From Methylobacterium sp. Leaf465 (lineage in GTDB: Bacteria; Pseudomonadota; Alphaproteobacteria; Rhizobiales; Beijerinckiaceae): a stretch of DNA of 64,000 bases. Within the stretch, counting starts at the first letter, position 1, and each line of letters opens with the position of its first letter. Location of the stretch: positions 89,608 to 153,607 of the forward strand of contig NZ_LMRA01000001.1 in assembly GCF_001424705.1 (NCBI RefSeq), written 5' to 3'. The notes below the pieces were generated by a model that had not been told where the DNA came from, searched no databases, and saw only the letters and a program-made list of their open reading frames with translations. The translations under genes and the position numbers were made by a program. Below are positions 1 through 64,000 of the stretch, in pieces.

Positions 1-960
1 ATGGCCGCCCTCGTGGACGAGGAGCGCGTCGACGATGGCAAGGCCGCCATGCGCCAGCACGCGCAGGCCCTGGCCAATGCGGAGGCTCGCTACGGCGTCG
101 ACCGGCACACCATCGCGGCGGTCTGGGGCGTCGAGTCGAACTTCGGGAAGAACCTCGGCAAGATGCCGCTGGTGCAGTCCTTTGCCACCCTGATCTGCGC
201 CAATCATCGCCGGAAGGAGTTCTTCAAGGGCGAGCTGATGGCGACCCTGAAGATCATCGAGCGCGGCGATATCGATCCCTCCCGCTTGAACGGCTCCTGG
301 GCCGGCGCCTTCGGGCAGACCCAGTTCATGCCCACGACCTATCAGCGCCTCGCCGTCGACGGGGACGGCGACGGGCGCCGCGACCTCGTCGATTCGGTGC
401 CGGACGCGGTTGCCTCCACGGCGAACTTCCTGCGCGTGGCCAAGTGGAACAACGGCCAGCCCTGGGGTTACGAGGTGAAGGTGCCGCGCGGCTTCAATGC
501 CGGCGCGGCGGGGCGCAAGAACAAGAAGGCGATCGCCCACTGGGCCTCCCTCGGCGTCACCCGCATCGACGGCCGTCCACTCTCGGGCGAGGGACCTGCC
601 GGTATCCTGCTTCCGGCCGGCATCGACGGACCGGCCTTCCTGGTGACGAAGAACTTCGACGCGCTCTATTCCTACAACGCCGCCGAATCCTACGGTCTCG
701 CCATCGCGGTGCTGTCCGACCGCCTCCGCGGTCGCGGCGGCATCCAGGCCGACTGGCCCACCGACGATCCGCCGCTGTCGCGGGCCGAGCGCCGCGACCT
801 GCAGGCCCGCCTGACCAAGCGAGGCTTCGACGTCGGCGAGCCGGACGGTAAGGTCGGGTCCAAGACCCGCGACGCCATTAAGGAGGTCGAGCGCAGCCTC
901 GGCATGCCGCCCACCGGCCGGCCCGGGGCCAAGGTTCTGGAGGCGCTGCGACGCGGATGA
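1..960 (+). CDS. Lytic murein transglycosylase, MltB type, probably 5'-truncated by the window edge
   Basis: MltB-family transglycosylases cleave the MurNAc-GlcNAc bond of peptidoglycan in the periplasm. The product has the SLT/MltB catalytic context WGVESNFGKNLG, with the presumed catalytic Glu at residue 45 of the visible part, and the family signature WAGAFGQTQFMPTTY near residue 100. A peptidoglycan-binding type 1 domain occupies about residues 258-319. Family members usually have an N-terminal signal peptide and about 400 residues. Neither the peptide nor roughly 80 residues are visible, so the true start very likely lies before base 1 and the ATG at base 1 is probably internal. The stop overlaps the start of the next gene (ATGA), which suggests translational coupling. 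Confidence 0.9.
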   Translation: MAALVDEERVDDGKAAMRQHAQALANAEARYGVDRHTIAAVWGVESNFGKNLGKMPLVQSFATLICANHRRKEFFKGELMATLKIIERGDIDPSRLNGSWAGAFGQTQFMPTTYQRLAVDGDGDGRRDLVDSVPDAVASTANFLRVAKWNNGQPWGYEVKVPRGFNAGAAGRKNKKAIAHWASLGVTRIDGRPLSGEGPAGILLPAGIDGPAFLVTKNFDALYSYNAAESYGLAIAVLSDRLRGRGGIQADWPTDDPPLSRAERRDLQARLTKRGFDVGEPDGKVGSKTRDAIKEVERSLGMPPTGRPGAKVLEALRRG

Positions 961-1343
961 GCACACGCCGCCTGATCGACTCCGGCTCGCCCTTCGAGTC
1001 GGCCTACGGCTATTCCCGCGCCGTGGTGCAAGGCGGCTTCGTCTTCGTGGCCGGCACCACCGGCTACGACTATGCCACGATGACGATGCCGGTCTCGGCG
1101 GCCGACCAGGCCGAGGCCTGCTGGCGCACCATCGGCGACGTCCTGGGGCAGGCCGGGGCCGGGCTCGCGGACATCGTGCGGGCAACCTACTACGTGACGG
1201 ATCGAACGGAGGCCGAGGCGGTACTCGGGGTCTGCGGCCGGAACCTGGCTGAGATCCGGCCCGCCGCCACGATCGTGATCGTCGCCGGCCTGTTGCGTCC
1301 CGAGATGAAGGTCGAGATCGAGGTCACGGCGCTGCTGCCGTAG
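957..1343 (+). CDS. RidA (YjgF/UK114) family protein lacking the catalytic Arg
   Basis: The protein is 128 residues, the usual size of Rid proteins. Family members form trimers, and the RidA subgroup hydrolyses reactive enamines/imines. The C-terminal block RPAATIVIVAGL...KVEIEVTA aligns with the E. coli RidA segment FPARSCVEVARL...KIEIEAIA. At the position of the RidA catalytic arginine (Arg105 in E. coli numbering) this protein has Ala. That places it among Rid subgroups not expected to have imine deaminase activity. It overlaps the upstream transglycosylase gene by 4 bases. The next gene begins 14 bases after its stop, so the three probably form one operon. The actual substrate is unknown. 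Confidence 0.85.
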   Translation: MSTRRLIDSGSPFESAYGYSRAVVQGGFVFVAGTTGYDYATMTMPVSAADQAEACWRTIGDVLGQAGAGLADIVRATYYVTDRTEAEAVLGVCGRNLAEIRPAATIVIVAGLLRPEMKVEIEVTALLP

Positions 1344-1357
1344 GAGGGGTTCGTCCC

Positions 1358-2281
1358 ATGGGTGGGCCGCTGATCGCACTCACCGGCGCCACGGGCTTCA
1401 TCGGGCGGCACCTGCTGCGAAGCCTGTCGCAGCGCGGCTTTCGGGTGCGCGTCCTGCTCCGTCGGCCGGTCGAGGTCGCGGAGGGCGCGAGCAGCGCCGT
1501 CGTCGGCGACCTGACCCGGCCGATGAACATGGCCGCGGCCCTCGCAGGGGTCGACGCGGTGGTGCATTCCGCCGGATTGTCGCTGACCATGTCGGGCACG
1601 CCCGAGGACGATTTCCGGTCGTCCAATACCGAAGCGACCCTGCGGCTCGCCGAGGCCGCGGTTCGCGCCCGGGTCCAACGCTTCGTCTTCCTGTCCTCGA
1701 TCCGGGCGCAGACCGGGATCTCAGCGGCCGGGATCGTGACGGAGTCCGATCTGGCCGCCCCGACCGACGCCTACGGGCGCTCGAAGCTCGCGGCCGAGGC
1801 GGCCCTGGCCGAGACGGGGCTCGACTGGGTCGCCCTGCGCCCCGTGCTGGTCTATGGCGCCGGCGTGAAGGGCAACGTCGCGACCCTTCTGCAACTGGCG
1901 CGCTCCGCCATGCCGCTGCCCCTCGCCAGCCTCAGGGGCCGCCGCTCCCTCGTCTCGGTGGAATCGCTGGCGCAGGCGGTTGCCGTGGCGCTCGAAGCGC
2001 CCGGTCCCTTGCGTCGCCCGCTCATCGTGGCCGAGCCCGACCCGCTGACGCCGGGCGAGATGGTCACGGCGTTGCGGGCCGGCTTCGGACGAAGCGCCGG
2101 CCTTCTGCCGACGCCGTCCGTGTTGCTGGGGCTCGCCTGTCGGATGGCCGGACAGGAGGCGGCCTATGCCCGCCTCTCGACCAGCCTCGTCGCGCGCGCG
2201 GATGGATTGGCCTCGCTGGGATGGAGGCCGGAGGGCACGGCGCGGGACGGTCTGGAACGCTTCGCCCGCAGCCAGACATGA
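1358..2281 (+). CDS. NAD(P)-dependent epimerase/dehydratase (extended/atypical SDR)
   Basis: The product has 307 residues. The N-terminal Rossmann motif GATGFIGRHL (about residues 9-18) binds NAD(P). The YGRSKLAAE segment supplies the Tyr-x-x-x-Lys pair of short-chain dehydrogenases, preceded by a conserved FLSSIRA strand. The overall pattern resembles NDUFA9-like or complex-I-associated atypical SDRs and sugar epimerases, but the substrate cannot be deduced. A strong Shine-Dalgarno sequence, GGAGGGG, overlaps the stop of the preceding Rid gene, which fixes the ATG and suggests co-transcription. A 10-bp stem-loop follows the stop. Confidence 0.85.
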   Translation: MGGPLIALTGATGFIGRHLLRSLSQRGFRVRVLLRRPVEVAEGASSAVVGDLTRPMNMAAALAGVDAVVHSAGLSLTMSGTPEDDFRSSNTEATLRLAEAAVRARVQRFVFLSSIRAQTGISAAGIVTESDLAAPTDAYGRSKLAAEAALAETGLDWVALRPVLVYGAGVKGNVATLLQLARSAMPLPLASLRGRRSLVSVESLAQAVAVALEAPGPLRRPLIVAEPDPLTPGEMVTALRAGFGRSAGLLPTPSVLLGLACRMAGQEAAYARLSTSLVARADGLASLGWRPEGTARDGLERFARSQT

Positions 2282-2284
2282 CGA

Positions 2285-2309
2285 AGGCCCGGCATCGCCT
2301 GCCGGGCCT
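2285..2309. terminator. Stem-loop between convergent genes
   Basis: Perfect 10-bp stem (AGGCCCGGCA / TGCCGGGCCT) with a 5-base loop lies 3 bases after the SDR stop. A short T-run follows about 24 bases later. It can terminate the plus-strand operon and may serve the convergent gene as well. Confidence 0.65.
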
Positions 2310-2342
2310 CGACCGATGCGAAATTTTTCGCGGTCTGCCGGC

Positions 2343-2678
2343 TCAGCGGCGGACGTCGAGCACGTCGCCGGACCGGCTGTCGAGAACGACGGAGATGTCG
2401 TCGCCCCGGCGGTCCGAACCGCGGACGATCAGGCGCGGGCCGCGGCGGTCGACGCCGTCGACATCCACCAGACCCTCGCGGCGGGCGATGCGGGCGGCCT
2501 CACCGCGCGTCAGCTCGCTGCGCGGCGGGCCGCGATCGTCGTAGCCGCGGCGGTAGCCCGGATCGACCTGGACGCCGCCGGGACCGATGGAGATGCCCTG
2601 GGCGAAAGCGGGAGCGGCGGACAGGCCAAGGCCCAGGGCCACGAGGCTGCCAACCAGGCGCGTCGAACAAATTCGCAT
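2343..2678 (-). CDS. Small exported protein, possibly PepSY-like
   Basis: An upstream in-frame start exists at 2735. The ATG at 2678 is preferred because GGGGAAG lies just upstream and because it begins with a typical signal peptide of about 27 residues ending ALGLGLSAAPAFA. The mature part is about 85 residues, rich in Arg, Asp and Gly. Its C-terminal half (GEAARIARREGLVDVDGV...DISVVLDSRSGDVLDVRR) has the helix-plus-strand look of PepSY-like domains. No enzymatic motif is visible. It is probably periplasmic, and the function is unknown. Confidence 0.7.
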   Translation of the reverse strand: MRICSTRLVGSLVALGLGLSAAPAFAQGISIGPGGVQVDPGYRRGYDDRGPPRSELTRGEAARIARREGLVDVDGVDRRGPRLIVRGSDRRGDDISVVLDSRSGDVLDVRR

Positions 2679-2788
2679 GATGTCTTCCCCTCTCTGACAG
2701 GCGCGCCGCCTCGATCCATTGCCGGCGCTGCGCATCCTTCAGTTTGGGGCCTCAATCGACGCGGGTCTGAATTTGTTCCTGAGCAGCA

Positions 2789-3631
2789 TCAGCGTACCGC
2801 GCGAATCGCTGCGGCCACGGCGTCGTCGGTCTGGTCGATGTCCGGCGCGTCGATGTGGCGGAAGCGCGCCTGGATGAGGCCGAAAGCGCCGAAGGCGAAG
2901 TGGCCCGCGGCCACGATGGCGAGCAGCACCCAGCCATAGGGTTGCGCGCGCAAAGCCGCGAAGGCGCCGGCCAGACCCTTGACCTCCGAAGAAGCCTGAT
3001 ACCAGGCCGCCGCGATGAAGAACCCGCCGATGATCAGGAAGGCGACGCCCCGGGCGGCGTACCCGAACTGGCCCACGGGCTTGGCCCAGCGGCAATGGTC
3101 GGCATCGAGCTTCAGGCGATCGGTGACGTCGCCCTTGAACGCCTTGACCAGGAAGGCGACACCGCCCCCCATCACCCCGAGGCCGATCAGGCCCACGAGC
3201 CACAGGCCGAAGGGCTTGGCCAGAAGCCAGGCCGTCCAATCCTGGGCGGCGTCGCCGCCCCCGCGCCCGAGGCCGAGGGCGAGGCTCGCGGCTGTGATGG
3301 CGAGGCCGGTATAGATCGCGGCGCTCAGGAGATGGGCGAGCCGGACGGTCAGGCCCTTCAGCGAGGTCCCGCGCCGGTCGGCATCGGTGAGGCCCTCGAT
3401 GAAGCGCCAGACGGCGAATCCCAGCAGCCCGGCCGCGATCAAACCGACGAGCACCACGCCGAACGGTCCGGCGAGGACCCAGCGGAGCGCACTCTCGCTG
3501 TCGCCGGCACGGCCGCCCTGGCCGATGGCGGCCAGCACGGCCAGCCCCCCGACGATGCAGTAGACGATGCCGCGGGCGCCGTAGCCGAATCGAGCGACGC
3601 GCTCGATGGTGTTGTGTCCGAGGGTGAGCAA
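2789..3631 (-). CDS. DUF1206 integral membrane protein
   Basis: The protein has 280 residues with about six hydrophobic segments arranged as three repeated two-helix units. Each unit carries a version of the ARFGYGARGIVYCIVGG motif: near residue 14 (FGYGARGIVY), near residue 95 (LLSAAIYTGLAI, degenerate) and near residue 190 (FGYAARGVAFLIIGG). This triplication is characteristic of DUF1206 membrane proteins, whose biochemical role is not established. The start is a TTG codon in the same frame, with only a weak GGGAAA upstream and no better ATG. The next gene on the strand starts about 370 bases upstream and is probably co-oriented rather than tightly coupled. Confidence 0.8.
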   Translation of the reverse strand: MLTLGHNTIERVARFGYGARGIVYCIVGGLAVLAAIGQGGRAGDSESALRWVLAGPFGVVLVGLIAAGLLGFAVWRFIEGLTDADRRGTSLKGLTVRLAHLLSAAIYTGLAITAASLALGLGRGGGDAAQDWTAWLLAKPFGLWLVGLIGLGVMGGGVAFLVKAFKGDVTDRLKLDADHCRWAKPVGQFGYAARGVAFLIIGGFFIAAAWYQASSEVKGLAGAFAALRAQPYGWVLLAIVAAGHFAFGAFGLIQARFRHIDAPDIDQTDDAVAAAIRAVR

Positions 3632-3655
3632 GGGGTTTCCCGGGGTCGCGCGACG

Positions 3656-4000
3656 TTATCCGTCGGAGGAACGCACAGCCTTGCCGGATAGTGCCACGTA
3701 GAACCCGAGACCGTCGCCGGCCGGGAGGGTCTGCAGGCGATCGACGAGGCCCTTGCGCTTCGCGTCGAGGAGCAGGCGCCCGATCGGCTGGAACAGGGTT
3801 TCGCCCCCGCCCTCCGGCGGTGGAGCCAGGCGGATCGCCACCGTCTTGCCCTTCCCGAAGCGACTGCGTTCCAGCATGTCCGCGAGGGAGGCCTCCGCGG
3901 TCGGACGATTGGTCTCGCGCAGGTCGAGGACCGATTCCGCATCGGTCACCCCGAGCGAACCGCGCAGCTTGTTGGCGTAGAAATCTTCGAAGTGGGGCAC
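3656..4000 (-). CDS. Hypothetical protein, weakly Smr-like topology
   Basis: I chose the GTG at 4000 because the protein becomes well ordered from there (begins VPHFEDFYANK). An ATG at 4057 would add 19 unconvincing residues. The 114-residue product runs VLDLRETNRPTAEASLADML, then a strand ending KTVAIRLAPP, then a Gly-rich GGGETLF turn, then a helix, then LGFYVAL. That order recalls the DLHG-helix-strand-GxG-helix-strand plan of Smr domains, but the DLHG and HGKG signatures are absent. The similarity is only topological and the function is unknown. It has no signal peptide, so it is probably cytoplasmic. Confidence 0.55.
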   Translation of the reverse strand: MPHFEDFYANKLRGSLGVTDAESVLDLRETNRPTAEASLADMLERSRFGKGKTVAIRLAPPPEGGGETLFQPIGRLLLDAKRKGLVDRLQTLPAGDGLGFYVALSGKAVRSSDG

Positions 4001-4105
4001 CGGGCGGCTCAGTCCTGGCTGGAGACGAAGATGGTGCGCCTCGCAGCGCAACGCCATCGTAGCCGTCCGTCAGTCCCGGGCACAACGGGCTTCGATGCAT
4101 CGCTC

Positions 4106-4138
4106 GCGTCCCCGGCGCGGAAGCCGTGCCGGGGACGC
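4106..4138 (-). terminator. Stem-loop downstream of homospermidine synthase
   Basis: Perfect 11-bp inverted repeat (GCGTCCCCGGC / GCCGGGGACGC) with an 11-base loop starts 15 bases after the hss stop. There is no clear U-tract, so it may be a Rho-dependent or mRNA-stabilising hairpin. Confidence 0.55.
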
Positions 4139-4152
4139 GACGACAGGGTGGC

Positions 4153-5598
4153 TCAGCCGTGCACGAGCACGTTGCGGAACTGCCAGGGATCGCTGGTGTC
4201 GATGTCCTCGGGGAACAAGCCCGGGCGGCCGGTCAGCGGGGTCCAGTCGGTGTAGACCCCGACGACAGGGCCGAGATACGGCGTCTGCACCTCGAGGCAG
4301 CGCCGGAAGTCCATCTCGTCGGCCTCGACGATGCCGGCCTCCGGGTTCTCCAGGGCCCAGACCATGCCGGCGAGCACCGCCGAGGTGACCTGCAGGCCCG
4401 TGGCGTTCTGGTAGGGGGCGATGCGCCGGGTCTCCTCGATGGAGAGCTGCGAGCCGTACCAGTAGGCGTTCTTGGCGTGGCCGTAGAGGAGGACGCCGAG
4501 CTCGTCGATGCCGTCCACGATCTCGGTCTCGTCGAGGATGTGGTGCTGCTCCTGCACCTTGCCGCCGTTCCCGAACATCTCGTGAAGCGACAGGACCGCG
4601 TCGTTGGCCGGGTGATAGGCGTAGTGGCAGGTCGGGCGGTAGGCGGCGCGCTCGCCCTCCAGCACCGTGTAGTAGTCGGAGATCGAGACGGCCTCGTTGT
4701 GGGTCACGAGGAAGCCGAACTGCGACTGGGCGGTCGGCGTCCAGGAGCGCACGCGGGTGTCGGCGCCGGGCTGGAGCAGGTAGATCGCGCAGCGCGACCC
4801 CTTCTCCTGCTCACGGGCGTTCTCCGGCTTCCAGGTCTCGTGGGTGCCCCAACCGAGCTCGGCCGGCTGGTTGCCCTCGGAGACGAAGCCCTCCACCGAC
4901 CAGGTGTTGACGAAGACGCCCATGGGCTTGGCCGACTTGGCGCGCTGGGTGTCGCGTTCGGCGATGTGGACGCCCTTGACGCCGACCTCGCGCATGAGCG
5001 CGGCCCAACCGGCGCGGTCCTTCGGCTCGGAGATCTTCAGCCCGAGATCGCCGGCGACGTTGAGGAGGGCCTGCTTCACGAACCACGACACCATGCCGGG
5101 ATTGGCGCCGCAGCACGACACGGCGGTGATGCCGCCGGGGTTCGCGGTGCGGGCGTCCAGGATCTCCTGGCGCAGAGCGTAGTTGGTGCGGTCGCCCTGG
5201 CTCTTGGTCTTGTCGAAGTAGAAGCCCGGCCAGGGCTCCGCCACGGTGTCGATGTAGAAGGCGCCGAGTTCGCGGCACAGCTCCATGATCGCCCGCGACG
5301 AGGTGTCGACCGAGAGGTTCACACAGAAGCCCTGGCCGCCGCCCTCGGTGAGCAGGGGCGTCAGGATCTCGCGGTAGTTTTCCTTGGTCAGCGCGACCTG
5401 CTCGAAGCGCAGGCCGTGCTGATCGGCCAGGGCCTTGTGCGCGTCGGACGGCTCGATGACCGTGAAGCGGGCCTTGTCGTAGGCGAAGTGTCGCTCGATC
5501 AGCGGGAGCGTGCCGCGTCCGATGGAGCCGAAGCCGATCATCACGATGGGGCCGGTGATGCGGCCGTGGACGGGCCAGGTGGTGGCGGCTTCGGTCAT
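4153..5598 (-). CDS. hss: Homospermidine synthase
   Basis: The product has 481 residues, the expected length for bacterial homospermidine synthase. This cytosolic NAD-dependent enzyme makes sym-homospermidine from putrescine. The N-terminal Rossmann glycine motif is at residues 22-27 (GFGSIG). Family landmarks follow, including FYIDTVAEPWPGFY and the cysteine-rich SCCGANPGMVSWFVKQAL. Homospermidine is a characteristic polyamine of many Rhizobiales. The gene is followed upstream on the same strand by a GNAT and an ornithine decarboxylase, so the cluster can make putrescine and convert it to homospermidine. It is read away from a 320-base region that probably holds its own promoter. Confidence 0.95.
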   Translation of the reverse strand: MTEAATTWPVHGRITGPIVMIGFGSIGRGTLPLIERHFAYDKARFTVIEPSDAHKALADQHGLRFEQVALTKENYREILTPLLTEGGGQGFCVNLSVDTSSRAIMELCRELGAFYIDTVAEPWPGFYFDKTKSQGDRTNYALRQEILDARTANPGGITAVSCCGANPGMVSWFVKQALLNVAGDLGLKISEPKDRAGWAALMREVGVKGVHIAERDTQRAKSAKPMGVFVNTWSVEGFVSEGNQPAELGWGTHETWKPENAREQEKGSRCAIYLLQPGADTRVRSWTPTAQSQFGFLVTHNEAVSISDYYTVLEGERAAYRPTCHYAYHPANDAVLSLHEMFGNGGKVQEQHHILDETEIVDGIDELGVLLYGHAKNAYWYGSQLSIEETRRIAPYQNATGLQVTSAVLAGMVWALENPEAGIVEADEMDFRRCLEVQTPYLGPVVGVYTDWTPLTGRPGLFPEDIDTSDPWQFRNVLVHG

Positions 5599-5918
5599 GG
5601 GCGTGATGTCCTTCTCAGAGACGTGTCGTTTTCAGTCGTCGCACGGCGACCGCATGCCTTAGGCGGCGCAAATGACGAACAAGCGACGGGCTCAGTGACG
5701 TTTGCGGCTCCGGCGGTCAACCGCCAGGACGCGACCGCGTCATGCGCCATGCACCAAGTCTTACGGAAGATTGAAGTGGCGCATGCCCTGCACGCAGGGC
5801 GACATCCCATCTCGGCGCATTGCGAGCGCGGTTCCACCAACCGATATTGCACTGCAACAGAACAAGAGCGACCCTAGACGAGGAAGCGTCCGCCCCTTCG
5901 ACGCCACGGACATCTGCC
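5599..5918. other. Intergenic region upstream of hss
   Basis: No convincing gene is present in these 320 bases. Reading toward hss, AGAAGGA lies about 11 bases before its ATG. A near-perfect palindrome, GCCCTGC-AC-GCAGGGC, lies at 5785-5800. I could not assign a promoter with confidence. Confidence 0.5.
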
Positions 5919-6095
5919 ATGCTCGCACTCATCGCCTCGCGCCTCGCCGCTCCGGTCGACGAGCCCATCGACCGCGATCCCGGCATCATCACGCTCGCCG
6001 CCTCGCTGCTTCGCGCGGTGACGCGTCGCCACGAGGCCGCCTTTCAGCGCCGCTGCGACCTCGCTGCCAAGACCGACTATCACACTGCGATCTAA
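5919..6095 (+). CDS. Small hypothetical protein
   Basis: Potential 58-residue product beginning MLALIASRLAAPVDEP. It is divergent from hss and convergent with the GNAT gene. Nothing in it resembles a known family: it has no signal peptide, no metal-binding motif, and a basic, Ala/Arg-rich middle. No good ribosome-binding site precedes the ATG. The main support is its placement in an otherwise empty gap and a stem-loop immediately after its stop. It may be spurious. Confidence 0.35.
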   Translation: MLALIASRLAAPVDEPIDRDPGIITLAASLLRAVTRRHEAAFQRRCDLAAKTDYHTAI

Positions 6096-6111
6096 CCGGC
6101 GGCTGCGCCGG
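6096..6111. terminator. Short GC stem-loop between convergent genes
   Basis: CCGGCG-GCTG-CGCCGG directly follows the stop of the small plus-strand gene and precedes the end of the convergent GNAT gene. Confidence 0.4.
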
Positions 6112-6119
6112 AACGGCCG

Positions 6120-6689
6120 TCAGGCGACCCGTCGTCGGGACTCCGCGCCGATCTCGGTCACCGCCGGCCCCAGGGGGATGGGCGCCGCCTGATCCCAGGC
6201 GCCCGAAGCCCGCAGGATGCCCCGTGCGCCGGCCAGCGCGCCGGGACGCAGTTCCAGGCCGAGGAAGCGCTCGCGCGCGAACGGACCGGGCATGAACAGC
6301 CCCTCCGCACGCTCCGCCGAGAAGCCGAAGCGCGCATAGTAGGGCGCGTCCCCCATCAGCAGCACCGCGCCGTGCCCGAGACGCTCCGCGCGACGCAGGG
6401 CTGCCCGCATAAGGATCGATCCGAGGCCGAGCCCCTGGATCGCCGGGTCGACCGCCAACGGCCCGAGCAGCAGGGCCGGACGCCGGAAACCCGCCTCGAC
6501 ATGCCAGAGACGGCAGGTGCCGACGACGCGACCGTCCTGCTCGGCGGCAAGGGCGAGGCCCTCCGCAGGAAGCCGACCCTCACGCAGGCGCTCGGACGTC
6601 TTCAGACGGCGTGCCTCGCCGAAGCAGGCGTCGAGGAGGTGCTCGCGGGCGACGACGTCGCCTTCCACTTCATCACGGATCTGGACCAA
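6120..6689 (-). CDS. GNAT family N-acetyltransferase (YhbS-like) in the polyamine cluster
   Basis: The 189-residue protein has a GNAT core at about residues 1-150. It contains the acetyl-CoA pyrophosphate-binding loop QGLGLGSILM after the beta4 strand LLGPLAVDPAI, then a YYARFGF motif typical of YhbS-like members. The start codon is TTG, supported by a strong upstream GGAGGGG at 7-8 bases spacing. The gene lies between hss and the ornithine decarboxylase gene on the same strand. That suggests, but does not prove, a role in acetylating polyamines or a related amine. No substrate-specific residue is recognisable. Confidence 0.85.
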   Translation of the reverse strand: MVQIRDEVEGDVVAREHLLDACFGEARRLKTSERLREGRLPAEGLALAAEQDGRVVGTCRLWHVEAGFRRPALLLGPLAVDPAIQGLGLGSILMRAALRRAERLGHGAVLLMGDAPYYARFGFSAERAEGLFMPGPFARERFLGLELRPGALAGARGILRASGAWDQAAPIPLGPAVTEIGAESRRRVA

Positions 6690-6790
6690 GGCCGCACCCC
6701 TCCCGAACGTTGGGCAGGCGACAGGACGAATCCGTTCGGGCTGCGGCCGGGGCCGCCAGCCTGAACGGGACGGGCGTGGAGAGTTTCAAC

Positions 6791-6819
6791 GCCGGGCGTC
6801 CCCATGGGGAATGCCCGGC
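6791..6819 (-). terminator. Stem-loop downstream of ornithine decarboxylase
   Basis: Outer stem GCCGGGC/GCCCGGC encloses an inner CCCC-AT-GGGG stem. It lies 26 bases beyond the decarboxylase stop and could separate that gene from the GNAT gene. There is no U-tract. Confidence 0.5.
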
Positions 6820-6844
6820 ATTCGCGTCGTGACCGTGAAGGCGT

Positions 6845-8011
6845 TTAGATGACGTATTGCTGAAGGGGCGGGAAACCGTTGAAGGCGACCGCCGCGTAGG
6901 TCGTGGTGTAGGCGCCGGCCCCCTCGATCAGCACCTTGTCGCCAATGGAGAGCGACACCGGCAGCGGGTAGGGCACCTTCTCGTAGAGAACGTCCGCCGA
7001 GTCGCAGGTCGGGCCGGCGAGTACGCAGGGCGCCATGCGGTCCTCGTCATGCTCGGTGCGGATCGCGTAGCGGATCGACTCGTCCATGGTCTCGGCCAGG
7101 CCGCCGAACTTGCCGATGTCGAGGTAGACCCAGCGCACCTCGTCCTCGGCGTCGGACTTCTTCGAGACCAGCACCACCTCGGCTTCGATCACGCCGGCAT
7201 TGCCGACCATGCCGCGACCCGGCTCGATGATGGTCTCCGGCATGTGGTTGCCGAAATGCTTGGTCAGGGCGCGGAAGATCGCGTCGCCGTACGATTCCAC
7301 GCCCGGGACCGCCTTGAGGTACTTGGTCGGGAAGCCGCCACCGAGATTGACCATCGACAGGCTGATGCCGCGCAGGGCACACTCCTCGAAGATCGCGGCG
7401 GCGGAGGCGAGCGCGCCGTCCCAGGCATCGGTGTTGCCCTGCTGCGAGCCGACGTGAAACGAGACGCCATAGGCCGTGAGACCCTGGCGGTGGGCGTGCT
7501 CCAGCACGTCGACGGCCATCTCCGGCACGCAGCCGAACTTGCGCGACAGCGGCCATTCGGCCCCGGCCCCGTCGCAGAGGATGCGGCAGAACACCTGCAC
7601 ATCGGCAGCCGCGACGCCCGCGGCCTCGGCGGCCCGGGCGATCTTCTCGACCTCGGCCTGGCAATCGACGGCGAAGAGGCGCACGCCGAGCTTGAGCGCG
7701 CGGGTGATGCAGCGCTCCTTCTTGATGGTGTTGCCGAAGGAGACGCGGTCGGCGGTGGCACCGGCGGCGAGCGCCATCTCCACCTCGACCACCGAGGCCG
7801 TGTCGAAGCAGGAGCCCATCTCGGCGAGGAGGCGCAGGACCTCGGGGGCCGGGTTCGCCTTCACGGCGTAGAATACCCGGGTGTCCGGCAGGGCACGGGC
7901 GAACGCGGTGTAGTTGTCGCGCACGACCTCGAGGTCGAGCACCATCACCGGGCCCTCGTCCTGGCCCATGTCGCGGCGTGCGCGGAGGAAATCGCGGATA
8001 CGATCGGTCAT
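6845..8011 (-). CDS. Ornithine (lysine/ornithine) decarboxylase, fold type III PLP enzyme
   Basis: The 388-residue product matches eukaryotic-type ornithine decarboxylases, which make putrescine from ornithine. The PLP lysine is K51 in FYAVKANPAP. The catalytic cysteine is C336 in the TCDSADVLYE motif, and the glycine-rich phosphate loop is in MVNLGGGFP. The ATG at 8011 is preferred over an in-frame start 12 codons earlier because the extra residues look random. Some homologues also accept lysine, and this cannot be settled by eye. The product feeds homospermidine synthase two genes downstream. The long upstream region is a candidate for the alphaproteobacterial speF leader RNA. Confidence 0.93.
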   Translation of the reverse strand: MTDRIRDFLRARRDMGQDEGPVMVLDLEVVRDNYTAFARALPDTRVFYAVKANPAPEVLRLLAEMGSCFDTASVVEVEMALAAGATADRVSFGNTIKKERCITRALKLGVRLFAVDCQAEVEKIARAAEAAGVAAADVQVFCRILCDGAGAEWPLSRKFGCVPEMAVDVLEHAHRQGLTAYGVSFHVGSQQGNTDAWDGALASAAAIFEECALRGISLSMVNLGGGFPTKYLKAVPGVESYGDAIFRALTKHFGNHMPETIIEPGRGMVGNAGVIEAEVVLVSKKSDAEDEVRWVYLDIGKFGGLAETMDESIRYAIRTEHDEDRMAPCVLAGPTCDSADVLYEKVPYPLPVSLSIGDKVLIEGAGAYTTTYAAVAFNGFPPLQQYVI

Positions 8012-8686
8012 GGTCGTTCCAACCCACAGGTTCGCGGCCGCCCTCAAGGGGCGCGCTGTCGAATGTCAGGACGACGTGAGCCGTCCGGCGTCTGGGGGCG
8101 CTGCGTCGCGACGCACCGCGTGCTTTGGAGACACGCGAAGCGCAGCGGGCGCGAGAGCACCCGGAAGCTGCCTTGGATTGGAAGGGAGGACCCCCACCGC
8201 ACGCCGGGCAAAGAGAAACAAGCCTCTTCGGTGCCGGCCTTTGGAGGGCCGACGAGACCAAAAAAGCCCGTTCGTCGTTGCTTTAAGCTGCGTCCCCCGT
8301 GGAGAGCGGGGTTCGCCGGTTTCGCCTCCGGCTGCCGGTTGTTGTCGGGGTCCGGTGTTGCCACCTGGATGCCGGCCGGAGGGAATCCACCCTGTCGACC
8401 ATCGATCCTTTAAGACCCCTGGCGGCTGTCCGGCAGTTGGCCGGATGCCCACCAACCGACACGCGGCCACAGGCACGTGCGAAATTGGGCAAGGCGCATA
8501 TACGGTCAGGGTGTTCTCCCCACAAGGGAAAACCGCGATCTTTCACCCGAAACCGGGTTGTCTTCCTGGGCTGTTGCAGAAACGCCGCGGACACCGCCGT
8601 CCGGCCGACGATGGGCCCTTCCCAAGCCCGTGCGGACGGGCCATCAAGCGCACGGTTTTCCCACAGGCGCACCGGATCGCAGGACG
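8012..8686 (-). promoter_or_regulatory. 675-base region between the decarboxylase and divergent glucan gene; candidate speF-type leader RNA
   Basis: No convincing gene is present. A structured RNA called the speF motif is known upstream of ornithine decarboxylase genes in alphaproteobacteria, and this region is in the right place and orientation for it. Visible elements include a GGCC-loop-GGCC hairpin at about 8240-8256, a CCCCG/CGGGG hairpin near 8296, and a run that reads C-T6 on the transcribed strand near 8266. A CTCCGGC/GCCGGAG pairing spans about 8327-8387. I could not fold the region or align it to the known motif, so the assignment rests mainly on gene context. The 5' side must also contain the promoter of the plus-strand glucan gene. 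Confidence 0.45.
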
Positions 8687-10261
8687 ATGTCAAAACCCAA
8701 CCGGCGCAGAATCGTGCAGGGACTCGCGGCCACGACTCTCCTGGCAGCAACCGGGGAGGCGCGGGCCCAACGCCGCGAGGGGCGCCCGGAGATCCCGTTC
8801 GGCTTCGCCGACGTGGAGCGCCGGGCGCAGGACCTGGCCAAGGTCGCCCATGATCCGCGCGTCCCGGCCCTGCCGGCACCGATCGCCAAGCTCGACTACG
8901 ACGCCTGGCGCGACATCCGCTTCAAGCCCGACAAGGCCTTCCTCGGGGAGGGGAGCCCGTTCCGGCTCCAGCTCTTCCATCTCGGCTTCCTCTACACCCG
9001 TCCGGTGACGGTGAACCTCGTGCGCGGTGGCGTGGCGACGCCGATCCCCTACCAGTCGAGCCTCTACGACATGGGGCGCACCAAGCTCGACAAGGCGTTG
9101 CCGGTCGATCTCGGCTTCGCCGGTCTGCGCATCCATGCGCCGCTGAACAAGCCGAACCTGCTCGACGAGCTCGTCGTCTTCCTCGGGGCCAGCTACTATC
9201 GCTTCCTCGGACGCGATCAGCTCTACGGGCTTTCGGCCCGGGGGCTGGCGGTCAACGTCGAGGGGCAGGGCGGTCCGGAGGAGTTTCCGGTGTTCCGCGA
9301 GTTCTGGGTGGGCGCGCCGGAGAAAGCCGACGATGCCCTGACGCTCTACGCGCTCCTCGACAGCCCGTCGCTCACCGGCGCCTACCAGTTCACCGTGACG
9401 CCGGGTGACGAGACCAGCGTGGCGGTGCGCGCCACCCTGATCCCGCGGGTCGACCTCGCGACGGTGGGCCTGGCACCGCTCACCTCGATGTTCTTCATCG
9501 GCGAGAACGACCGCCGCCACGCCGACGATTACCGGCCGGAACTTCACGACTCCGACGGGCTTCAGATCGCGGCGGGCAGCGGGGAATGGCTGTGGCGCCC
9601 GCTGCACAATCCGCGCGACCGGCGCATCTCCAGCTTCATCGACCGCGACCCGAAGGGCTTCGGGCTGATGCAGCGCGATCGGACCTTCGAGACCTACCAG
9701 GACCTCGAAGCCTCCTACGACCGCCGGCCCGGCTATTTCGTGGAACCGGACGGCCCCTGGGGGGAGGGCGCGGTGATGTTGATGGAGCTTCCCACCGACA
9801 CCGAGACCAACGACAACGTCGTCGCGTGCTGGCGGCCGGCGAACCCCTATCCGGCGGGCACGCCGGTCCCACTGTCCTACCGGGTTCGCGCCGTCGGCGG
9901 CGCCCCCCTCCATCCGGGGGGGCGCGTGATCAACACGTTCAGCGTCGCCCCAATGGCCAGCGGCACCGCCAAGGCCGAGGAGACCAAGGGCGGCCTGACG
10001 CGGCGCTTCCTCGTGGATTTCGCCGGCGGCGACCTCGACTACTATCGCGCCGATCCGAGCCGGGTGGAGGTGGTGGCCAGCACCTCCACCGGCCACATCA
10101 CGCACAGTTCGGTGACGCCGAACCCGCATATCCGCGGCCTGCGGGCCGCTTTCGACGTGACCCTGGAGGCGCCGGGCCAGGCGACGGACCTGCGCGTCTT
10201 CCTGCGGGCCTCCGGCCGTGCCCTGTCGGAAACCTGGGTCTATCCCTGGACGGCCCGGTGA
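8687..10261 (+). CDS. Periplasmic glucan biosynthesis protein, MdoG/OpgG-OpgD family
   Basis: The 524-residue product is full length for this family, which acts in the periplasm on osmoregulated periplasmic glucans. The ATG at 8687 begins MSKPNRRRIVQGLAATTLL, a signal with a twin-arginine-like RRRIVQ core and an A-x-A-type end (GEARA). This suggests Tat export, as known for OpgD. The mature part begins with the family segment IPFGFADVERRAQDLAKVAHDP. The beta-rich domain continues through PYQSSLYDMGR and FFIGENDRRHADDYRPELHDSDGL. An in-frame upstream start at 8477 is rejected because it would bury the signal peptide. Its stop overlaps the following GNAT start (GTGA). Confidence 0.93.
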   Translation: MSKPNRRRIVQGLAATTLLAATGEARAQRREGRPEIPFGFADVERRAQDLAKVAHDPRVPALPAPIAKLDYDAWRDIRFKPDKAFLGEGSPFRLQLFHLGFLYTRPVTVNLVRGGVATPIPYQSSLYDMGRTKLDKALPVDLGFAGLRIHAPLNKPNLLDELVVFLGASYYRFLGRDQLYGLSARGLAVNVEGQGGPEEFPVFREFWVGAPEKADDALTLYALLDSPSLTGAYQFTVTPGDETSVAVRATLIPRVDLATVGLAPLTSMFFIGENDRRHADDYRPELHDSDGLQIAAGSGEWLWRPLHNPRDRRISSFIDRDPKGFGLMQRDRTFETYQDLEASYDRRPGYFVEPDGPWGEGAVMLMELPTDTETNDNVVACWRPANPYPAGTPVPLSYRVRAVGGAPLHPGGRVINTFSVAPMASGTAKAEETKGGLTRRFLVDFAGGDLDYYRADPSRVEVVASTSTGHITHSSVTPNPHIRGLRAAFDVTLEAPGQATDLRVFLRASGRALSETWVYPWTAR

Positions 10262-10752
10262 GGGCGCCCTCGATCCAGCCCGATCCGGCGCCGGTGGTGG
10301 AGATCCGCCCCGCGACCCTGGCCGACCTCGACGCCCTGGTGGCCCTCGAACACGCCGCCTTCGCCAGCGACCGTGCCGAGCGGCGGGCGATCCGCCACGC
10401 GATTCGCTCGGCCAGCATGTCGCTTCTCGTCGCGCTCACCCACGACGCGGCGGGGCAGGCGACCCTGGTGGGCTCCGCCACCCTGGAGCGCCGACGCGGC
10501 AGCCGCAGCGCTCGCCTCTCCTCCATCGCCGTGTCCCCGGCGCGGGCCGGTCTCGGGCTCGGCAGCCTCGTCCTCGATGCCGCCGAAGCGGATGCGCGCT
10601 CTCATGGCTGCGCACGCCTGCGCCTCGAGGTCCGAGCCGACAACGGTGCCGGAATCCGGCTCTACGAACGGCGGGGCTACACGCGCTTCGCCGCCATCCC
10701 GGATTACTACGAGGATGGCATGGAAGCCTGGCGCTACGAAAAGATCCTCTGA
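10258..10752 (+). CDS. GNAT family N-acetyltransferase (RimI-like)
   Basis: The 164-residue product starts at a GTG that overlaps the glucan-gene stop by 4 bases, an arrangement typical of translational coupling. The GNAT fold is clear. It has VEIRPATLADLDAL at the N-terminus, the beta4 strand ARLSSIAVSPARAGLGLGS with its acetyl-CoA loop, then RLEVRADNGAGIRLYERRGY, which is characteristic of RimI-type alanine acetyltransferases and relatives. It ends in YYEDGMEAWRYEK. The target could be a protein N-terminus or a small amine. Functional linkage to glucan synthesis is uncertain. Confidence 0.88.
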   Translation: MRAPSIQPDPAPVVEIRPATLADLDALVALEHAAFASDRAERRAIRHAIRSASMSLLVALTHDAAGQATLVGSATLERRRGSRSARLSSIAVSPARAGLGLGSLVLDAAEADARSHGCARLRLEVRADNGAGIRLYERRGYTRFAAIPDYYEDGMEAWRYEKIL

Positions 10753-10761
10753 AACGCGTAA

Positions 10762-10788
10762 GCCCGCCCCGGTTGGACCGGAGCGGGC
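10762..10788. terminator. Stem-loop between convergent genes
   Basis: GCCCGC-C-CCGGT, loop TGG, ACCGG-A-GCGGGC: two stacked perfect stems with an opposed C/A position. It lies 9 bases after the GNAT stop and 30 bases from the end of the convergent small gene. Confidence 0.6.
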
Positions 10789-10818
10789 GTTGCAGCCATC
10801 CGAACTCGGACGCTGGGT

Positions 10819-11058
10819 TCAGTCGCAGCTCTCCTTGGTGACCGTCTTGCGGTCGCCGAGATCGTTCTCCTTGGTCACAGTCTTCGAGGAGCACCCGTCG
10901 CTGGATTCCCGGCGCTCGACCGTGCGGCTCTCGGTGGACGGACGGTCGACAACGACGGTGTCGGGCGCATCGCGGCGGATGACCGTGGTCTCCGCCTGCA
11001 CGGCCGAAGCGCCAAACAGCGTTGCCAGGGTGAGGGCGGCGATGATGGGGTTGCGCAT
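10819..11058 (-). CDS. Small exported hypothetical protein
   Basis: The 79-residue product begins MRNPIIAALTLATLFGASAVQA, a clear signal peptide. The ATG at 11058 is chosen over the ATG two codons earlier because AGGGAG sits 6 bases before it, whereas it abuts the earlier one. The mature part is short, charged and Ser/Thr-rich. It contains a repeated phrase (KTVTKENDLGD then KTVTKESCD) and two cysteines that could pair. It is probably periplasmic. No family is recognised. Confidence 0.65.
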   Translation of the reverse strand: MRNPIIAALTLATLFGASAVQAETTVIRRDAPDTVVVDRPSTESRTVERRESSDGCSSKTVTKENDLGDRKTVTKESCD

Positions 11059-11198
11059 GAACATCTCCCTTCAGGAAAATCTGCAGCCCCAACGGCGTTC
11101 ATCCAGAAACCGTTCCGCTTGTTGGCTGGCGGACCAGCCGAAATCTTCTGGATCTCGTCCCCTCGGTGAACGATGCCCTGCCGACTTCGTCCGAGACC

Positions 11199-12077
11199 TT
11201 ACGCGAGGGCCCCGGCGACGACGCTGGCGTAGGGCGTCGTCGGCCGGCCGATCAGGTCGCGCAGGGCGTGGCCGTCGTCGAACAGGGCACCTTGGGCTGC
11301 GCCGGCATCGGAATCCGCGAGGAGGCGCGCGACCCCTTCCGGTAGGCCCGCCGCGAGGAGGGCCGCCGCGTGATCCGCGGGCGGCAGATCCTGGTAGCGG
11401 AGCGGCCGGCCGGAGGCCCGCGCGGCTTCCGCCGCGAAGTCGGGCAGGGTGTAGGCCTCGTCTCCCGCCAATTCGTAGATGCGCCCGGCTGCTTGGTCAC
11501 CGGTGAGCACCGCGGCGGCGGCCTCGGCGTAGTCGGCACGGGCGGCGCTGGAGATCCGTCCCGTCCCGGCGCTTCCGAGCAGGACGCCGTGCGCGAGGGC
11601 CGACGGCAGGGACGCCGTATGGTTCTCGGTGTACCAGCCATTGCGCAGGATGATGGCGGGCAGGCCGGACTCCGTAAGGATCGCCTCGGTGGCGCGATGC
11701 TCCTCGGCAAGTCCGAGCGGCGAGGTGTCTGCGTGCAGCAGGCTGGTATAGGCGATCAGACCAACGCGCGCCCGGGCGGCGGCCGCGATGACGTTCCGGT
11801 GCTGGGTCACGCGCTGACCGATCTCGCTGGAGGAGATCAGCAGCAGCCGTTCGATTTCCGCGAAGGCCTCCGCGAGGGTTTCCGGGCGGGCGTAGTCGGC
11901 CACGCGCACCGCGACACCCTGTGCGCGAAGGTCCTGCGCCGCCGGGCCTTCGCCCTGCCGGACGCCGGCGACGATCCGGGCGGCGGGGACCCGCCGCAGA
12001 AGGGCCGCGATCACGAGCCGTCCGAGTTGGCCGGTGGCTCCAGTGACGAACAGTCTCGATGACGGAATCTGGGACAT
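11199..12077 (-). CDS. NmrA-like NAD(P)H quinone reductase (YtfG/QOR2-like)
   Basis: The 292-residue atypical SDR has a Rossmann motif VTGATGQLGRLVI at about residues 11-23. It lacks the YxxxK pair, as NmrA/QOR2 proteins do. The IILRNGWYTENH segment resembles the substrate region of E. coli YtfG, a quinone oxidoreductase. The adjacent divergent gene encodes an HxlR regulator, as in the E. coli ytfG-ytfH pair. That supports a redox or electrophile-stress role controlled by that regulator. The shared 107-base intergenic region carries a palindrome. The enzyme should be cytosolic. Confidence 0.85.
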   Translation of the reverse strand: MSQIPSSRLFVTGATGQLGRLVIAALLRRVPAARIVAGVRQGEGPAAQDLRAQGVAVRVADYARPETLAEAFAEIERLLLISSSEIGQRVTQHRNVIAAAARARVGLIAYTSLLHADTSPLGLAEEHRATEAILTESGLPAIILRNGWYTENHTASLPSALAHGVLLGSAGTGRISSAARADYAEAAAAVLTGDQAAGRIYELAGDEAYTLPDFAAEAARASGRPLRYQDLPPADHAAALLAAGLPEGVARLLADSDAGAAQGALFDDGHALRDLIGRPTTPYASVVAGALA

Positions 12078-12110
12078 GTCGGGCTGCCTTGTGGTTCTGA
12101 CTCTTCACAA

Positions 12111-12127
12111 GGTCTATAAAAGAGACC
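12111..12127. promoter_or_regulatory. Palindromic operator candidate in the NmrA/HxlR divergent promoter
   Basis: GGTCT-ATAAAAG-AGACC is a perfect 5-bp inverted repeat with a 7-base AT-rich spacer. It is 33 bases from the NmrA start and 57 bases from the HxlR start. It overlaps a TATAAA-like -10 element. HxlR dimers bind such palindromes, so this is the likeliest autoregulatory site. Confidence 0.5.
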
Positions 12128-12184
12128 GACAGGCCCCGTAAGGCGGCAGGTTTTCGAACCCTGGTTACCCGGAGGGAACCGCCC

Positions 12185-12583
12185 ATGACCGATGGCCCTG
12201 ATCTCGCGGAGCGGTTCGCGGCTTGGCAGGATCTCGGCTTCGACCCGCATCACTGCCCGGTCCGCGACGTGCTGAGTCACCTCGGGGACAAGTGGACGAC
12301 CCTCATCATCGCGTCCCTTGCCGGCGGCACCCGCCGGTTCGGCGCCATCCACCGGGTGATCCCCGACATCTCGAAGCGGATGCTGACGCAGACCCTGCGC
12401 GACCTGGAGCGCGACGGCCTCGTCACACGGCGCGTGTTTCCCACGAGCCCACCCAGCGTCGAATACAGCCTGACGCCCCTGGGCGGTTCGTTGCTCCGGC
12501 CCCTCGCCGGGTTGGTGGATTGGGCAGAGCGGAATCACCCCGCCATCCGCGCGGCTCGGACACGGTTCCAAGCCGAGCCGTGA
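12185..12583 (+). CDS. HxlR family winged-helix transcriptional regulator (YtfH/QorR-like)
   Basis: The 132-residue protein has the HxlR signature HHCPVRDVLSHLGDKWTTLI followed by RRFGAIHRVIPDISKRMLTQTLRDLERDGLV, which is the recognition helix and wing. C24 of the CPV motif is the position used for redox or electrophile sensing in several HxlR members such as QorR and YodB. It is divergent from an NmrA/QOR2-like reductase and separated from it by a palindromic operator candidate. The likeliest role is redox-responsive repressor of that gene and itself. GGAGGG at good spacing supports the ATG. Confidence 0.9.
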   Translation: MTDGPDLAERFAAWQDLGFDPHHCPVRDVLSHLGDKWTTLIIASLAGGTRRFGAIHRVIPDISKRMLTQTLRDLERDGLVTRRVFPTSPPSVEYSLTPLGGSLLRPLAGLVDWAERNHPAIRAARTRFQAEP

Positions 12584-12584
12584 G

Positions 12585-12608
12585 GGGCTGAATCCGGCCG
12601 CTCAGCCC
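12585..12608. terminator. Stem-loop at the convergent HxlR/glyS junction
   Basis: GGGCTGA/TCAGCCC with a 10-base loop starts right after the HxlR stop. One arm includes the glyS stop codon. Confidence 0.45.
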
Positions 12609-14740
12609 TCGATGCGCGAGAAGTCCGCGACCTCGCGGGTCGCCGCCCGCAAGGCGTTGAGCAGGGCGAGACGGTTCTCGCGCAGGGCCGGATCATCGGC
12701 ATTCACCGTGACCCGCTCAAAGAACGCATCCACCGGAGCGCGCAGCGTGGAGAGAGCCTGCATGGCCACGGCGAAATCCTCCGCCGCAACGGCCGCCGAC
12801 GCAGTCTCGCGCGCCGCCGCCAGGGCTTCGGCGAGGGCCCGCTCTTCCGGCTCGCCACGGGCGGCCAGGGCCGTGTCGGGGGCAGCGTCGTGGGCGCGAC
12901 CGTCCTTCTTCTCCTCGATGCGCAGGATGTTGGCGGCGCGCTTGTAGCCGGCCAGCAGATTCCGGCCGTCGTCGGTCTCGAGGAAGGTGCCGAGGGCCTC
13001 GACACGGCGGACCACCATCAGCAGATCGTCCTGGCCCGGCAGGGCGAAGACGGCGTCGATGAGGTCGTGCCGGGCGCCCTTGTCGCGCAGGTAGACCTTC
13101 AGGCGATCGGCGAAGAAGGTGAGGAGGCTCGCGGCATCCGCGTCAGCGGCGCTCGCTGGCGCGTCGTGCTTCGCCGGGTTGCCATAGTTCGCATGGCCGT
13201 CGGCGGCGGCTTGATAGCCGTCGCGAAGCAGCGACAGCTTGACGGTGTTCTCGATGAGCAACCGGATCACTCCGAGCGCCGCGCGGCGCAGGGCGTAGGG
13301 GTCCTTGCTGCCCGTCGGCTTCTCGTCGATGGACCAGAACCCTACCAGGGTGTCGAGCTTGTCGGCGAGCGCCACGGCCACGGCGACGGCATCGGTGGGG
13401 ACCCGGTCGGAAGGACCGACCGGCTTGTAGTGGTCCTCGATCGCCGCTGCGACGCTCGAAGGTTCGCCCTGCAGTGCCGCATACTTGCGCCCCATCAGAC
13501 CCTGAAGCTCGGGAAACTCGCCGACCATCTCGGTGACGAGGTCGGCTTTGGCGAGCGTCGCGGCACGCTCGGCCTGGTCCGGGTCGGCGCCGACCAGGGG
13601 TGCCAGCTCGCGGGCCAGGGCCGCGATGCGCTGAACGCGCGCGCCCTGCGTGCCGAGCTTCTCGTGGAACACGATGCTGTCGAGCTTCGGCAGCCGGTCC
13701 TCGAGGTGGATCGCCTTGTCGGTCTCCCAGAAGAACTTGGCGTCCGACAGCCGGGCGCGCACCACCCGCTCGTTGCCGGCAGTGATGGCGAGGCCACCGT
13801 CACTGGCGACCAGATTCGAGGTCAGGACGAAGGCCGGCGCGAGGGTGTCGGTGCCGGCTTGGCGCAGGACGAAGCACTTCTGGTTGGCCCGGATGGTGGC
13901 GCGGATGGCCTCGGCAGGGATGTCGAGGAAGGCCTCGTCGAAGGAGCCCACCAGCACCACGGGCCATTCGACGAGGCCGGCGACCTCCTCCAGCAGCCCC
14001 TCGTCCTCCACCAGTTCGAGGCCCCGCGCGAAGGCGAGGTCGCGGGCGTCGTGCAGGATGATGTCCTTGCGCCGCTCCACGTCGAGCACGACCTTCGCGC
14101 GCTCCAGGGCCTGGACGTAATCGTCGAAGCGCCGGACCTCGATGGCCTCCGGCGCCAGGAATCGGTGGCCGTAGGTCGTGGTTCCGGCAACGATGCCGTC
14201 CACTGCGAACGGCACCACGTCCGGCGTCTCGGTCTCCGGTCCGAAGGTGGCCACGATGGACTGGAGCGGACGCACCCAACGGAGGGCGCCCGGTTGTGCC
14301 GAGGCCTTGCCCCAGCGCATCGATTTCGGCCACGGGAAGCCGCGGATGATCTGCGGCAGGATCTCGGCGAGGACGTCGAGGGTCTCGCGCCCGGGCCGCT
14401 CGATCACCGCGACGTAGAATTCGCCCTTCTTCGGGTCGGTGACGATGGTCGCCTGATCGAGGCTCGCCAGCCCAGCGCTCTTCAGGAAGCCCAGGACCGC
14501 GCCCTCCGGTGCCCCGACCCGGGGCCCTTTGCGCTCCTCGCGCACGTCCTGGCCGCGCGGCGGCAGGCCGGCCACGTGCAGCGCCAGCCGGCGCGGCGTG
14601 GCGAAGGCCTTGGCGCCCTCGTAGAGGAAGCCGCGCTCCACGAGGGCGTCGGTGACGAGCTTCTTCAGGTCGTCGGCCGCCCGCCGCTGCATGCGGGCGG
14701 GAATCTCTTCGGAGCGCAGTTCGAGAAGGAGGTCGGGCAT
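12602..14740 (-). CDS. glyS: Glycine--tRNA ligase beta subunit
   Basis: The 712-residue product begins [21 protein letters not shown], the standard GlyS N-terminus. It contains the conserved [22 protein letters not shown] region. With GlyQ it forms the alpha2beta2 glycyl-tRNA synthetase typical of proteobacteria. The beta subunit binds tRNA and carries an HD-like domain and a C-terminal DALR-type anticodon region ([22 protein letters not shown]). It lies 60 bases downstream of glyQ on the same strand, so the two form an operon. The length is normal and no defect is seen. Confidence 0.97.
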
Positions 14741-14800
14741 GGGATCAGGCGGCGTCCAGGTAATGGTGTTCGGGGTGACGGGCGCGGTCGGCGTTGCGGA

Positions 14801-15730
14801 TCACGCCGCGCCACCACCCGCCGTGCGCAGGTACGCCGCCCCGCAGGCCTTCGCGAGTTCGCGCACCCGCAGGATGTAGCTCTGGCGCTCGGTCACCGAG
14901 ATGACGCCCCGGGCGTCAAGCAGGTTGAAGACGTGGCTCGCCTTGATGCACTGGTCGTAGGCCGGCTGCGCCATCCGGTGCCGGCTGGTCTCGTCCTCCG
15001 GCGCACCGGCGTCGAGATAGGTCCGGCAGGCCTTTTCCGCGTCGGTGAACTGGCGAAACAGCATGGCGGTGTCCGCCGCCTCGAAGTTGTGGCGGGAATA
15101 TTCCTGCTCGGACTGGAGAAAGACGTCGCCGTACGACACCCGATCCTCGCCCGTCCCACCATTGAAATTCAGGTCGTAGACGTTCTCGACGCCCTGGACG
15201 TACATTGCTAGCCGCTCAAGCCCGTAGGTGAGTTCGCCCGCCACGGGGGCGCACTCGAAGCCGGCGACCTGCTGGAAATAAGTGAACTGGCTCACCTCCA
15301 TGCCGTCGCACCAGCACTCCCAGCCGAGGCCCCAGGCCCCGAGGGTTGGGCTCTCCCAGTCGTCCTCGACGAAGCGGATGTCGTGCAGCTTCAAGTCGAC
15401 CCCGATGGCGTCGAGGGAAGCGAGGTAGAGCTCCTGCAGGTTGGGCGGGTTCGGCTTCAGGATCACTTGGAACTGGTAATAGTGCTGCAGCCGGTTCGGG
15501 TTCTCGCCGTAGCGGCCATCTTTCGGCCGCCGCGAGGGCTGGACATAGGCGGCCTTCCAAGGCTTCGGGCCGAGCGCCCGCAGGGTCGTCGCCGGGTGGA
15601 AGGTACCGGCACCGACTTCCATGTCGTAGGGCTGCAGGATCACGCAGCCCTGCGCCGCCCAGAATCGCTGCAGGGTCAGGATCAGGCCCTGGAACGAGGT
15701 TTTGGGCGCTAGATCGACGGCGCTCGACAT
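14801..15730 (-). CDS. glyQ: Glycine--tRNA ligase alpha subunit
   Basis: The 309-residue protein carries the class II catalytic core of the heterotetrameric glycyl-tRNA synthetase. It has [17 protein letters not shown] near the N-terminus, [22 protein letters not shown], the [21 protein letters not shown] block, and the motif-3-like [13 protein letters not shown]. It catalyses glycine activation. It is the promoter-proximal gene of the glyQS operon. A good sigma70-type promoter lies about 30 bases upstream of the ATG. Confidence 0.97.
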
Positions 15731-15760
15731 GGGTTTTCCGGTCCGTGGAGGGGCGGCCAG

Positions 15761-15788
15761 CGTTTAAGAGGCGGCCCGGTCGTGTCAA
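15761..15788 (-). promoter_or_regulatory. Probable promoter of glyQS
   Basis: On the minus strand a consensus TTGACA (15783-15788) is followed after 16 bases by TAAACG (15761-15766), ending 31 bases before the glyQ ATG. Confidence 0.5.
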
Positions 15789-15942
15789 GCGACGGCACCG
15801 CACCATGGGCGTGCGTCGCCACACACAATTCGGCCACGATCCGCCTTAGCGGTGGAACGGTCTCGCTTGCTGCCAAGTTTATTAGGCAATCAAGGGGTTC
15901 TCACCGTCCTCAAGGGCGGTCGACAATTTGGAACATCGCGCC

Positions 15943-16182
15943 ATGCGCTCGTCCTTCACAGTCTTCGCCGCCCTCGTCGCAGCATCCCTGGTGGCCACCC
16001 CGCTGGTGATCACGGCGTCGAACGCGCTCGCCACGGCGGAGTATTCGGATACGGTCACGATGCCCGCCGCCGTGACGCCGATCGATGTTGCGGCCGTGCC
16101 GGCCCCCGCCGTTGCCGAGACCTGCGCCCGGAAGGTCCGGGTGGTCTATGCCGGTTACGGCACCGAGAGCTGCAAGCGCTGA
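15943..16182 (+). CDS. Small exported hypothetical protein
   Basis: The 79-residue product begins MRSSFTVFAALVAASLVATPLV, a signal peptide probably cleaved after an Ala-rich stretch. The mature part has Val/Ala/Pro repeats and a C-terminal CARKVRVVYAGYGTESCKR with two cysteines about 16 residues apart. The ATG at 15943 places the signal peptide at the very start; a few extra upstream codons are possible. It is convergent with the S49 peptidase gene. No known family is recognised, and a periplasmic location is likely. Confidence 0.55.
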   Translation: MRSSFTVFAALVAASLVATPLVITASNALATAEYSDTVTMPAAVTPIDVAAVPAPAVAETCARKVRVVYAGYGTESCKR

Positions 16183-16202
16183 AATCTGCAAACGCTGAGA
16201 TC

Positions 16203-17057
16203 CTACAAGCCGTAGCGGGCGAAGGCCGCGCGATCCTCGATCGCTGCCAGGACTTCGCCCGCGACGCTGCTGCCGGGCGCCGAGCGCCGCAACAGTCGAG
16301 CGACGAGCGAGCCCTTCTTCTCGGCGATGAAGACGAGGTCAACCTTGTCGCCGTAGCGTGCCCGTAGGGTCGAGCGGGCATCCCCCAGGCCGTCGACGAG
16401 ACCCAGCGGTAGCGCCTGCTGGCCGGTCCAGACAGCCCCCGTGAACAGATTTTCGCCATTAGGCGCGAGCTTCGGGCGGCGGGCGCCGACGAGGGCCGTG
16501 AACAGGGCCTGCACGTCCGTCTGGATGGCCTTGAGACGCGCCACGTCGGCCGGATCCTCCGGACGGAACGGGTCGAGCATCCCCTTGGCCTCACCCTGGG
16601 TGTGCACCCGGCGATCGATGCCGATGCGCTCGATCAGCCGGTCGAATCCGAACCCGGCCGAGACGACGCCGATCGATCCGACCAGCGACATCGGATCGGC
16701 GATGATCTCGTCGGCCGCGCAGGCGATCATGTAGCCGCCGGACGCCGCCACATCCTCCACGAAGGCCAGGACCGGGAGCTTCTTCTCGGCCGCCAAGGCG
16801 CGGATGCGTTGGTGGATCAGGTGCGATTGCGCCGGAGCGCCGCCGGGAGAGTTGATGACCAGCGCGACGGCGGCGATGCCGGGCGTCGCGAAGGCGCGAT
16901 CGAGGCTGCTCGCGAGACTGCCGATCGACAGTCCGGCGCGGAACGGCGACACGGCGCCGATCGCCCCGCTGAGCCGCAGGACGGCGACGCGCGGCTCCGC
17001 ACGGCGCCAGCGTCGGGGAAGCAGCGCGCGCAGGGGACCAGGCAGGGAAACGGGCAT
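16203..17057 (-). CDS. S49 family signal-peptide-peptidase-like serine protease (SppA/SohB type)
   Basis: The 284-residue, single-domain member has the S49 landmarks in order: INSPGGAPAQSHLIHQRIR, then PVLAFVEDVAASGGYMIACAADEI, then the serine nucleophile in MSLVGSIGVVSAGFG. The short N-terminal basic segment (LRALLPRRWRRAEPR) lacks a strong membrane helix, so location is unclear. SppA-type enzymes degrade signal peptides, while single-domain homologues have broader roles. The short length matches SohB-like bacterial forms. Neighbouring genes give no pathway clue. Confidence 0.88.
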   Translation of the reverse strand: MPVSLPGPLRALLPRRWRRAEPRVAVLRLSGAIGAVSPFRAGLSIGSLASSLDRAFATPGIAAVALVINSPGGAPAQSHLIHQRIRALAAEKKLPVLAFVEDVAASGGYMIACAADEIIADPMSLVGSIGVVSAGFGFDRLIERIGIDRRVHTQGEAKGMLDPFRPEDPADVARLKAIQTDVQALFTALVGARRPKLAPNGENLFTGAVWTGQQALPLGLVDGLGDARSTLRARYGDKVDLVFIAEKKGSLVARLLRRSAPGSSVAGEVLAAIEDRAAFARYGL

Positions 17058-17248
17058 GCGGCCTCGACTCGGATCGGAGGAGCAGAAGGGTGTTGCGCGT
17101 CGGCCACGGAGGGCAGGGTCGCTCGAGCGGTGAGGTGGGGCGGGGCGAACCCTTTTGCCAGCGTCGCCGTTGTCGCCTCACGCCGCCGCATCGTGGCGGC
17201 CCGCGCGCCTCCCGGGGAGGCCCGCGCAGCAGCGAAGGAGACGCGACC

Positions 17249-17539
17249 ATGCGCATGATGCGTTGGATGGCCCTGGCACTCGGCATGCTGGCCGGTGCGA
17301 TGGGATTTGGAGCGACGGCGACCGCCGCGCCGATGCCCGTGGCGGGTATCGAGGCCGGTGCGCAGGCCCCCCTGGTGGCGCAGGCCCGGTGGCACGGACA
17401 TCGGCGTCATTGGCATCACCGCCGGCACTGGCACCATCGCCACCACGGGTATCGCCGCCACCATTGGCGCCGGCACCACGGCTGGGGCCACCGCCATCAC
17501 GGCTGGCATCGGCCTTATCGGGTCCGGACGTTCTACTGA
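17249..17539 (+). CDS. Histidine-rich exported protein
   Basis: The 96-residue product begins with a signal peptide (MRMMRWMALALGMLAGAMGF, ending near ATATAAP). After a short linker, the last 50 or so residues hold 18 histidines, mostly as HH or HxH alternating with Arg, Trp and Gly. Such regions bind Ni, Co, Zn or Cu, so periplasmic metal buffering is plausible. Low-complexity exported His/Arg/Trp-rich proteins of unknown role are also common in methylobacteria. GAAGGAG lies about 8 bases before the ATG, and an in-frame start further upstream would disrupt the signal peptide. Confidence 0.7.
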   Translation: MRMMRWMALALGMLAGAMGFGATATAAPMPVAGIEAGAQAPLVAQARWHGHRRHWHHRRHWHHRHHGYRRHHWRRHHGWGHRHHGWHRPYRVRTFY

Positions 17540-17548
17540 GCGCGCCCC

Positions 17549-18319
17549 TCAGGGGACCTCGACGCCGGCATCGACCCACCCGCGACCCTCGTGAAGGGCC
17601 GCGGCGTGCGGGGTGAAGCGGCCCTCGTCGTCATGAAGGACGACGGGCGGCAGGAGCCGCAGCGGAGCCCGGCTTCCCTTCACGCCGCTCACGAGGATGC
17701 GGATCGCCGGCTGATTCCGCTTGGCGTGGACCGGCCGGATCGCCAGCGCGCCGAAGCGGCCGCGGGCGGCGTCGAGGCAGGCGGGGAGGTGATCCGCCCG
17801 GTGGATCAGGCCGAGCCGACCTTGTGGGCGGAGCAGATCGACGCAGCTGCGCATCCAGGCCTCGATCCCGCCGCCCGAAAAGGTATGCGCGCTGGCTTTG
17901 CCGGTCACGGGGGAGGGCCGGTGTCGTCCGGGCTCGAAGTAGGGCGGGTTCGTCAGGAGGAGGTCGGCGAGGCCGGGCGTCAGGCCATCGGCTTGCCGAC
18001 GCAGTCCGGGCGCCAGCACGTCCGCCTCGATGACCGTCGTGCGGTTTACCAGGCCATTCGCCTCTGCGTTGCACCGGGCGTAAGCCGCCAGGTCCGGGTC
18101 GCGTTCCACCAGCACCACGCGGCAGTCGGGGCTCCGCAGGGCGACCGCGAGGCCCACCGCACCGCTCGCCGCCCCCACGTCGCAGACGACCGCACCGGAC
18201 TCGGGTGCCAGGAGCCCCGCCAGAAGGACCGCGTCCGTGCCGGCCCGATGCGCGCCGCGCGGCGGCTGGATCAGGCGAAGCCGTCCGCCGAGCCAGAGAT
18301 CGGCCCCGGGCTCAGGCAT
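17549..18319 (-). CDS. tRNA1(Val) A37 N6-methyltransferase-like protein (TrmN6 family)
   Basis: From the ATG at 18319 the product is 256 residues. It is a class I SAM-dependent methyltransferase with motif I VCDVGAASGAVGLAVAL and the N6-adenine signature NPPYFEPG. TrmN6 (YfiC) methylates A37 of tRNA1(Val). It opens with the typical LWLGGRLRLIQPPRGAHRAGTDAVLLA block, which precedes motif I in this family. Upstream in-frame codons to 18427 are rejected because the ATG used here overlaps the preceding DUF2007 gene by 8 bases, an operon-like arrangement. It is convergent with the His-rich gene. Confidence 0.88.
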   Translation of the reverse strand: MPEPGADLWLGGRLRLIQPPRGAHRAGTDAVLLAGLLAPESGAVVCDVGAASGAVGLAVALRSPDCRVVLVERDPDLAAYARCNAEANGLVNRTTVIEADVLAPGLRRQADGLTPGLADLLLTNPPYFEPGRHRPSPVTGKASAHTFSGGGIEAWMRSCVDLLRPQGRLGLIHRADHLPACLDAARGRFGALAIRPVHAKRNQPAIRILVSGVKGSRAPLRLLPPVVLHDDEGRFTPHAAALHEGRGWVDAGVEVP

Positions 18320-18536
18320 CCCGCAACTCGTGGGCGAGGCCCGCATCCGTGAGCAGGCGGCGCGCCTGCATCGCCTGATCCCGCGGCACCAGGAGACGCC
18401 GCGCGAAGGCGCCGATGGAGCCTTCAAGAAGGCTCATGTGCTGGTCGGCGACGAGGGCCGGAATGGCTGCGGCCTCCAGGATCGACTGGGCGAACCCGAT
18501 AAGGACCACGTCGTTGCTGCGAATGAGTTCGGTCAT
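18312..18536 (-). CDS. DUF2007 (putative signal-transducing, PII-related fold) small protein
   Basis: The 74-residue protein starts at ATG 18536, because MTELIRSNDVVLIGFAQSIL matches DUF2007 N-termini. It contains the family pattern of a first strand and helix, ADQHMSLLEGSIGAFARRLLV, then a helix QAMQARRLLTDAG. It lies directly upstream of, and overlaps, the TrmN6-like gene, a conserved pairing in alphaproteobacteria. The function is unknown. The gene is divergent from the prenyl synthase. Confidence 0.85.
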   Translation of the reverse strand: MTELIRSNDVVLIGFAQSILEAAAIPALVADQHMSLLEGSIGAFARRLLVPRDQAMQARRLLTDAGLAHELRDA

Positions 18537-18695
18537 ACACGCTCTCCCCGGCGCCATCCCGGGCACCGCCTACGGATGTATAGCTTGCGGCATGGTGCGT
18601 GTTGCAGCGCCTCCGGGCGCATGCGATGGGGTGTCACGGACGCGGTCGATTGGATCGCGCCGCGTTGGCGTAGGGAAGCGGGAGGCCTCAAGGTC

Positions 18696-19715
18696 TTGGG
18701 CGTCGTAGTTCCGATCGATGAGAGAAGTCCCGATCCCGAGGCGAGCCTGGCCGACCTCGTCGCCCTGGTGTCCGGTGGGATGGAGCGCGTCAACGCGACG
18801 ATCCTGTCCCGCACCGGATCCGACGTCCAGATGATTCCCGAAGTCGCCAACCACCTGATCTCCTCGGGCGGCAAGCGCCTTCGGCCGATCCTCACGCTCG
18901 CGACCGCCGATCTCTGCCACTATGTCGGCGACGGCGCGGTGAAGCTCGCCGCCAGCGTCGAGTTCATGCACACCGCGACCCTCCTGCACGACGATGTGGT
19001 CGACGGCAGCGACATGCGTCGCGGCAAGGTGGCGGCCCGCATCAAGTGGGGGAACGAGGCCAGCGTCCTGGTGGGCGATTTCCTCCTCGGCCAAGCCTTC
19101 CGGATGATGGTGGAGGTCGGATCGCTGAAGGCCCTCGACATCCTGTCCGCGGCGGCCACCATCATCGCCGAGGGCGAGGTGATGCAGCTCACCGCGGCGA
19201 AGAACACAGAAACGAGCGAGGCCGAGTATCTCGCGGTGATCAGCGCCAAGACGGCGGAGTTGTTCGCCGCTGCCTGCGAGGTCGGTCCGGTCCTGGCTGA
19301 GCGCGACGCCGCCGAGCAGGCAGCCTGCCGCGCCTACGGCATGAACCTCGGCATCGCCTTCCAGCTCATCGACGACGTCCTCGATTACGGCGGCACCAGC
19401 GATACCCTGGGCAAGAATGTCGGCGACGATTTTCGCGAGGGCAAGATCACGCTGCCCATCGTCCTGGCGGTGCGTCGTGCCACGGGTAGCGAGCGCGGCT
19501 TCTGGAAGCGGACGCTCGAACTCGGCGAGGTCACGGACAACGATCTCGAAACCGCGCGCGCCATCCTGCGGCGTCACGGCGCCCTGGAGGAAACGATGGC
19601 GCGCGCCCGCCTGTACGGCGACCGGGCCCGGGATGCCCTGAAGACGTTCCCGCCGAGCCCGATGAAGCACGCCCTGCTGCAGGTCGTCGACTTCTGCATC
19701 GCCCGGGCGCACTGA
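18696..19715 (+). CDS. Polyprenyl (octaprenyl-type) diphosphate synthase
   Basis: With a TTG start at 18696 the product is 339 residues, matching family length. An ATG at 18621 would add 25 atypical residues. A GGGAGG lies about 10 bases before the TTG. The first Asp-rich motif is LLHDDVVDGSDMRRG and the second is QLIDDVLDYGG, with the chain-length region TATLLHDD just before. This pattern is IspB-like, making the C40-C50 side chain of quinones from IPP and FPP in the cytoplasm. It shares the divergent promoter region with the DUF2007 gene. Confidence 0.92.
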   Translation: MGVVVPIDERSPDPEASLADLVALVSGGMERVNATILSRTGSDVQMIPEVANHLISSGGKRLRPILTLATADLCHYVGDGAVKLAASVEFMHTATLLHDDVVDGSDMRRGKVAARIKWGNEASVLVGDFLLGQAFRMMVEVGSLKALDILSAAATIIAEGEVMQLTAAKNTETSEAEYLAVISAKTAELFAAACEVGPVLAERDAAEQAACRAYGMNLGIAFQLIDDVLDYGGTSDTLGKNVGDDFREGKITLPIVLAVRRATGSERGFWKRTLELGEVTDNDLETARAILRRHGALEETMARARLYGDRARDALKTFPPSPMKHALLQVVDFCIARAH

Positions 19716-19739
19716 GCGTCCCGGCGCAGCGTCGGATCG

Positions 19740-21392
19740 TCAGGCTGCCGCCTGGCGCATGACCGGCGGCGGAGCGATGTCCACGTGCTCGCAATCGGTG
19801 ACCTCGGTCATTTCGGCCGGGGACGGCGCGATCACGATCCGGCCCGCGTCGTCGGACCATTGCGTGAGAAGACCGTCGGTGGTGGCCTTGTCCATGGGCC
19901 GCCCGAAGAGGTAGCCCTGGCCGTAGGTGCACCCCTGGCCGGCAAGCCAATCGACGCTGGTCCCGCTCTCGATGCCCTCGGCCGTGGTGAGAAGGCCGAG
20001 GCTGGAGCCCAGGGCGATGATCGCATCCACGAGCTTGGCGCGCTCGCTGCTCAGCCGCATCGATTCCACGTAGCTGCGATCGATCTTCAGCTTGTCGAAC
20101 TGCAGTTCGCGCAGATGGTAGAGGCTGGAATATCCAGTCCCGAAATCGTCGAGGGCGATGCGGACGCCAAAGCTCTGGAGCGACTTCAGGGCGGTCCGCG
20201 CCGCTTCGAGATCGTTGACCAGGGCCGTCTCGGTGATCTCGATCTCCAGGCGACCCGGTGCGAACCCGGTCTCCGTCAGGATGCCGAGGATCTGCTCGGG
20301 CAGGTGCGGATCGCGCAGCTGCAGCGGCGAGATGTTGATCGCCAGCTGGAGATGGGCCGGCCAGAGCCGAGCGTCCCGGCAGGCCCGGCGCATCAGCGAC
20401 CAGGTGAGCTCGGCGATCAGACCGGTCTCCTCGGCCAGGCTGATGAAATCGGCCGGGGTCAGGACGCCCAGCCGGGGATGATTCCAGCGGGCCAGCACCT
20501 CGAACCCGATGAGATCGCGGCCGGGCAGCGACACCACCGGCTGGTAGAACGGCTCGATCTCGCCCTGCTCGATGCCGACCCGCAATTCCCCTTCAAGCCG
20601 GGCGCGTGCCTTCAGGGCCTGACCCATGTCGAGATGGAAGAACCGGTAGGTCCCGCGCCCATCCCGCTTGCCCTGGTACATGGCGACATCGGCGGCGTGC
20701 AGCAGCGCCTCGGCGGTGCGGCTCTCTTCCGTCGCCGTCGCGATTCCGATGGTGGCGCCGATCTCGAGACGGCTCTGGGTCCAGGCGATCGGCTGAGAGA
20801 GCGAGGCGATGACGCCCTGCGCGAGCCGCGCCAGAGCTTCCGGATCGCTGTCGGTGTCGAGAAGAAGAGCGAACTCATCGCCCCCGAGGCGCGCGACGAG
20901 GCTCTGGGGCGGCGCGAGGGCCCGCAGGCGATCGGCGATGACGCAGAGGACGGCGTCGCCCGCGGCATGACCATGGACGTCGTTCACCGGCTTGAAGCGG
21001 TCGAGATCGATCAGCATCACGGCGACCCGCGGGAGACCGGTGGCCACGCGGATGCGCGCCGCGAGGGTTTCGCCGAACAGCCGGCGATTGGCGAGACCCG
21101 TCATCGCATCGTGGCGTGCGACGGCTTCGGCATGCGCCTCGGCCCCGTCCCGATCCTGCATCGCCTTGCGCAGCTTGAACGACTTGCGGACGGCCGCCAC
21201 GACCACGCCCAGGCTCATGCAAAGGGACAGCATCAGCAGATCCTGAAGCTGATGCGTCCGGGTCGCGTCGATGAGAACCGTGAAGAACCCCAGCTGGGTG
21301 CCGACGATCCAGATGCAGGAGCCGATCATCATCAGGCACAGGAGTTCTCGGAGCTCGCCCTCTCCCCACGAGTTGTTTTTTTGGTCGGGCAT
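19740..21392 (-). CDS. Membrane GGDEF-EAL (diguanylate cyclase/phosphodiesterase) protein
   Basis: The 550-residue protein has two N-terminal hydrophobic segments (about residues 16-42 and 51-68), a short linker, a GGDEF domain (about 93-255) and an EAL domain (about 265-525). The GGDEF signature is intact at 170-174. No RxxD inhibitory site is seen just upstream. The EAL signature reads EVL at 298-300, a common active variant. The other catalytic motifs, NISPLQL, EITET, DDFGTGYSS and EGIES, are present. Both synthesis and hydrolysis of c-di-GMP are therefore possible. There is no periplasmic sensor domain of any size between the membrane segments. Confidence 0.95.
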   Translation of the reverse strand: MPDQKNNSWGEGELRELLCLMMIGSCIWIVGTQLGFFTVLIDATRTHQLQDLLMLSLCMSLGVVVAAVRKSFKLRKAMQDRDGAEAHAEAVARHDAMTGLANRRLFGETLAARIRVATGLPRVAVMLIDLDRFKPVNDVHGHAAGDAVLCVIADRLRALAPPQSLVARLGGDEFALLLDTDSDPEALARLAQGVIASLSQPIAWTQSRLEIGATIGIATATEESRTAEALLHAADVAMYQGKRDGRGTYRFFHLDMGQALKARARLEGELRVGIEQGEIEPFYQPVVSLPGRDLIGFEVLARWNHPRLGVLTPADFISLAEETGLIAELTWSLMRRACRDARLWPAHLQLAINISPLQLRDPHLPEQILGILTETGFAPGRLEIEITETALVNDLEAARTALKSLQSFGVRIALDDFGTGYSSLYHLRELQFDKLKIDRSYVESMRLSSERAKLVDAIIALGSSLGLLTTAEGIESGTSVDWLAGQGCTYGQGYLFGRPMDKATTDGLLTQWSDDAGRIVIAPSPAEMTEVTDCEHVDIAPPPVMRQAAA

Positions 21393-21509
21393 GCACCGCT
21401 CCTTGCGCGCGCCGATCCTGCAGCCTCAAACCTTGAGCGAGCGTAAAGCTGACGTCTGAAGTCGGCGCCGTTGCACGGAAAGTTGCTATCCCACCAAGAG
21501 GGCGAATGC

Positions 21510-22391
21510 TTAGCGCAGCATTGCTGCCGTGACCCACCAGCCTGGATGAACTGCCGCGATGCTGCGTGCGGCGCGGGCCGCCTCGGACCGATGCCCGAAA
21601 ATTCCGAACACCGTCGCGCCGGACCCCGACATCCGCGCCAAGCGGCATCCGGGGGCGGCCCGCAGGGCCCCGAGCGCCACGTCGATCACCGGGGCGAGGC
21701 TCCGCGCCGGGGTTTCGAGGTCGTTGCGGGCAGGGGTGATCGCGCGCAGGAGGGCCTCCGCCCCGAGACCGGGGGCGATGACGGGATGCGCGCCGGTGCC
21801 GTGGCGATCGCCGACCGCGAGCCCGAGCGCGCGGAACACCGGCGCAGTCTCGACCGGGACGCCCGGATTGATGAGGACCGCCGGCAGCGGGGGCATATCC
21901 AGGGCGGGTCCGACGGCTTCGCCGGCGCCCGCCATCATGCGCGCGCGTGGGACAAGACAGACCGGGACATCGGCGCCGGTGGCACGGGCGGCCGCGACCA
22001 GGTCCGGATCGTCGGGGGCGATGTCGTTCAGGCGGCCCAGAAGGCGCAGGGCCGCCGCGGCGTCGGAGGAGCCGCCGCCGATGCCTGCGGCGACGGGCAG
22101 GCGCTTCACAAGATGGAAGGTGCCCTGGCGAAGACCGGGCCGAAGGCGGGCGAGGTGACGCACCGCGCGGATGACGAGGTTGTCGTCGAGGGGGCCGGCC
22201 GGGCCGGCCGTCGGCCCCGAAACGGTCAGCGCCAGGTCGGGACCCGGCTCCAGGCTGAGTGTGTCGCCGGCGCCGGTGAAGACCACGAGACTTTCGAGCT
22301 CGTGATAGCCGTCGCCGGCCCGGCGGCCGAGGACGTGAAGGGTGAGGTTGATCTTCGCCGGAGCGCGGGTGACGAGGAGGGGCACGGACAC
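21510..22391 (-). CDS. ispE: 4-diphosphocytidyl-2-C-methyl-D-erythritol kinase
   Basis: The 293-residue GHMP-type kinase of the non-mevalonate isoprenoid pathway phosphorylates CDP-ME. It begins with [27 protein letters not shown], the IspE hallmark. The ATP-binding glycine loop is [21 protein letters not shown], and the C-terminal GHMP motif is [13 protein letters not shown]. The start is GTG, with the usual N-terminus immediately after it. It is separated from the upstream TPR gene by a stem-loop, and supplies the precursors used by the polyprenyl synthase about 2 kb away. Confidence 0.96.
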
Positions 22392-22414
22392 TCGGGGCTC
22401 ACGGGTCGGGCAAT

Positions 22415-22437
22415 CGCGGGGCTGGTCTGGCCCCGCG
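22415..22437. terminator. Stem-loop between TPR gene and ispE
   Basis: CGCGGGGC / GCCCCGCG, a perfect 8-bp stem with a 7-base loop, lies between the TPR-gene stop (22467) and the ispE start. Confidence 0.5.
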
Positions 22438-22466
22438 ACGCGCGTTCCGTCAAGCCTTCGGGCCGA

Positions 22467-24326
22467 TCAACCGCCGCTCTTCTTATCGGCCGCGCCCGGG
22501 GGCTCGTTCGGGGCCGGGGCGCCCTTCGGCAGCTCGGGGTTCACCTTGTTCTCGGGCGGATTCTCGGCGGTGGCGGCGGGCTTCTCGAGTTCCGGCAAGC
22601 CGTCCTTGAGCTTGGCATTGATCTTCTCAAGGTCGTCCGGCTCTGGGTTCAGGTCCTTGGCGTGCTGCCATTGGAACTTGCCCTCCAGGCGACGCCCGGC
22701 GCGCCAGTAGGCGTCGCCCAGGTGGTCGTTGATGGTCGGATCGCCGGGCTTGAGCTCGATCGCCTTTTCCAGCTCGCGCACCGCGTCGTCCCAGCGGCCG
22801 AGGCGGAAATAGGCCCAACCCAGGCTGTCGATGATCATGCCGTCGCGCGGAGCCGCATCGACGGCCTGCTTCAGCATTGTGAAGGCCTCGTCAATGTTCA
22901 TGTTCTGGTCGACCCAGGAATAGGCCAGGTAGTTCAGCACCTGGGCCCGTGCACCGGGCTGGCTCGCGGGCACCAGCTCAAGGGCCTTCTTCAGGTCGGC
23001 CTCGGCCTTCGGCCACTGCTTGGCGCGCTCGTAGGCGGTCCCCCGGAAGTAGAACGTCGTCCAATAGTTCGCGGCCGGCTTGTCGCCGATCAGCGCGATG
23101 GCACGGCTGTAGGTCTCCGCCGCCTCCTCGTACTTCTTGCGCGAACGCTGGACGTTGCCGAGCGCCGTGACGACGTCGATGTCGTCCGGATGCGCCTTCA
23201 TCGCGGCATCGAGATGGGCGATGGCCTCGTCGCCCTTGCCCATCTGCTCCAGGTTCAGTCCGACCTGAACGTCGGCATTGAGGCGCAGGGGCGAGGTGGT
23301 GGGGATCTGCGAATAGGCCTCGTTGGCCCGCTCGGTCTGCTTCATCCGGTCGAGGATGTCGGCAAGGGTGAGCCGCGCGAGGGCGTGCTCGGGGGCGAGG
23401 TAGAGGGCGAGGCGCAGGTAGACCACCGCCGGCAGTTCGTCGCCCTGGGTCGAGCCGGCCGAGCCGAGACCGTACAGCACCTCGCCCGCGCCCTCCTGCG
23501 CTGAGTTGACGAGGCGGCTGAGGGGTTTGCCCTCCTTCAGCTTGGTCAGGGCATCGCGCACGATGGGGTGGCGCGGCAGCAGCTTGTCGAACTCGGTATA
23601 GGCCTGGATCGCGAGGTCGGTGCGGCCGGCCTGGGCCTCGAAGCGCGCATAGGCGTCGACGATGCGCAGGGTGTTGCGGTCGGCGTCGTAGGCGGCCTTG
23701 AGGCGGCGCTCGGCTTCCGCCTGATCGCCGACGAGGCTGGCGATCAGCCCGGCATGGAAGTCGCGGAAGGTGTTGTAGTAGCGTTCGCCCTTAAGCTTGT
23801 TGATGGTCTCCAGCGCGCGCTTGCCGTCGTTGGCCCCGGCGAAGGCCCAGGCGGTGAGCAGCGTCCCGGTCAGGTCGGCGGCGGCCCCCCGGCCGCTGCG
23901 CGCGAAGTTCTGGCGGGCCTGGGCGAACTGTCCCGCCTTGATCTGGCGCACGCCGAGGGCGAGCTGGGCGAGGCCGTTCGATCCGTCGCGGCTGGTCAGG
24001 CGTTCGGCGGCCCGGAAGGCGTCCGGCAGGGAGCCGTCGGCGAGCAGCGACACGAAGGCCCGCTCCAGCAGCTCGGCGTTGCGGGGATCGGCCTTCACGG
24101 CCTCGCGGTAGTAGCTCGCTGCGGCTGCGGTGTCCTTGGAGGCACCGGCGATGTAGGCCGAGAGGAAGTTGCCCTCCAGCGACTCCGCGGGCTCGTATTC
24201 GGAGATCGGAGCGGATTCCCGCGGCTGAGCCGCGTAGGCCGCCGGCGAGTTCGCGAGGCAGACGGCGAGGGCCGAGAGGACCCGGCGGCCGGTCCGGCTG
24301 GTTTTGGCTGTTCCGTTCATGGGCAC
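22467..24326 (-). CDS. Exported tetratricopeptide-repeat protein
   Basis: The product has about 619 residues and an N-terminal signal peptide (RRVLSALAVCLANSPAAYA). A long array of TPR-like helix pairs runs from about residue 50 to 575, for example AVKADPRNAELLERAF, AMKAHPDDIDVVTALGNVQ and AIELKPGDPTINDHLGDAYWR. The C-terminal 50 residues are Pro/Glu/Lys-rich and probably disordered. TPRs are protein-interaction scaffolds, and the partner is unknown. I kept the GTG at 24326, which has AGGAG 9 bases upstream; an ATG two codons later is an alternative. It is downstream of the ETF-QO gene but a 10-bp stem-loop lies between them. Confidence 0.88.
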   Translation of the reverse strand: MPMNGTAKTSRTGRRVLSALAVCLANSPAAYAAQPRESAPISEYEPAESLEGNFLSAYIAGASKDTAAAASYYREAVKADPRNAELLERAFVSLLADGSLPDAFRAAERLTSRDGSNGLAQLALGVRQIKAGQFAQARQNFARSGRGAAADLTGTLLTAWAFAGANDGKRALETINKLKGERYYNTFRDFHAGLIASLVGDQAEAERRLKAAYDADRNTLRIVDAYARFEAQAGRTDLAIQAYTEFDKLLPRHPIVRDALTKLKEGKPLSRLVNSAQEGAGEVLYGLGSAGSTQGDELPAVVYLRLALYLAPEHALARLTLADILDRMKQTERANEAYSQIPTTSPLRLNADVQVGLNLEQMGKGDEAIAHLDAAMKAHPDDIDVVTALGNVQRSRKKYEEAAETYSRAIALIGDKPAANYWTTFYFRGTAYERAKQWPKAEADLKKALELVPASQPGARAQVLNYLAYSWVDQNMNIDEAFTMLKQAVDAAPRDGMIIDSLGWAYFRLGRWDDAVRELEKAIELKPGDPTINDHLGDAYWRAGRRLEGKFQWQHAKDLNPEPDDLEKINAKLKDGLPELEKPAATAENPPENKVNPELPKGAPAPNEPPGAADKKSGG

Positions 24327-24395
24327 CGATCACGGCTCCTGCGCACCGGCCATCTCGGTGGCCGGGCTCGTTCGGGGCGGGACACTGGACTCTTA

Positions 24396-24426
24396 CCGCC
24401 ATCCTCGCAAGGCATAAGGATGGCGG
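24396..24426 (-). terminator. Stem-loop downstream of ETF-QO
   Basis: Perfect 10-bp inverted repeat CCGCCATCCT / AGGATGGCGG with an 11-base loop, between the end of the ETF-QO gene and the start of the TPR gene. Confidence 0.6.
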
Positions 24427-24484
24427 CCCCTGCGCCCGCCATCCCCCCTCATTCGACCGTGATCCGGGCGGCGGACCGGCCCCC

Positions 24485-26146
24485 TCACATGTTCGGGTAG
24501 TTCGGCCCGCCCGGTCCTTCCGGGGTCTCCCAGTTGATGTTCTGGTTCGGATCCTTGATGTCGCAGGTCTTGCAGTGGACGCAGTTCTGGGCGTTGATCT
24601 GGTAGCGTACGCCGTCGCTGGCGCCGGCATCCTCCACCCATTCGTAGACGCCGGCCGGACAGTAGCGGGCAGACGGGCCACCGTAGACGTCGTGCTCGGA
24701 GGCCTTCTGCAGCTCCATGTTCCGCACCTTGAGGTGGGCCGGCTGGTCCTCCTCGTGGTTGGTGTTCGACAGGTAGACCGAGGAGAGTCGGTCGAAGGTC
24801 AGCTTGCCGTCGGGCTTGGGATAGACGATCGGCTTCACCTCGCTCAGCGGCTTCAGCGTCGCGTGGTCCGGCTTCCCGTGGCGCAGCGTTCCGAAGGGCG
24901 AGGCGTCCAGGATGGTGTTCGACCACATGTCGAGCCCGCCGAGCCCGACGCCGACGAGCGTGCCGTACTTCGACCAGAGCGGCTTGACGTTGCGCACGCG
25001 CTTCAGATCCTGGCCGATGGCGCTGTCGCGCCAGCCGTTCTCGTAGGTCTCGAGCTCGTCGCCCTGCCGGCCGGATTCGAGTGCCTGCGCCAGGGCCTCG
25101 GCCGCCTGCATGCCGGAGAGGACCGCATTGTGCGAGCCCTTGATGCGGGGCACGTTCACGAAGCCGGCGGAGTCGCCCACGAGGCAGCCGCCCGGGAACA
25201 CGAGCTTCGGCACCGACTGCCAGCCGCCCTCCATGATGGCGCGCGCGCCGTAGCCGATGCGCTTGGCCCCGTCGAAGGTCTCGGCGATCATCGGGTGGGT
25301 CTTGAAGCGCTGGAACTCCTCGAACGGCGAAAGGGTCGGATTCTCGTAGTTCAGGTGCGTGACGAAGCCGACCGAGAGCAGGCCGTCGTCGAAATGGTAG
25401 AGCCAGGAGCCGCCGCCGGCCTTGTTCGGCAGGGGCCAGCCCATGGTGTGCTGCACGAGGCCGGCCTGGAACTTGTCAGGGGCGAGCTGCCAGAGTTCCT
25501 TGACGCCGAGGCCGTACTTCTGGTGGTCGCTGTAAGCGTTGAGCTTGAAGCGATCGATCACCGTCTTGGTCAGCGATCCGCGCGCGCCCTCACCGAAGAC
25601 CGTGTACTTGGCCCGCAACTCCATGCCGCGGGTGTAGTCGTCGCGCGGCTCACCGGACTTGCCGATGCCGAGGTCGCCCGTGGCGACGCCCACGACGACG
25701 CCGGATTCGTCGTAAAGCACCTCGGATGCCGGGAAGCCCGGGTAGATCTCGACGCCGAGCTCCTCGGCCTTGGCGCCGAGATACTTCGTCACGTTCGAGA
25801 GCGAGCCGACGAAGTTGCCGTGGTTCGACATCAGCTTGGGGAAGAACAGGTTTGGCATGGTGAGGCCGCTGTTCTTGGTCAGGAACATGAACTCGTCGCG
25901 CGCGACCGCCGTCTTGAGCGGGCGCGCCTCGTCCTGGCGCCAGCCGGGCAGCAGGCCGTCGAGGCCCGAGGGATCGATCACCGCGCCCGACAGGATGTGG
26001 GCACCGACCTCTGAGCCCTTCTCCACCACGACGATGCTGGCATCGGCGGATAACTGCTTGAGGCGGATGGCGGTCGCGAGCCCGGCCGGCCCGGCCCCCA
26101 CGATGACCACGTCGAATTCCATCGCCTCGCGTTCGGGCAGCGCCAT
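24485..26146 (-). CDS. Electron transfer flavoprotein-ubiquinone oxidoreductase
   Basis: The 553-residue product passes electrons from ETF (fatty-acid and amine oxidation) to ubiquinone at the inner face of the cytoplasmic membrane. The FAD-binding motif VVIVGAGPAGLATAIRL is near residue 13. The quinone/FAD region includes GAHILSGAVIDP. The C-terminal 4Fe-4S domain has its cysteines in ARYCPAGVYEW and in NCVHCKTCDIKDP. Both length and motif order are those of complete bacterial ETF-QO. AGGAGG just upstream supports the ATG. It is divergent from the UDG gene. Confidence 0.96.
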   Translation of the reverse strand: MALPEREAMEFDVVIVGAGPAGLATAIRLKQLSADASIVVVEKGSEVGAHILSGAVIDPSGLDGLLPGWRQDEARPLKTAVARDEFMFLTKNSGLTMPNLFFPKLMSNHGNFVGSLSNVTKYLGAKAEELGVEIYPGFPASEVLYDESGVVVGVATGDLGIGKSGEPRDDYTRGMELRAKYTVFGEGARGSLTKTVIDRFKLNAYSDHQKYGLGVKELWQLAPDKFQAGLVQHTMGWPLPNKAGGGSWLYHFDDGLLSVGFVTHLNYENPTLSPFEEFQRFKTHPMIAETFDGAKRIGYGARAIMEGGWQSVPKLVFPGGCLVGDSAGFVNVPRIKGSHNAVLSGMQAAEALAQALESGRQGDELETYENGWRDSAIGQDLKRVRNVKPLWSKYGTLVGVGLGGLDMWSNTILDASPFGTLRHGKPDHATLKPLSEVKPIVYPKPDGKLTFDRLSSVYLSNTNHEEDQPAHLKVRNMELQKASEHDVYGGPSARYCPAGVYEWVEDAGASDGVRYQINAQNCVHCKTCDIKDPNQNINWETPEGPGGPNYPNM

Positions 26147-26384
26147 CCGTCATCCTCCTGTGAGGCCCTGCTCTGCCGCGGGGCCCTCGTCATTCGTCCC
26201 GATCGTCCGTCTATGGACCGACGATCCCGTGTCCGGCGATCACTCTCAACCCATTCCAACCTGAGAACGCAAGCGGCGCCAAGGTCTCGGGGGCAGCGGG
26301 TGACGATGTCGCGCGGGTCAAAAGGCAGTGCGCAGCGCCGCACGCCCGGTTGTCCACAACTGCGTGAGGCGCCACATCGGGATC

Positions 26385-27278
26385 ATGAGCCAAAGCGACG
26401 ACCGACAGCGGGATCTCATCGCCAGCCTCGATTTTCACGTCGAGGCCGGACTCGACCTCTTCCTCGACGAGGCGCCCCACGACCGCTTCTCGGAGGCCGA
26501 GGCGCCCGAGCCGATGACGGCGCCCCCCGCACGGCCCATGCCTTTGCGCGACGCGCCGGCCCCGCCGCGCCCACCCTTGCCCGGCGCCGGCATGGTCCTG
26601 GCCGATTTGCCCCAGCGCGGCGCGGCCCCGCCGCCGGCCCGGACCTTCGGCCAGTCGGCCGCGTCCAAGCCTGGGGAGGCGGCAGGCGATGCCCGTGCGC
26701 GGGCCCGCGACGTGCAGAGCCTCGACGAGCTGGAGGCGCTGCTCGCCGGCTTCGATGGTTGCCCGCTGAAATTCACCGCCAAGAACCTCGTCTTCGCCGA
26801 CGGCAATCCGGCGGCGAAGCTGATGTTCATCGGCGAGGCCCCGGGGGCCGACGAGGACCGCGTCGGCAAACCCTTCATGGGCCGTTCGGGCAAGCTTCTC
26901 GACCGCATGATGGCGGCCATCGGCCTCGACCGGACGAACGCTTACGTCACCAACATCGTCCCGTGGCGGCCGCCGGGGAACCGCAACCCGACCCCGCAGG
27001 AGGTCTCGATCTGCAGGCCGTTCATCGAACGGCAGATCGAACTCGCCGATCCGGACCTAATCGTTTGCCTCGGCAGCCCGGCGACGCAGGCGATCACCGG
27101 CACCAAGGACGGCATCTTGAAGGCGCGCGGTCGCTTCTACCCCTACCGCGTCGGGAGCCGCGAGATCCGTGCCCTGGCGACGCTGCATCCGGCCTATCTC
27201 CTGCGCCAACCGCTGCAGAAGCGCCTCGCCTGGCGGGACTTCCGGACCTTGCGCGCCGCCCTCGACGGGAAGGCCTGA
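26385..27278 (+). CDS. Uracil-DNA glycosylase, type-4-like, with an altered Fe-S site
   Basis: From ATG 26385 the product is 297 residues. About 95 residues are a Pro/Ala-rich extension, followed by the UDG catalytic domain. Motif 1 is FIGEAPGADEDRVGKPFMG and motif 2 is LHPAYLLRQP, both typical of family 4. The usual first Fe-S pair CxxC reads CPLK here, so one ligand is missing. Other candidate ligands remain in SICRPF and LIVCLG. The cluster may therefore be absent or differently held. The enzyme removes uracil from deaminated DNA. It is divergent from ETF-QO. Confidence 0.88.
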   Translation: MSQSDDRQRDLIASLDFHVEAGLDLFLDEAPHDRFSEAEAPEPMTAPPARPMPLRDAPAPPRPPLPGAGMVLADLPQRGAAPPPARTFGQSAASKPGEAAGDARARARDVQSLDELEALLAGFDGCPLKFTAKNLVFADGNPAAKLMFIGEAPGADEDRVGKPFMGRSGKLLDRMMAAIGLDRTNAYVTNIVPWRPPGNRNPTPQEVSICRPFIERQIELADPDLIVCLGSPATQAITGTKDGILKARGRFYPYRVGSREIRALATLHPAYLLRQPLQKRLAWRDFRTLRAALDGKA

Positions 27279-27381
27279 GCCCGCTCGGGCCGGCGCCCAA
27301 GCGGAACCGTATCCCGTAGCTGCGACTTACTTCACGCGGTCGTGTGTGACGCCGCGTGGCCGGACAGGGTGTAACGAGATC

Positions 27382-28293
27382 ATGCGCTGGGAAGATTTCC
27401 GCTCGTCGGACAATGTCGAGGATCGGCGCGGCGAAGGTGGTGGCGGTGGTGGGTTCGGCTTTCCCGGCGGCGGAGCCGGTGGCCTTGGCATCGGCACCAT
27501 CGTGATCCTGTGCATCATCGGCTGGGTCACGGGCATCAACCCGGCGGTCCTGATCGGCGGTGCTGAGCAGATGTCCGGCGGCGGACGCCCGCGCCAGGAG
27601 CAGGTCGACCCCCAGACCCAGGCCCAGCGCAAGACCAAGCCGACGGACGAGAGCGGGCGCTTCGCCGCCGCGATCCTCGGCAACACCGAGGACGTGTGGA
27701 AGGAGGTCCTGCCGAACCAGACGGGCCGCCAGTACCGCCCGACCGCGATGGTGCTCTACACCGGCGGCACCCGCAGCGGCTGCGGCTCGGCCCAGGCCGC
27801 CATGGGGCCGTTCTACTGTCCGATCGACAAGAAGGTCTATCTCGACACTTCGTTCTTCAAGGAGATGGAGCAGAAGTTCGGCGTGAAGGGCGACTTTGCC
27901 TACGCCTACGTCATCGCCCACGAGGTCGGCCATCACGTGCAGGACGAACTCGGCATTCTTGGCAAGGTCCAGGGCCGCCAGCAGAACGCGTCGAGCAAGA
28001 CCGAGGCGAACCAGCTGTCCGTGCGCACCGAGCTCATGGCCGACTGCCTCGCGGGCGTCTGGGCCAAGAATTCCAACGACAAGTATAACGCTCTGGAGCA
28101 GGGCGACATCGAAGAGGCGATGCAGGCGGCGAGCGCCATCGGTGACGACAAGCTTCAGAAGCAGTCGCAGGGGTATGCCGTGCCGGATTCCTTCACGCAC
28201 GGCTCATCCGAGCAGCGGATGCGCTGGTTCATGACCGGCTATCGCAGCGGACAGACGAAATCCTGCGACACGTTCCGGGCCGCGCGGAACTGA
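27382..28293 (+). CDS. Neutral zinc metallopeptidase, YpfJ family
   Basis: The 303-residue product starts MRWEDFRSSDNVEDRRG, the usual YpfJ N-terminus. A glycine-rich stretch and one transmembrane segment (GIGTIVILCIIGWVTG) follow. The metallopeptidase domain contains HEVGHH with H180, E181 and H184 as presumed zinc ligands and catalytic base. The domain also has GPFYCPIDKKVYLDTSFF and the third-ligand region ELMADCLAGVWA. The protein is anchored in the inner membrane. Its substrate is unknown. The start is fixed by this N-terminal match, while the open frame extends further upstream without meaning. Confidence 0.93.
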   Translation: MRWEDFRSSDNVEDRRGEGGGGGGFGFPGGGAGGLGIGTIVILCIIGWVTGINPAVLIGGAEQMSGGGRPRQEQVDPQTQAQRKTKPTDESGRFAAAILGNTEDVWKEVLPNQTGRQYRPTAMVLYTGGTRSGCGSAQAAMGPFYCPIDKKVYLDTSFFKEMEQKFGVKGDFAYAYVIAHEVGHHVQDELGILGKVQGRQQNASSKTEANQLSVRTELMADCLAGVWAKNSNDKYNALEQGDIEEAMQAASAIGDDKLQKQSQGYAVPDSFTHGSSEQRMRWFMTGYRSGQTKSCDTFRAARN

Positions 28294-28378
28294 GCTGCAG
28301 CCGGCGCGCTGTCTGGGGGCGGGACTTTCGCGTAGGATCAGTCCCGTCCCGCTCGCGTTCGGTTGAAGGCATTCCAAG

Positions 28379-28936
28379 ATGGTCGCATCCGACAAGACCC
28401 GCAGCTTCATCCCGCTGGCCATCGCGGTCCTCACGGTATCGGATACCCGCAGCGAGGGGGACGACCGCTCCGGCGACACCCTTGTCGAGCGCCTCACGGC
28501 AGCGGGGCACACCCTGGCCGCCCGCGCCATCGTTCCCGACGAGGTCGAGGCGATCCGCGGACAGGTCGAGCGCTGGAGCCGTGACCTAGCCGTCGACGTG
28601 GTCATCACCACGGGCGGCACCGGTTTCACGGGTCGCGACGTGACGCCCGAGGCCATCGAGCCCCTGTTCGAGAAGCGCATGGATGGTTTCTCAGCCGTCT
28701 TCCACCGCATTTCCTACGACAAGATCGGAACCTCGACCTTGCAGTCGCGCGCCACGGCGGGCGTCGCGAACGCGACCTACATCTTCGTTCTGCCCGGCTC
28801 GCCCGGCGCCTGCCGCGACGCTTGGGACGGCATCCTAGCCGCGCAGCTCGACTACCGCCATCGGCCCTGCAACTTCGTCGAGATCATGCCCCGCCTGGAC
28901 GAGCACCTGCGTCGCGGCGCTTCGATCTCGGTGTAG
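28379..28936 (+). CDS. moaB: Molybdenum cofactor biosynthesis protein B
   Basis: The 185-residue MoaB/Mog-fold protein has the pterin-binding signature VVITTGGTGFTGRDVTPEAI. LTVSDTRSEGDDRSGDTL lies at its N-terminal end and YIFVLPGSPGACRDAWD near its C-terminal end. MoaB-type proteins bind molybdopterin and are linked to its adenylylation before Mo insertion. The ATG at 28379 is 86 bases after the metallopeptidase stop. In methylotrophs Mo enzymes include formate dehydrogenase, but no partner is encoded here. Confidence 0.95.
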   Translation: MVASDKTRSFIPLAIAVLTVSDTRSEGDDRSGDTLVERLTAAGHTLAARAIVPDEVEAIRGQVERWSRDLAVDVVITTGGTGFTGRDVTPEAIEPLFEKRMDGFSAVFHRISYDKIGTSTLQSRATAGVANATYIFVLPGSPGACRDAWDGILAAQLDYRHRPCNFVEIMPRLDEHLRRGASISV

Positions 28937-28966
28937 GCGGGACGGTCGACCCGCGATCCGCGGCGA

Positions 28967-29488
28967 TTACGCCCGGTCGAGGCGCGCCGCGAGCGGGCGG
29001 GCCTTCAAACGACGGATGAATTTCGGGCCCGCCAGCAGGCGTTCGCGGCGCACCAGATCGCCTGGGCGTGGAGCGTTTACGCCGATGACGCGCTCCCCTC
29101 CGGCGGCCAGGCGTGTCGGCAGGCCGGTATGGGGGCGGCGCAAGCGGGCCAAAGACACCTCCGGGCGGGCCGTCCCGATGAAGCGGTCCAGAAGACGGAT
29201 CCAACCCTCGGCGGGAACATCGCCGGCCTCGAGACACAAGACCCAGTCCCGACGCGCGATCTTCGCACCGGCCGACCAGGGCGACGACCCACGACCACGC
29301 AGAACGACCGTCGCGCCGGTCGCCTCGGCCACGGCCTCGATCATCGCATTCGCGACCGGCACGACGATCACCGCGTCACCGACGAGTCCTGCCGCAACTC
29401 CGGCGACCAGCGCGCCTAGCGTATCGGCGAGGTGATCGACGGAATCGGGGTCGGCAGGCCGCGCCACGGAGATGAGAGCCGAAAGCAT
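28967..29488 (-). CDS. Glycosyltransferase-like (GT-A/GT2-type) short protein
   Basis: From ATG 29488 the product is 173 residues. It starts MLSALISVARPADPDSV and contains GATVVLRGRGSSPWSAGAKIARRDWVLCLEAGDVPAEGWI. This resembles the donor-site half of GT2 glycosyltransferases (a strand ending in an acidic LEAGD, in place of DxD). The rest is Arg-rich. It is too short to be a complete GT2 enzyme. No membrane segment or signal is seen. It is convergent with moaB and divergent from the radical SAM gene, sharing an AT-rich promoter region. Confidence in coding is good, in function low. Confidence 0.65.
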   Translation of the reverse strand: MLSALISVARPADPDSVDHLADTLGALVAGVAAGLVGDAVIVVPVANAMIEAVAEATGATVVLRGRGSSPWSAGAKIARRDWVLCLEAGDVPAEGWIRLLDRFIGTARPEVSLARLRRPHTGLPTRLAAGGERVIGVNAPRPGDLVRRERLLAGPKFIRRLKARPLAARLDRA

Positions 29489-29612
29489 GCGCGCGCATAC
29501 CGTATTTTCGCGTAGCGCCAAGCCACCTCGCGGCGACGCAGAGGACGCAAATGGGTAGAAACGCAACACGACACGCGTTCTGCCTGAAATTTTTGCAGCG
29601 CCCCGAACGTTT

Positions 29613-29627
29613 GTTCATGATACGTTC
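29613..29627 (+). promoter_or_regulatory. LexA (SOS) box of alphaproteobacterial type
   Basis: GTTC-ATGATAC-GTTC matches exactly the GTTC-N7-GTTC direct-repeat operator established for LexA in alphaproteobacteria. It lies 31 bases before the radical SAM start codon. It overlaps the -10 of a possible promoter (TTGCAG at 29593-29598, CATGAT at 29616-29621). GAACGT/ACGTTC arms also form an inverted repeat here. Confidence 0.7.
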
Positions 29628-29657
29628 TCGTCCGATCCCAACGGATGAGCCTCGCCC

Positions 29658-30782
29658 ATGCCAGCAGACGCCACTCGCCCATCGTCCGCCGGCCCCACAG
29701 CTGCGCGACGCCTCGGCGAGACCACACCGCAGCCGATGGGGCGGCGGGGCAGGGGTGCCACAGCCAATCCGAGCGGACGGTACGAGGCGGCCCGACGGGA
29801 AACCTTCGACGACGGCTGGTCCGGCAACGAGGAGGCGGTCCCCGTCCGGACCGAGGTGCGGCCGGAGCATGCCCGCACGCTGATCACCCGCAACACCTCG
29901 CCCGACATCTCGTTCGATCGCTCGATCAATCCCTACCGCGGCTGCGAGCACGGCTGCGTCTACTGCTTCGCCCGTCCGAACCACGCCTATGTCGGCCTGT
30001 CACCGGGCCTCGACTTCGAGACCAAGCTGTTCCGGAAGGTGGGTGCCGGCGCTCTGCTCCAAGCGGAGTTGTCGGCACCGGGCTACCGTCCCGCCACCAT
30101 CGCCCTGGGCACCGTCACCGATCCCTACCAGCCGATCGAACGGGAGCATCGCGTCACCCGCGCGGTGCTGGAGGTCCTGGCGCGGTTCCGCCACCCGGTC
30201 GGCATCGTGACGAAATCGAATCTCGTCGTGCGCGATCTTGACCTCCTCACCGACCTCGCGCGCGACGGTCTCGTGAAGGTCGCGATCTCGGTGACCACCC
30301 TCGATCCCGTCCTGGCACGCCGGCTTGAGCCCCGCGCGCCGCATCCGCAAAAGCGCCTGGACGCGATCGCCCGCCTGAGCGCCGCGGGCATTCCCGTGAT
30401 GGTCATCGCCGCGCCGATCATCCCTTCTTTGAACGATCACGAGCTCGAGGCGATCCTCGCCCGGGCCCGGGGGCTCGGCGCCGTGGAGGCGAGCCACGTA
30501 CTCCTGCGCCTGCCGCTCGAACTCGATGATCTGGTGAACGACTGGTTCGCCGAGCATTACCCAGGTCGCCAGCGCCACGTCATGTCGCTGGTCCGCGCCG
30601 CGCGGGGCGGTAAGGCCTATGACGCCGCTTTCGGCACGCGGATGACCGGCACCGGCGCCTATGCCGACCTGATCCGCCAGCGCATGCGGCTCGCCCGGCA
30701 GCGCCTCGGCTATCCCGAAGTCCGTCGTCGCCTCCGCGTCGACCTGTTCAGGGTTCCGCGCGACCAGTTGAGCCTGTTCTGA
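29658..30782 (+). CDS. PA0069/SplB-like radical SAM protein
   Basis: The 374-residue protein is a radical SAM enzyme of the PA0069 group (COG1533, related to spore photoproduct lyase). The cluster-binding motif is CEHGCVYC at C96, C100 and C103. It lies in the conserved context SINPYRGCEHGCVYCFARPNHAY. The barrel continues through ALGTVTDPYQPIEREHRVTR and KSNLVVRDLDLL. The C-terminal GTRMTGTGAYADLI is also typical. The reaction is not known for this group. A LexA box 31 bases upstream suggests DNA-damage induction and hence a possible DNA repair role. The 3' end overlaps the convergent rnhB by 35 bases. Confidence 0.92.
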   Translation: MPADATRPSSAGPTAARRLGETTPQPMGRRGRGATANPSGRYEAARRETFDDGWSGNEEAVPVRTEVRPEHARTLITRNTSPDISFDRSINPYRGCEHGCVYCFARPNHAYVGLSPGLDFETKLFRKVGAGALLQAELSAPGYRPATIALGTVTDPYQPIEREHRVTRAVLEVLARFRHPVGIVTKSNLVVRDLDLLTDLARDGLVKVAISVTTLDPVLARRLEPRAPHPQKRLDAIARLSAAGIPVMVIAAPIIPSLNDHELEAILARARGLGAVEASHVLLRLPLELDDLVNDWFAEHYPGRQRHVMSLVRAARGGKAYDAAFGTRMTGTGAYADLIRQRMRLARQRLGYPEVRRRLRVDLFRVPRDQLSLF

Positions 30783-31377
30783 GGTCGTAGGCGCGCGTGA
30801 AGCTGAGCCGATGATGGGGCGAGCGGCCGCGGTGTGCAAGGCCGGCGAGATGGGTGCGCGTGCCGTAGCCGACGTTGCTCGCCCACCCGTAGTCCGGGTA
30901 GCGCCCGGCCAGCCGACGCATCAATGCGTCGCGCAGGGTCTTGGCCACGATGGAGGCGGCGGCGATCTGCGGCACCAGCCGGTCGCCGCCCACCACGGCG
31001 CGGCCGGGGAGGGCGAGTCCCGGAATCGTGTCGCGGCCGTCGACCCAGACCGGTGCATCGAGATGCAGGCCGAGGACCGCGCGCCGCATGGCGTCGAGGG
31101 TGGCGGCGCGGACGTTGATCCGGTCCACCAGCGCGCGCGATCCGGCCGCCACCGCGACGCGGGCCCACGCCCGGATGAGTGGAGTCAACGCCTCGCGCTC
31201 GGCCGCCTTCAGGCGCTTGCTGTCGTCGAGACGCGCCAGAAGCTTGGGCGGGAATGCAGCCGGCGCAAACCACACCGCCGCGACGATCACCGGGCCGCAG
31301 AGGGCCCCCCGCCCAACCTCGTCGCAGCCGATCACGGCCGGGTAGGTCTCCGCCAGGCGCGGGTCGAAGGGCGGCAT
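30748..31377 (-). CDS. rnhB: Ribonuclease HII
   Basis: The 209-residue product matches RNase HII, which nicks RNA of RNA-DNA hybrids and single ribonucleotides in DNA. The catalytic acidic residues D19/E20 are in VIGCDEVGRGALCGPV. Further landmarks are LDDSKRLKAAERE and PQIAAASIVAKTLRD, and the C-terminal YGWASNVGYGTRTHLAGLAHRGRSPHHRLSF contains the conserved GY-T-H pattern. The gene is convergent with the radical SAM gene, and the two coding ends overlap by 35 bases. Confidence 0.96.
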   Translation of the reverse strand: MPPFDPRLAETYPAVIGCDEVGRGALCGPVIVAAVWFAPAAFPPKLLARLDDSKRLKAAEREALTPLIRAWARVAVAAGSRALVDRINVRAATLDAMRRAVLGLHLDAPVWVDGRDTIPGLALPGRAVVGGDRLVPQIAAASIVAKTLRDALMRRLAGRYPDYGWASNVGYGTRTHLAGLAHRGRSPHHRLSFTRAYDLRTGSTGRAEP

Positions 31378-31442
31378 CGGGCAGGGTCCGGGCAGGGGGC
31401 TGATCCCTTTCCCTAGCGTGCGCGGTCAGACGGGTCCACGCG

Positions 31443-32522
31443 TCAGCCGAGTTCGACGATGCCCCGCGATGGCGTGCCCGCGGCCCGAACCCGGACGGAC
31501 GTGCTGCCATGGGCTTGAGCGATGTTGTCGTAGAACTGCCGCGCGCTCTCGGCCCAGGTGTACCGCAGGGCTTCGCTGCGGCAACGCTCCCGCGGAATTG
31601 CCAAGGCGGCCAGGGCGGCCGCACGCAAGTCGTGATCGAGGACGCCGGCACCGGTCCGGCCGATGACGTCGAGGGGCCCGGTGACGGGATAGGCGGCCAC
31701 TGGGACGCCACAGGCGAGGGCTTCGAGAAGCACGATTCCGAAGGTGTCGGTCAGGCTCGGAAACACGAAGACGTCGGCAGCGGCGTAGAGGGCGGCGAGG
31801 GCGGCGCCGGTGCGGATGCCGAGAAAGCGGGCCGCCGGCGCAATCCCCGCGAGGCGCGCCCGATCCGGGCCGTCGCCGACGACGACCTTCGTTCCGGGCA
31901 GATCGAGGCGCAGGAACGCCTCGAGGTTCTTCTCCACCGCGAGCCGTCCCACCGAGAGGAAGATCGGCCGCGGCAGCCCGGCAAGGTCCGGCGCATCCGG
32001 CGCATCCGGCGGGCGAGGCCGGAACAGCTCGGTGTCGACGCCGCGCGTCCAGCGCATCAGGTTGGTGAAGCCGCGCGCGTGGAGGTCGCGCTCCAGGGAG
32101 GGGGTCGAGACCATGGTGCCGTTGGCGGCGCCATGGAACCGGCGCAGCCAAGCATAGCTCCAGGTTTCGGGCACGGGGGCCCGGGCGGAGAGGTATTCCG
32201 GGAAGCGGGTGTGATAGCTCGTGGTGAACGGACGGCCATGGGCGAGGCAGTATCGCCGCGTGGCATAGCCCACGGTCCCTTCCGTGGAGATGTGGACGTG
32301 GGTGGGCTGCAGATCGTCCCAGAGGCGCGCTACGTGCCGCTTGGTGGCGTAAGCGACCCGAATCTCGGGATAGCCCGGCAGGGGCAGGGAGGCGAAGTCC
32401 TGGTGGGTCAGGAACACCGGGTCGAAGCCGTAGGCAGCCCCCGCCGCGGCCATGTTCTCCAGGGAGCGGACCACGCCGTTGACTTGCGGATGCCAAGCAT
32501 CCGTCGCGATGAGCAGCCTCAC
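31443..32522 (-). CDS. GT4-type glycosyltransferase
   Basis: The 359-residue product starts at a GTG overlapping the stop of the preceding phosphohydrolase (GTGA). The N-terminal half begins RLLIATDAWHPQVNGVVRSL, the classic GT4 opening with the acceptor-site loop. The C-terminal nucleotide-sugar half has FLSVGRLAVEKNLEAFL, the VVGDGPDRARLAGIAP strand and ADVFVFPSLTDTFGIVLLEALACGVPV, which contains the conserved Glu pair. Similar enzymes glycosylate diacylglycerol or phosphatidylinositol lipids. The coupling to a UDP-diacylglucosamine-pyrophosphatase-like gene suggests membrane glycolipid metabolism. Confidence 0.9.
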   Translation of the reverse strand: MRLLIATDAWHPQVNGVVRSLENMAAAGAAYGFDPVFLTHQDFASLPLPGYPEIRVAYATKRHVARLWDDLQPTHVHISTEGTVGYATRRYCLAHGRPFTTSYHTRFPEYLSARAPVPETWSYAWLRRFHGAANGTMVSTPSLERDLHARGFTNLMRWTRGVDTELFRPRPPDAPDAPDLAGLPRPIFLSVGRLAVEKNLEAFLRLDLPGTKVVVGDGPDRARLAGIAPAARFLGIRTGAALAALYAAADVFVFPSLTDTFGIVLLEALACGVPVAAYPVTGPLDVIGRTGAGVLDHDLRAAALAALAIPRERCRSEALRYTWAESARQFYDNIAQAHGSTSVRVRAAGTPSRGIVELG

Positions 32523-33340
32523 GCGACCGCCCGGGCTCCGTCGGGCCGCGTGCGGCCGACGAGATCGGTCAGCCCGGCGCGGGCCCTCAGCAGGCTCGGA
32601 TAGTGCAACACCTCCATGGTGCCGTCGTAGTGCTCGACGATGGCGGTGCAGGATTCCACCCAGTCGCCGGTGTTCAGGTAGGTGAGACCATTGATCTGCC
32701 GGTTGGCCGCGTGGTGGATGTGGCCGCAGATCACCCCGTCGGCCCCGACGCGCTTGGCCTCGGCGCTGAGCAATTCCTCGAACTTGCCGATGAAGTTGAC
32801 GGCGTTCTTGACCTTCAGCTTGGCCCAGGCGGAGAGCGACCAGTAGGCGAGGCCGAGGCGGCGGCGCACGGTGTTGACGTAGGTGTTCACGAAGAGGGCG
32901 AAGGTGTAGGCGCCGTCGCCCAGGAACGCGAGCCACCGGGCATGGCGGACCACCATGTCGAATTGGTCGCCGTGGATGACGAGGTAGCGCTTGCCGTCGG
33001 CGGCCTCATGCACCCGCTGATCGGCGATTTCGATGCCACCGAAGGTCATGCCGATATAGTCGCGCAGGAACTCGTCGTGGTTGCCCGGGACGTAGACTAG
33101 CGTCGAGCCCTTGCGAACCTTGCGCATGAGCTTCTGCACGACGTCGTTGTGGCTCTGCGGCCAGTACCAGCCGGACTTGAGTTGCCAGCCATCCACGATA
33201 TCGCCGACGAGGTAGATCTCGTCCGCATCGTAATCACGCAGGAATTCCAGCAGCAGATCGGCTTGGCAACCCTTGGTCCCCAGATGCATGTCGGACAGGA
33301 ACAGGGTCCGGACGCGGGTCGTCTCGGTGTCTTCGCCCAC
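32519..33340 (-). CDS. LpxH-like metallophosphoesterase (UDP-2,3-diacylglucosamine diphosphatase family)
   Basis: The 273-residue calcineurin-type phosphoesterase has metal ligands in order: TLFLSDMHLG (D, H), YLVGDIVDGW (D), YVPGNHDEFL (N, H), VIHGDQFD (H) and CGHIHHAANR (H, H). Family members hydrolyse the UDP-diacylglucosamine pyrophosphate bond in lipid A synthesis, but this longer, COG2908-type branch may act on another lipid substrate. The start is GTG. The gene overlaps the downstream glycosyltransferase by 4 bases, indicating a two-gene operon. It is divergent from the serine-cycle genes. Confidence 0.9.
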   Translation of the reverse strand: MGEDTETTRVRTLFLSDMHLGTKGCQADLLLEFLRDYDADEIYLVGDIVDGWQLKSGWYWPQSHNDVVQKLMRKVRKGSTLVYVPGNHDEFLRDYIGMTFGGIEIADQRVHEAADGKRYLVIHGDQFDMVVRHARWLAFLGDGAYTFALFVNTYVNTVRRRLGLAYWSLSAWAKLKVKNAVNFIGKFEELLSAEAKRVGADGVICGHIHHAANRQINGLTYLNTGDWVESCTAIVEHYDGTMEVLHYPSLLRARAGLTDLVGRTRPDGARAVA

Positions 33341-33926
33341 GTTCGCCTCCGGGACAGCCTCCGATCCCTGGAGCCAAACCGGATTCCCGTATCAGTTTGA
33401 TGACGTCGGCCTTGTCAGACCGGCCGCCTTCGGCGCCGCGACGTAAGCTCTTCTTCCACAAAAAAAATTTTGATTTGAGACCAAGTATTTCGGGTTTTCC
33501 TTTCGGCGGGAAGCCGGGCATAGTCCCGCTCAAGGTGCCCCACCGGGCGGCGTTCGAGAACGCATGACCGGAGCCCATCGAGGCGAACTAAGGGTGCCGT
33601 CCCCGGGGACGACGACGCTGAAACGGCCCAGCGGTCAGCGCGTGTCGCGCGACCCGGCCCATGGAGAAGAGGCTTGTGGTATTCGGTGGCGCGCGCGGCG
33701 ACGGGCGTCGAAGGGCTTTCTTCGACGCGGGCGGACCTGGGTCCTGTATCCGTCCACAGGTCGCGCACGTACGAGTTCGTCCCGCGATTCATCTAACCAG
33801 CGGCCGCTACGAGCACTCGGGATCGTCCCGGGACGCCCCGTGCGATCCGCTTCAACCCTCGGCGCATCATTGTCGCCGCACGCCAGGGCGCGTGTGGTGA
33901 CTAACGTGAGAAACGGAGAAAACATC
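33341..33926 (+). promoter_or_regulatory. Long regulatory region upstream of the serine-cycle genes
   Basis: No convincing gene lies in these 586 bases. Visible structure includes an AT block (A8 followed by TTTT) near 33459-33475. A perfect 8-bp inverted repeat GCGTCGAA / TTCGACGC lies at 33705-33728. A CGGGA-TCG-TCCCG palindrome lies near 33820-33835. In M. extorquens the LysR-type regulator QscR binds upstream of sga and activates the serine-cycle operon; this region is the equivalent place. I could not assign a specific QscR site or a promoter. Confidence 0.6.
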
Positions 33927-35135
33927 ATGGCGGCAACGCGACGTCCCGGCCGGAACCACCTGTTCGTCCCGGGCCCGACGAACATCCCGGATCGCGTGAT
34001 GCGCGCGATGATGGTGCAGTCCGAGGATCACCGTTCGGTGGACTTCCCCACGCTGACCAAGCCGCTCTTCCAGGACACGAAGGCCGTCTACGGTTCGACC
34101 GAGGGCACCATCTTCCTGTTCCCGGCCTCCGGCACCGGCATCTGGGAATCCGCCCTGTCCAACACCCTGTCGCGCGGTGACAAGGTCCTGGCCGCCCGCT
34201 TCGGCCAGTTCAGCCACCTCTGGATCGACATGGCCCAGCGCCTCGGCCTGGAAGTCATCGTCCAGGACGAGGAGTGGGGCACGGGTGCGAACCCGGAGCG
34301 GATCGGCGAGGCCCTGCGCGCCGACAAGAACCACGAGATCAAGGCCGTCATGGTCGTCCATAACGAGACCGCCACCGGCGTCACCAGCGATGTCGGTGCC
34401 GTGCGCAAGGCGATCGACGCCGCCGGCCACCCGGCCCTGCTGTTCGTCGACGGCGTCTCCTCGATCGGCTCGCTCCCCTTCAAGATGGACGAGTGGAAGG
34501 TCGATTGCGCCATCGCCGGCTCGCAGAAGGGCCTGATGCTCCCCGCCGGCCTCGGCGTGATCTGCGTCAGCCAGAAGGCGCTCAAGGCCGCCGACACCTC
34601 GTCGGGCCAGAACGACCGCCTCGCACACGTGTACTTCGACTGGGCCGACCACCAGAAGCAGAACCCGGCCGGCTATTTCCCCTACACCCCGTCGCTGCCG
34701 CTGCTCTACGGCCTTCGCGAGGCCCTGGCCTGCCTCAACGAGGAAGGCCTTGAGAACGTCTACCACCGCCATCACGTCCTCGGCGAGGCGACCCGCCAGG
34801 CCGTGGCCGCCTGGGGCCTGAAGACCTGTGCCAAGGAGCCCAAGTGGAACTCCGACACGGTCACGGCCATCCTGGTGCCGGAGGGCGTCGACGCCGCCGC
34901 GATCATCAAGCACGCCTACGTGCGCTACAACCTGGCGCTCGGCGCCGGTCTGAGCCAGGTGGCCGGCAAGGTGTTCCGCATCGGTCACGTCGGTGACATG
35001 AACGAACTGTCGCTGCTGGGCGCCATCGCGGGTGCCGAGATGTCGATGCTCGACCACGGCGTGAAGGTCCAGCCCGGCTCCGGCGTCGCCGCCGCCTCGA
35101 GCTACCTGCGCGAGAACCCGCTCTCGAAGTCCTGA
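33927..35135 (+). CDS. sgaA: Serine--glyoxylate aminotransferase
   Basis: The 402-residue PLP enzyme (class V aminotransferase) transfers the amino group of serine to glyoxylate, giving hydroxypyruvate and glycine, a core serine-cycle step. The PLP lysine is K201 in AIAGSQKGLMLPAGLG. The cofactor aspartate is in LLFVDGVSSIGSLPF, and the family N-terminus is GRNHLFVPGPTNIPDRVM. ATG 33927 is preceded by CGGAGAAAACATC, and the translation matches the family start. It is the first gene of the serine-cycle cluster and is followed by a very stable stem-loop, which may keep its mRNA abundant. Confidence 0.98.
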   Translation: MAATRRPGRNHLFVPGPTNIPDRVMRAMMVQSEDHRSVDFPTLTKPLFQDTKAVYGSTEGTIFLFPASGTGIWESALSNTLSRGDKVLAARFGQFSHLWIDMAQRLGLEVIVQDEEWGTGANPERIGEALRADKNHEIKAVMVVHNETATGVTSDVGAVRKAIDAAGHPALLFVDGVSSIGSLPFKMDEWKVDCAIAGSQKGLMLPAGLGVICVSQKALKAADTSSGQNDRLAHVYFDWADHQKQNPAGYFPYTPSLPLLYGLREALACLNEEGLENVYHRHHVLGEATRQAVAAWGLKTCAKEPKWNSDTVTAILVPEGVDAAAIIKHAYVRYNLALGAGLSQVAGKVFRIGHVGDMNELSLLGAIAGAEMSMLDHGVKVQPGSGVAAASSYLRENPLSKS

Positions 35136-35173
35136 GCCTCCCCGGGTTCCGGATCTTTCGAAGCCAGACGTTC

Positions 35174-35201
35174 GGCCGGGATGGGTTCGCCCATCCCGGC
35201 C
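35174..35201 (+). terminator. Very stable intercistronic stem-loop after sgaA
   Basis: Perfect 12-bp stem GGCCGGGATGGG / CCCATCCCGGCC closed by a TTCG tetraloop, 39 bases after the sgaA stop. There is no U-tract. It is likely a partial terminator or a 3'-end stabiliser within the operon. Confidence 0.65.
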
Positions 35202-35265
35202 ACGACCTCGACCCCACCCGTGACGTGCCCTATCCGAGACTTGGCCGGATCGGCCAGAGGATTCC

Positions 35266-36204
35266 ATGACGAAGAAGATCGTGTTCCTCGACCGCGAGTC
35301 CCTGGACGCCAACGTCCGTGAGTTCAACTTCCCCCACGAGTACGTCGAGTACGAGTCGACCTGGACGCCGGAGGAGATCGTCGAGCGCCTGAAGGGTGCC
35401 GAGATCGCGCTGATCAACAAGGTCCCGATGCGGGCCGAAACCCTGAAGCAGCTCCCCGACCTCAAGCTGATCGCGGTGGCCGCCACCGGCACCGACGTGG
35501 TCGACAAGGATGCCGCCAAGGCCCAGGGCATCACCGTCGTCAACATCCGCGGCTACGCCTTCAACACCGTGCCCGAGCACGTGATCGGCCTGATGTTCGC
35601 CCTGCGCCGGGCCATCGTGCCCTACGCCAACTCCGTGCGCCGGGGCGATTGGGCGAAGTCGACCCAATTCTGCTACTTCGATTACCCGATCCACGACATC
35701 GCCGGCTCGACGCTGGGCATCGTCGGCTACGGCGCGCTCGGCAAGTCCATCGCCAAGCGGGCGGAAGCCCTCGGCATGACGGTCATCGCCTACGACGTGT
35801 TCCCCCAGGAGGGCCTCGTCGACTTCGAGACGATCCTGCGCGAGTCCGACGTCATCACGCTGCACGCGCCGCTGACGCCCGAAACCCGCAACATGATCGG
35901 GCGCGAACAACTCGCGAAGATGAAGAAGCACGCGCTCCTCATCAACACCGCGCGCGGCGGCCTCGTCGACGAGGAGGCTCTGGCCGAAGCCCTGAAGGCG
36001 GGCACCATCGGCGGCGCCGGCTTCGACGTGGTGATGACCGAGCCGCCCAAGAACGGCAACATCCTGTGCGAGCTCGACCTGCCCAACCTCATCGTCACGC
36101 CGCACGTGGCCTGGGCCAGCAAGGAGGCCATGCAGATTCTCGCCGACCAGCTCGTCGACAATGTTGAGGCCTTCGTCGCCGGCAAGCCGCAGAACGTAGT
36201 GTGA
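35266..36204 (+). CDS. hprA: Hydroxypyruvate reductase (NADH-dependent)
   Basis: The 312-residue D-2-hydroxyacid dehydrogenase reduces hydroxypyruvate to glycerate in the serine cycle. The Rossmann motif is GIVGYGALGKSIAKRAEALG. The catalytic Arg/Glu/His set is found in LINTARGGLVDEEAL, the following acidic stretch, and NLIVTPHVAWAS. Length agrees with the methylobacterial enzyme. It follows sgaA by 130 bases and precedes mtdA, the order known in M. extorquens. Confidence 0.97.
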   Translation: MTKKIVFLDRESLDANVREFNFPHEYVEYESTWTPEEIVERLKGAEIALINKVPMRAETLKQLPDLKLIAVAATGTDVVDKDAAKAQGITVVNIRGYAFNTVPEHVIGLMFALRRAIVPYANSVRRGDWAKSTQFCYFDYPIHDIAGSTLGIVGYGALGKSIAKRAEALGMTVIAYDVFPQEGLVDFETILRESDVITLHAPLTPETRNMIGREQLAKMKKHALLINTARGGLVDEEALAEALKAGTIGGAGFDVVMTEPPKNGNILCELDLPNLIVTPHVAWASKEAMQILADQLVDNVEAFVAGKPQNVV

Positions 36205-36259
36205 CGCGGGCCCGCGCTCCGCACTCGCGCGGGGGCGCATCGTGATCGCCGAAGCGATC
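36205..36259 (+). other. Stem-loops between hprA and mtdA
   Basis: A perfect palindrome CGCGGGCCCGCG at 36205-36216 immediately follows the hprA stop. GATCGC-CGAA-GCGATC, a 6-bp stem with a CGAA loop, lies at 36244-36259. Both could form mRNA hairpins at this operon junction. Confidence 0.45.
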
Positions 36260-36320
36260 GACCAAATCGAAACCAAACGCCAGCCGCGCCGAGCGCGGAA
36301 CCGACAGGGATCCTGAAGAC

Positions 36321-37181
36321 ATGAAGAAGCTGCTGTTCCAATTCGACACCGACGCCGTCCCGAGCGTGTTCGACGTGGTCGTCGGTTACGATGGCGGCGC
36401 GGATCACATCACCGGCTACGGCAACGTCACTCCGGACAATGTCGGCGCACTGGTCGACGGCACGATCTACACCCGCGGCGGCTCCGAGAAGAAGTCGACG
36501 GCGATCTTCGTCGGCGGCGGCAGCATGGCGGCCGGCGAGGCCGTGTTCGAGGCGGTGAAGAAGCGCTTCTTCGGCCCGTTCCGCGTCTCGATCATGCTCG
36601 ATTCCAACGGCTCCAACACCACCGCCGCCGCCGGCGTCGCGCTGGTGCAAAAGGCGGCCGGGTCGCTGCAGGGCAAGAAGGCCGTCGTGCTCGCGGGCAC
36701 CGGCCCGGTCGGCATGCGCTCGGCCGCGCTCCTCGCACAGGAAGGCGCCGACGTCATCCTGTGCGGTCGCTCGCTCGACAAGGCCCAGGCCGCCGCCGAC
36801 CAGATCAACACCCGCTTCAAGGTGAACATCAAGGCCGCCGAGACGCCCGACGCCGCCTCGCGCGCACAGATCGTCAAGGGCCAGAACCTCGTGTTCTCGG
36901 CCGGCGCCATCGGCCTCGAGCTCCTGCCCGAGGACGCCTGGAAGGACGAGGCCAGCATCGAGTTCATGGCCGATTACAACGCTCAGCCGCCCCTCGGCTT
37001 CGGCGGCATCGAGGCCATGGACAAGGGCAAGGATCGGCACGGCAAGAAAGTGTTCGGCGCGCTCGGCATCGGCGGCCTGAAGCTCAAGCTGCACCGCGCC
37101 TGCGTCGGCCAGCTCTTCGACAACACCGAGCAGGTGCTCGACGCCGAGGCGATCTACGCGCTCGCCAAGAAGATGGCCTGA
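36321..37181 (+). CDS. mtdA: NADP-dependent methylene-H4F/methylene-H4MPT dehydrogenase
   Basis: The 286-residue product matches MtdA of methylotrophs, which oxidises or forms methylene-tetrahydrofolate with NADP(H) and also acts on the methanopterin carrier. The nucleotide-binding region is KKAVVLAGTGPVGMRSAALLAQEGADVILCGRS. The N-terminus MKKLLFQFDTDAVPSVFDVVVGYDGG is highly characteristic. In the methanol-to-serine route MtdA works with Fch to connect formate and serine-cycle carbon. The fch gene starts 5 bases after its stop, so the two are translationally close. Confidence 0.98.
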   Translation: MKKLLFQFDTDAVPSVFDVVVGYDGGADHITGYGNVTPDNVGALVDGTIYTRGGSEKKSTAIFVGGGSMAAGEAVFEAVKKRFFGPFRVSIMLDSNGSNTTAAAGVALVQKAAGSLQGKKAVVLAGTGPVGMRSAALLAQEGADVILCGRSLDKAQAAADQINTRFKVNIKAAETPDAASRAQIVKGQNLVFSAGAIGLELLPEDAWKDEASIEFMADYNAQPPLGFGGIEAMDKGKDRHGKKVFGALGIGGLKLKLHRACVGQLFDNTEQVLDAEAIYALAKKMA

Positions 37182-37186
37182 TCGCC

Positions 37187-37828
37187 ATGGCGGAGAAAGA
37201 GAATCCCGCGCACGAGACGATCCAGACCTTCCTGGATGGTCTGGCGAGTTCAGCGCCCACGCCCGGCGGCGGCGGTGCCGCCGCCATCTCGGGCGCCATG
37301 GGTGCCGCCCTCCTCAGCATGGTGTGCAACCTCACCATCGGGAAGAAGAAGTACGTCGAGGTCGAGGGCGAGCTCAAGGAGATCCTCGGACAGTCCGAGG
37401 CCCTGCGCGCCGAACTCACCGGCATGATCGCCGACGACGTCGAGGCCTTCGACGCGGTCATGGGCGCCTACGGGCTTCCCAAGACCACCGACGAGGAGAA
37501 GGCCGCGCGGGCGGACCGGATCCAGGCCGCCCTCAAGGTCGCCACCGACGTGCCGCTCGCCTGCTGCCGCGCCTGCCGCAAGGTCATCGACCTCGCCCAG
37601 ACGGTCGCCGACAAGGGCAACCTGAACGTGATCTCTGATGCCGGTGTTGCGGTGCTCTCCGCGCATGCGGGCCTGCGCAGCGCGGCCCTGAACGTTTACG
37701 TCAACGCCAAGGGCCTCGACGACCGCGCCTTCGCCGACGAGCGCCTGCGCGAACTCGAAACCCTCCTGGGCTCGGCCGGTCCGCTGAACGAGTCCATCTA
37801 TGAGGTCGTCAAGGCCAAGGTGAACTGA
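37187..37828 (+). CDS. fch: Methenyltetrahydrofolate cyclohydrolase
   Basis: The 213-residue product belongs to the formiminotransferase-cyclodeaminase-like cyclohydrolase family, found in methylotrophs as Fch. It interconverts methenyl-H4F and 10-formyl-H4F. Typical segments are ETIQTFLDGLASSAPTPGGGGAAAISGAMGAALLSMV at the N-terminus, a central helix around MIADDVEAFDAVMGAYGLPKT, and NLNVISDAGVAVLSAHAGLRSAALNVYVNAK. The ATG at 37187 is 5 bases after the mtdA stop. It is followed by a strong inverted repeat. Confidence 0.97.
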   Translation: MAEKENPAHETIQTFLDGLASSAPTPGGGGAAAISGAMGAALLSMVCNLTIGKKKYVEVEGELKEILGQSEALRAELTGMIADDVEAFDAVMGAYGLPKTTDEEKAARADRIQAALKVATDVPLACCRACRKVIDLAQTVADKGNLNVISDAGVAVLSAHAGLRSAALNVYVNAKGLDDRAFADERLRELETLLGSAGPLNESIYEVVKAKVN

Positions 37829-37926
37829 GGCGCGATCCGACCCGGGACCCGAGGTGAATCGGCCTCGGGAACGTCCGGGCGGTTCCGCGAGGCATCGGCT
37901 CAAGACAAACCGGACGATCAGAGGTA

Positions 37927-37964
37927 ACAAGAGCTGCTCACGACGCCATCGGGGCAGCTCTTGT
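37927..37964 (+). terminator. Inverted repeat between fch and mtkA
   Basis: Perfect 11-bp stem ACAAGAGCTGC / GCAGCTCTTGT with a 16-base loop, 98 bases after the fch stop. It may divide the serine-cycle cluster into two transcription units. Confidence 0.6.
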
Positions 37965-37980
37965 GCAAAATGAATACAGT

Positions 37981-38053
37981 TCACCGTCCCTCAAGGCAGA
38001 GTGAACGGTAATTTAAAAAAATATAAATGGCGAAGCACTTTCCGTGAAGTGAA
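37981..38053 (+). promoter_or_regulatory. GTGAA repeats and AT-rich block upstream of mtkA
   Basis: TTCAC at 37981-37985 pairs with GTGAA at 38002-38006. CACTT-CCGTG-AAGTG lies at 38037-38051, and tandem GTGAAGTGAA is at 38044-38053. An AT-rich run (TTTAAAAAAATATAAA) lies between them. This looks like a regulated promoter for mtkA-mtkB-ppc-mclA. No factor can be assigned by eye. Confidence 0.45.
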
Positions 38054-38100
38054 ATTTACGAGACAGTCGCCCCAAGAAAGAAACGCCGAGGAGAACGCTG

Positions 38101-39279
38101 ATGGACGTGCACGAGTACCAAGCCAAGGAACTGCTTGCCGGCTTCGGTGTCGCCGTTCCCAAGGGAGCCGTGGCCTTCAGCGCCGACCAGGCGGTCTACG
38201 CCGCGACCGAGCTCGGCGGATCGTTCTGGGCCGTGAAGGCGCAGATCCACGCCGGCGCCCGCGGCAAGGCCGGCGGGATCAAGCTGTGCCGGACCTACAA
38301 CGAGGTGCGCGACGCCGCCAAGGACCTCCTCGGCAAGCGCCTCGTGACCCTCCAAACGGGGCCCGAGGGCAAGCCGGTCCAGCGGGTCTACGTCGAGACC
38401 GCGGATCCGTTCGAGCGCGAACTCTACCTCGGCTACGTCCTCGACCGGAAGGCCGAGCGCGTGCGGGTCATCGCCTCCCAGCGCGGCGGCATGGACATCG
38501 AGGAGATCGCCGCCAATGAGCCGGAGGCGTTGATCCAGGTGGTCGTCGAACCCGCCGTCGGCCTGCAGCAGTTCCAGGCCCGCGAGATCGCGTTCCAGCT
38601 CGGCCTCAACATCAAGCAGGTGTCGGCCGCCGTGAAGACGATCATGAACGCCTACCGGGCGTTCCGCGATTGCGACGGCACCATGCTGGAGATTAACCCC
38701 CTGGTCGTCACCAAGGACGACCGGGTCCTGGCGCTCGACGCCAAGATGTCCTTCGACGACAACGCCATGTTCCGCCGGCGCAACATCGCCGACATGCACG
38801 ACCCCTCGCAGGGCGACCCGCGCGAGGCCCAGGCCGCTGAGCACAACCTCTCGTATATCGGCCTCGAGGGTGAGATCGGCTGCATCGTGAACGGCGCCGG
38901 CCTCGCCATGGCCACCATGGACATGATCAAGCATGCCGGCGGCGAGCCCGCGAACTTCCTCGATGTCGGTGGCGGCGCCTCGCCGGACCGGGTCGCCACG
39001 GCCTTCCGCCTCGTCCTGTCGGATCGCAACGTGAAGGCGATCCTCGTCAACATCTTCGCTGGCATCAACCGCTGCGACTGGGTCGCGCAGGGCGTCATTC
39101 AGGCGGCGCGCGAGGTGAAGATCGACGTGCCGCTGATCGTGCGGCTCGCCGGCACGAACGTCGAGGCGGGCCAGAAGATCCTGGCCGAGAGCGGCCTCGA
39201 CCTCATCACCGCCAACAGCCTGTCCGACGCCGCCGCCAAGGCCGTCGAGGCCTGCGCCGCGACCAAGCGCGCCAACTAA
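38101..39279 (+). CDS. mtkA: Malate--CoA ligase (malate thiokinase) beta subunit
   Basis: The 392-residue product is a succinyl-CoA-synthetase-type beta subunit with an ATP-grasp domain. Its N-terminus [22 protein letters not shown] and the ATP-grasp loop [13 protein letters not shown] are typical. The C-terminal ligase region contains [17 protein letters not shown] and [19 protein letters not shown]. In the serine-cycle context it activates malate to malyl-CoA with ATP. A GAGGAG sits about 7 bases before the ATG. mtkB follows after 18 bases. Confidence 0.97.
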
Positions 39280-39297
39280 GAACGGGGAGGATACGTC

Positions 39298-40191
39298 ATG
39301 AGCATTCTGATCGACGAGAAGACCCCGATCATCATCCAGGGCATCACGGGCGACAAGGGCACTTTCCACGCCAAGGAGATGATGGAGTACGGCTCCAACG
39401 TCGTGGGCGGCGTCACCCCCGGCAAGGGCGGCAAGACTCATCTCGGCGTGCCGGTGTTCAACACCGTCAGGGAGGCCGTGGAAGCCACCGGCGCCACCAC
39501 CTCCATCACCTTCGTGGCGCCTCCCTTCGCGGCCGACGCCATCATGGAAGGGGCCGATGCCGGCCTCGCGCTGATCTGCTCGATCACCGACGGCATCCCG
39601 GCCCAGGACATGATGCGGGTGAAGCGCTATCTGCGCCGCTACCCCAAGGACAAGCGCACCATGGTGGTGGGCCCGAACTGCGCCGGCATCATCTCGCCCG
39701 GAAAGTCGATGCTCGGCATCATGCCCGGTCACATCTACCTGAAGGGCAATGTCGGCGTGATCTCGCGCTCCGGCACCCTCGGGTACGAGGCCGCCGCGCA
39801 GATGAAGGACGAGGGTATCGGCATCACCACCTCGGTGGGCATCGGCGGCGACCCGATCAACGGATCGTCGTTCCTCGATCATCTTGCCCTGTTCGAGCAG
39901 GACCCGGAGACCAAGGCCGTCCTGATGATCGGCGAAATCGGCGGTCCGCAGGAGGCCGAGGCCTCCGCCTGGATCAAGGAGAACATGACGAAGCCGGTCA
40001 TCGGCTTCGTGGCCGGCCTCACCGCCCCGAAGGGCCGCCGCATGGGCCATGCCGGTGCGATCATCTCGGCGACCGGCGATTCCGCCGCCGAGAAGGCCGA
40101 GATCATGCGCTCCTACGGTCTTACGGTCGCTCCGAGCCCCGGTGAGTTCGGCACGACGGTGGCGCAGGTGATGCGCAAGCTGGCGGCGTGA
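39298..40191 (+). CDS. mtkB: Malate--CoA ligase (malate thiokinase) alpha subunit
   Basis: The 297-residue subunit has a CoA-binding Rossmann fold ([22 protein letters not shown]). The active-site histidine that is phosphorylated in succinyl-CoA synthetases is at about residue 251, in [32 protein letters not shown] is the family middle motif. It works with MtkA as the malyl-CoA-forming thiokinase. A 9-bp hairpin follows the stop. Confidence 0.97.
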
Positions 40192-40197
40192 GCCGAC

Positions 40198-40220
40198 GCC
40201 GATCCGTCCTGCGGATCGGC
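40198..40220 (+). terminator. Stem-loop between mtkB and ppc
   Basis: Perfect 9-bp stem GCCGATCCG / CGGATCGGC with a TCCTG loop, 6 bases after the mtkB stop and about 210 bases before ppc. There is no U-tract. Confidence 0.55.
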
Positions 40221-40428
40221 CACGCGCCGACATTCGAACCTCGACTGACCGCTCCCCCCCCGGCGGATCGCCGGCCTCGCCGAAATCGATCGCGCTTGTG
40301 GGGAGGGGCGACGCGACTGAAAACCCGACGGCTGGCGCCGATCCCATGCCGGCGGGGCGCAACAGACCAATCCATTGGCTGCCTCCGTCGCGGTCAATCG
40401 GCTAATACTTCCCTCGAGGTGGCCTTCG

Positions 40429-43188
<2,760 letters not shown>

Positions 43189-43199
43189 TCCATTTGTCC

Positions 43200-43233
43200 C
43201 AAGACCGAAGACCGCCACCGGCCCTCGGTCTTG
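43200..43233 (+). terminator. Stem-loop between ppc and mclA
   Basis: Perfect 9-bp inverted repeat CAAGACCGA / TCGGTCTTG with a 16-base loop, 11 bases after the ppc stop. It is probably an mRNA-processing or attenuation element. Confidence 0.5.
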
Positions 43234-43318
43234 CGCGCAGCCGCACCCGGACGGGTATGGTGGCCCGACCGTCGGGTCTCCTGAACGACCCAATCATTCG
43301 CAACAGGAAGGAATCCCT

Positions 43319-44293
43319 ATGAGCTTTACCCTGATCCAACAGGCCACGCCGCGCCTCCACCGCTCGGAACTCGCCGTCCCGGGCTCCAACCCGACCTTCA
43401 TGGAGAAGTCGGCCACCTCGAAGGCCGACGTGATCTTCCTCGATCTTGAGGACGCGGTCGCTCCCGACGACAAGGAGCAGGCCCGCAAGAACATCATCCA
43501 GGCGCTCAACGAGATCGACTGGGGCAACAAGACCATGATGATCCGCATCAACGGTCTCGACACCCACTACATGTACCGCGACGTGGTCGACATCGTTGAA
43601 GCGTGTCCGCGCCTCGACATGATCCTGATCCCCAAGGTCGGCGTGCCGGCCGACGTCTACGCCATCGACGTGATGGTGACGCAGATCGAGCAGGCCAAAA
43701 AGCGCGAGAAGAAGATCGGCTTCGAGGTCCTGATCGAAACCGCTCTCGGCATGGCCAACGTCGAGGCGATCGCCACCTCGTCGAAGCGCCTGGAGGCCAT
43801 GTCCTTCGGCGTCGCCGACTACGCCGCTTCGACCCGCGCCCGCTCCACCGTCATCGGCGGCGTGAACAAGGACTATTCGGTCCTGACCGACAAGGACGAG
43901 GCCGGCAACCGCGAGACCCATTGGCAGGACCCGTGGCTGTTCGCCCAGGCCCGCATGATGGTCGCCTGCCGCGCCTATGGCCTGCGCCCGATCGACGGTC
44001 CCTTCGGCGACTTCTCCGATCCGGACGGCTACACCTCCGCCGCCCGCCGCTGCGCCGCGCTCGGCTTCGAAGGCAAGTGGGCGATCCACCCCTCGCAGAT
44101 CGACCTCGCCAACGAGGTGTTCACCCCGTCCGCTGCCGAGGTCGACAAGGCTCGCCGCATCCTGGCGGCCATGGAAGATGCCGCCAAGGCCGGCAAGGGC
44201 GCCGTGTCCCTCGACGGCCGCCTCATCGACATCGCCTCCATCCGCATGGCCGAGGCGCTGATCGAGAAGGCCAACGCGATGTCGGCGAGCTGA
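43319..44293 (+). CDS. mclA: L-malyl-CoA / beta-methylmalyl-CoA lyase
   Basis: The 324-residue product is a CitE/HpcH-type lyase. It cleaves malyl-CoA to acetyl-CoA and glyoxylate, closing the serine cycle. It can also act on methylmalyl-CoA in the ethylmalonyl-CoA pathway. Landmarks are VPGSNPTFMEKSATSKADVIFLDLEDAVAPDDK, containing metal-ligand acids, then KIGFEVLIETALGMANVEAIA. Next come the conserved MSFGVADYAASTRAR and KWAIHPSQIDLANEVF. It is the last gene of the core cluster and is followed by a strong terminator. Confidence 0.98.
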   Translation: MSFTLIQQATPRLHRSELAVPGSNPTFMEKSATSKADVIFLDLEDAVAPDDKEQARKNIIQALNEIDWGNKTMMIRINGLDTHYMYRDVVDIVEACPRLDMILIPKVGVPADVYAIDVMVTQIEQAKKREKKIGFEVLIETALGMANVEAIATSSKRLEAMSFGVADYAASTRARSTVIGGVNKDYSVLTDKDEAGNRETHWQDPWLFAQARMMVACRAYGLRPIDGPFGDFSDPDGYTSAARRCAALGFEGKWAIHPSQIDLANEVFTPSAAEVDKARRILAAMEDAAKAGKGAVSLDGRLIDIASIRMAEALIEKANAMSAS

Positions 44294-44328
44294 GGGCTCG
44301 GCCCGACGCCTGACGAAACCCGCAACTC

Positions 44329-44357
44329 GGCCGCCCCTCTGGGGGCGGCCCTTTTGT
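44329..44357 (+). terminator. Rho-independent terminator of the serine-cycle cluster
   Basis: GGCCGCCCC, a 4-base loop, GGGGCGGCC, then CTTTTGTTT. The stem is a perfect 9 bp, followed by a T-rich tail, 35 bases after the mclA stop. Confidence 0.85.
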
Positions 44358-44513
44358 TTGGTGACCGGTCCGCAGCCTGGCCGGCACCAAGACCGCCCGT
44401 CATTCGTTAATCCACGCCCGCCATGGCCAAGCGTTGCGGCAAACCTGCAAGAGCGAGCCGACTGACGGGCGCATGACATAAGACCCTCACCAGGTATTCA
44501 GGGAGATCCCATC

Positions 44514-44948
44514 ATGCACGTGACCATCGAAGACGCGCACAAGGCCATCGAGGCCGCCCGCGCGAAGGCCGTGGAGCTCGGCACACAGATGTGCATCGCC
44601 GTCGTGGATTCCGGCGGAAACCTGAAGGCCTTCTACCGGATGGACGGCGCCTGGGTCGGCTCCATCGACATTTCGCAGAAGAAGGCCAAGACCTCTGTCT
44701 TCTTCGGCATGATGACCGGGCAGATCGGTCAGCTCTCGCAGCCCGGCGGACCGCTTTACGGGATCGAGCATTCGAACGACGGCCTGATCACCTTCCCGGG
44801 CGGCATCCCGATCGTCGACAAGGACGGCGAGATGTCCGGCGCCATCGGCGTCAGCGGATCAACGGTCGAGAACGACCATGCGGTGGCGCTGGCCGGCGCA
44901 AGCTGCATCGGGTCGACGGAGCTGCCCGCGCACCCCTGGCGGACCTGA
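44514..44948 (+). CDS. GlcG/HbpS family heme-binding-like protein
   Basis: The 144-residue GlcG/HbpS (DUF336) protein starts [23 protein letters not shown]. It contains the signature [36 protein letters not shown] and ends with the [30 protein letters not shown] block. Members form oligomers, and some bind heme or cobalamin. GlcG is genetically tied to glycolate oxidation. Its position after mclA, whose product is glyoxylate, suggests a link to C2 metabolism, but that is inference. GGGAG precedes the ATG. A strong bidirectional terminator follows. Confidence 0.9.
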
Positions 44949-44978
44949 TCTGCGCGCGCCCCCCCCCTTCGAACAGCG

Positions 44979-45008
44979 AAAAGCCCCGCTCGCGAGAGCG
45001 GGGCTTTT
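44979..45008. terminator. Bidirectional Rho-independent terminator
   Basis: AAAAGCCCCGCTC, loop GCGA, GAGCGGGGCTTTT. A perfect 13-bp inverted repeat whose A and T ends give a U-run on either strand, between two convergent genes. Confidence 0.9.
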
Positions 45009-45057
45009 CCTTGCGTGCCACGAACGCGACGGCCCCGCGGGGCCGCCGGATCGAAGC

Positions 45058-45927
45058 TTACATCGAGCCGAACTTGTAGTTGAAGCCAGCCTTGATCAGG
45101 TTGCCCTCGGTGTTGAAGCGCGAGGTGTACGAGCCGGTCGCCGGAGCGCCGAGACCGGTGTTGTTCACCAGAACGTTGCGGCTGCCGAGGTCGTAGCGGA
45201 GATACTCGGCCTTCAGCGTGATGGCGCTGGCGCCGAGGAGGCCGCCGATGAAGTTGAAGCGGTTCAGGAAGCTGTCGGTGGGGATCGCGTACTCGATTCC
45301 GCCGCCGTAGACGTAGCCCGTCTCCATGCCCTTGTAGCGACCGAAATAGGCCAGCTGGTTGGCGGTGTTGAAGAAGTCGGCCTGGTACTTGACCTCGCCG
45401 TAGGCGAAACCACCGGTCCCGTACACGAGGAACCGATCGAAAGCGTAGCCCAGGCGACCCTGGACGGTGCCGAGATAGTTCAGACGGTTCCGGTAGCTGC
45501 TCGGATCCGGGATGAAGTTGTTCTGGGCGATGGCCGGGCCGAAATAGTCGCGGCGCTTGCCGATGTCGGTCCAGGTGACGTCGGCCTCGGCGCCGACGAC
45601 GAAGCCGGAGCCCGGGGTGAACTGGTAGTTATAGCCGATGCCGCCACCGATGTTGCCGATGCCATCCTGCTCGGCCTTGAAGCTGGGAGCGCGGCGGCCG
45701 AGAGCGACGTTCGTGGCGGTGTTGGCGTTGTTGCCGACCGTGCGAATGGTCTGGCTGTCGCTGAAGGTGTAGGAGCTGTGCGTTCCCACGTAGAAACCGG
45801 TCCAGGTGAAGACCGGCACCGGCACGAAGACCGGCGGGGGCGCCTGACGGCGCGGAAGGTCGGCGGCATTTGCTGCGCCGATGGCGGCGAGCGAAGCGAG
45901 GCCAGCCAGGAAAGTCTTTGCAATCAT
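45058..45927 (-). CDS. Outer-membrane beta-barrel protein (Omp25/RopB-like)
   Basis: From the ATG at 45927 the product is 289 residues. The signal peptide MIAKTFLAGLASLAAIGAANA is followed by ADLPRRQAPPPVFVPVPVFTWTGFYVGTH, the usual opening of alphaproteobacterial OMP_b-brl barrels. Alternating strands follow with Tyr/Phe at their ends, and the last strand is AGFNYKFGSM. The terminal residue is Met, not the usual Phe. It is an outer-membrane structural protein, possibly interacting with LPS. The in-frame extension upstream to 46110 is not a signal and is rejected. Confidence 0.9.
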   Translation of the reverse strand: MIAKTFLAGLASLAAIGAANAADLPRRQAPPPVFVPVPVFTWTGFYVGTHSSYTFSDSQTIRTVGNNANTATNVALGRRAPSFKAEQDGIGNIGGGIGYNYQFTPGSGFVVGAEADVTWTDIGKRRDYFGPAIAQNNFIPDPSSYRNRLNYLGTVQGRLGYAFDRFLVYGTGGFAYGEVKYQADFFNTANQLAYFGRYKGMETGYVYGGGIEYAIPTDSFLNRFNFIGGLLGASAITLKAEYLRYDLGSRNVLVNNTGLGAPATGSYTSRFNTEGNLIKAGFNYKFGSM

Positions 45928-46158
45928 CGGGGTGTCTGTCCCAGGGTCGGAGAGTTGCCGCCAAGCTACTCGCGGTTGTCCAAGCCGACTATGCCCCGCA
46001 AGCCACACCCCCCTCGGAAGCGTCAGACGGCGTAAGAAATTCCGGCGGACGGCCCCGTCGGCATGCGAGCCGCGATGCACTGCGGGGGCCGACAACGGCC
46101 GGTTAAGCACGTCGCGCTATCCCGGTCCGGCACCCCTCCAGCCGTGACAGGAGCGACG

Positions 46159-46338
46159 ATGACACGGGACCAGCTCGCCGCCGAACTGAAGCGCATCGCC
46201 ACCGACCAGGTCAGTGACATCGAGCGCGCGGTCAAGGACGGCCACAAGACGATCGCCCTGAATGAGATCGCTGATCTCAACCGTAACCTGAAGGCCCTCG
46301 CGGCTGCCGTGAAAGGCAAGGGCCTGGTCCGAGCCTGA
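46159..46338 (+). CDS. Small conserved-looking cytoplasmic protein
   Basis: The 59-residue product reads MTRDQLAAELKRIATDQVSD...LNRNLKALAAAVKGKGLVRA. It is predicted to be mainly helical and charged, without signal peptide or membrane segment. AGGAG six bases upstream and ordered sequence support coding. It is divergent from the outer-membrane protein gene. The family is not recognised. Confidence 0.6.
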   Translation: MTRDQLAAELKRIATDQVSDIERAVKDGHKTIALNEIADLNRNLKALAAAVKGKGLVRA

Positions 46339-46469
46339 CGTCGGCGCCGGCACATTTGCGTGTGCCGGCTCCCGAGATGTCGGGAGGGCGAGGAAAAGCT
46401 CGACAGATCGGTTGACCATTCCTGACCTTCGGCCGCATGTTCCTGATATGTTCTTACTCAGGATCGCTT

Positions 46470-46688
46470 ATGCAGCCACGGTCCACCTCCACGCCTGCCT
46501 GGACTTCGCCTGCGGCGGCGATCGTGGCCGCCTACCTGGAAGAGGCCGGCGGCGATGCGGTTCTCGCGCTCCATCGCGCGGTGGCCGATGCCCTCACGGA
46601 CCTGTGCGAGGCCGAGCGCCGGACCCTGCGCCGGGATCGCCTCATCTCGCACGGCTACGTCCGGGGTCGGCCCGACCAGAACGATTAG
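46470..46688 (+). CDS. Small hypothetical helical protein
   Basis: The 72-residue product begins MQPRSTSTPAWTSPAAAIVAAYLEEAGG. A helix AVLALHRAVADALTDLCEAERRTLRRDRL and a basic C-terminus follow. The amphipathic helix is more ordered than chance, but no family is recognised and only a weak AGGA lies upstream. It could start 11 codons earlier. Coding is moderately likely. Confidence 0.45.
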   Translation: MQPRSTSTPAWTSPAAAIVAAYLEEAGGDAVLALHRAVADALTDLCEAERRTLRRDRLISHGYVRGRPDQND

Positions 46689-46695
46689 GGAGGGC

Positions 46696-46866
46696 TCACA
46701 CCGCACCGTCGGAGGCTCTTTGCGCCTCGACCTCCGGCGCGACCCGACCGAAGTTCAGAACCGCCACCAGGGCGGTGTCACTGAAGATGTTTCCGATCAG
46801 GGCCGGCGGGAAGAGGCGCCCGGCATCGTCGCTTATCGAGCCGAGCCAGACGAAGAGGGCGATCAC
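46696..46866 (-). other. Possible small membrane protein or gene remnant
   Basis: The minus strand can encode about 56 residues starting at a GTG: VIALFVWLGSISDDAGRLFP and then ALIGNIFSDTALVAVLNFGR, ending in a charged tail. The hydrophobic-turn-hydrophobic pattern looks like two short membrane segments, but no Shine-Dalgarno site or ATG supports it. It lies just downstream of the CinA-type gene and may be a remnant. Confidence 0.25.
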
Positions 46867-46894
46867 GATGGGAGCGGGCCGGTTCTGGGATTCT

Positions 46895-47653
46895 TCAGGC
46901 GGGCGTGCCGCTGCGCAATCTCGCGAGGAGCGCGTCCACCTCGGCCCGGGCGGCGTCCAGAGACGTGGCTTCCCGGCCGCGCACCACGATGCGATTGGCA
47001 AAACCGTTCGGCGTCATCGACGGATAGGAGCCGATCGAGACCGTGGGATGAGCCTTGGCGATGGCCGCGAGACCGCCGGCATAATTGCCTTCGGGTAGAT
47101 TGCCGGCCTCGATCGTTTCCGACAGGACCTTGGCGCCGGTCACCAGCGTCGGCCCGACATTGTCGAGCATGGCCTGCATGATCCCCGGCACACCCGCCAT
47201 GACGATGACGTTGTCGATGCGGAAGCCCGGCGCCTTGGAGATCGGGTTGGCGATGAGATCGGCCCCGGCGGGGATGCGTGCCATGCGAAGGCGGGCCTCG
47301 TTGAGGTCCTCGGGCTTGTGGCGCTCCAGCAGCATCGCCTTCGCCCGCGGATCCACGTCAATCGCGACGCCGAAGGCGGCAGCCACGCAGTCGGCGGTGA
47401 TGTCGTCGTGGGTCGGGCCGATGCCCCCGGTGGTGAACAGGTAGGTGTAGGAAACGCGCAGGGCATTGATGGCAGGGACGATGCGGTCGGCCTCGTCGGG
47501 AACGATCCGCACTTCCTTCAGGTCGATGCCGATGGCGGTGCAATAGTCCGCGATCGTACCGATGTTCTTGTCCTTGGTGCGCCCGGACAGGATTTCGTCA
47601 CCGATGACCAGGACGGCGGCGGTGACGGCGGCGGTTTCGGCGGGTTCGGGCAC
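46895..47653 (-). CDS. CinA N-terminal-domain (molybdopterin-binding fold) protein
   Basis: The 252-residue product contains only the N-terminal domain of CinA. It starts AAVLVIGDEILSGRTKDKN and includes the nucleotide/pterin loop LFTTGGIGPTHDDITADCVA and the VMAGVPGIMQAMLDNV segment. The C-terminal nicotinamide-nucleotide deamidase domain is absent. Stand-alone copies of this domain are common in alphaproteobacteria. ADP-ribose pyrophosphatase activity is known for some CinA N-domains, and is not proven here. The start is GTG. It follows the soluble transglycosylase gene region on the strand's upstream side. Confidence 0.92.
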   Translation of the reverse strand: MPEPAETAAVTAAVLVIGDEILSGRTKDKNIGTIADYCTAIGIDLKEVRIVPDEADRIVPAINALRVSYTYLFTTGGIGPTHDDITADCVAAAFGVAIDVDPRAKAMLLERHKPEDLNEARLRMARIPAGADLIANPISKAPGFRIDNVIVMAGVPGIMQAMLDNVGPTLVTGAKVLSETIEAGNLPEGNYAGGLAAIAKAHPTVSIGSYPSMTPNGFANRIVVRGREATSLDAARAEVDALLARLRSGTPA

Positions 47654-47715
47654 GGCGGATCCGGGGCAAGCGGGGGAGACCCTGCCAAGTAGCGCGGCTG
47701 GACCCGCCTGACCAC

Positions 47716-47748
47716 GCGACCTTCAGCGCGCCCCGCGCTGAAGGTCGC
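47716..47748 (-). terminator. 14-bp stem-loop spanning the stop codon of the Slt gene
   Basis: GCGACCTTCAGCGC / GCGCTGAAGGTCGC, a perfect 14-bp stem with a 5-base loop. It includes the stop codon (47723-47725) and the last codons of the transglycosylase gene. There is no U-tract. It may act in termination, or hinder ribosomes at the gene end. Confidence 0.55.
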
Positions 47749-49990
47749 CGTCGATGAGGAGGGCGCTCTTGCCGTCCAGGCGATTGCGGTAGACCTGCAG
47801 GTTCTCCATCACCCGCTGAACGTAGTTGCGCGTCTCGGTGAACGGGATGCGCTCGACCCAGTCGATGGGGTCGACACCGCCCTTGCGGGGATCGCCGTAG
47901 GCGTCGATCCATTTCTTCACGTTCCCGCCGCCGGCATTGTAGGAAGCGAAGGCAAGGATGTAGGAGCCGCGCCAATCCTCCATCAGTTCGCCGAGATGGG
48001 CCTGACCAAGGCGGGCATTGTAGGCGGGGTCGCTGGTCAGGCGGTCCGGGTCGAAGCTGGCGCTGACCCGGCGCGCCGTGCGCTGGGCGGTGGCCGGCAT
48101 CATCTGCATCAAGCCGCGGGCGCCCACGCTGGATTGCGCCTGCGGGTCGAATTGACTTTCCTGCCGAGCGATGGCGAAGACCATCGCCTTCTCCACCAGG
48201 GGAACGGCGGCCGAAGCCTCGTAGTTCGGGATGCCGATGGTCGGGTAGGCGTGGGCGTCGAGCGGTAGCCCGCGCTGCACCGCGATCTTGCCGATGGCGA
48301 CGAGGGCGCGGGAGTTGCGCTGCTCGGCGGCGACGTTGCCGAGCGCTTCGAGTTCGGCCGCATCCGTGAGGCGGTTCGCCGTATCGATGTAGAGCGGTAG
48401 CGCGAGGTCGCGGATCGCGGCAGCCTCCAGCATCTTCAGGGCACGGACGTAGAGGCGCTGGTCGAAGGCGGCCTGCTGGGTCGCGTCGAGGCTGGGGATG
48501 CTGCGCAGGGACAGGCTGGAACGTCCGAGTTTGGTCCGCGCCAGTTGTCCGTAATACGCGATGGGCTGGAGAGCGGCGCGCTCGTAGAAGGTCTTGGCGG
48601 ACCCGGCCTGGCCCATCGCCTCGGCGGCCCGGCCCTGCCAATACGCGGTGCGGGCGAGCGAGATCGGCGTCTCGGCGATCCGGGCGGCCTCGTCGAAGTG
48701 CTGCGCCGCCTTCGCGGCATCGTCCTGGAAGCGAAGGGCGATCCAACCGGCGTGAAACTCGGCCTCGATGCGCTTCTCCACCGTGCGGGCGCAGGGGGCG
48801 CGGGCCACCGCATAGGCGGCGGCGGGGTCGTTGGCGTCGATGAGCTTGCGGGCGACGATCCGGCGCTCGACCCACCATTCGTCGCCGTCGACCAAAACGT
48901 CCGCGTTGGTCGGCGCGGTGGCCAGGATCGCGGCCGCCTCCACGACCTTGTCGTGGCGGCGCAGGTACTGCGCCCGGGACAGGATGTAGGAGGAATCGCT
49001 GCGCAGCGACGGCGGGACCGCGTTGAGGGCGGCAGGCGCGGCCGAACTCTTGTCCTCCACGGCTCGGCGGGCACGGACCAGGGTCGCGTAGCTGCCGCCG
49101 GCCAGGGTCGCGGCGCGACCGGCCGTGTCGTAATCCTCCTTCAGAAGGGCCCGCTCCATGCGGTAGCGGTGATCGATCCGGGTCAGAACCGTCGGAAAGG
49201 CATCCAGCACCTTCGTCTCGAGATTCCGGCCGAAGGTTTCCGAGCGCCACAGGTCGCGCACCAGAGCGGCGGCGTCCCCGTCGAGGCCGTCGGCCTTGAA
49301 GGCCAGCGCCAGGGCGAACTTGCCCGGCGCACTCGCCGGCCGCGAGGCGGCGAAGAAGGCCCGCACCGTGGCAGAATTCCTGCGCTCGGTCAGCAAGGCC
49401 TCCTCGGCGCGGCGGCGCAGGAGGGGGCCGGCCGGCCAGTCGGGATTGCTGCGCGTGAAGGCGACGGTGCGTTCGAAGCCGATGCCGGCACCGGCCCGGA
49501 TCGCCACCCATTCGAGGAGCGCGCGCGCGGCCGGGTCCTTGACCCCGTCGCGCAGACGGTCGCCCTCGGAGACGCGCCCCTTGCGATAGGCGTCGATGGC
49601 TTGGCGCAGGGCCGGCAGGTCCACGTCAGGCGCCACCTGTGCCGCCCGGGCCGGGTCCGGCACATCGGGAATCGGAGCTGCGGGCGAAACCGCCGCGTCG
49701 GGAAGCGGAAACGCGATGCCGGCCTCAGGGTCGGCGGAGGCATAGGCCTTGGCGGCGGCGGGAAGAACCTGGCTCGGGGCGGCCTCCGGTGCTTTCGCGT
49801 CGATCTTGAGCGCGTCCGCCGCGACCGGGTCGGGGATCTTGGCTTCGGGCAGTGCCGCGGAGGGCGCCACCGCGTCGCTCGCCGGCCGCAGGCTCGGCTC
49901 CCCGTCCGGGCCCGCCGAGGCCGCGAGAGCGCCGGCCGAAGCCAGGCTGAAGGCCAGTATCAGGGCCGCGCGTTGCGTCGAGAACACCAT
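47723..49990 (-). CDS. Soluble lytic murein transglycosylase (Slt70-like)
   Basis: The 755-residue product has a signal peptide (MVFSTQRAALILAFSLASAGALA) and a Pro/Ala-rich linker. A long helical, superhelix-like domain of about 400 residues follows (FAAS...LARTAYWQGRAAEAMG). The C-terminal SLT catalytic domain is at about residues 610-740. There the catalytic Glu lies in FAIARQESQFDPQAQSSVGARGLMQMMPATA and the typical ILAFASYNAGGGNVKKWID follows. It cleaves peptidoglycan glycan strands, forming anhydromuropeptides in the periplasm. Architecture and length match Slt70. Its end forms part of a 14-bp stem. Confidence 0.96.
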   Translation of the reverse strand: MVFSTQRAALILAFSLASAGALAASAGPDGEPSLRPASDAVAPSAALPEAKIPDPVAADALKIDAKAPEAAPSQVLPAAAKAYASADPEAGIAFPLPDAAVSPAAPIPDVPDPARAAQVAPDVDLPALRQAIDAYRKGRVSEGDRLRDGVKDPAARALLEWVAIRAGAGIGFERTVAFTRSNPDWPAGPLLRRRAEEALLTERRNSATVRAFFAASRPASAPGKFALALAFKADGLDGDAAALVRDLWRSETFGRNLETKVLDAFPTVLTRIDHRYRMERALLKEDYDTAGRAATLAGGSYATLVRARRAVEDKSSAAPAALNAVPPSLRSDSSYILSRAQYLRRHDKVVEAAAILATAPTNADVLVDGDEWWVERRIVARKLIDANDPAAAYAVARAPCARTVEKRIEAEFHAGWIALRFQDDAAKAAQHFDEAARIAETPISLARTAYWQGRAAEAMGQAGSAKTFYERAALQPIAYYGQLARTKLGRSSLSLRSIPSLDATQQAAFDQRLYVRALKMLEAAAIRDLALPLYIDTANRLTDAAELEALGNVAAEQRNSRALVAIGKIAVQRGLPLDAHAYPTIGIPNYEASAAVPLVEKAMVFAIARQESQFDPQAQSSVGARGLMQMMPATAQRTARRVSASFDPDRLTSDPAYNARLGQAHLGELMEDWRGSYILAFASYNAGGGNVKKWIDAYGDPRKGGVDPIDWVERIPFTETRNYVQRVMENLQVYRNRLDGKSALLIDGDLQRGAR

Positions 49991-50177
49991 GGTTCTTCCA
50001 GTCCCATCACCGTGGACAGACCTTCAAGCTCACCCGAAGGGCATTAAGAAGGCATTAACCCCATGAAAGCAGCGTTTGCGCCGGTGCGGGCGACGGCCTA
50101 TGTCTCCCCGTCCGCGCGAAGCGGTGCCGCTGCCGGACAACCGGCGCATGACGAGACCGACGTCTGGGAACGCCAGG

Positions 50178-51077
50178 ATGACCGAGACCTCCACACGACG
50201 CCTCAGGGGCGCGATGTCCGCCCTCGTGACTCCGTTCAAGGACGGCGCCTTCGACGAGGCGGCCTTTCGCAAATTCGTGAATTGGCAGATCGCCGAGGGC
50301 ATCCACGGGCTCGTTCCTACCGGTACCACCGGCGAGAGCCCGACCCTGAGCCATGCCGAGCACGACCGGGTGGTGGAGATCTGCATTGAGGAGGCCGCCG
50401 GCCGCGTTCCCGTGATCGCTGGCGCCGGCTCCAATTCCACTGCCGAGGCGGTGGAGCGCGCCCGCCACGCCGAGAAGGCGGGAGCGGATGCCGTACTCGT
50501 GGTCACGCCGTACTACAACAAGCCGACCCAGGCCGGCCTCTACGCGCATTTCAAGGCCGTGAACGACGCCATCGGTATTCCGATCATCCTCTACAACATT
50601 CCCGGGCGCTCCATCGTCGATATGAGCGTCGAGACGATGGCGCGCCTGTACGAACTGAAGAACATCGCCGGCGTGAAGGACGCAACGGCCAAGCTCGACC
50701 GGGTCAGCCTGCAGCGCCAAGCCATGGGCGAAGACTTCATCCAGCTTTCGGGCGAAGATGCGACGGCGCTCGGCTTCAACGCTCATGGCGGCCACGGCTG
50801 CATCTCGGTGGTCTCGAATGTCGCGCCACGGCTCTGTGCCGATCTCCAGGAGGCGAGCCTCGGTGGCGACTATGCCAAAGCGCTGCAGATCCAGGACCGG
50901 CTGATGCCGCTGCACGCCAGCATGTTCGTGGAGCCGAACCCGTCACCGGCGAAGTACGCGCTCGCGCGGCTCGGTCTGATGACCGACGAGGTCCGGCTGC
51001 CGCTCCTCACCGTCAGTGCAGAGACGAAAACCTTGGTCGACGCAGCCCTGCGTCACGCGGGCCTGCTCGACGCCTGA
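50178..51077 (+). CDS. dapA: 4-hydroxy-tetrahydrodipicolinate synthase
   Basis: The 299-residue lysine/DAP-pathway enzyme condenses pyruvate with aspartate semialdehyde. Key residues are the Schiff-base lysine K167 in [11 protein letters not shown]139 in [12 protein letters not shown], and the GTTGE loop near residue 49. ATG 50178 gives [20 protein letters not shown], the usual family start. An extended frame to 50076 is unlikely. The gene is divergent from slt and lies upstream of smpB, with a hairpin between the two. The product is cytoplasmic and tetrameric in the family. Confidence 0.97.
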
Positions 51078-51120
51078 GCCCGACTAGCAAAGCGGTCCGC
51101 GCAGAACCATATTCCTCGGC

Positions 51121-51142
51121 CCGGTCGCGATGGCGCGACCGG
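51121..51142 (+). terminator. Stem-loop between dapA and smpB
   Basis: CCGGTCGCG-ATGG-CGCGACCGG, a perfect 9-bp stem 43 bases after the dapA stop and 17 bases before smpB. It may attenuate read-through or act as a 5' leader hairpin of smpB. Confidence 0.55.
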
Positions 51143-51159
51143 CCTGACCCGACGTTGTG

Positions 51160-51633
51160 ATGGCTCCCAAACCCGAATCGAACCGCCGCGTGGTCGCTGA
51201 TAACCGCGCCGCCCGCTACCACTACGAGATCACCGATACGCTGGAGGCCGGACTCGCCCTGACGGGGACCGAGGTCAAATCCCTGCGCAAGGGCAAGGCG
51301 ACGATCGGGGAGGCCTATGCCGGCCCGTCCGGCACCGACCTGATGCTGTTCAACGCCTACATCCCGGAATACGTCGAGGCGAACCGCTTCAACCACGAGA
51401 CCAAGCGGCCCCGCCGGCTCCTGCTCCATCGTAAGCAGATCAACAAGCTGATCGGCGCCACCCAGCGTGAGGGCTTCACCGTGGTGCCGCTGAAGATCTA
51501 CTTCAACGAGCAGGGACGCGCCAAGATCGAGCTCGGCCTCGGTCGGGGCAAGAAGCTGCACGACAAGCGCGAGGCCTCGAAGGAGCGGGATTGGCAGCGC
51601 GACCGCGCCCGCATCATGCGTGACAAAGGCTGA
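51160..51633 (+). CDS. smpB: SsrA-binding protein
   Basis: The 157-residue product binds tmRNA and delivers it to stalled ribosomes (trans-translation). It has the SmpB core: [39 protein letters not shown] in sense, then [16 protein letters not shown]-like [44 protein letters not shown] follows, then the basic C-terminal tail. A GTG immediately precedes the ATG; the ATG at 51160 fits better. The dapA-smpB order is usual in Rhizobiales. Confidence 0.97.
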
Positions 51634-51723
51634 GGCCACGAGTGGTTCGCGGGCCCGGGCAATGCCGCGGCCCTTAAGATCGGGGTCAGACGACATGCGG
51701 CAGCGCGTCCGCTGTCCAGGCGC

Positions 51724-52113
51724 CTACGGGTCGTCAGACGTTGCGCGCTCGCCCTGTTTTCCGAAGGCGGCCGAGAACCCATAACGCCATCCGCGTCCGC
51801 CGGCGGGCCACACCGAGCATCGACATCGGGTCCCCGCCGGCCAGCCGTAGGAACGGTTCGTGCCGAACATCGGCTTAGACGGCGCATCGGTCGCGCGGGA
51901 CAGGATGGTCTGCACCGTGATCGCCGCCTCCAATTGGAGCTGGAGACGTCGCGGAGCAGGTTGCGCCATTCCGGCATCGCCGGCACGCGTCGCTACAAAC
52001 GCTGGAACGAAGCTTATGCGACGGGAGAGGCTGTCGCCCAAACGTTGCTCTTGTGCCTCGACCGAGGTGCCGATGACTTCTGCCAGGACGGCTCGATACC
52101 CGTCGGCCGGCAT
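51724..52113 (-). CDS. Hypothetical protein, uncertain
   Basis: The 129-residue product has G/C-rich third codon positions, so coding is plausible (MPADGYRAVLAEVIGTSVEAQ and further). Alternative frames are also open here. An extended start at 52149 exists with AAGG adjacent. No family, signal or membrane segment is recognised. The C-terminal part is Arg/Gly/Trp-rich. The block is downstream of the NYN gene and convergent with smpB. Treat as provisional. Confidence 0.35.
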   Translation of the reverse strand: MPADGYRAVLAEVIGTSVEAQEQRLGDSLSRRISFVPAFVATRAGDAGMAQPAPRRLQLQLEAAITVQTILSRATDAPSKPMFGTNRSYGWPAGTRCRCSVWPAGGRGWRYGFSAAFGKQGERATSDDP

Positions 52114-52187
52114 GACGTTCGACCGGGCGACGGGATCGCCCGGCCTCATCCTTCAGTCTCTGCGGCAAGCGCCAGTCTTCCGACGTT

Positions 52188-52862
52188 TCAGGGCTCGACC
52201 GCCTCATCGCTCTGGCGAATGCCGTAACGGCTTTCCAGAGCGGGGCTCGGCCGCGCCGAGCGCTCCGGCGTCTCGCCGCGGAAGCGGGTTCCCGTATCGG
52301 CGGAATTTCGGCTGTCCGGGGCGCGCGGGCTTCGCTCGCCGGGATCGCGGCCGATCCGTGCGATCAGTTGCGCGAGATCCACGAACTCGTCGGCCTGCCG
52401 GCGCAGATCGTCCGCGATCATCGCGGGTTGCGTCTGGATCGTGCTGACGACCGTGACCCGAACACCGCGGCGCTGCATCGCCTCGACCAGGGACCGAAAA
52501 TCCCCATCGCCGGAGAAGAGCACCATATGGTCGATATGGGGGGCCAGTTCGAGCGCGTCGATCGCCAGCTCGATATCCATATTGCCCTTCACCTTCCGCC
52601 GACCCATCGAATCGACGAATTCCTTCGCAGGCTTGGTGACGACACGAAAGCCATTGTAATCGAGCCAATCGATCAGCGGACGAATGGACGAATATTCTTG
52701 GTCTTCAACGATTGCCGTATAATAAAAGGCGCGAAGAAGCGAATCTCTTGACTGGAACTCTCGGAGAAGACGTCGGTAATCGATGTCGAACCCGAGTGCC
52801 TTTGTCGCTGCGTAAAGATTCGCGCCATCAATAAATATGGCGCTGCGCTGTTGTGCGCTCAT
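52188..52862 (-). CDS. NYN-domain (LabA/DUF88) family protein
   Basis: The 224-residue product has a PIN-like NYN nuclease fold. It begins with the acidic strand SAIFIDGANLYAATKALG. Further acids lie in VKGNMDIELAIDAL and in HMVLFSGDGDFRSLVEAMQRRG, arranged as in LabA-type proteins. A Pro/Ser/Arg-rich tail (about residues 170-224) appears disordered. Family members are proposed metal-dependent RNases, but activity is unproven. The 5' part of the gene is visibly less GC-rich than the rest. It is separated from the upstream rsh gene by 385 bases. Confidence 0.9.
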   Translation of the reverse strand: MSAQQRSAIFIDGANLYAATKALGFDIDYRRLLREFQSRDSLLRAFYYTAIVEDQEYSSIRPLIDWLDYNGFRVVTKPAKEFVDSMGRRKVKGNMDIELAIDALELAPHIDHMVLFSGDGDFRSLVEAMQRRGVRVTVVSTIQTQPAMIADDLRRQADEFVDLAQLIARIGRDPGERSPRAPDSRNSADTGTRFRGETPERSARPSPALESRYGIRQSDEAVEP

Positions 52863-53247
52863 GGGTTGACCCGCTTAAGAGGAAGACAAAAAACGAATAT
52901 CTTTGTGAAAAATGGTGGGCGACCCCGAACTTTATGCTTGCTCCTCAGCCCTGGTTGCAGATGCTCAGAATGCACTCGAAGCAAAAAAGAACGGATTGAT
53001 CACGCAACGAAGCTTTGTCGACTGAAATACCTTCTGATTGTTTAAAGCCGTATCACGTCAGAAGTCAAATTTCGTCGGATATGAATTCGGGCAGACAGCA
53101 ATCTGCAGAAGTTCACGCCAGAAATACAACCGCCGCTGCGTGCCGCATCGGGTCCTTCGCGTTCTCGTCCTCACGCGAGCGGATGGACGAAAGGGGAGCG
53201 GCAGGCGGCCAAATAGACGCTTCGGGTTTGTTAAGCGCGCCTTCGCC
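52863..53247. other. AT-richer intergenic region between rsh and the NYN gene
   Basis: No credible gene is visible in these 385 bases. The segment 52863-53120 is notably AT-richer than the surrounding chromosome. It probably contains the promoter of the NYN gene, with GAGG-like sequence near its start, and the rsh 3' end. No tRNA or recognisable ncRNA was seen. Confidence 0.5.
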
Positions 53248-55491
53248 TCAGCCGTTGACGCGTTCGACCTTGTTCACGGTCCGCTTTCCGCGAAGCTCAG
53301 AGATGATGGCGTTCAGGTGCTTCAGGTCCCAGACCGAGAGATCGATGACGATCTGGGTGAAATCCTGCGTCTTCCGCTTCATCGAAACATTGTCGATATT
53401 GCCGTCATGATCGGCGATCACCTGAGCAATCTGTGCGAGGACGCCGGGCTCGTTGATCGATTGCAGGGCGAGACGTGCCGGAAAGCGCTCGCTCGTCCCG
53501 GCCTCGACGTCCCAGCGCACATCGAGCCAGCGATCGGGCTCGTTGTCGAAATCGGCGAGGGCAGCCGACTGGATCGGGTAGATCGTGACGCCGACGCCCG
53601 ACGTCAGGATACCGACGATGCGGTCGCCCGGAACAGCACCACCGTTGGGCGCAAAGCTGACCGGCAGGTCGCTGTCGAGACCGCGGATCGGAATCCCGTC
53701 CGAGCGGCCATGCTCCGCGCTTCGCCCCTCCGGGAAGGTCAGCCGCATGGTCTGATCCTTGGACAGGCTGAGGCGCCCGGCTCCGTCGGTCGAGGTCGGC
53801 TGCGGCAGGGGTGCCGGGGCACCGCGGCGCTCGTCCTTGTAGTCCGGATAGACCGCCCGCACGACATCGCCCGAGAACATCTCGCCCCGTCCGACGGCGG
53901 CGAAGACATCTTCGGTACTCTGACGAGCGAGACGGGGCAGCGCCCCGCGGAGCTTATCCTCCGAAAAGCTCTTGGCCGCCCGCTCGAAGGCACGATCGAG
54001 GATCTGGCGCCCGAGGCCCGCATATTGGCGCCGGACGGCCGAGCGGGTCGCGCGCCGGATCGCCGAACGCGCCTTGCCGGTCACCACCAGGGATTCCCAC
54101 GCAGCAGGCGGCGAAGCGCCGTCCGACCGGGCGATCTCGACCTCGTCGCCATTGACGAGTTCGTGCAGCAGCGGTGCCATGCGGCCGTTGATCTTGGCAC
54201 CCACCGCCGAGTTCCCAACGTCGGTATGGACGGCGTAGGCGAAATCGATCGGGGTCGCCCCGCGGGGGAGGGCGATCAGGCGACCCTTCGGTGTGAAACA
54301 GAACACCTGGTCCTGGAAGAGTTCGAGCTTGGTGTGCTCCAGGAATTCTTCGGGGCTGTCGCCCTCGGCCAGGAGTTCGATGGTTCGACGCAGCCATTGG
54401 TAGGCGCCGCTCTCGGTCGCGAGACGCGGGTGTCCACCGCCGATCTCGTCCTTGCCGCCGCTCTCCTTGTAGTGGGCGTGCGCCGCGATGCCGTACTCGG
54501 CGATCTCGTCCATGGCCGCCGTGCGGATCTGCAGCTCGACGCGCTGGCTCTTCGGGCCGATCACCGTGGTGTGGATCGAACGGTAGTCGTTCTGCTTCGG
54601 CGTCGAGATGTAGTCCTTGTACCGGCCTGGGACCATCGGCCAGCTCGTGTGCACGACACCGAGAGCGCCGTAGCAATCGGCCAGGGTCTCGACCACGACA
54701 CGGAAGCCGAAAATGTCGGACAACTGCTCGAAGGCGACCGACTTGCGCTCCATCTTGGCCGAGATGGAGTAAGGCCGCTTCTGCCGCCCCGTGACGACGG
54801 CTTTGATGTCCTGGGCCGCGAGCTTGGCGGTCAGGTCATGCTCGATGCTCTCGACGAGGCGTTCCGACTTGGCGGAGAGGTCGGACAGCCGCTGGGCGAT
54901 GGTGGCGTAGATCTCCGGCTTGAGGTTGCGGAGCGCGAGATCCTCGAGTTCCTCGCGCAACTCCTGCATGCCCATCCGCCCGGCGAGCGGCGCATAGATG
55001 TCGAGGGTCTCCTGTGCGATCCGCTCGCGCTTGTCCGCCCGCATGTGGTGGAGTGTGCGCATGTTGTGCAAGCGGTCGGCGAGCTTGACGAGCAGCACCC
55101 GGACATCGGCCGCCACCGCCAGGAGCAGCTTGCGGAAATTCTCCCCCTGCGCCGCCCGCTTGGACACGAGGTCGAGGCGCTTCAGCTTGGTCAGGCCGTC
55201 CACCAGGGCACCGATCTCCGGGCTGAAAAGCTCGCGGATCTCGTCCAGGGTAGCCGCCGTATCCTCCACGGTGTCGTGCAGAACGGCCGCCACGATCGTG
55301 GCATCGTCGAGCCGGAGGTCGGTGAGGATCGCGGCGACTTCGAGGGGGTGGGCGAAGAAAGGGTCCCCGGAGGCCCGTTTCTGCGTGCCGTGGGCGCGCA
55401 TGGCGTAGACGTAGGCGCGGTTCAGCAGGGCCTCGTTCGCGGCGGGATTGTAGCGCTTCACCCGCTCGACAAGTTCGTATTGGCGCATCAT
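53248..55491 (-). CDS. rsh: Bifunctional (p)ppGpp synthase/hydrolase RSH
   Basis: The 747-residue single RelA/SpoT homologue starts at ATG 55491 (MMRQYELVERVKRYNPAAN). The HD hydrolase domain is in the N-terminal quarter, with HPLEVAAILTDLRLDDATIVAAVLHDTVEDT and the RLHNMRTL helix. The synthetase domain is around GRYKDYISTPKQNDYRSIHT and RVELQIRTAAMDEIAEYGIAAH. The TGS domain starts near FTPKGRLIALPRGATPIDFAY. The C-terminal ACT domain has VLAQIAQVIADHDGNIDNVSMK. Both activities look intact, as expected of the sole RSH in Rhizobiales. It lies downstream of rpoZ after a terminator. Confidence 0.97.
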   Translation of the reverse strand: MMRQYELVERVKRYNPAANEALLNRAYVYAMRAHGTQKRASGDPFFAHPLEVAAILTDLRLDDATIVAAVLHDTVEDTAATLDEIRELFSPEIGALVDGLTKLKRLDLVSKRAAQGENFRKLLLAVAADVRVLLVKLADRLHNMRTLHHMRADKRERIAQETLDIYAPLAGRMGMQELREELEDLALRNLKPEIYATIAQRLSDLSAKSERLVESIEHDLTAKLAAQDIKAVVTGRQKRPYSISAKMERKSVAFEQLSDIFGFRVVVETLADCYGALGVVHTSWPMVPGRYKDYISTPKQNDYRSIHTTVIGPKSQRVELQIRTAAMDEIAEYGIAAHAHYKESGGKDEIGGGHPRLATESGAYQWLRRTIELLAEGDSPEEFLEHTKLELFQDQVFCFTPKGRLIALPRGATPIDFAYAVHTDVGNSAVGAKINGRMAPLLHELVNGDEVEIARSDGASPPAAWESLVVTGKARSAIRRATRSAVRRQYAGLGRQILDRAFERAAKSFSEDKLRGALPRLARQSTEDVFAAVGRGEMFSGDVVRAVYPDYKDERRGAPAPLPQPTSTDGAGRLSLSKDQTMRLTFPEGRSAEHGRSDGIPIRGLDSDLPVSFAPNGGAVPGDRIVGILTSGVGVTIYPIQSAALADFDNEPDRWLDVRWDVEAGTSERFPARLALQSINEPGVLAQIAQVIADHDGNIDNVSMKRKTQDFTQIVIDLSVWDLKHLNAIISELRGKRTVNKVERVNG

Positions 55492-55618
55492 CCGCCGGAA
55501 GACCCTTTCACGCGCGACGGCCCCGGTGCCGGATCCGTTCCCATGATGTGTCCCGCATCGCACGCGGGCACGCCAGCCCCACGGCGTCGCATCGGCCGCG
55601 ATTCCGGGGTCCCGAGAC

Positions 55619-55644
55619 GAAAAAACCCGGCGCAGCGGCCGGGT
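55619..55644 (-). terminator. Rho-independent terminator after rpoZ
   Basis: On the minus strand, ACCCGGC, a 6-base loop, GCCGGGT and then a T-run of about six. It lies 32 bases beyond the rpoZ stop and before rsh. Confidence 0.8.
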
Positions 55645-55675
55645 CCTTCATCGGATCTGGGGGATCGACGATGGC

Positions 55676-56086
55676 CTACTCGGCCTCGTCGTCCGTCTCG
55701 GTGGGCGGCGCCAGGTTCTCGAGGCCGCGTAGCAAGTCTTCTTCGCTCATGCGATCGAACTGGACGGCGCTGTCGTCGCTGGAGGAGGGGGGGGCGACGG
55801 CGGCAGCGGCCGGCGAGCTCGACAGCAGCGGCACGGTCTCGGCCTCCGGCTCGTCGACCTCGACGTACTTCTGCATCGAGTGGATGAGCTGCTCTTTCAG
55901 GTCGTCCGCGGTGATCGTCTCGTCGCCGATCTCGCGCAGGGCGCAGACGGGGTTCTTGTCGCGGTCGCGATCGATCGTCAGCGGCGCGCCGGCGGCGAGC
56001 AGGCGAGCGCGGTGGCTGGCCAGCAGAACCAGCTCGAAGCGGTTCTCGACCTTGTCGATGCAGTCTTCAACGGTGACGCGAGCCAT
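55676..56086 (-). CDS. rpoZ: RNA polymerase omega subunit
   Basis: The 136-residue product starts [34 protein letters not shown], the highly conserved omega N-terminus, and continues through [16 protein letters not shown]. The C-terminal extension is acidic and Ser/Ala-rich, as in other alphaproteobacteria. Omega stabilises RNA polymerase and helps ppGpp binding. The ATG at 56086 is fixed by the N-terminal match, while a longer frame to 56260 is not. It lies upstream of rsh, the usual alphaproteobacterial order, but a terminator separates them. Confidence 0.97.
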
Positions 56087-56317
56087 GGCGGACGGCTCCT
56101 TCCTCGGACGGAATTTCTGGGCTGAGCCCGCCTCATACACCCCTTGACGCCGGGCAACAAGCGCTGCGGCGGGTCTATCCCGTTGCGCACGTTCGGCGAT
56201 CCTCCGGCAATCCCCTTCTGCGGTCCCGCATAACGCCTCAGCGACGCGGTGCTGCGGCACGGTTTAGAAGATCCGGGCGCGGCGGTGCATCGGCCGGGCG
56301 AGGGGGGATATTCCACA

Positions 56318-57040
56318 ATGACCACGATACTCAGTCGTCGCAGCCTGCTCGGCTGTGGATGCCGGCTCGGGGCCGGATGCTTCGCGGCCACGGCGTTGCC
56401 GACCCTCGCCTTCGCCGCGGCGCCATCGACCAAGAAGACGACCCTGACCGCCGACCAGGCGCTGGAGGCCCTGAAGGAAGGCAACCGCCTCTACCAGACC
56501 GACAGCCCTGTCCGCGCGGTCCAGGGTCGCGAGCGCCGGATCGAGATCGCGCTGGGCCAGACCCCGTTCGTGGTGCTGGTGAGCTGCTCAGATTCGCGCG
56601 TGTCGCCGGAGATCCTGTTCGGGCGCGGCCTCGGCGAGCTGTTCATTGTGCGCAACGCCGGCAATTGCGTCGACACCGCCGCTTTGGGCTCCATCGAGTA
56701 CGGCGTCTCGCAGCTCGGCGTGCCCCTGGTGCTGGTGATGGGCCACAGCCGCTGCGGCGCGGTGGAAGCGGCGATCGACGTCGTCCAGAACAACACCGTC
56801 TTTCCGGGTTCGATCGGCCGGATGATCGAGCCGATCGTGCCCGCGGTACTGTCGCAGCGCGACAAGCCCGGCGACTTCACCGAGAACTGCGTGCGCGCCA
56901 ACGTCAACCGGGTGGTGGAGCGCCTGCGCAGCGCTTCGGAGCCGTCGCTCCTCGATCCCCTGAAGGCCGGCAAGCTTCGGATCGTCGGAGCCTCTTACAG
57001 CCTCGATTCCGGCACGGTCGACTTCTTCAACGAGGGGTAG
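56318..57040 (+). CDS. Beta-carbonic anhydrase with a twin-arginine signal
   Basis: The 240-residue product has zinc ligands C90, H143 and C146, plus D92 of the catalytic dyad, in LVSCSDSRVSPEIL and VMGHSRCGAVEAA. It interconverts CO2 and bicarbonate. The N-terminus MTTILSRRSLLGCGCRLGAG contains SRRSLLG, matching the Tat consensus, then a hydrophobic stretch and LAFAAAP. Export as a folded enzyme to the periplasm is therefore predicted; beta-class enzymes are more often cytosolic. AGGGGGG lies 8-17 bases before the ATG. It is close upstream of fabD but the gap of 117 bases makes co-transcription uncertain. Confidence 0.93.
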   Translation: MTTILSRRSLLGCGCRLGAGCFAATALPTLAFAAAPSTKKTTLTADQALEALKEGNRLYQTDSPVRAVQGRERRIEIALGQTPFVVLVSCSDSRVSPEILFGRGLGELFIVRNAGNCVDTAALGSIEYGVSQLGVPLVLVMGHSRCGAVEAAIDVVQNNTVFPGSIGRMIEPIVPAVLSQRDKPGDFTENCVRANVNRVVERLRSASEPSLLDPLKAGKLRIVGASYSLDSGTVDFFNEG

Positions 57041-57157
57041 GGCGCCCGGCCTCGCTGCGGTGCCATGTTGACACAGGTGGCGGGCGGTGCGACTGCGCCG
57101 CCCTTCCTGTCCCGGGCCGAGCCTCTCGGGGCGACCCGGCACGACGAGGACTTCACC

Positions 57158-58099
57158 ATGGCGCGCGCTTGCATCTTCCCCGGCCAGGGCAGTCAGGCCG
57201 TCGGCATGGGACGGGCGCTGGCCGAACACTTCCATCAGGCCCGCGACGTGTTCGCGGAGGTCGACGAGGCCCTGGGCCAGCCGCTCTCCCGCCTGATGTT
57301 CGAGGGCCCGGTGGAGGAGCTGACCCTCACCGCCAACGCCCAGCCCGCCTTGATGGCTGCGAGCCTCGCGACCCTGCGGGTGCTGGAGGCCGAGCGCGGC
57401 CTCGACCTGAAGCGGGACGTCGCCTGCGTGGCCGGCCATTCCCTGGGCGAGTATACGGCCTTGTGCGCCGCCGGCACCTTCTCCATCGCGGACGCCGCCC
57501 GGTTGCTGCGCATCCGCGGCACCGCCATGCAGGACGCGGTGGCGCCCGGGGCCGGCGCCATGGCGGCCTTGATCGGGGCCGATGCCGAGACCGCGCAGGC
57601 GATCGCCGCGGAGGCCGCCGAGGGCGCGGTCTGCGAGGTGGCCAACGACAACGGCGGCGGCCAGGTGGTGCTTTCCGGCGACAAGGCGGCGGTCGAGCGG
57701 GCCGTGGCCCTGGCCCCGGGGCGGGGGATCAAGCGCGCGGTCCTGCTCAACGTCTCGGCCCCGTTTCACTGCTCGCTGATGGCGCCGGCCGCCGCTCGTA
57801 TGCAGAGAGCACTTGTCGAGGTCGCGATGCACAGCCCCGTGGTGCCGGTCTACGCCAACGTGCTGGCCGCGCCCCTCACCGATCCGGTCGCGATTCGCGA
57901 GGCCCTGGTCGCCCAGGTCACCGGAACCGTGCGCTGGCGCGACTGCGTCGCCGCCATGGCGGCCGCCGGAATCGACCAGTTCACCGAGATCGGCACCGGC
58001 AAGGTGCTCACCGGACTCGTCAAGCGGATCGCCGCCGGCGCGTCGGCGAGCGCGGTCGGCACCCCCGACGACATCGCCGCGTTCCCTGCCTTCGGCTGA
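57158..58099 (+). CDS. fabD: Malonyl-CoA:ACP transacylase
   Basis: The 313-residue product loads malonyl groups onto acyl carrier protein. The active-site serine S95 is in VAGHSLGEYTALCAAG. The oxyanion-loop sequence FPGQGSQAVGMG is at the start, and the catalytic histidine lies in SAPFHCSLM. The ATG at 57158 gives MARACIFPGQGSQ, the normal family start; an extended in-frame start at 57065 is not supported. fabG follows after 16 bases, then acpP and fabF, forming the type II fatty-acid synthesis cluster. Confidence 0.97.
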   Translation: MARACIFPGQGSQAVGMGRALAEHFHQARDVFAEVDEALGQPLSRLMFEGPVEELTLTANAQPALMAASLATLRVLEAERGLDLKRDVACVAGHSLGEYTALCAAGTFSIADAARLLRIRGTAMQDAVAPGAGAMAALIGADAETAQAIAAEAAEGAVCEVANDNGGGQVVLSGDKAAVERAVALAPGRGIKRAVLLNVSAPFHCSLMAPAAARMQRALVEVAMHSPVVPVYANVLAAPLTDPVAIREALVAQVTGTVRWRDCVAAMAAAGIDQFTEIGTGKVLTGLVKRIAAGASASAVGTPDDIAAFPAFG

Positions 58100-58115
58100 A
58101 CCTCGAGGAAAGCCC

Positions 58116-58856
58116 ATGTTCGACCTGACCGGCCGCAAGGCCCTCGTCACCGGCGCCACCGGCGGCCTCGGCGGCGCCATCGCCCGGGGGCTGCACGCGC
58201 AGGGCGCAACCCTCGCCATCTCGGGCACGCGCCAGGCGGCCCTGGAGGCCTTCGCGGCCGAGCTCGGGGGTGAGCGAATCCACGTCGTGCCGGGCGACCT
58301 CTCCGACAAGGCCTCGGTGGAGGCCCTCGTGCCGGCGGCGGAGGCGGCGCTGGGCGGCCTCGACATCCTGGTGAACAATGCCGGCATCACCCGCGACAAC
58401 CTCGTGCTGCGCATGAAGGACGAGGAGTGGGACGCGGTGATCGCCGTCAACCTCTCGGCGGCGTTCCGGCTGTCGCGGGCGGCCGTGAAGGGCATGATGA
58501 AGCGCCGCCATGGCCGCATCGTGAACATCGGCTCGGTGGTGGGCGCCACCGGCAATCCGGGCCAGGTCAACTACGCCGCCGCCAAGGCGGGCCTGGTGGG
58601 CATGACCAAGGCCCTGGCGGCCGAGGTCGCCACCCGCAACCTCACGGTCAACTGCATCGCGCCGGGCTTCATCACCTCGCCGATGACCGACGCGCTGAAC
58701 GAGAAGCAGCGCGAGGGCATCCTCGGCCGCGTTCCCATGGGGCGGCTGGGCACCGGCACCGACATCGCCGCCGCCGCGATCTACCTCGCCTCCGACGAGG
58801 CCGCCTACGTCACCGGCCAGACCCTGCACGTGAATGGCGGCATGGCCATGTATTGA
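58116..58856 (+). CDS. fabG: 3-oxoacyl-ACP reductase
   Basis: The 246-residue classical SDR reduces 3-ketoacyl-ACP with NADPH. The cofactor motif is VTGATGGLGGAIARGL, NNAGITRDNLVLRMKDEEW is near residue 90, and the catalytic YxxxK is in QVNYAAAKAGLVG with the preceding Ser in NIGSVVG. It is complete and 16 bases downstream of fabD. A hairpin directly follows the stop. Confidence 0.97.
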   Translation: MFDLTGRKALVTGATGGLGGAIARGLHAQGATLAISGTRQAALEAFAAELGGERIHVVPGDLSDKASVEALVPAAEAALGGLDILVNNAGITRDNLVLRMKDEEWDAVIAVNLSAAFRLSRAAVKGMMKRRHGRIVNIGSVVGATGNPGQVNYAAAKAGLVGMTKALAAEVATRNLTVNCIAPGFITSPMTDALNEKQREGILGRVPMGRLGTGTDIAAAAIYLASDEAAYVTGQTLHVNGGMAMY

Positions 58857-58870
58857 GGGGTTCTGACCCC
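58857..58870 (+). terminator. Short hairpin after fabG
   Basis: GGGGT-TCTG-ACCCC starts immediately after the fabG stop. It is short but GC-rich and lies ahead of the 374-base gap to acpP, so it may partially terminate fabDG transcripts. Confidence 0.4.
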
Positions 58871-59230
58871 CGGTTTCGCTGCGGCGCACAGACCAAAAAA
58901 CAGGCGATTGGCTCGAAAAGGCCACACCGATGAACGGGTTGTGAACAGCCTCTCGCCAGCGTCGGAACCCTGTGTTAACACCCCGGCTGCCGTGCGAGGG
59001 GGGTGCCGATTCAGCGTGTTGCGGAGGTTTGAAAAACGTGGGTCACTGACTGGACAAGTCCGGTGACTTGCCCGAAACGCGCGATCGAACACACCGGCCG
59101 CTCCATCCGAACAGGTCGTCCCGGGACGGGACGGCGGCCACGGCACCTTCACCGACCTTCCACCAGCAAGTCTCTTCACCCACAAGATCCTTGCACCATC
59201 ACGACCTTGAAGAGCTAAGGACCAAGACCG
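58871..59230 (+). promoter_or_regulatory. Upstream region of acpP
   Basis: No gene lies in these 360 bases. A GTCAC...GGAC-AA-GTCC...GTGAC arrangement at 59042-59067 is a partly symmetrical palindrome and could be an operator. The last 15 bases before the ATG (TAAGGACCAAGACCG) contain an AGGA ribosome-binding site. acpP is normally expressed very strongly, so a promoter must lie here, but I could not place it with confidence. Confidence 0.5.
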
Positions 59231-59467
59231 ATGAGCGATATCGCTGAGCGCGTGAAGAAGATCGTTGTCGAGCACCTCGGCGTGGAGCCGGAGAAGGTGG
59301 TCGAGGGCGCGAACTTCATCGATGATCTCGGCGCCGACAGCCTCGACACCGTCGAGCTCGTGATGGCGTTCGAGGAAGAGTTCAACGTCGAGATCCCCGA
59401 CGACGCCGCCGAGACCATCCAGACGGTCGGCGATGCGGTGAAGTTCCTCGAGAAGAACTCCGCTTAA
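59231..59467 (+). CDS. acpP: Acyl carrier protein
   Basis: The 78-residue ACP is acidic and four-helical. It has the 4'-phosphopantetheine attachment site S37 in [18 protein letters not shown]. It carries growing acyl chains between FabD, FabG and FabF. AGGA lies upstream at good spacing. A 10-bp stem-loop follows it, separating acpP from fabF, which fits its usual much higher transcript level. Confidence 0.98.
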
Positions 59468-59485
59468 GGCCACGGGTCGTGCGTC

Positions 59486-59513
59486 CGCGGGGTCCCCTGA
59501 AACGGACCCCGCG
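59486..59513 (+). terminator. Stem-loop after acpP
   Basis: Perfect 10-bp stem CGCGGGGTCC / GGACCCCGCG with an 8-base loop, 18 bases after the acpP stop and 41 before the fabF start. It probably terminates part of the acpP transcripts. Confidence 0.7.
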
Positions 59514-59554
59514 CGCCATTCGTTGTGATGACAGGACCGGTTCGGGATAGCGCG

Positions 59555-60817
59555 ATGCGTCGGGTAGTGGTGACGGGCTTGGGGATGGTGACGCCGCTGG
59601 CCAGCGGGGTCGAAGCCACCTGGAGCCGGTTGATCGCCGGCGAATCGGCGGCCAAGGTCGTGACGGCGTTCCCCGTCGACGATCTCGCCTGCCGCATCGC
59701 CTGTTCCGTGCCCTTCGGCGACGGCAGCGACGGCAGCTTCAATCCCGACGCCTTCATGGAGGTGAAGGAGCAGCGCAAGGTCGATCCGTTCATCGTCTAC
59801 GCGATGGCGGCCGCCGGCGAGGCCCTGAACGACGCCGACTGGCACCCGACCTCCTACGAAGACCAGTGCGCCACCGGCGTCATGGTCGGCTCCGGCATCG
59901 GCGGCATCGGCGGCATCTACGACGCCTCGGTGACCCTGCACGACAAGGGCCCGCGCCGGATCTCCCCCTTCTTCATTCCCGGCCGCATCATCAATCTGGC
60001 TTCGGGCCAGATCTCGATCGCGCACGGCCTGAAGGGCCCGAACCACGCGGTGGTGACGGCCTGCTCCACCGGCGCCCACGCCATCGGCGACGCGGCCCGG
60101 CTGATCCAGTTCGGCGATGCCGACGTCATGGTGGCGGGCGGCGCCGAATCGCCGGTGAACCGCCTCGCGCTCGCTGGCTTCGCCGCCTGCCGCGCCCTCT
60201 CCACCGGCTTCAACGACGCGCCCACCAAGGCCTCGCGCCCCTACGACCGCGACCGCGACGGCTTCGTCATGGGCGAGGGCGCCGGCGTCGTCGTGCTCGA
60301 GGAATACGAGCACGCCAAGGCCCGCGGCGCCAAGATCTACGCCGAGGTGATCGGCTACGGCCTTACGGGCGACGCCTACCACATCACCTCGCCGGCCCCG
60401 GACGGCGACGGCGCCTTCCGCTGCATGAGCGCCGCCGTGAAGCGCGCCGGCATCCAGGCCAGCGACCTCGACTACATCAACGCCCACGGCACCTCGACGC
60501 CCATGGGCGACGAGCTGGAGCTGAAGGCCGTGGAGCGCCTCCTGGGCGACCACGCCGCCAAGGCCTCGATGTCCTCCACCAAGTCCTCCATCGGCCACCT
60601 CCTCGGCGCCGCCGGCTCCGTGGAAGCGATCTTCTCGATCCTGGCCATCCGCGACGGCATCCTGCCCCCGACCCTCAACCTCGACACCCCCTCCGTCGAG
60701 ACCGCGATCGACCTCGTGCCGCACGAGGCCAAGCGCAAGCGGGTGGATACGGTGCTGTCGAATTCCTTTGGATTTGGTGGGACGAATGCGAGCTTGGTGA
60801 TGCGGCGGGTGGATTGA
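59555..60817 (+). CDS. fabF: 3-oxoacyl-ACP synthase II
   Basis: The 420-residue KAS II elongates acyl-ACP. Starting at ATG 59555 it begins MRRVVVTGLGMVTPLASGV, the typical FabF start; an in-frame start at 59525 adds 10 residues. The catalytic C170 is in VVTACSTGAHAIGDAA. The two histidines are in YINAHGTSTPMGD and SSIGHLLGAAGSVEAIF. The last 50 bases are less GC-rich than the gene body, and the gene borders the AT-rich island that separates it from mltG. Confidence 0.97.
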   Translation: MRRVVVTGLGMVTPLASGVEATWSRLIAGESAAKVVTAFPVDDLACRIACSVPFGDGSDGSFNPDAFMEVKEQRKVDPFIVYAMAAAGEALNDADWHPTSYEDQCATGVMVGSGIGGIGGIYDASVTLHDKGPRRISPFFIPGRIINLASGQISIAHGLKGPNHAVVTACSTGAHAIGDAARLIQFGDADVMVAGGAESPVNRLALAGFAACRALSTGFNDAPTKASRPYDRDRDGFVMGEGAGVVVLEEYEHAKARGAKIYAEVIGYGLTGDAYHITSPAPDGDGAFRCMSAAVKRAGIQASDLDYINAHGTSTPMGDELELKAVERLLGDHAAKASMSSTKSSIGHLLGAAGSVEAIFSILAIRDGILPPTLNLDTPSVETAIDLVPHEAKRKRVDTVLSNSFGFGGTNASLVMRRVD

Positions 60818-60879
60818 AGCTCAAATATTTGGCCTCGCGCTTGAACTATCAAAAGCTCTAGATCGCTACCGCAAAATTG

Positions 60880-61350
60880 TCATCGATCGCATGCTATCAT
60901 AAATATAGATAAAACTTCAAATTCGTGAATATATCCGTAAAACTCAGTTAGAGTTTCTTTCAACTCTGAGACCGATCTAAACCCATCCAATTCCGCGTCG
61001 TCTATATTTAAAGCACCAAAAGTCTTATAGCGCATTCCAGACACCCCAACACAGCCAGCGAAGGCTAAGCTGTCATTGATATCTTTGTCAGCTGTGTAGA
61101 TTGGCAGTTGAGTTGACGAGGGATACTCAACGCACTTTGGGGTATACCGTACAGTAGATTTTTTCTGGCCGAGCCTCACGCCCTCCAAAAATTCTTCGGC
61201 GAGCCGGAAGCGGTCTCTGGAGCGGACCTCCAAGTCTGGATAGAGCTCTACTAGACGAGCCCGAAGAGCAGCTGGATTCGATGCATCTCGCGCAGTGAAA
61301 AACGCCGATGATCTGCAAGCCTGAGGCACGATATAGTTTCCTGTTCGCAT
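60880..61350 (-). CDS. ASCH-domain protein in an AT-rich island
   Basis: The 156-residue product fits the ASCH (PUA-like) superfamily. It has a helix EEFLEGVRLGQKKSTVRY with the RK-x-x-T-like segment K63-T66, then a strand-rich part, then VSGMRYKTFGALNIDDAELDGF and SVSELKETLTEFYG. That last pattern (kTFG-L...A...G...S...eLk) is typical of ASCH. E. coli YqfB, an ASCH protein, hydrolyses N4-acetylcytidine using Lys and Thr in a similar KxxT arrangement. This hints at, but does not prove, such chemistry. The ATG at 61350 has AGGAG almost touching it, so a GTG at 61329 could be the start. Codon use is AT-rich, unlike neighbouring genes. Confidence 0.7.
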   Translation of the reverse strand: MRTGNYIVPQACRSSAFFTARDASNPAALRARLVELYPDLEVRSRDRFRLAEEFLEGVRLGQKKSTVRYTPKCVEYPSSTQLPIYTADKDINDSLAFAGCVGVSGMRYKTFGALNIDDAELDGFRSVSELKETLTEFYGYIHEFEVLSIFMIACDR

Positions 61351-61362
61351 CTCCTGCTTAGA

Positions 61363-61379
61363 TCGAATCTCATTCGATT
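61363..61379 (-). promoter_or_regulatory. Nested palindrome with two GANTC sites upstream of the ASCH gene
   Basis: CGAAT-CTC-ATTCG (61363-61375) and GAATC-TCATTC-GATTC (61364-61379) overlap, 13 bases before the ATG. Both GAATC and GATTC are CcrM-type GANTC methylation sites. It is a plausible operator for autoregulation. Confidence 0.45.
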
Positions 61380-61582
61380 CTCAATATGACTCTCTGAAGC
61401 TTTTTGCTGATCCACAACAAAGCAGTTTGGGCCTGTGCGGACCGGGAATTAAGTCCACTTTCAGAATACTTTTCATCAAAATTTTATTTGTGAACGCATG
61501 CCTCCTTTGAAAACGCTCATTTGTACGAGTAAATTAACATAGAAGTCCCAAGAAATAATTCCTGAAAGATGACGGAGATTGA

Positions 61583-62641
61583 TCACTCCACTATGAGCCG
61601 CGGATCGAGTTCGCTTAATTCAACGATGCGATCAAATTCGTGCTCAGAGATCTTGCGGAAATCCCACCGCGGGGACTCGGAAATGCCTACGTCGTCCAAT
61701 AATACTTCCCGATTGGGCCGCCGAGGTAAGGCTGCGTTATAAGTCATTTTCACGGCGTAAAGCCTCTTAGCTCTATCTCGATACCAGTCGCGAAGCTCAG
61801 CTTCAGGAAAGACGCTGTGCGGAAGAGCAAAATCTACGAAGTCCTGTTCATTCGCGAAATCTGCGCGGGAGTGGGACTCTTCAACAACGCAGATTGAAGT
61901 TGCTACAGACCTAAAGCGCGCTCGACCTGGTATATCAGTAGTTCTGTATATAACAACTATGTCACCGCGTCGAAGGCGCGTGAGAACCATCTTAGCGATA
62001 TATACTTTATGAATAGTATTAGTATGAGAAACATCTTCTACAATATGACCCACTTCCGTTCTCAAAATTGAGTCTGGAAATAAATTGGTATGATAATCAG
62101 GGTAGATAGCCAGCAGGTAAATCCGGCTTGGATTGCGTCGTATAAGTGGATATAAATCTAAGCCATCACGCGCGTGATCGACTAGAGATCGAACAAAGAC
62201 TGCTTCTCTACCATTATCTGTCGTTTTATATCCATGTAGTATAAATCCATAACGTTCGAACAGTCTAATGAGCCCAGCATGCTCCTCAAAGACTGTAACG
62301 TAAATTTCCTCGGCCTCAGAAGCTACTGCATGATCAAATATCTTCTTGATCACTCTCTCACCCAGCTTTGTGCCATGGGCGAGAATTTTCAGAGTTCCAA
62401 CTTTAACGCGTTTGAGTGCTGGCAAAGCAGGCTCAATGTCTTCAATTACGTCTTCTTCAATTTTTAAATAAATAAATCCTCGTAGTTGTCCCGTCATATC
62501 GTCGTCTACGACGTATACTGGTTCCGCAGCCTTACGCGCGAACCAATCCGAAAATTCGTTGTATTGCGCTTTCAAGCTATCAAAAAAAGGGTCTGCTAGG
62601 TTTACATCTCCGAAGGTGGTCAGTCGCAAAGAACCTGGCAT
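61583..62641 (-). CDS. GNAT acetyltransferase fused to a PUA/ASCH-like domain
   Basis: The 352-residue protein has two parts. Residues about 1-155 look like a GNAT fold: VYVVDDDMTGQLRGFIYLK, LKILAHGTKLGERVIKKIFDHA with a degenerate acetyl-CoA loop, EEIYVTVFEEHAGLIRLFERYGF. Residues about 165-345 resemble a PUA/ASCH/EVE-like barrel: SRIYLLAIYPDY, HKVYIAKMVLTRLRRGDIVVIYR, then a PRWDFRKISEHEFDRI end. PUA-like domains often bind RNA or modified bases. The combination next to an ASCH gene suggests a nucleic-acid or nucleoside acetylation module. It is AT-rich and probably horizontally acquired. No closer homologue can be named by eye. Confidence 0.7.
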   Translation of the reverse strand: MPGSLRLTTFGDVNLADPFFDSLKAQYNEFSDWFARKAAEPVYVVDDDMTGQLRGFIYLKIEEDVIEDIEPALPALKRVKVGTLKILAHGTKLGERVIKKIFDHAVASEAEEIYVTVFEEHAGLIRLFERYGFILHGYKTTDNGREAVFVRSLVDHARDGLDLYPLIRRNPSRIYLLAIYPDYHTNLFPDSILRTEVGHIVEDVSHTNTIHKVYIAKMVLTRLRRGDIVVIYRTTDIPGRARFRSVATSICVVEESHSRADFANEQDFVDFALPHSVFPEAELRDWYRDRAKRLYAVKMTYNAALPRRPNREVLLDDVGISESPRWDFRKISEHEFDRIVELSELDPRLIVE

Positions 62642-62675
62642 CTCTACCTCGGCATTCAGGGTAAACCTTCAAATC

Positions 62676-62703
62676 AACTTAGCGAAAATTTTTACATCTG
62701 CAA
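62676..62703 (-). promoter_or_regulatory. Possible promoter of the GNAT-PUA gene
   Basis: On the minus strand, TTGCAG (62698-62703), a 16-base spacer and TAAGTT (62676-62681) lie 35 bases before the ATG. The sequence is AT-rich here. No regulator site is recognised. Confidence 0.35.
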
Positions 62704-62913
62704 GTGGCGTTGATCCAGATTTATCCACCTAAGCGATAGGAAGTGCTGAAAAATTTGGGTGGGTTCCCTCAACCTCATCCCCCGCCTTCGCCACAAAACC
62801 CACCAAGTTCGCGCGCCAAACTGCGCGTCCCGTGCGCCCCCCTCGACTCGGGCGTACGGACTCCCCTAAAAAATCCGGCGGCGGCCGGGGCGGGGACCTG
62901 AGGCCCGAACAGG

Positions 62914-64000
62914 ATGTCCATGTTCTTCCGCAAACGCCCAGATCCGGCGCAGACGCCGGTGCCCTCCGACGAGCCGGCCCTGCCCAACCGGCTCTCGCCG
63001 CGAAGCCCCAGCGAGGCGATCAAGCCCACGGCCGCGCCGCCGCCGCCCGACCGTCCGGTCCGTGAGCGCGGCGGCCTGCTGGCCCGCATCTCCGGCCTGC
63101 TCACCGCCTCCGTGGTGCTGGCCATCGCGGTGATGATCGGCGTGACCCTGTTCGAGCGCCAGACCAAGGAGCCGGGTCCGCTGCCCGCCGACAAGGTCGT
63201 GGTCATCCCGCCCCGCAGCGGCACCACCGAGATCGCCGAGGCGCTCAGCCGCGAGGGCGTCATCACCCACACCGCCCTGTTCGAATGGGCCGCCCGTTTC
63301 TCGGGCAAGGCCCTCAAGGCCGGCGAGTACACCTTCAAGGCCCATGCGAGCATCGGGGAGGCCATCGACACCCTGTCCTCCGGCCGCCAGGTGCAGCACG
63401 CCATCACCTTCCCGGAGGGGCTGACCTCCGAGCAGATCGTGATGCGCCTGAACGACAACGACGTGCTCACCGGCGACGTCAACGAGATCCCGCCCGAGGG
63501 CTCGCTCCTGCCCGACACCTACAAGTTCGAGCGCGGCGCCACCCGGCAGCAGATCGTCAACCTGATGCGCGCCAAGCAGCGCGAGGTGCTGAACCAGATC
63601 TGGCTGCGCCGCTCGGCCGAGATCCCGGTGAAGACGCCGGCCGAAATGGTGACCCTGGCCTCCATCGTGGAGAAGGAGACCGGCCGGGCCGACGAGCGGC
63701 CCCGCGTCGCCGGGGTGTTCGTCAATCGCCTGAACAAGCGCATGAAGCTGCAATCGGACCCCACCATCGTGTACGGGCTGGTGGGCGGGCGCGGCACCCT
63801 CGGGCGCGGCATCCAGCGCGCCGAGATCGAGCGCGCCACTCCCTACAACACCTACGTGATCGAGGGCCTGCCCCCGGGCCCCATCGCCAATCCGGGCCGC
63901 GCCGCCCTGGAGGCCGTGGCCAACCCCTCGCGCACCAAGGACCTGTTCTTCGTGGCCGACGGCACCGGCGGCCACGCCTTCGCCGAGACCCTGGAAGGCC
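62914..64000 (+). CDS. mltG: Endolytic peptidoglycan transglycosylase MltG, truncated by the window end
   Basis: The open frame runs off base 64000 after 362 codons. It starts MSMFFRKRPDPAQTP (ATG 62914; a second ATG at 62920 is possible), followed by a Pro-rich cytoplasmic part and one membrane segment (SGLLTASVVLAIAVMIGVTLF). The YceG-like domain starts at about residue 95. The catalytic Glu lies in the conserved ASIVEKETGRADERPRVAGVF, and LQSDPTIVYGL follows. MltG cleaves nascent glycan strands near the cytoplasmic membrane. The neighbouring fabF is its usual upstream partner in Rhizobiales, but here the AT-rich island lies between them. Confidence 0.95.
   Translation, partial: MSMFFRKRPDPAQTPVPSDEPALPNRLSPRSPSEAIKPTAAPPPPDRPVRERGGLLARISGLLTASVVLAIAVMIGVTLFERQTKEPGPLPADKVVVIPPRSGTTEIAEALSREGVITHTALFEWAARFSGKALKAGEYTFKAHASIGEAIDTLSSGRQVQHAITFPEGLTSEQIVMRLNDNDVLTGDVNEIPPEGSLLPDTYKFERGATRQQIVNLMRAKQREVLNQIWLRRSAEIPVKTPAEMVTLASIVEKETGRADERPRVAGVFVNRLNKRMKLQSDPTIVYGLVGGRGTLGRGIQRAEIERATPYNTYVIEGLPPGPIANPGRAALEAVANPSRTKDLFFVADGTGGHAFAETLEG

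Follow-up and report, generated by a model that had tools for sequence, protein, structure and literature searches.

A probably SOS-controlled PA0069-family radical SAM protein of Methylobacterium sp. Leaf465 with a conserved C-terminal motif of the beta clamp-binding type

In the window analyzed here, that is, the whole stretch of 64,000 nucleotides from Methylobacterium sp. Leaf465, a gene for a radical SAM protein is preceded by a predicted LexA operator, and the encoded protein ends in a pentapeptide that matches the consensus for binding to the beta sliding clamp (Table 1). SOS control of this gene is well supported by comparison of upstream regions across several lineages, as is documented below. 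Such control is already in print for this COG1533 gene, to which our box adds one more case; what appears to be new, judging from the passages and the limited collection consulted, is the conserved clamp-type motif at the C terminus of an SOS-controlled radical SAM protein. Based on these features and on the predicted fold, we consider it probable that the gene encodes an SOS-induced DNA-repair enzyme, a radical SAM protein with the fold of spore photoproduct lyase (SPL), that is tethered to the beta clamp.

Table 1. Positions (window coordinates) of the features discussed in the text
Feature	Position	Strand	Basis or remark
Predicted LexA (SOS) operator GTTCATGATACGTTC	29613-29627	+	Exact GTTC-N7-GTTC; conserved before orthologues
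PA0069-family radical SAM protein gene, 374 aa	29658-30782	+	Frame; NF033668; PF04055; predicted fold
CxxxCxxC motif (C96, C100, C103), predicted [4Fe-4S] ligands	29943-29966	+	Cysteine in 57/57 aligned sequences
C-terminal QLSLF, matching the beta sliding clamp-binding consensus QL[S/D]LF	30765-30779	+	Conserved in orthologues
LexA-type box GTTCCTGATATGTTC	46439-46453	+	Exact GTTC-N7-GTTC, 16 bases before ATG 46470
Unannotated 72-aa gene	46470-46688	+	Start 46470 chosen; longest frame starts at ATG 46437, at the box

The preliminary description of this DNA had reported an exact GTTC-N7-GTTC match before the radical SAM gene, and the match is indeed exact, although the distance from GTTCATGATACGTTC to the ATG is 30 bases and not the 31 given there. 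The further claim that the box overlaps a -10 element found no confirmation, as a sigma-70 scan of positions 29540-29700 recognized nothing promoter-like. From the window alone, the box does not stand out from chance, since three exact matches were seen where 1.91 are expected, and at least three were obtained in 30 of 100 shuffles. The third of these matches, GTTCACAACCCGTTC (58932-58946, minus strand), has a spacer unlike the conserved ones. Genome-wide (5.06 Mb), the exact pattern occurs 133 times (64 + 69) and a reversed control pattern 38 times.

The upstream regions of orthologues had been proposed as the place to look, and there the box is present far more often than in control windows, which places it beyond chance. 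Among the 74 same-family orthologues, 69 have an exact GTTC-N7-GTTC on the + strand within 450 bp upstream, and each of the other five has at least one box with a single mismatch. When the search is confined to 300 bp, the exact box is found in 66/74 cases versus 0/73-74 in each of five control windows. These loci derive from 80 same-family genomes, 76 of which gave a match, after removal of G000 and of G034 (a 65-residue fragment); one of the 74, L104, is partial. All upstream distances were counted from the position at which the alignment to the window protein begins, not from the start codon. A class-wide sample comprised 190 genomes, of which 92 have the gene over the cut-off; the subtraction of G000, G256, and two already counted same-family loci leaves 88 orthologues. 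An exact box lies within 300 bp of 74 of them and is absent over that distance in the other 14, the four control windows giving 0, 0, 1, and 0 of 86-88. A set of 80 named loci, which overlaps the family sample, has the exact box in 69 cases within 300 bp and in 75 within 450 bp; no count includes the loci L195-L222, which share members with earlier samples, or L255-L256, which are two additional ones from the genus. Boxes with at most one mismatch occur at 81/88 of the class targets versus 3 to 8 of the 86-88 control windows; for the family, where the control stretches span 480 bp, the number is 11/73. Since they are not rare in control stretches, one-mismatch boxes are weak evidence when taken singly. 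In one genome of the class sample, G144, the radical SAM gene is broken up into three separate matches, and one of them contains one TGA and one TAA; this copy is apparently a pseudogene or affected by sequencing errors.

Outside the Alphaproteobacteria, the box before the gene changes type. No GTTC-N7-GTTC was found in the 32 orthologues from other Pseudomonadota, whereas an exact CTGT-N8-ACAG lies upstream of 22 of these 32 loci, several of which come from the same genera, compared to 0/31-32 in each of four controls; within the 300 bp examined, the exact form is absent from the other 10. Among four actinobacterial relatives, counted without control windows, the exact box GAAC-N4-GTTC precedes the gene in two (Streptomyces and Nonomuraea) and a one-mismatch version precedes it in the remaining two. 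In the portion of PMC3323433 that concerns operators, these three LexA motif types are assigned to these same lineages, GTTC-N7-GTTC being the alphaproteobacterial operator. A single gene group is therefore associated with three operator types in lineages that have those LexA motifs, and the operator type thus appears to follow the LexA of the lineage. We conclude that the SOS control advanced in the preliminary description is well supported, since the box is conserved and changes type outside the class. A chance match, as the three window matches versus about two expected might have suggested, is refuted by the conservation upstream of orthologues (69/74, 66/74, and 74/88) together with the operator switch, and we assign it a negligible probability.

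The source genome provides a setting for such control. A lexA gene is present at C8:25030-25776 (172.6 bits, cut-off 110.95), with two boxes upstream of it on the opposite strand (C8:24933-24958), and another box is followed, about 1.5 kb downstream, by a Y-family polymerase match (IMS_C) that we interpret as ImuB. The stretch examined at the recA locus contains no exact box. The window also contains, some 2.4 kb before the radical SAM gene, a gene for a family 4 uracil-DNA glycosylase (26328-27278, + strand; TIGR00758, 212.9 bits), before which the window scan gave no exact GTTC-N7-GTTC; SOS-regulated uracil-DNA glycosylases are mentioned in a passage of PMC8565304. Across the 190 genomes, the radical SAM gene and the SOS polymerase DnaE2 occur together in 74, the radical SAM gene alone in 18, DnaE2 alone in 13, and neither in 85, such that DnaE2 is found in 74 of the 92 genomes with the radical SAM gene (odds ratio 26.9 overall). 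Among the 95 genomes of 2.5 Mb or more, the corresponding numbers are 74, 9, 7, and 5, and the odds ratio is 5.9 (p 0.015). The link to DnaE2 is largely one of genome size.

A second box of the window, GTTCCTGATATGTTC, precedes what looks like an unannotated, genus-restricted family of small SOS genes. At the thresholds applied, Pfam, NCBIfam, and PHROGs gave no match to the 72-aa protein, whose family has the core ALxxAIxDALxDLxEAERRTxxRxRLISRGYVRG. Members are present in 40 of the 41 genomes of the genus, source genome included, often in several copies, and none was detected at E 0.001 in 95 other alphaproteobacterial genomes. An exact box precedes 19/19 orthologues, versus 0/19 in each of five control windows, and 18/19 further copies, the last of which has a box with one mismatch. 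Altogether, 37 of the 38 copies read have the exact box; the sample consisted of 19 loci plus 20, from which L380 was dropped for want of a BLAST match, and many further copies lie outside the count.

The radical SAM protein itself belongs to the PA0069 family, as it matches NF033668 with 505.6 bits (cut-off 360) over profile positions 1-348, and it also matches Radical_SAM PF04055. Its nearest named relatives are four Methylobacterium loci with 78-81 percent identity. The second-best NCBIfam model, NF038135 (Rv2578c family), gave 207 bits and remains under its cut-off of 430, and a phage search returned three weak partial matches only. The preliminary description had assigned the gene to a SplB-like group related to SPL; this holds for the predicted fold, which is nearest to SPL, and fails for the family, as the protein is a member of NF033668 and not an SPL. 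The structure, predicted from 57 aligned sequences (alignment A1, which includes 56 of the 80 named loci), has a mean pLDDT of 73.5 and a pTM of 0.74, and is poor in a portion of the cluster loop, residues 97-121 (pLDDT below 50). With this model, Foldseek placed SPL first (E 1.9e-7), and among the Foldseek matches VIA-align 2 also ranked SPL first (Z 17.2, rmsd 3.5 over 258 residues), followed by NifB (Z 14.6). The likeness to SPL rests on the fold, because a plain protein search of PDB sequences gave six matches, all with E 0.48 or worse, and a profile search gave 12 weak ones, some of them to radical SAM proteins and none to SPL.

Is the protein then an SPL? Such an identity, or that of another photoproduct-repair enzyme, is implied by the splB label that the authors of PMC3323433 gave to the gene, and SPL (PDB 4fhc and its mutants), likewise a radical SAM enzyme, is indeed the closest solved fold. 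However, the two proteins share 12-17 percent identity only, and the structural alignment ends at model residue 357, with the tail of the window protein lying beyond it. SPL requires a cysteine, C140 in 4fhc numbering, which is named in the titles of the PDB mutants and has no counterpart here: apart from the three cluster ligands C96, C100, and C103, the window protein contains no cysteine, and no further cysteine column is invariant among the 57 sequences. We therefore reject a true SPL, and the SPL mechanism cannot be assumed. No SPL model is present among the five NCBIfam matches either, nor SPL among the 12 PDB profile matches, and the spore photoproduct is a lesion that forms in spores. 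We thus hold the reading as an SPL or a photoproduct-repair enzyme to be very improbable.

The lack of the SPL cysteine, which implies chemistry different from that of SPL, and the identity of the next structural neighbors, the cofactor and peptide enzymes NifB, SuiB, and lipoyl synthase, could also be taken to mean that an SOS-controlled, clamp-bound enzyme directs its radical chemistry at a protein, an RNA, or the nucleotide pool at the fork. Against such a substrate stands the fact that SPL, which acts on a DNA lesion, is the best match over 258 residues by a clear difference in Z score (17.2 versus 14.6), as well as the general composition of the SOS response, whose genes are mostly DNA-repair genes. 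We regard a substrate other than DNA as unlikely. Action on DNA is the reading that we prefer, and the DNA-repair role put forward in the preliminary description is favored by the SPL-like predicted fold and by the clamp-type motif at the C terminus.

In the part of PMC3716654 that describes beta clamp-binding motifs, the consensus is given as QL[S/D]LF, with the central residue the most variable, and such motifs are said to be more usual at protein termini. The QLSLF of the window protein fits this description. In alignment A1, Q370 and L373 are each found in 57/57 sequences, all of which have F or L at position 374, whereas the neighboring positions 365, 366, 368, and 369 vary widely. The tail was then surveyed in 162 alphaproteobacterial orthologues, 156 of which have their stop codon inside the stretch read. 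The pattern Q[LMFIY]x[LF][FLI] occurs within the last 12 residues of 143 of these 156, the strict QL[SD]LF being present in 46, compared to an average of 0.9 and at most 5 for shuffled tails. Fifteen internal windows gave no match, and only two were found anywhere before the last 12 residues; both are QLNLF, 26 residues from the ends of L041 and L046, which have a 21-residue extension. Six more orthologues have a hexapeptide form, which we take to be a clamp motif as well, and all forms together bring the proportion with a clamp-type motif near the end to 151/156. The other five comprise two that keep a looser QADLF and three without any motif. Two loci, L097 and L098, end in QADLFETAA in place of the usual motif and have a one-mismatch box too; together with L041 and L046, they offer natural variants for assessing the tail. 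The conservation of tail and box in part reflects shared descent, although the residues just before the tail vary freely.

Clamp-type tails are also encountered beyond the class. The looser pattern QxxL[FLIW] is present in the last 8 residues of 31 of the 32 orthologues from other Pseudomonadota (mean 0.4 and maximum 3 in shuffles), the remaining one ending in QMGLDF, and the tight pattern is matched by only 15 of the 32. Relatives from the Actinomycetota have the tails QLTLL, QLRLL, QEPLF, and QESLF, and one from the Gemmatimonadota ends in QLSLGI; the motif is absent from a shorter Paenibacillus relative. The Rv2578c family (NF038135, Actinomycetota) resembles the window protein in that four actinobacterial relatives end in clamp-type motifs, two of them behind an exact LexA box of the Gram-positive type, and differs from it by an identity of about 36 percent and by the type of the box. 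The tuberculosis Rv2578c gene is presumably SOS-regulated, and we take both PA0069 and Rv2578c to be members of experimental LexA regulons.

Many SOS proteins are degraded from their C termini, and the QxxLF could accordingly be a degradation tag, or else a structural element, in which case SOS control would be the only real part of our proposal. In the predicted structure, which is of moderate confidence, the placement of residues 361-370 is fairly confident (mean pLDDT 85), in agreement with a structural element, and the mean drops to 52 for residues 371-374. However, the tail fits the clamp consensus and is seen again in other phyla, where the linkers before it are unrelated, and additional residues follow the motif in 21 of the 143 orthologues. 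A C-terminal degron is disfavored by these 21 cases and by L041 and L046, in which QLNLF is kept before the extension. Hence, we consider a role as tag or structural element to be distinctly unlikely, even more so than a non-DNA substrate, and retain the reading of the tail as a clamp motif. In this respect the window protein would resemble the translesion polymerases, which share the SOS context and, as illustrated in PMC3716654 by UmuC (QLNLF) and Pol II (QLGLF), usually have the clamp-type motif at the C terminus; it differs from them in being a radical SAM enzyme and not a polymerase. A Y-family (IMS_C) polymerase of the source genome ends in QLGLGL.

The box with its conservation and its lineage-dependent type, the family, the cluster motif, the predicted fold, and the conserved tail are observations; our working model, which is as follows, adds by inference that LexA binds the box and that the gene is induced, that the protein binds the clamp and acts on DNA, and by what chemistry it does so. 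In undamaged cells, LexA bound to the box would repress the radical SAM gene. Upon damage, RecA filaments formed on the DNA would trigger the self-cleavage of LexA, and the gene would be expressed with the rest of the SOS regulon. The predicted [4Fe-4S] cluster held by C96, C100, and C103 would split S-adenosylmethionine, and the resulting radical would act on a DNA lesion. Like translesion polymerases, the protein would dock on the beta sliding clamp, its C-terminal QLSLF entering the peptide-binding cleft, which would in this way deliver the enzyme to stalled or repairing replication sites. A broader proposal is that the PA0069 and Rv2578c families are both loaded on the clamp via a C-terminal QLxLF and induced by the SOS response in several phyla through different LexA operators, their substrate being a lesion outside the reach of the known direct-reversal enzymes; we offer this extension tentatively, as a possibility that falls a little short of probable.

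Several earlier reports bear on this gene group. LexA control of splB was predicted in 2012 for alpha- and betaproteobacteria with several chromosomes (PMC3323433), and regulation of splB was not observed in gammaproteobacteria in that study, unlike here, where an exact CTGT-N8-ACAG precedes the radical SAM gene in an Aeromonas record. Later, PMC8565304 (2021) treats, in one of its passages, the SOS regulation of SplB (COG1533) in several species as known, and according to an excerpt of PMC7739468, the LexA networks of Gram-positives and Balneolaeota include a radical SAM protein. The splB of these accounts (COG1533; LexA regulon in alpha- and betaproteobacteria, Bacteroidetes, and others), as far as the relevant passages describe it, shares with our gene the group label and the LexA box upstream. 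It differs in that the same passages make no mention of a clamp-binding tail and describe either a photoreactivation or SPL-type enzyme or, in general terms, a radical SAM protein. A full-text search of a limited collection gave no article joining radical SAM with a clamp-binding motif, a wider one gave two articles with unrelated titles, and none was obtained that joins PA0069 with radical SAM.

In the passages of the cited papers that deal with it, the only basis on which a function has so far been deduced for the family is its resemblance to spore photoproduct lyase. If our proposal is correct, the protein would be a radical SAM enzyme recruited by the clamp, a combination for which the limited full-text searches gave no article with a related title. 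Together, the clamp-type tail and the SOS control suggest both a place and a time of action for this family, namely, the replication clamp and the period of DNA damage.
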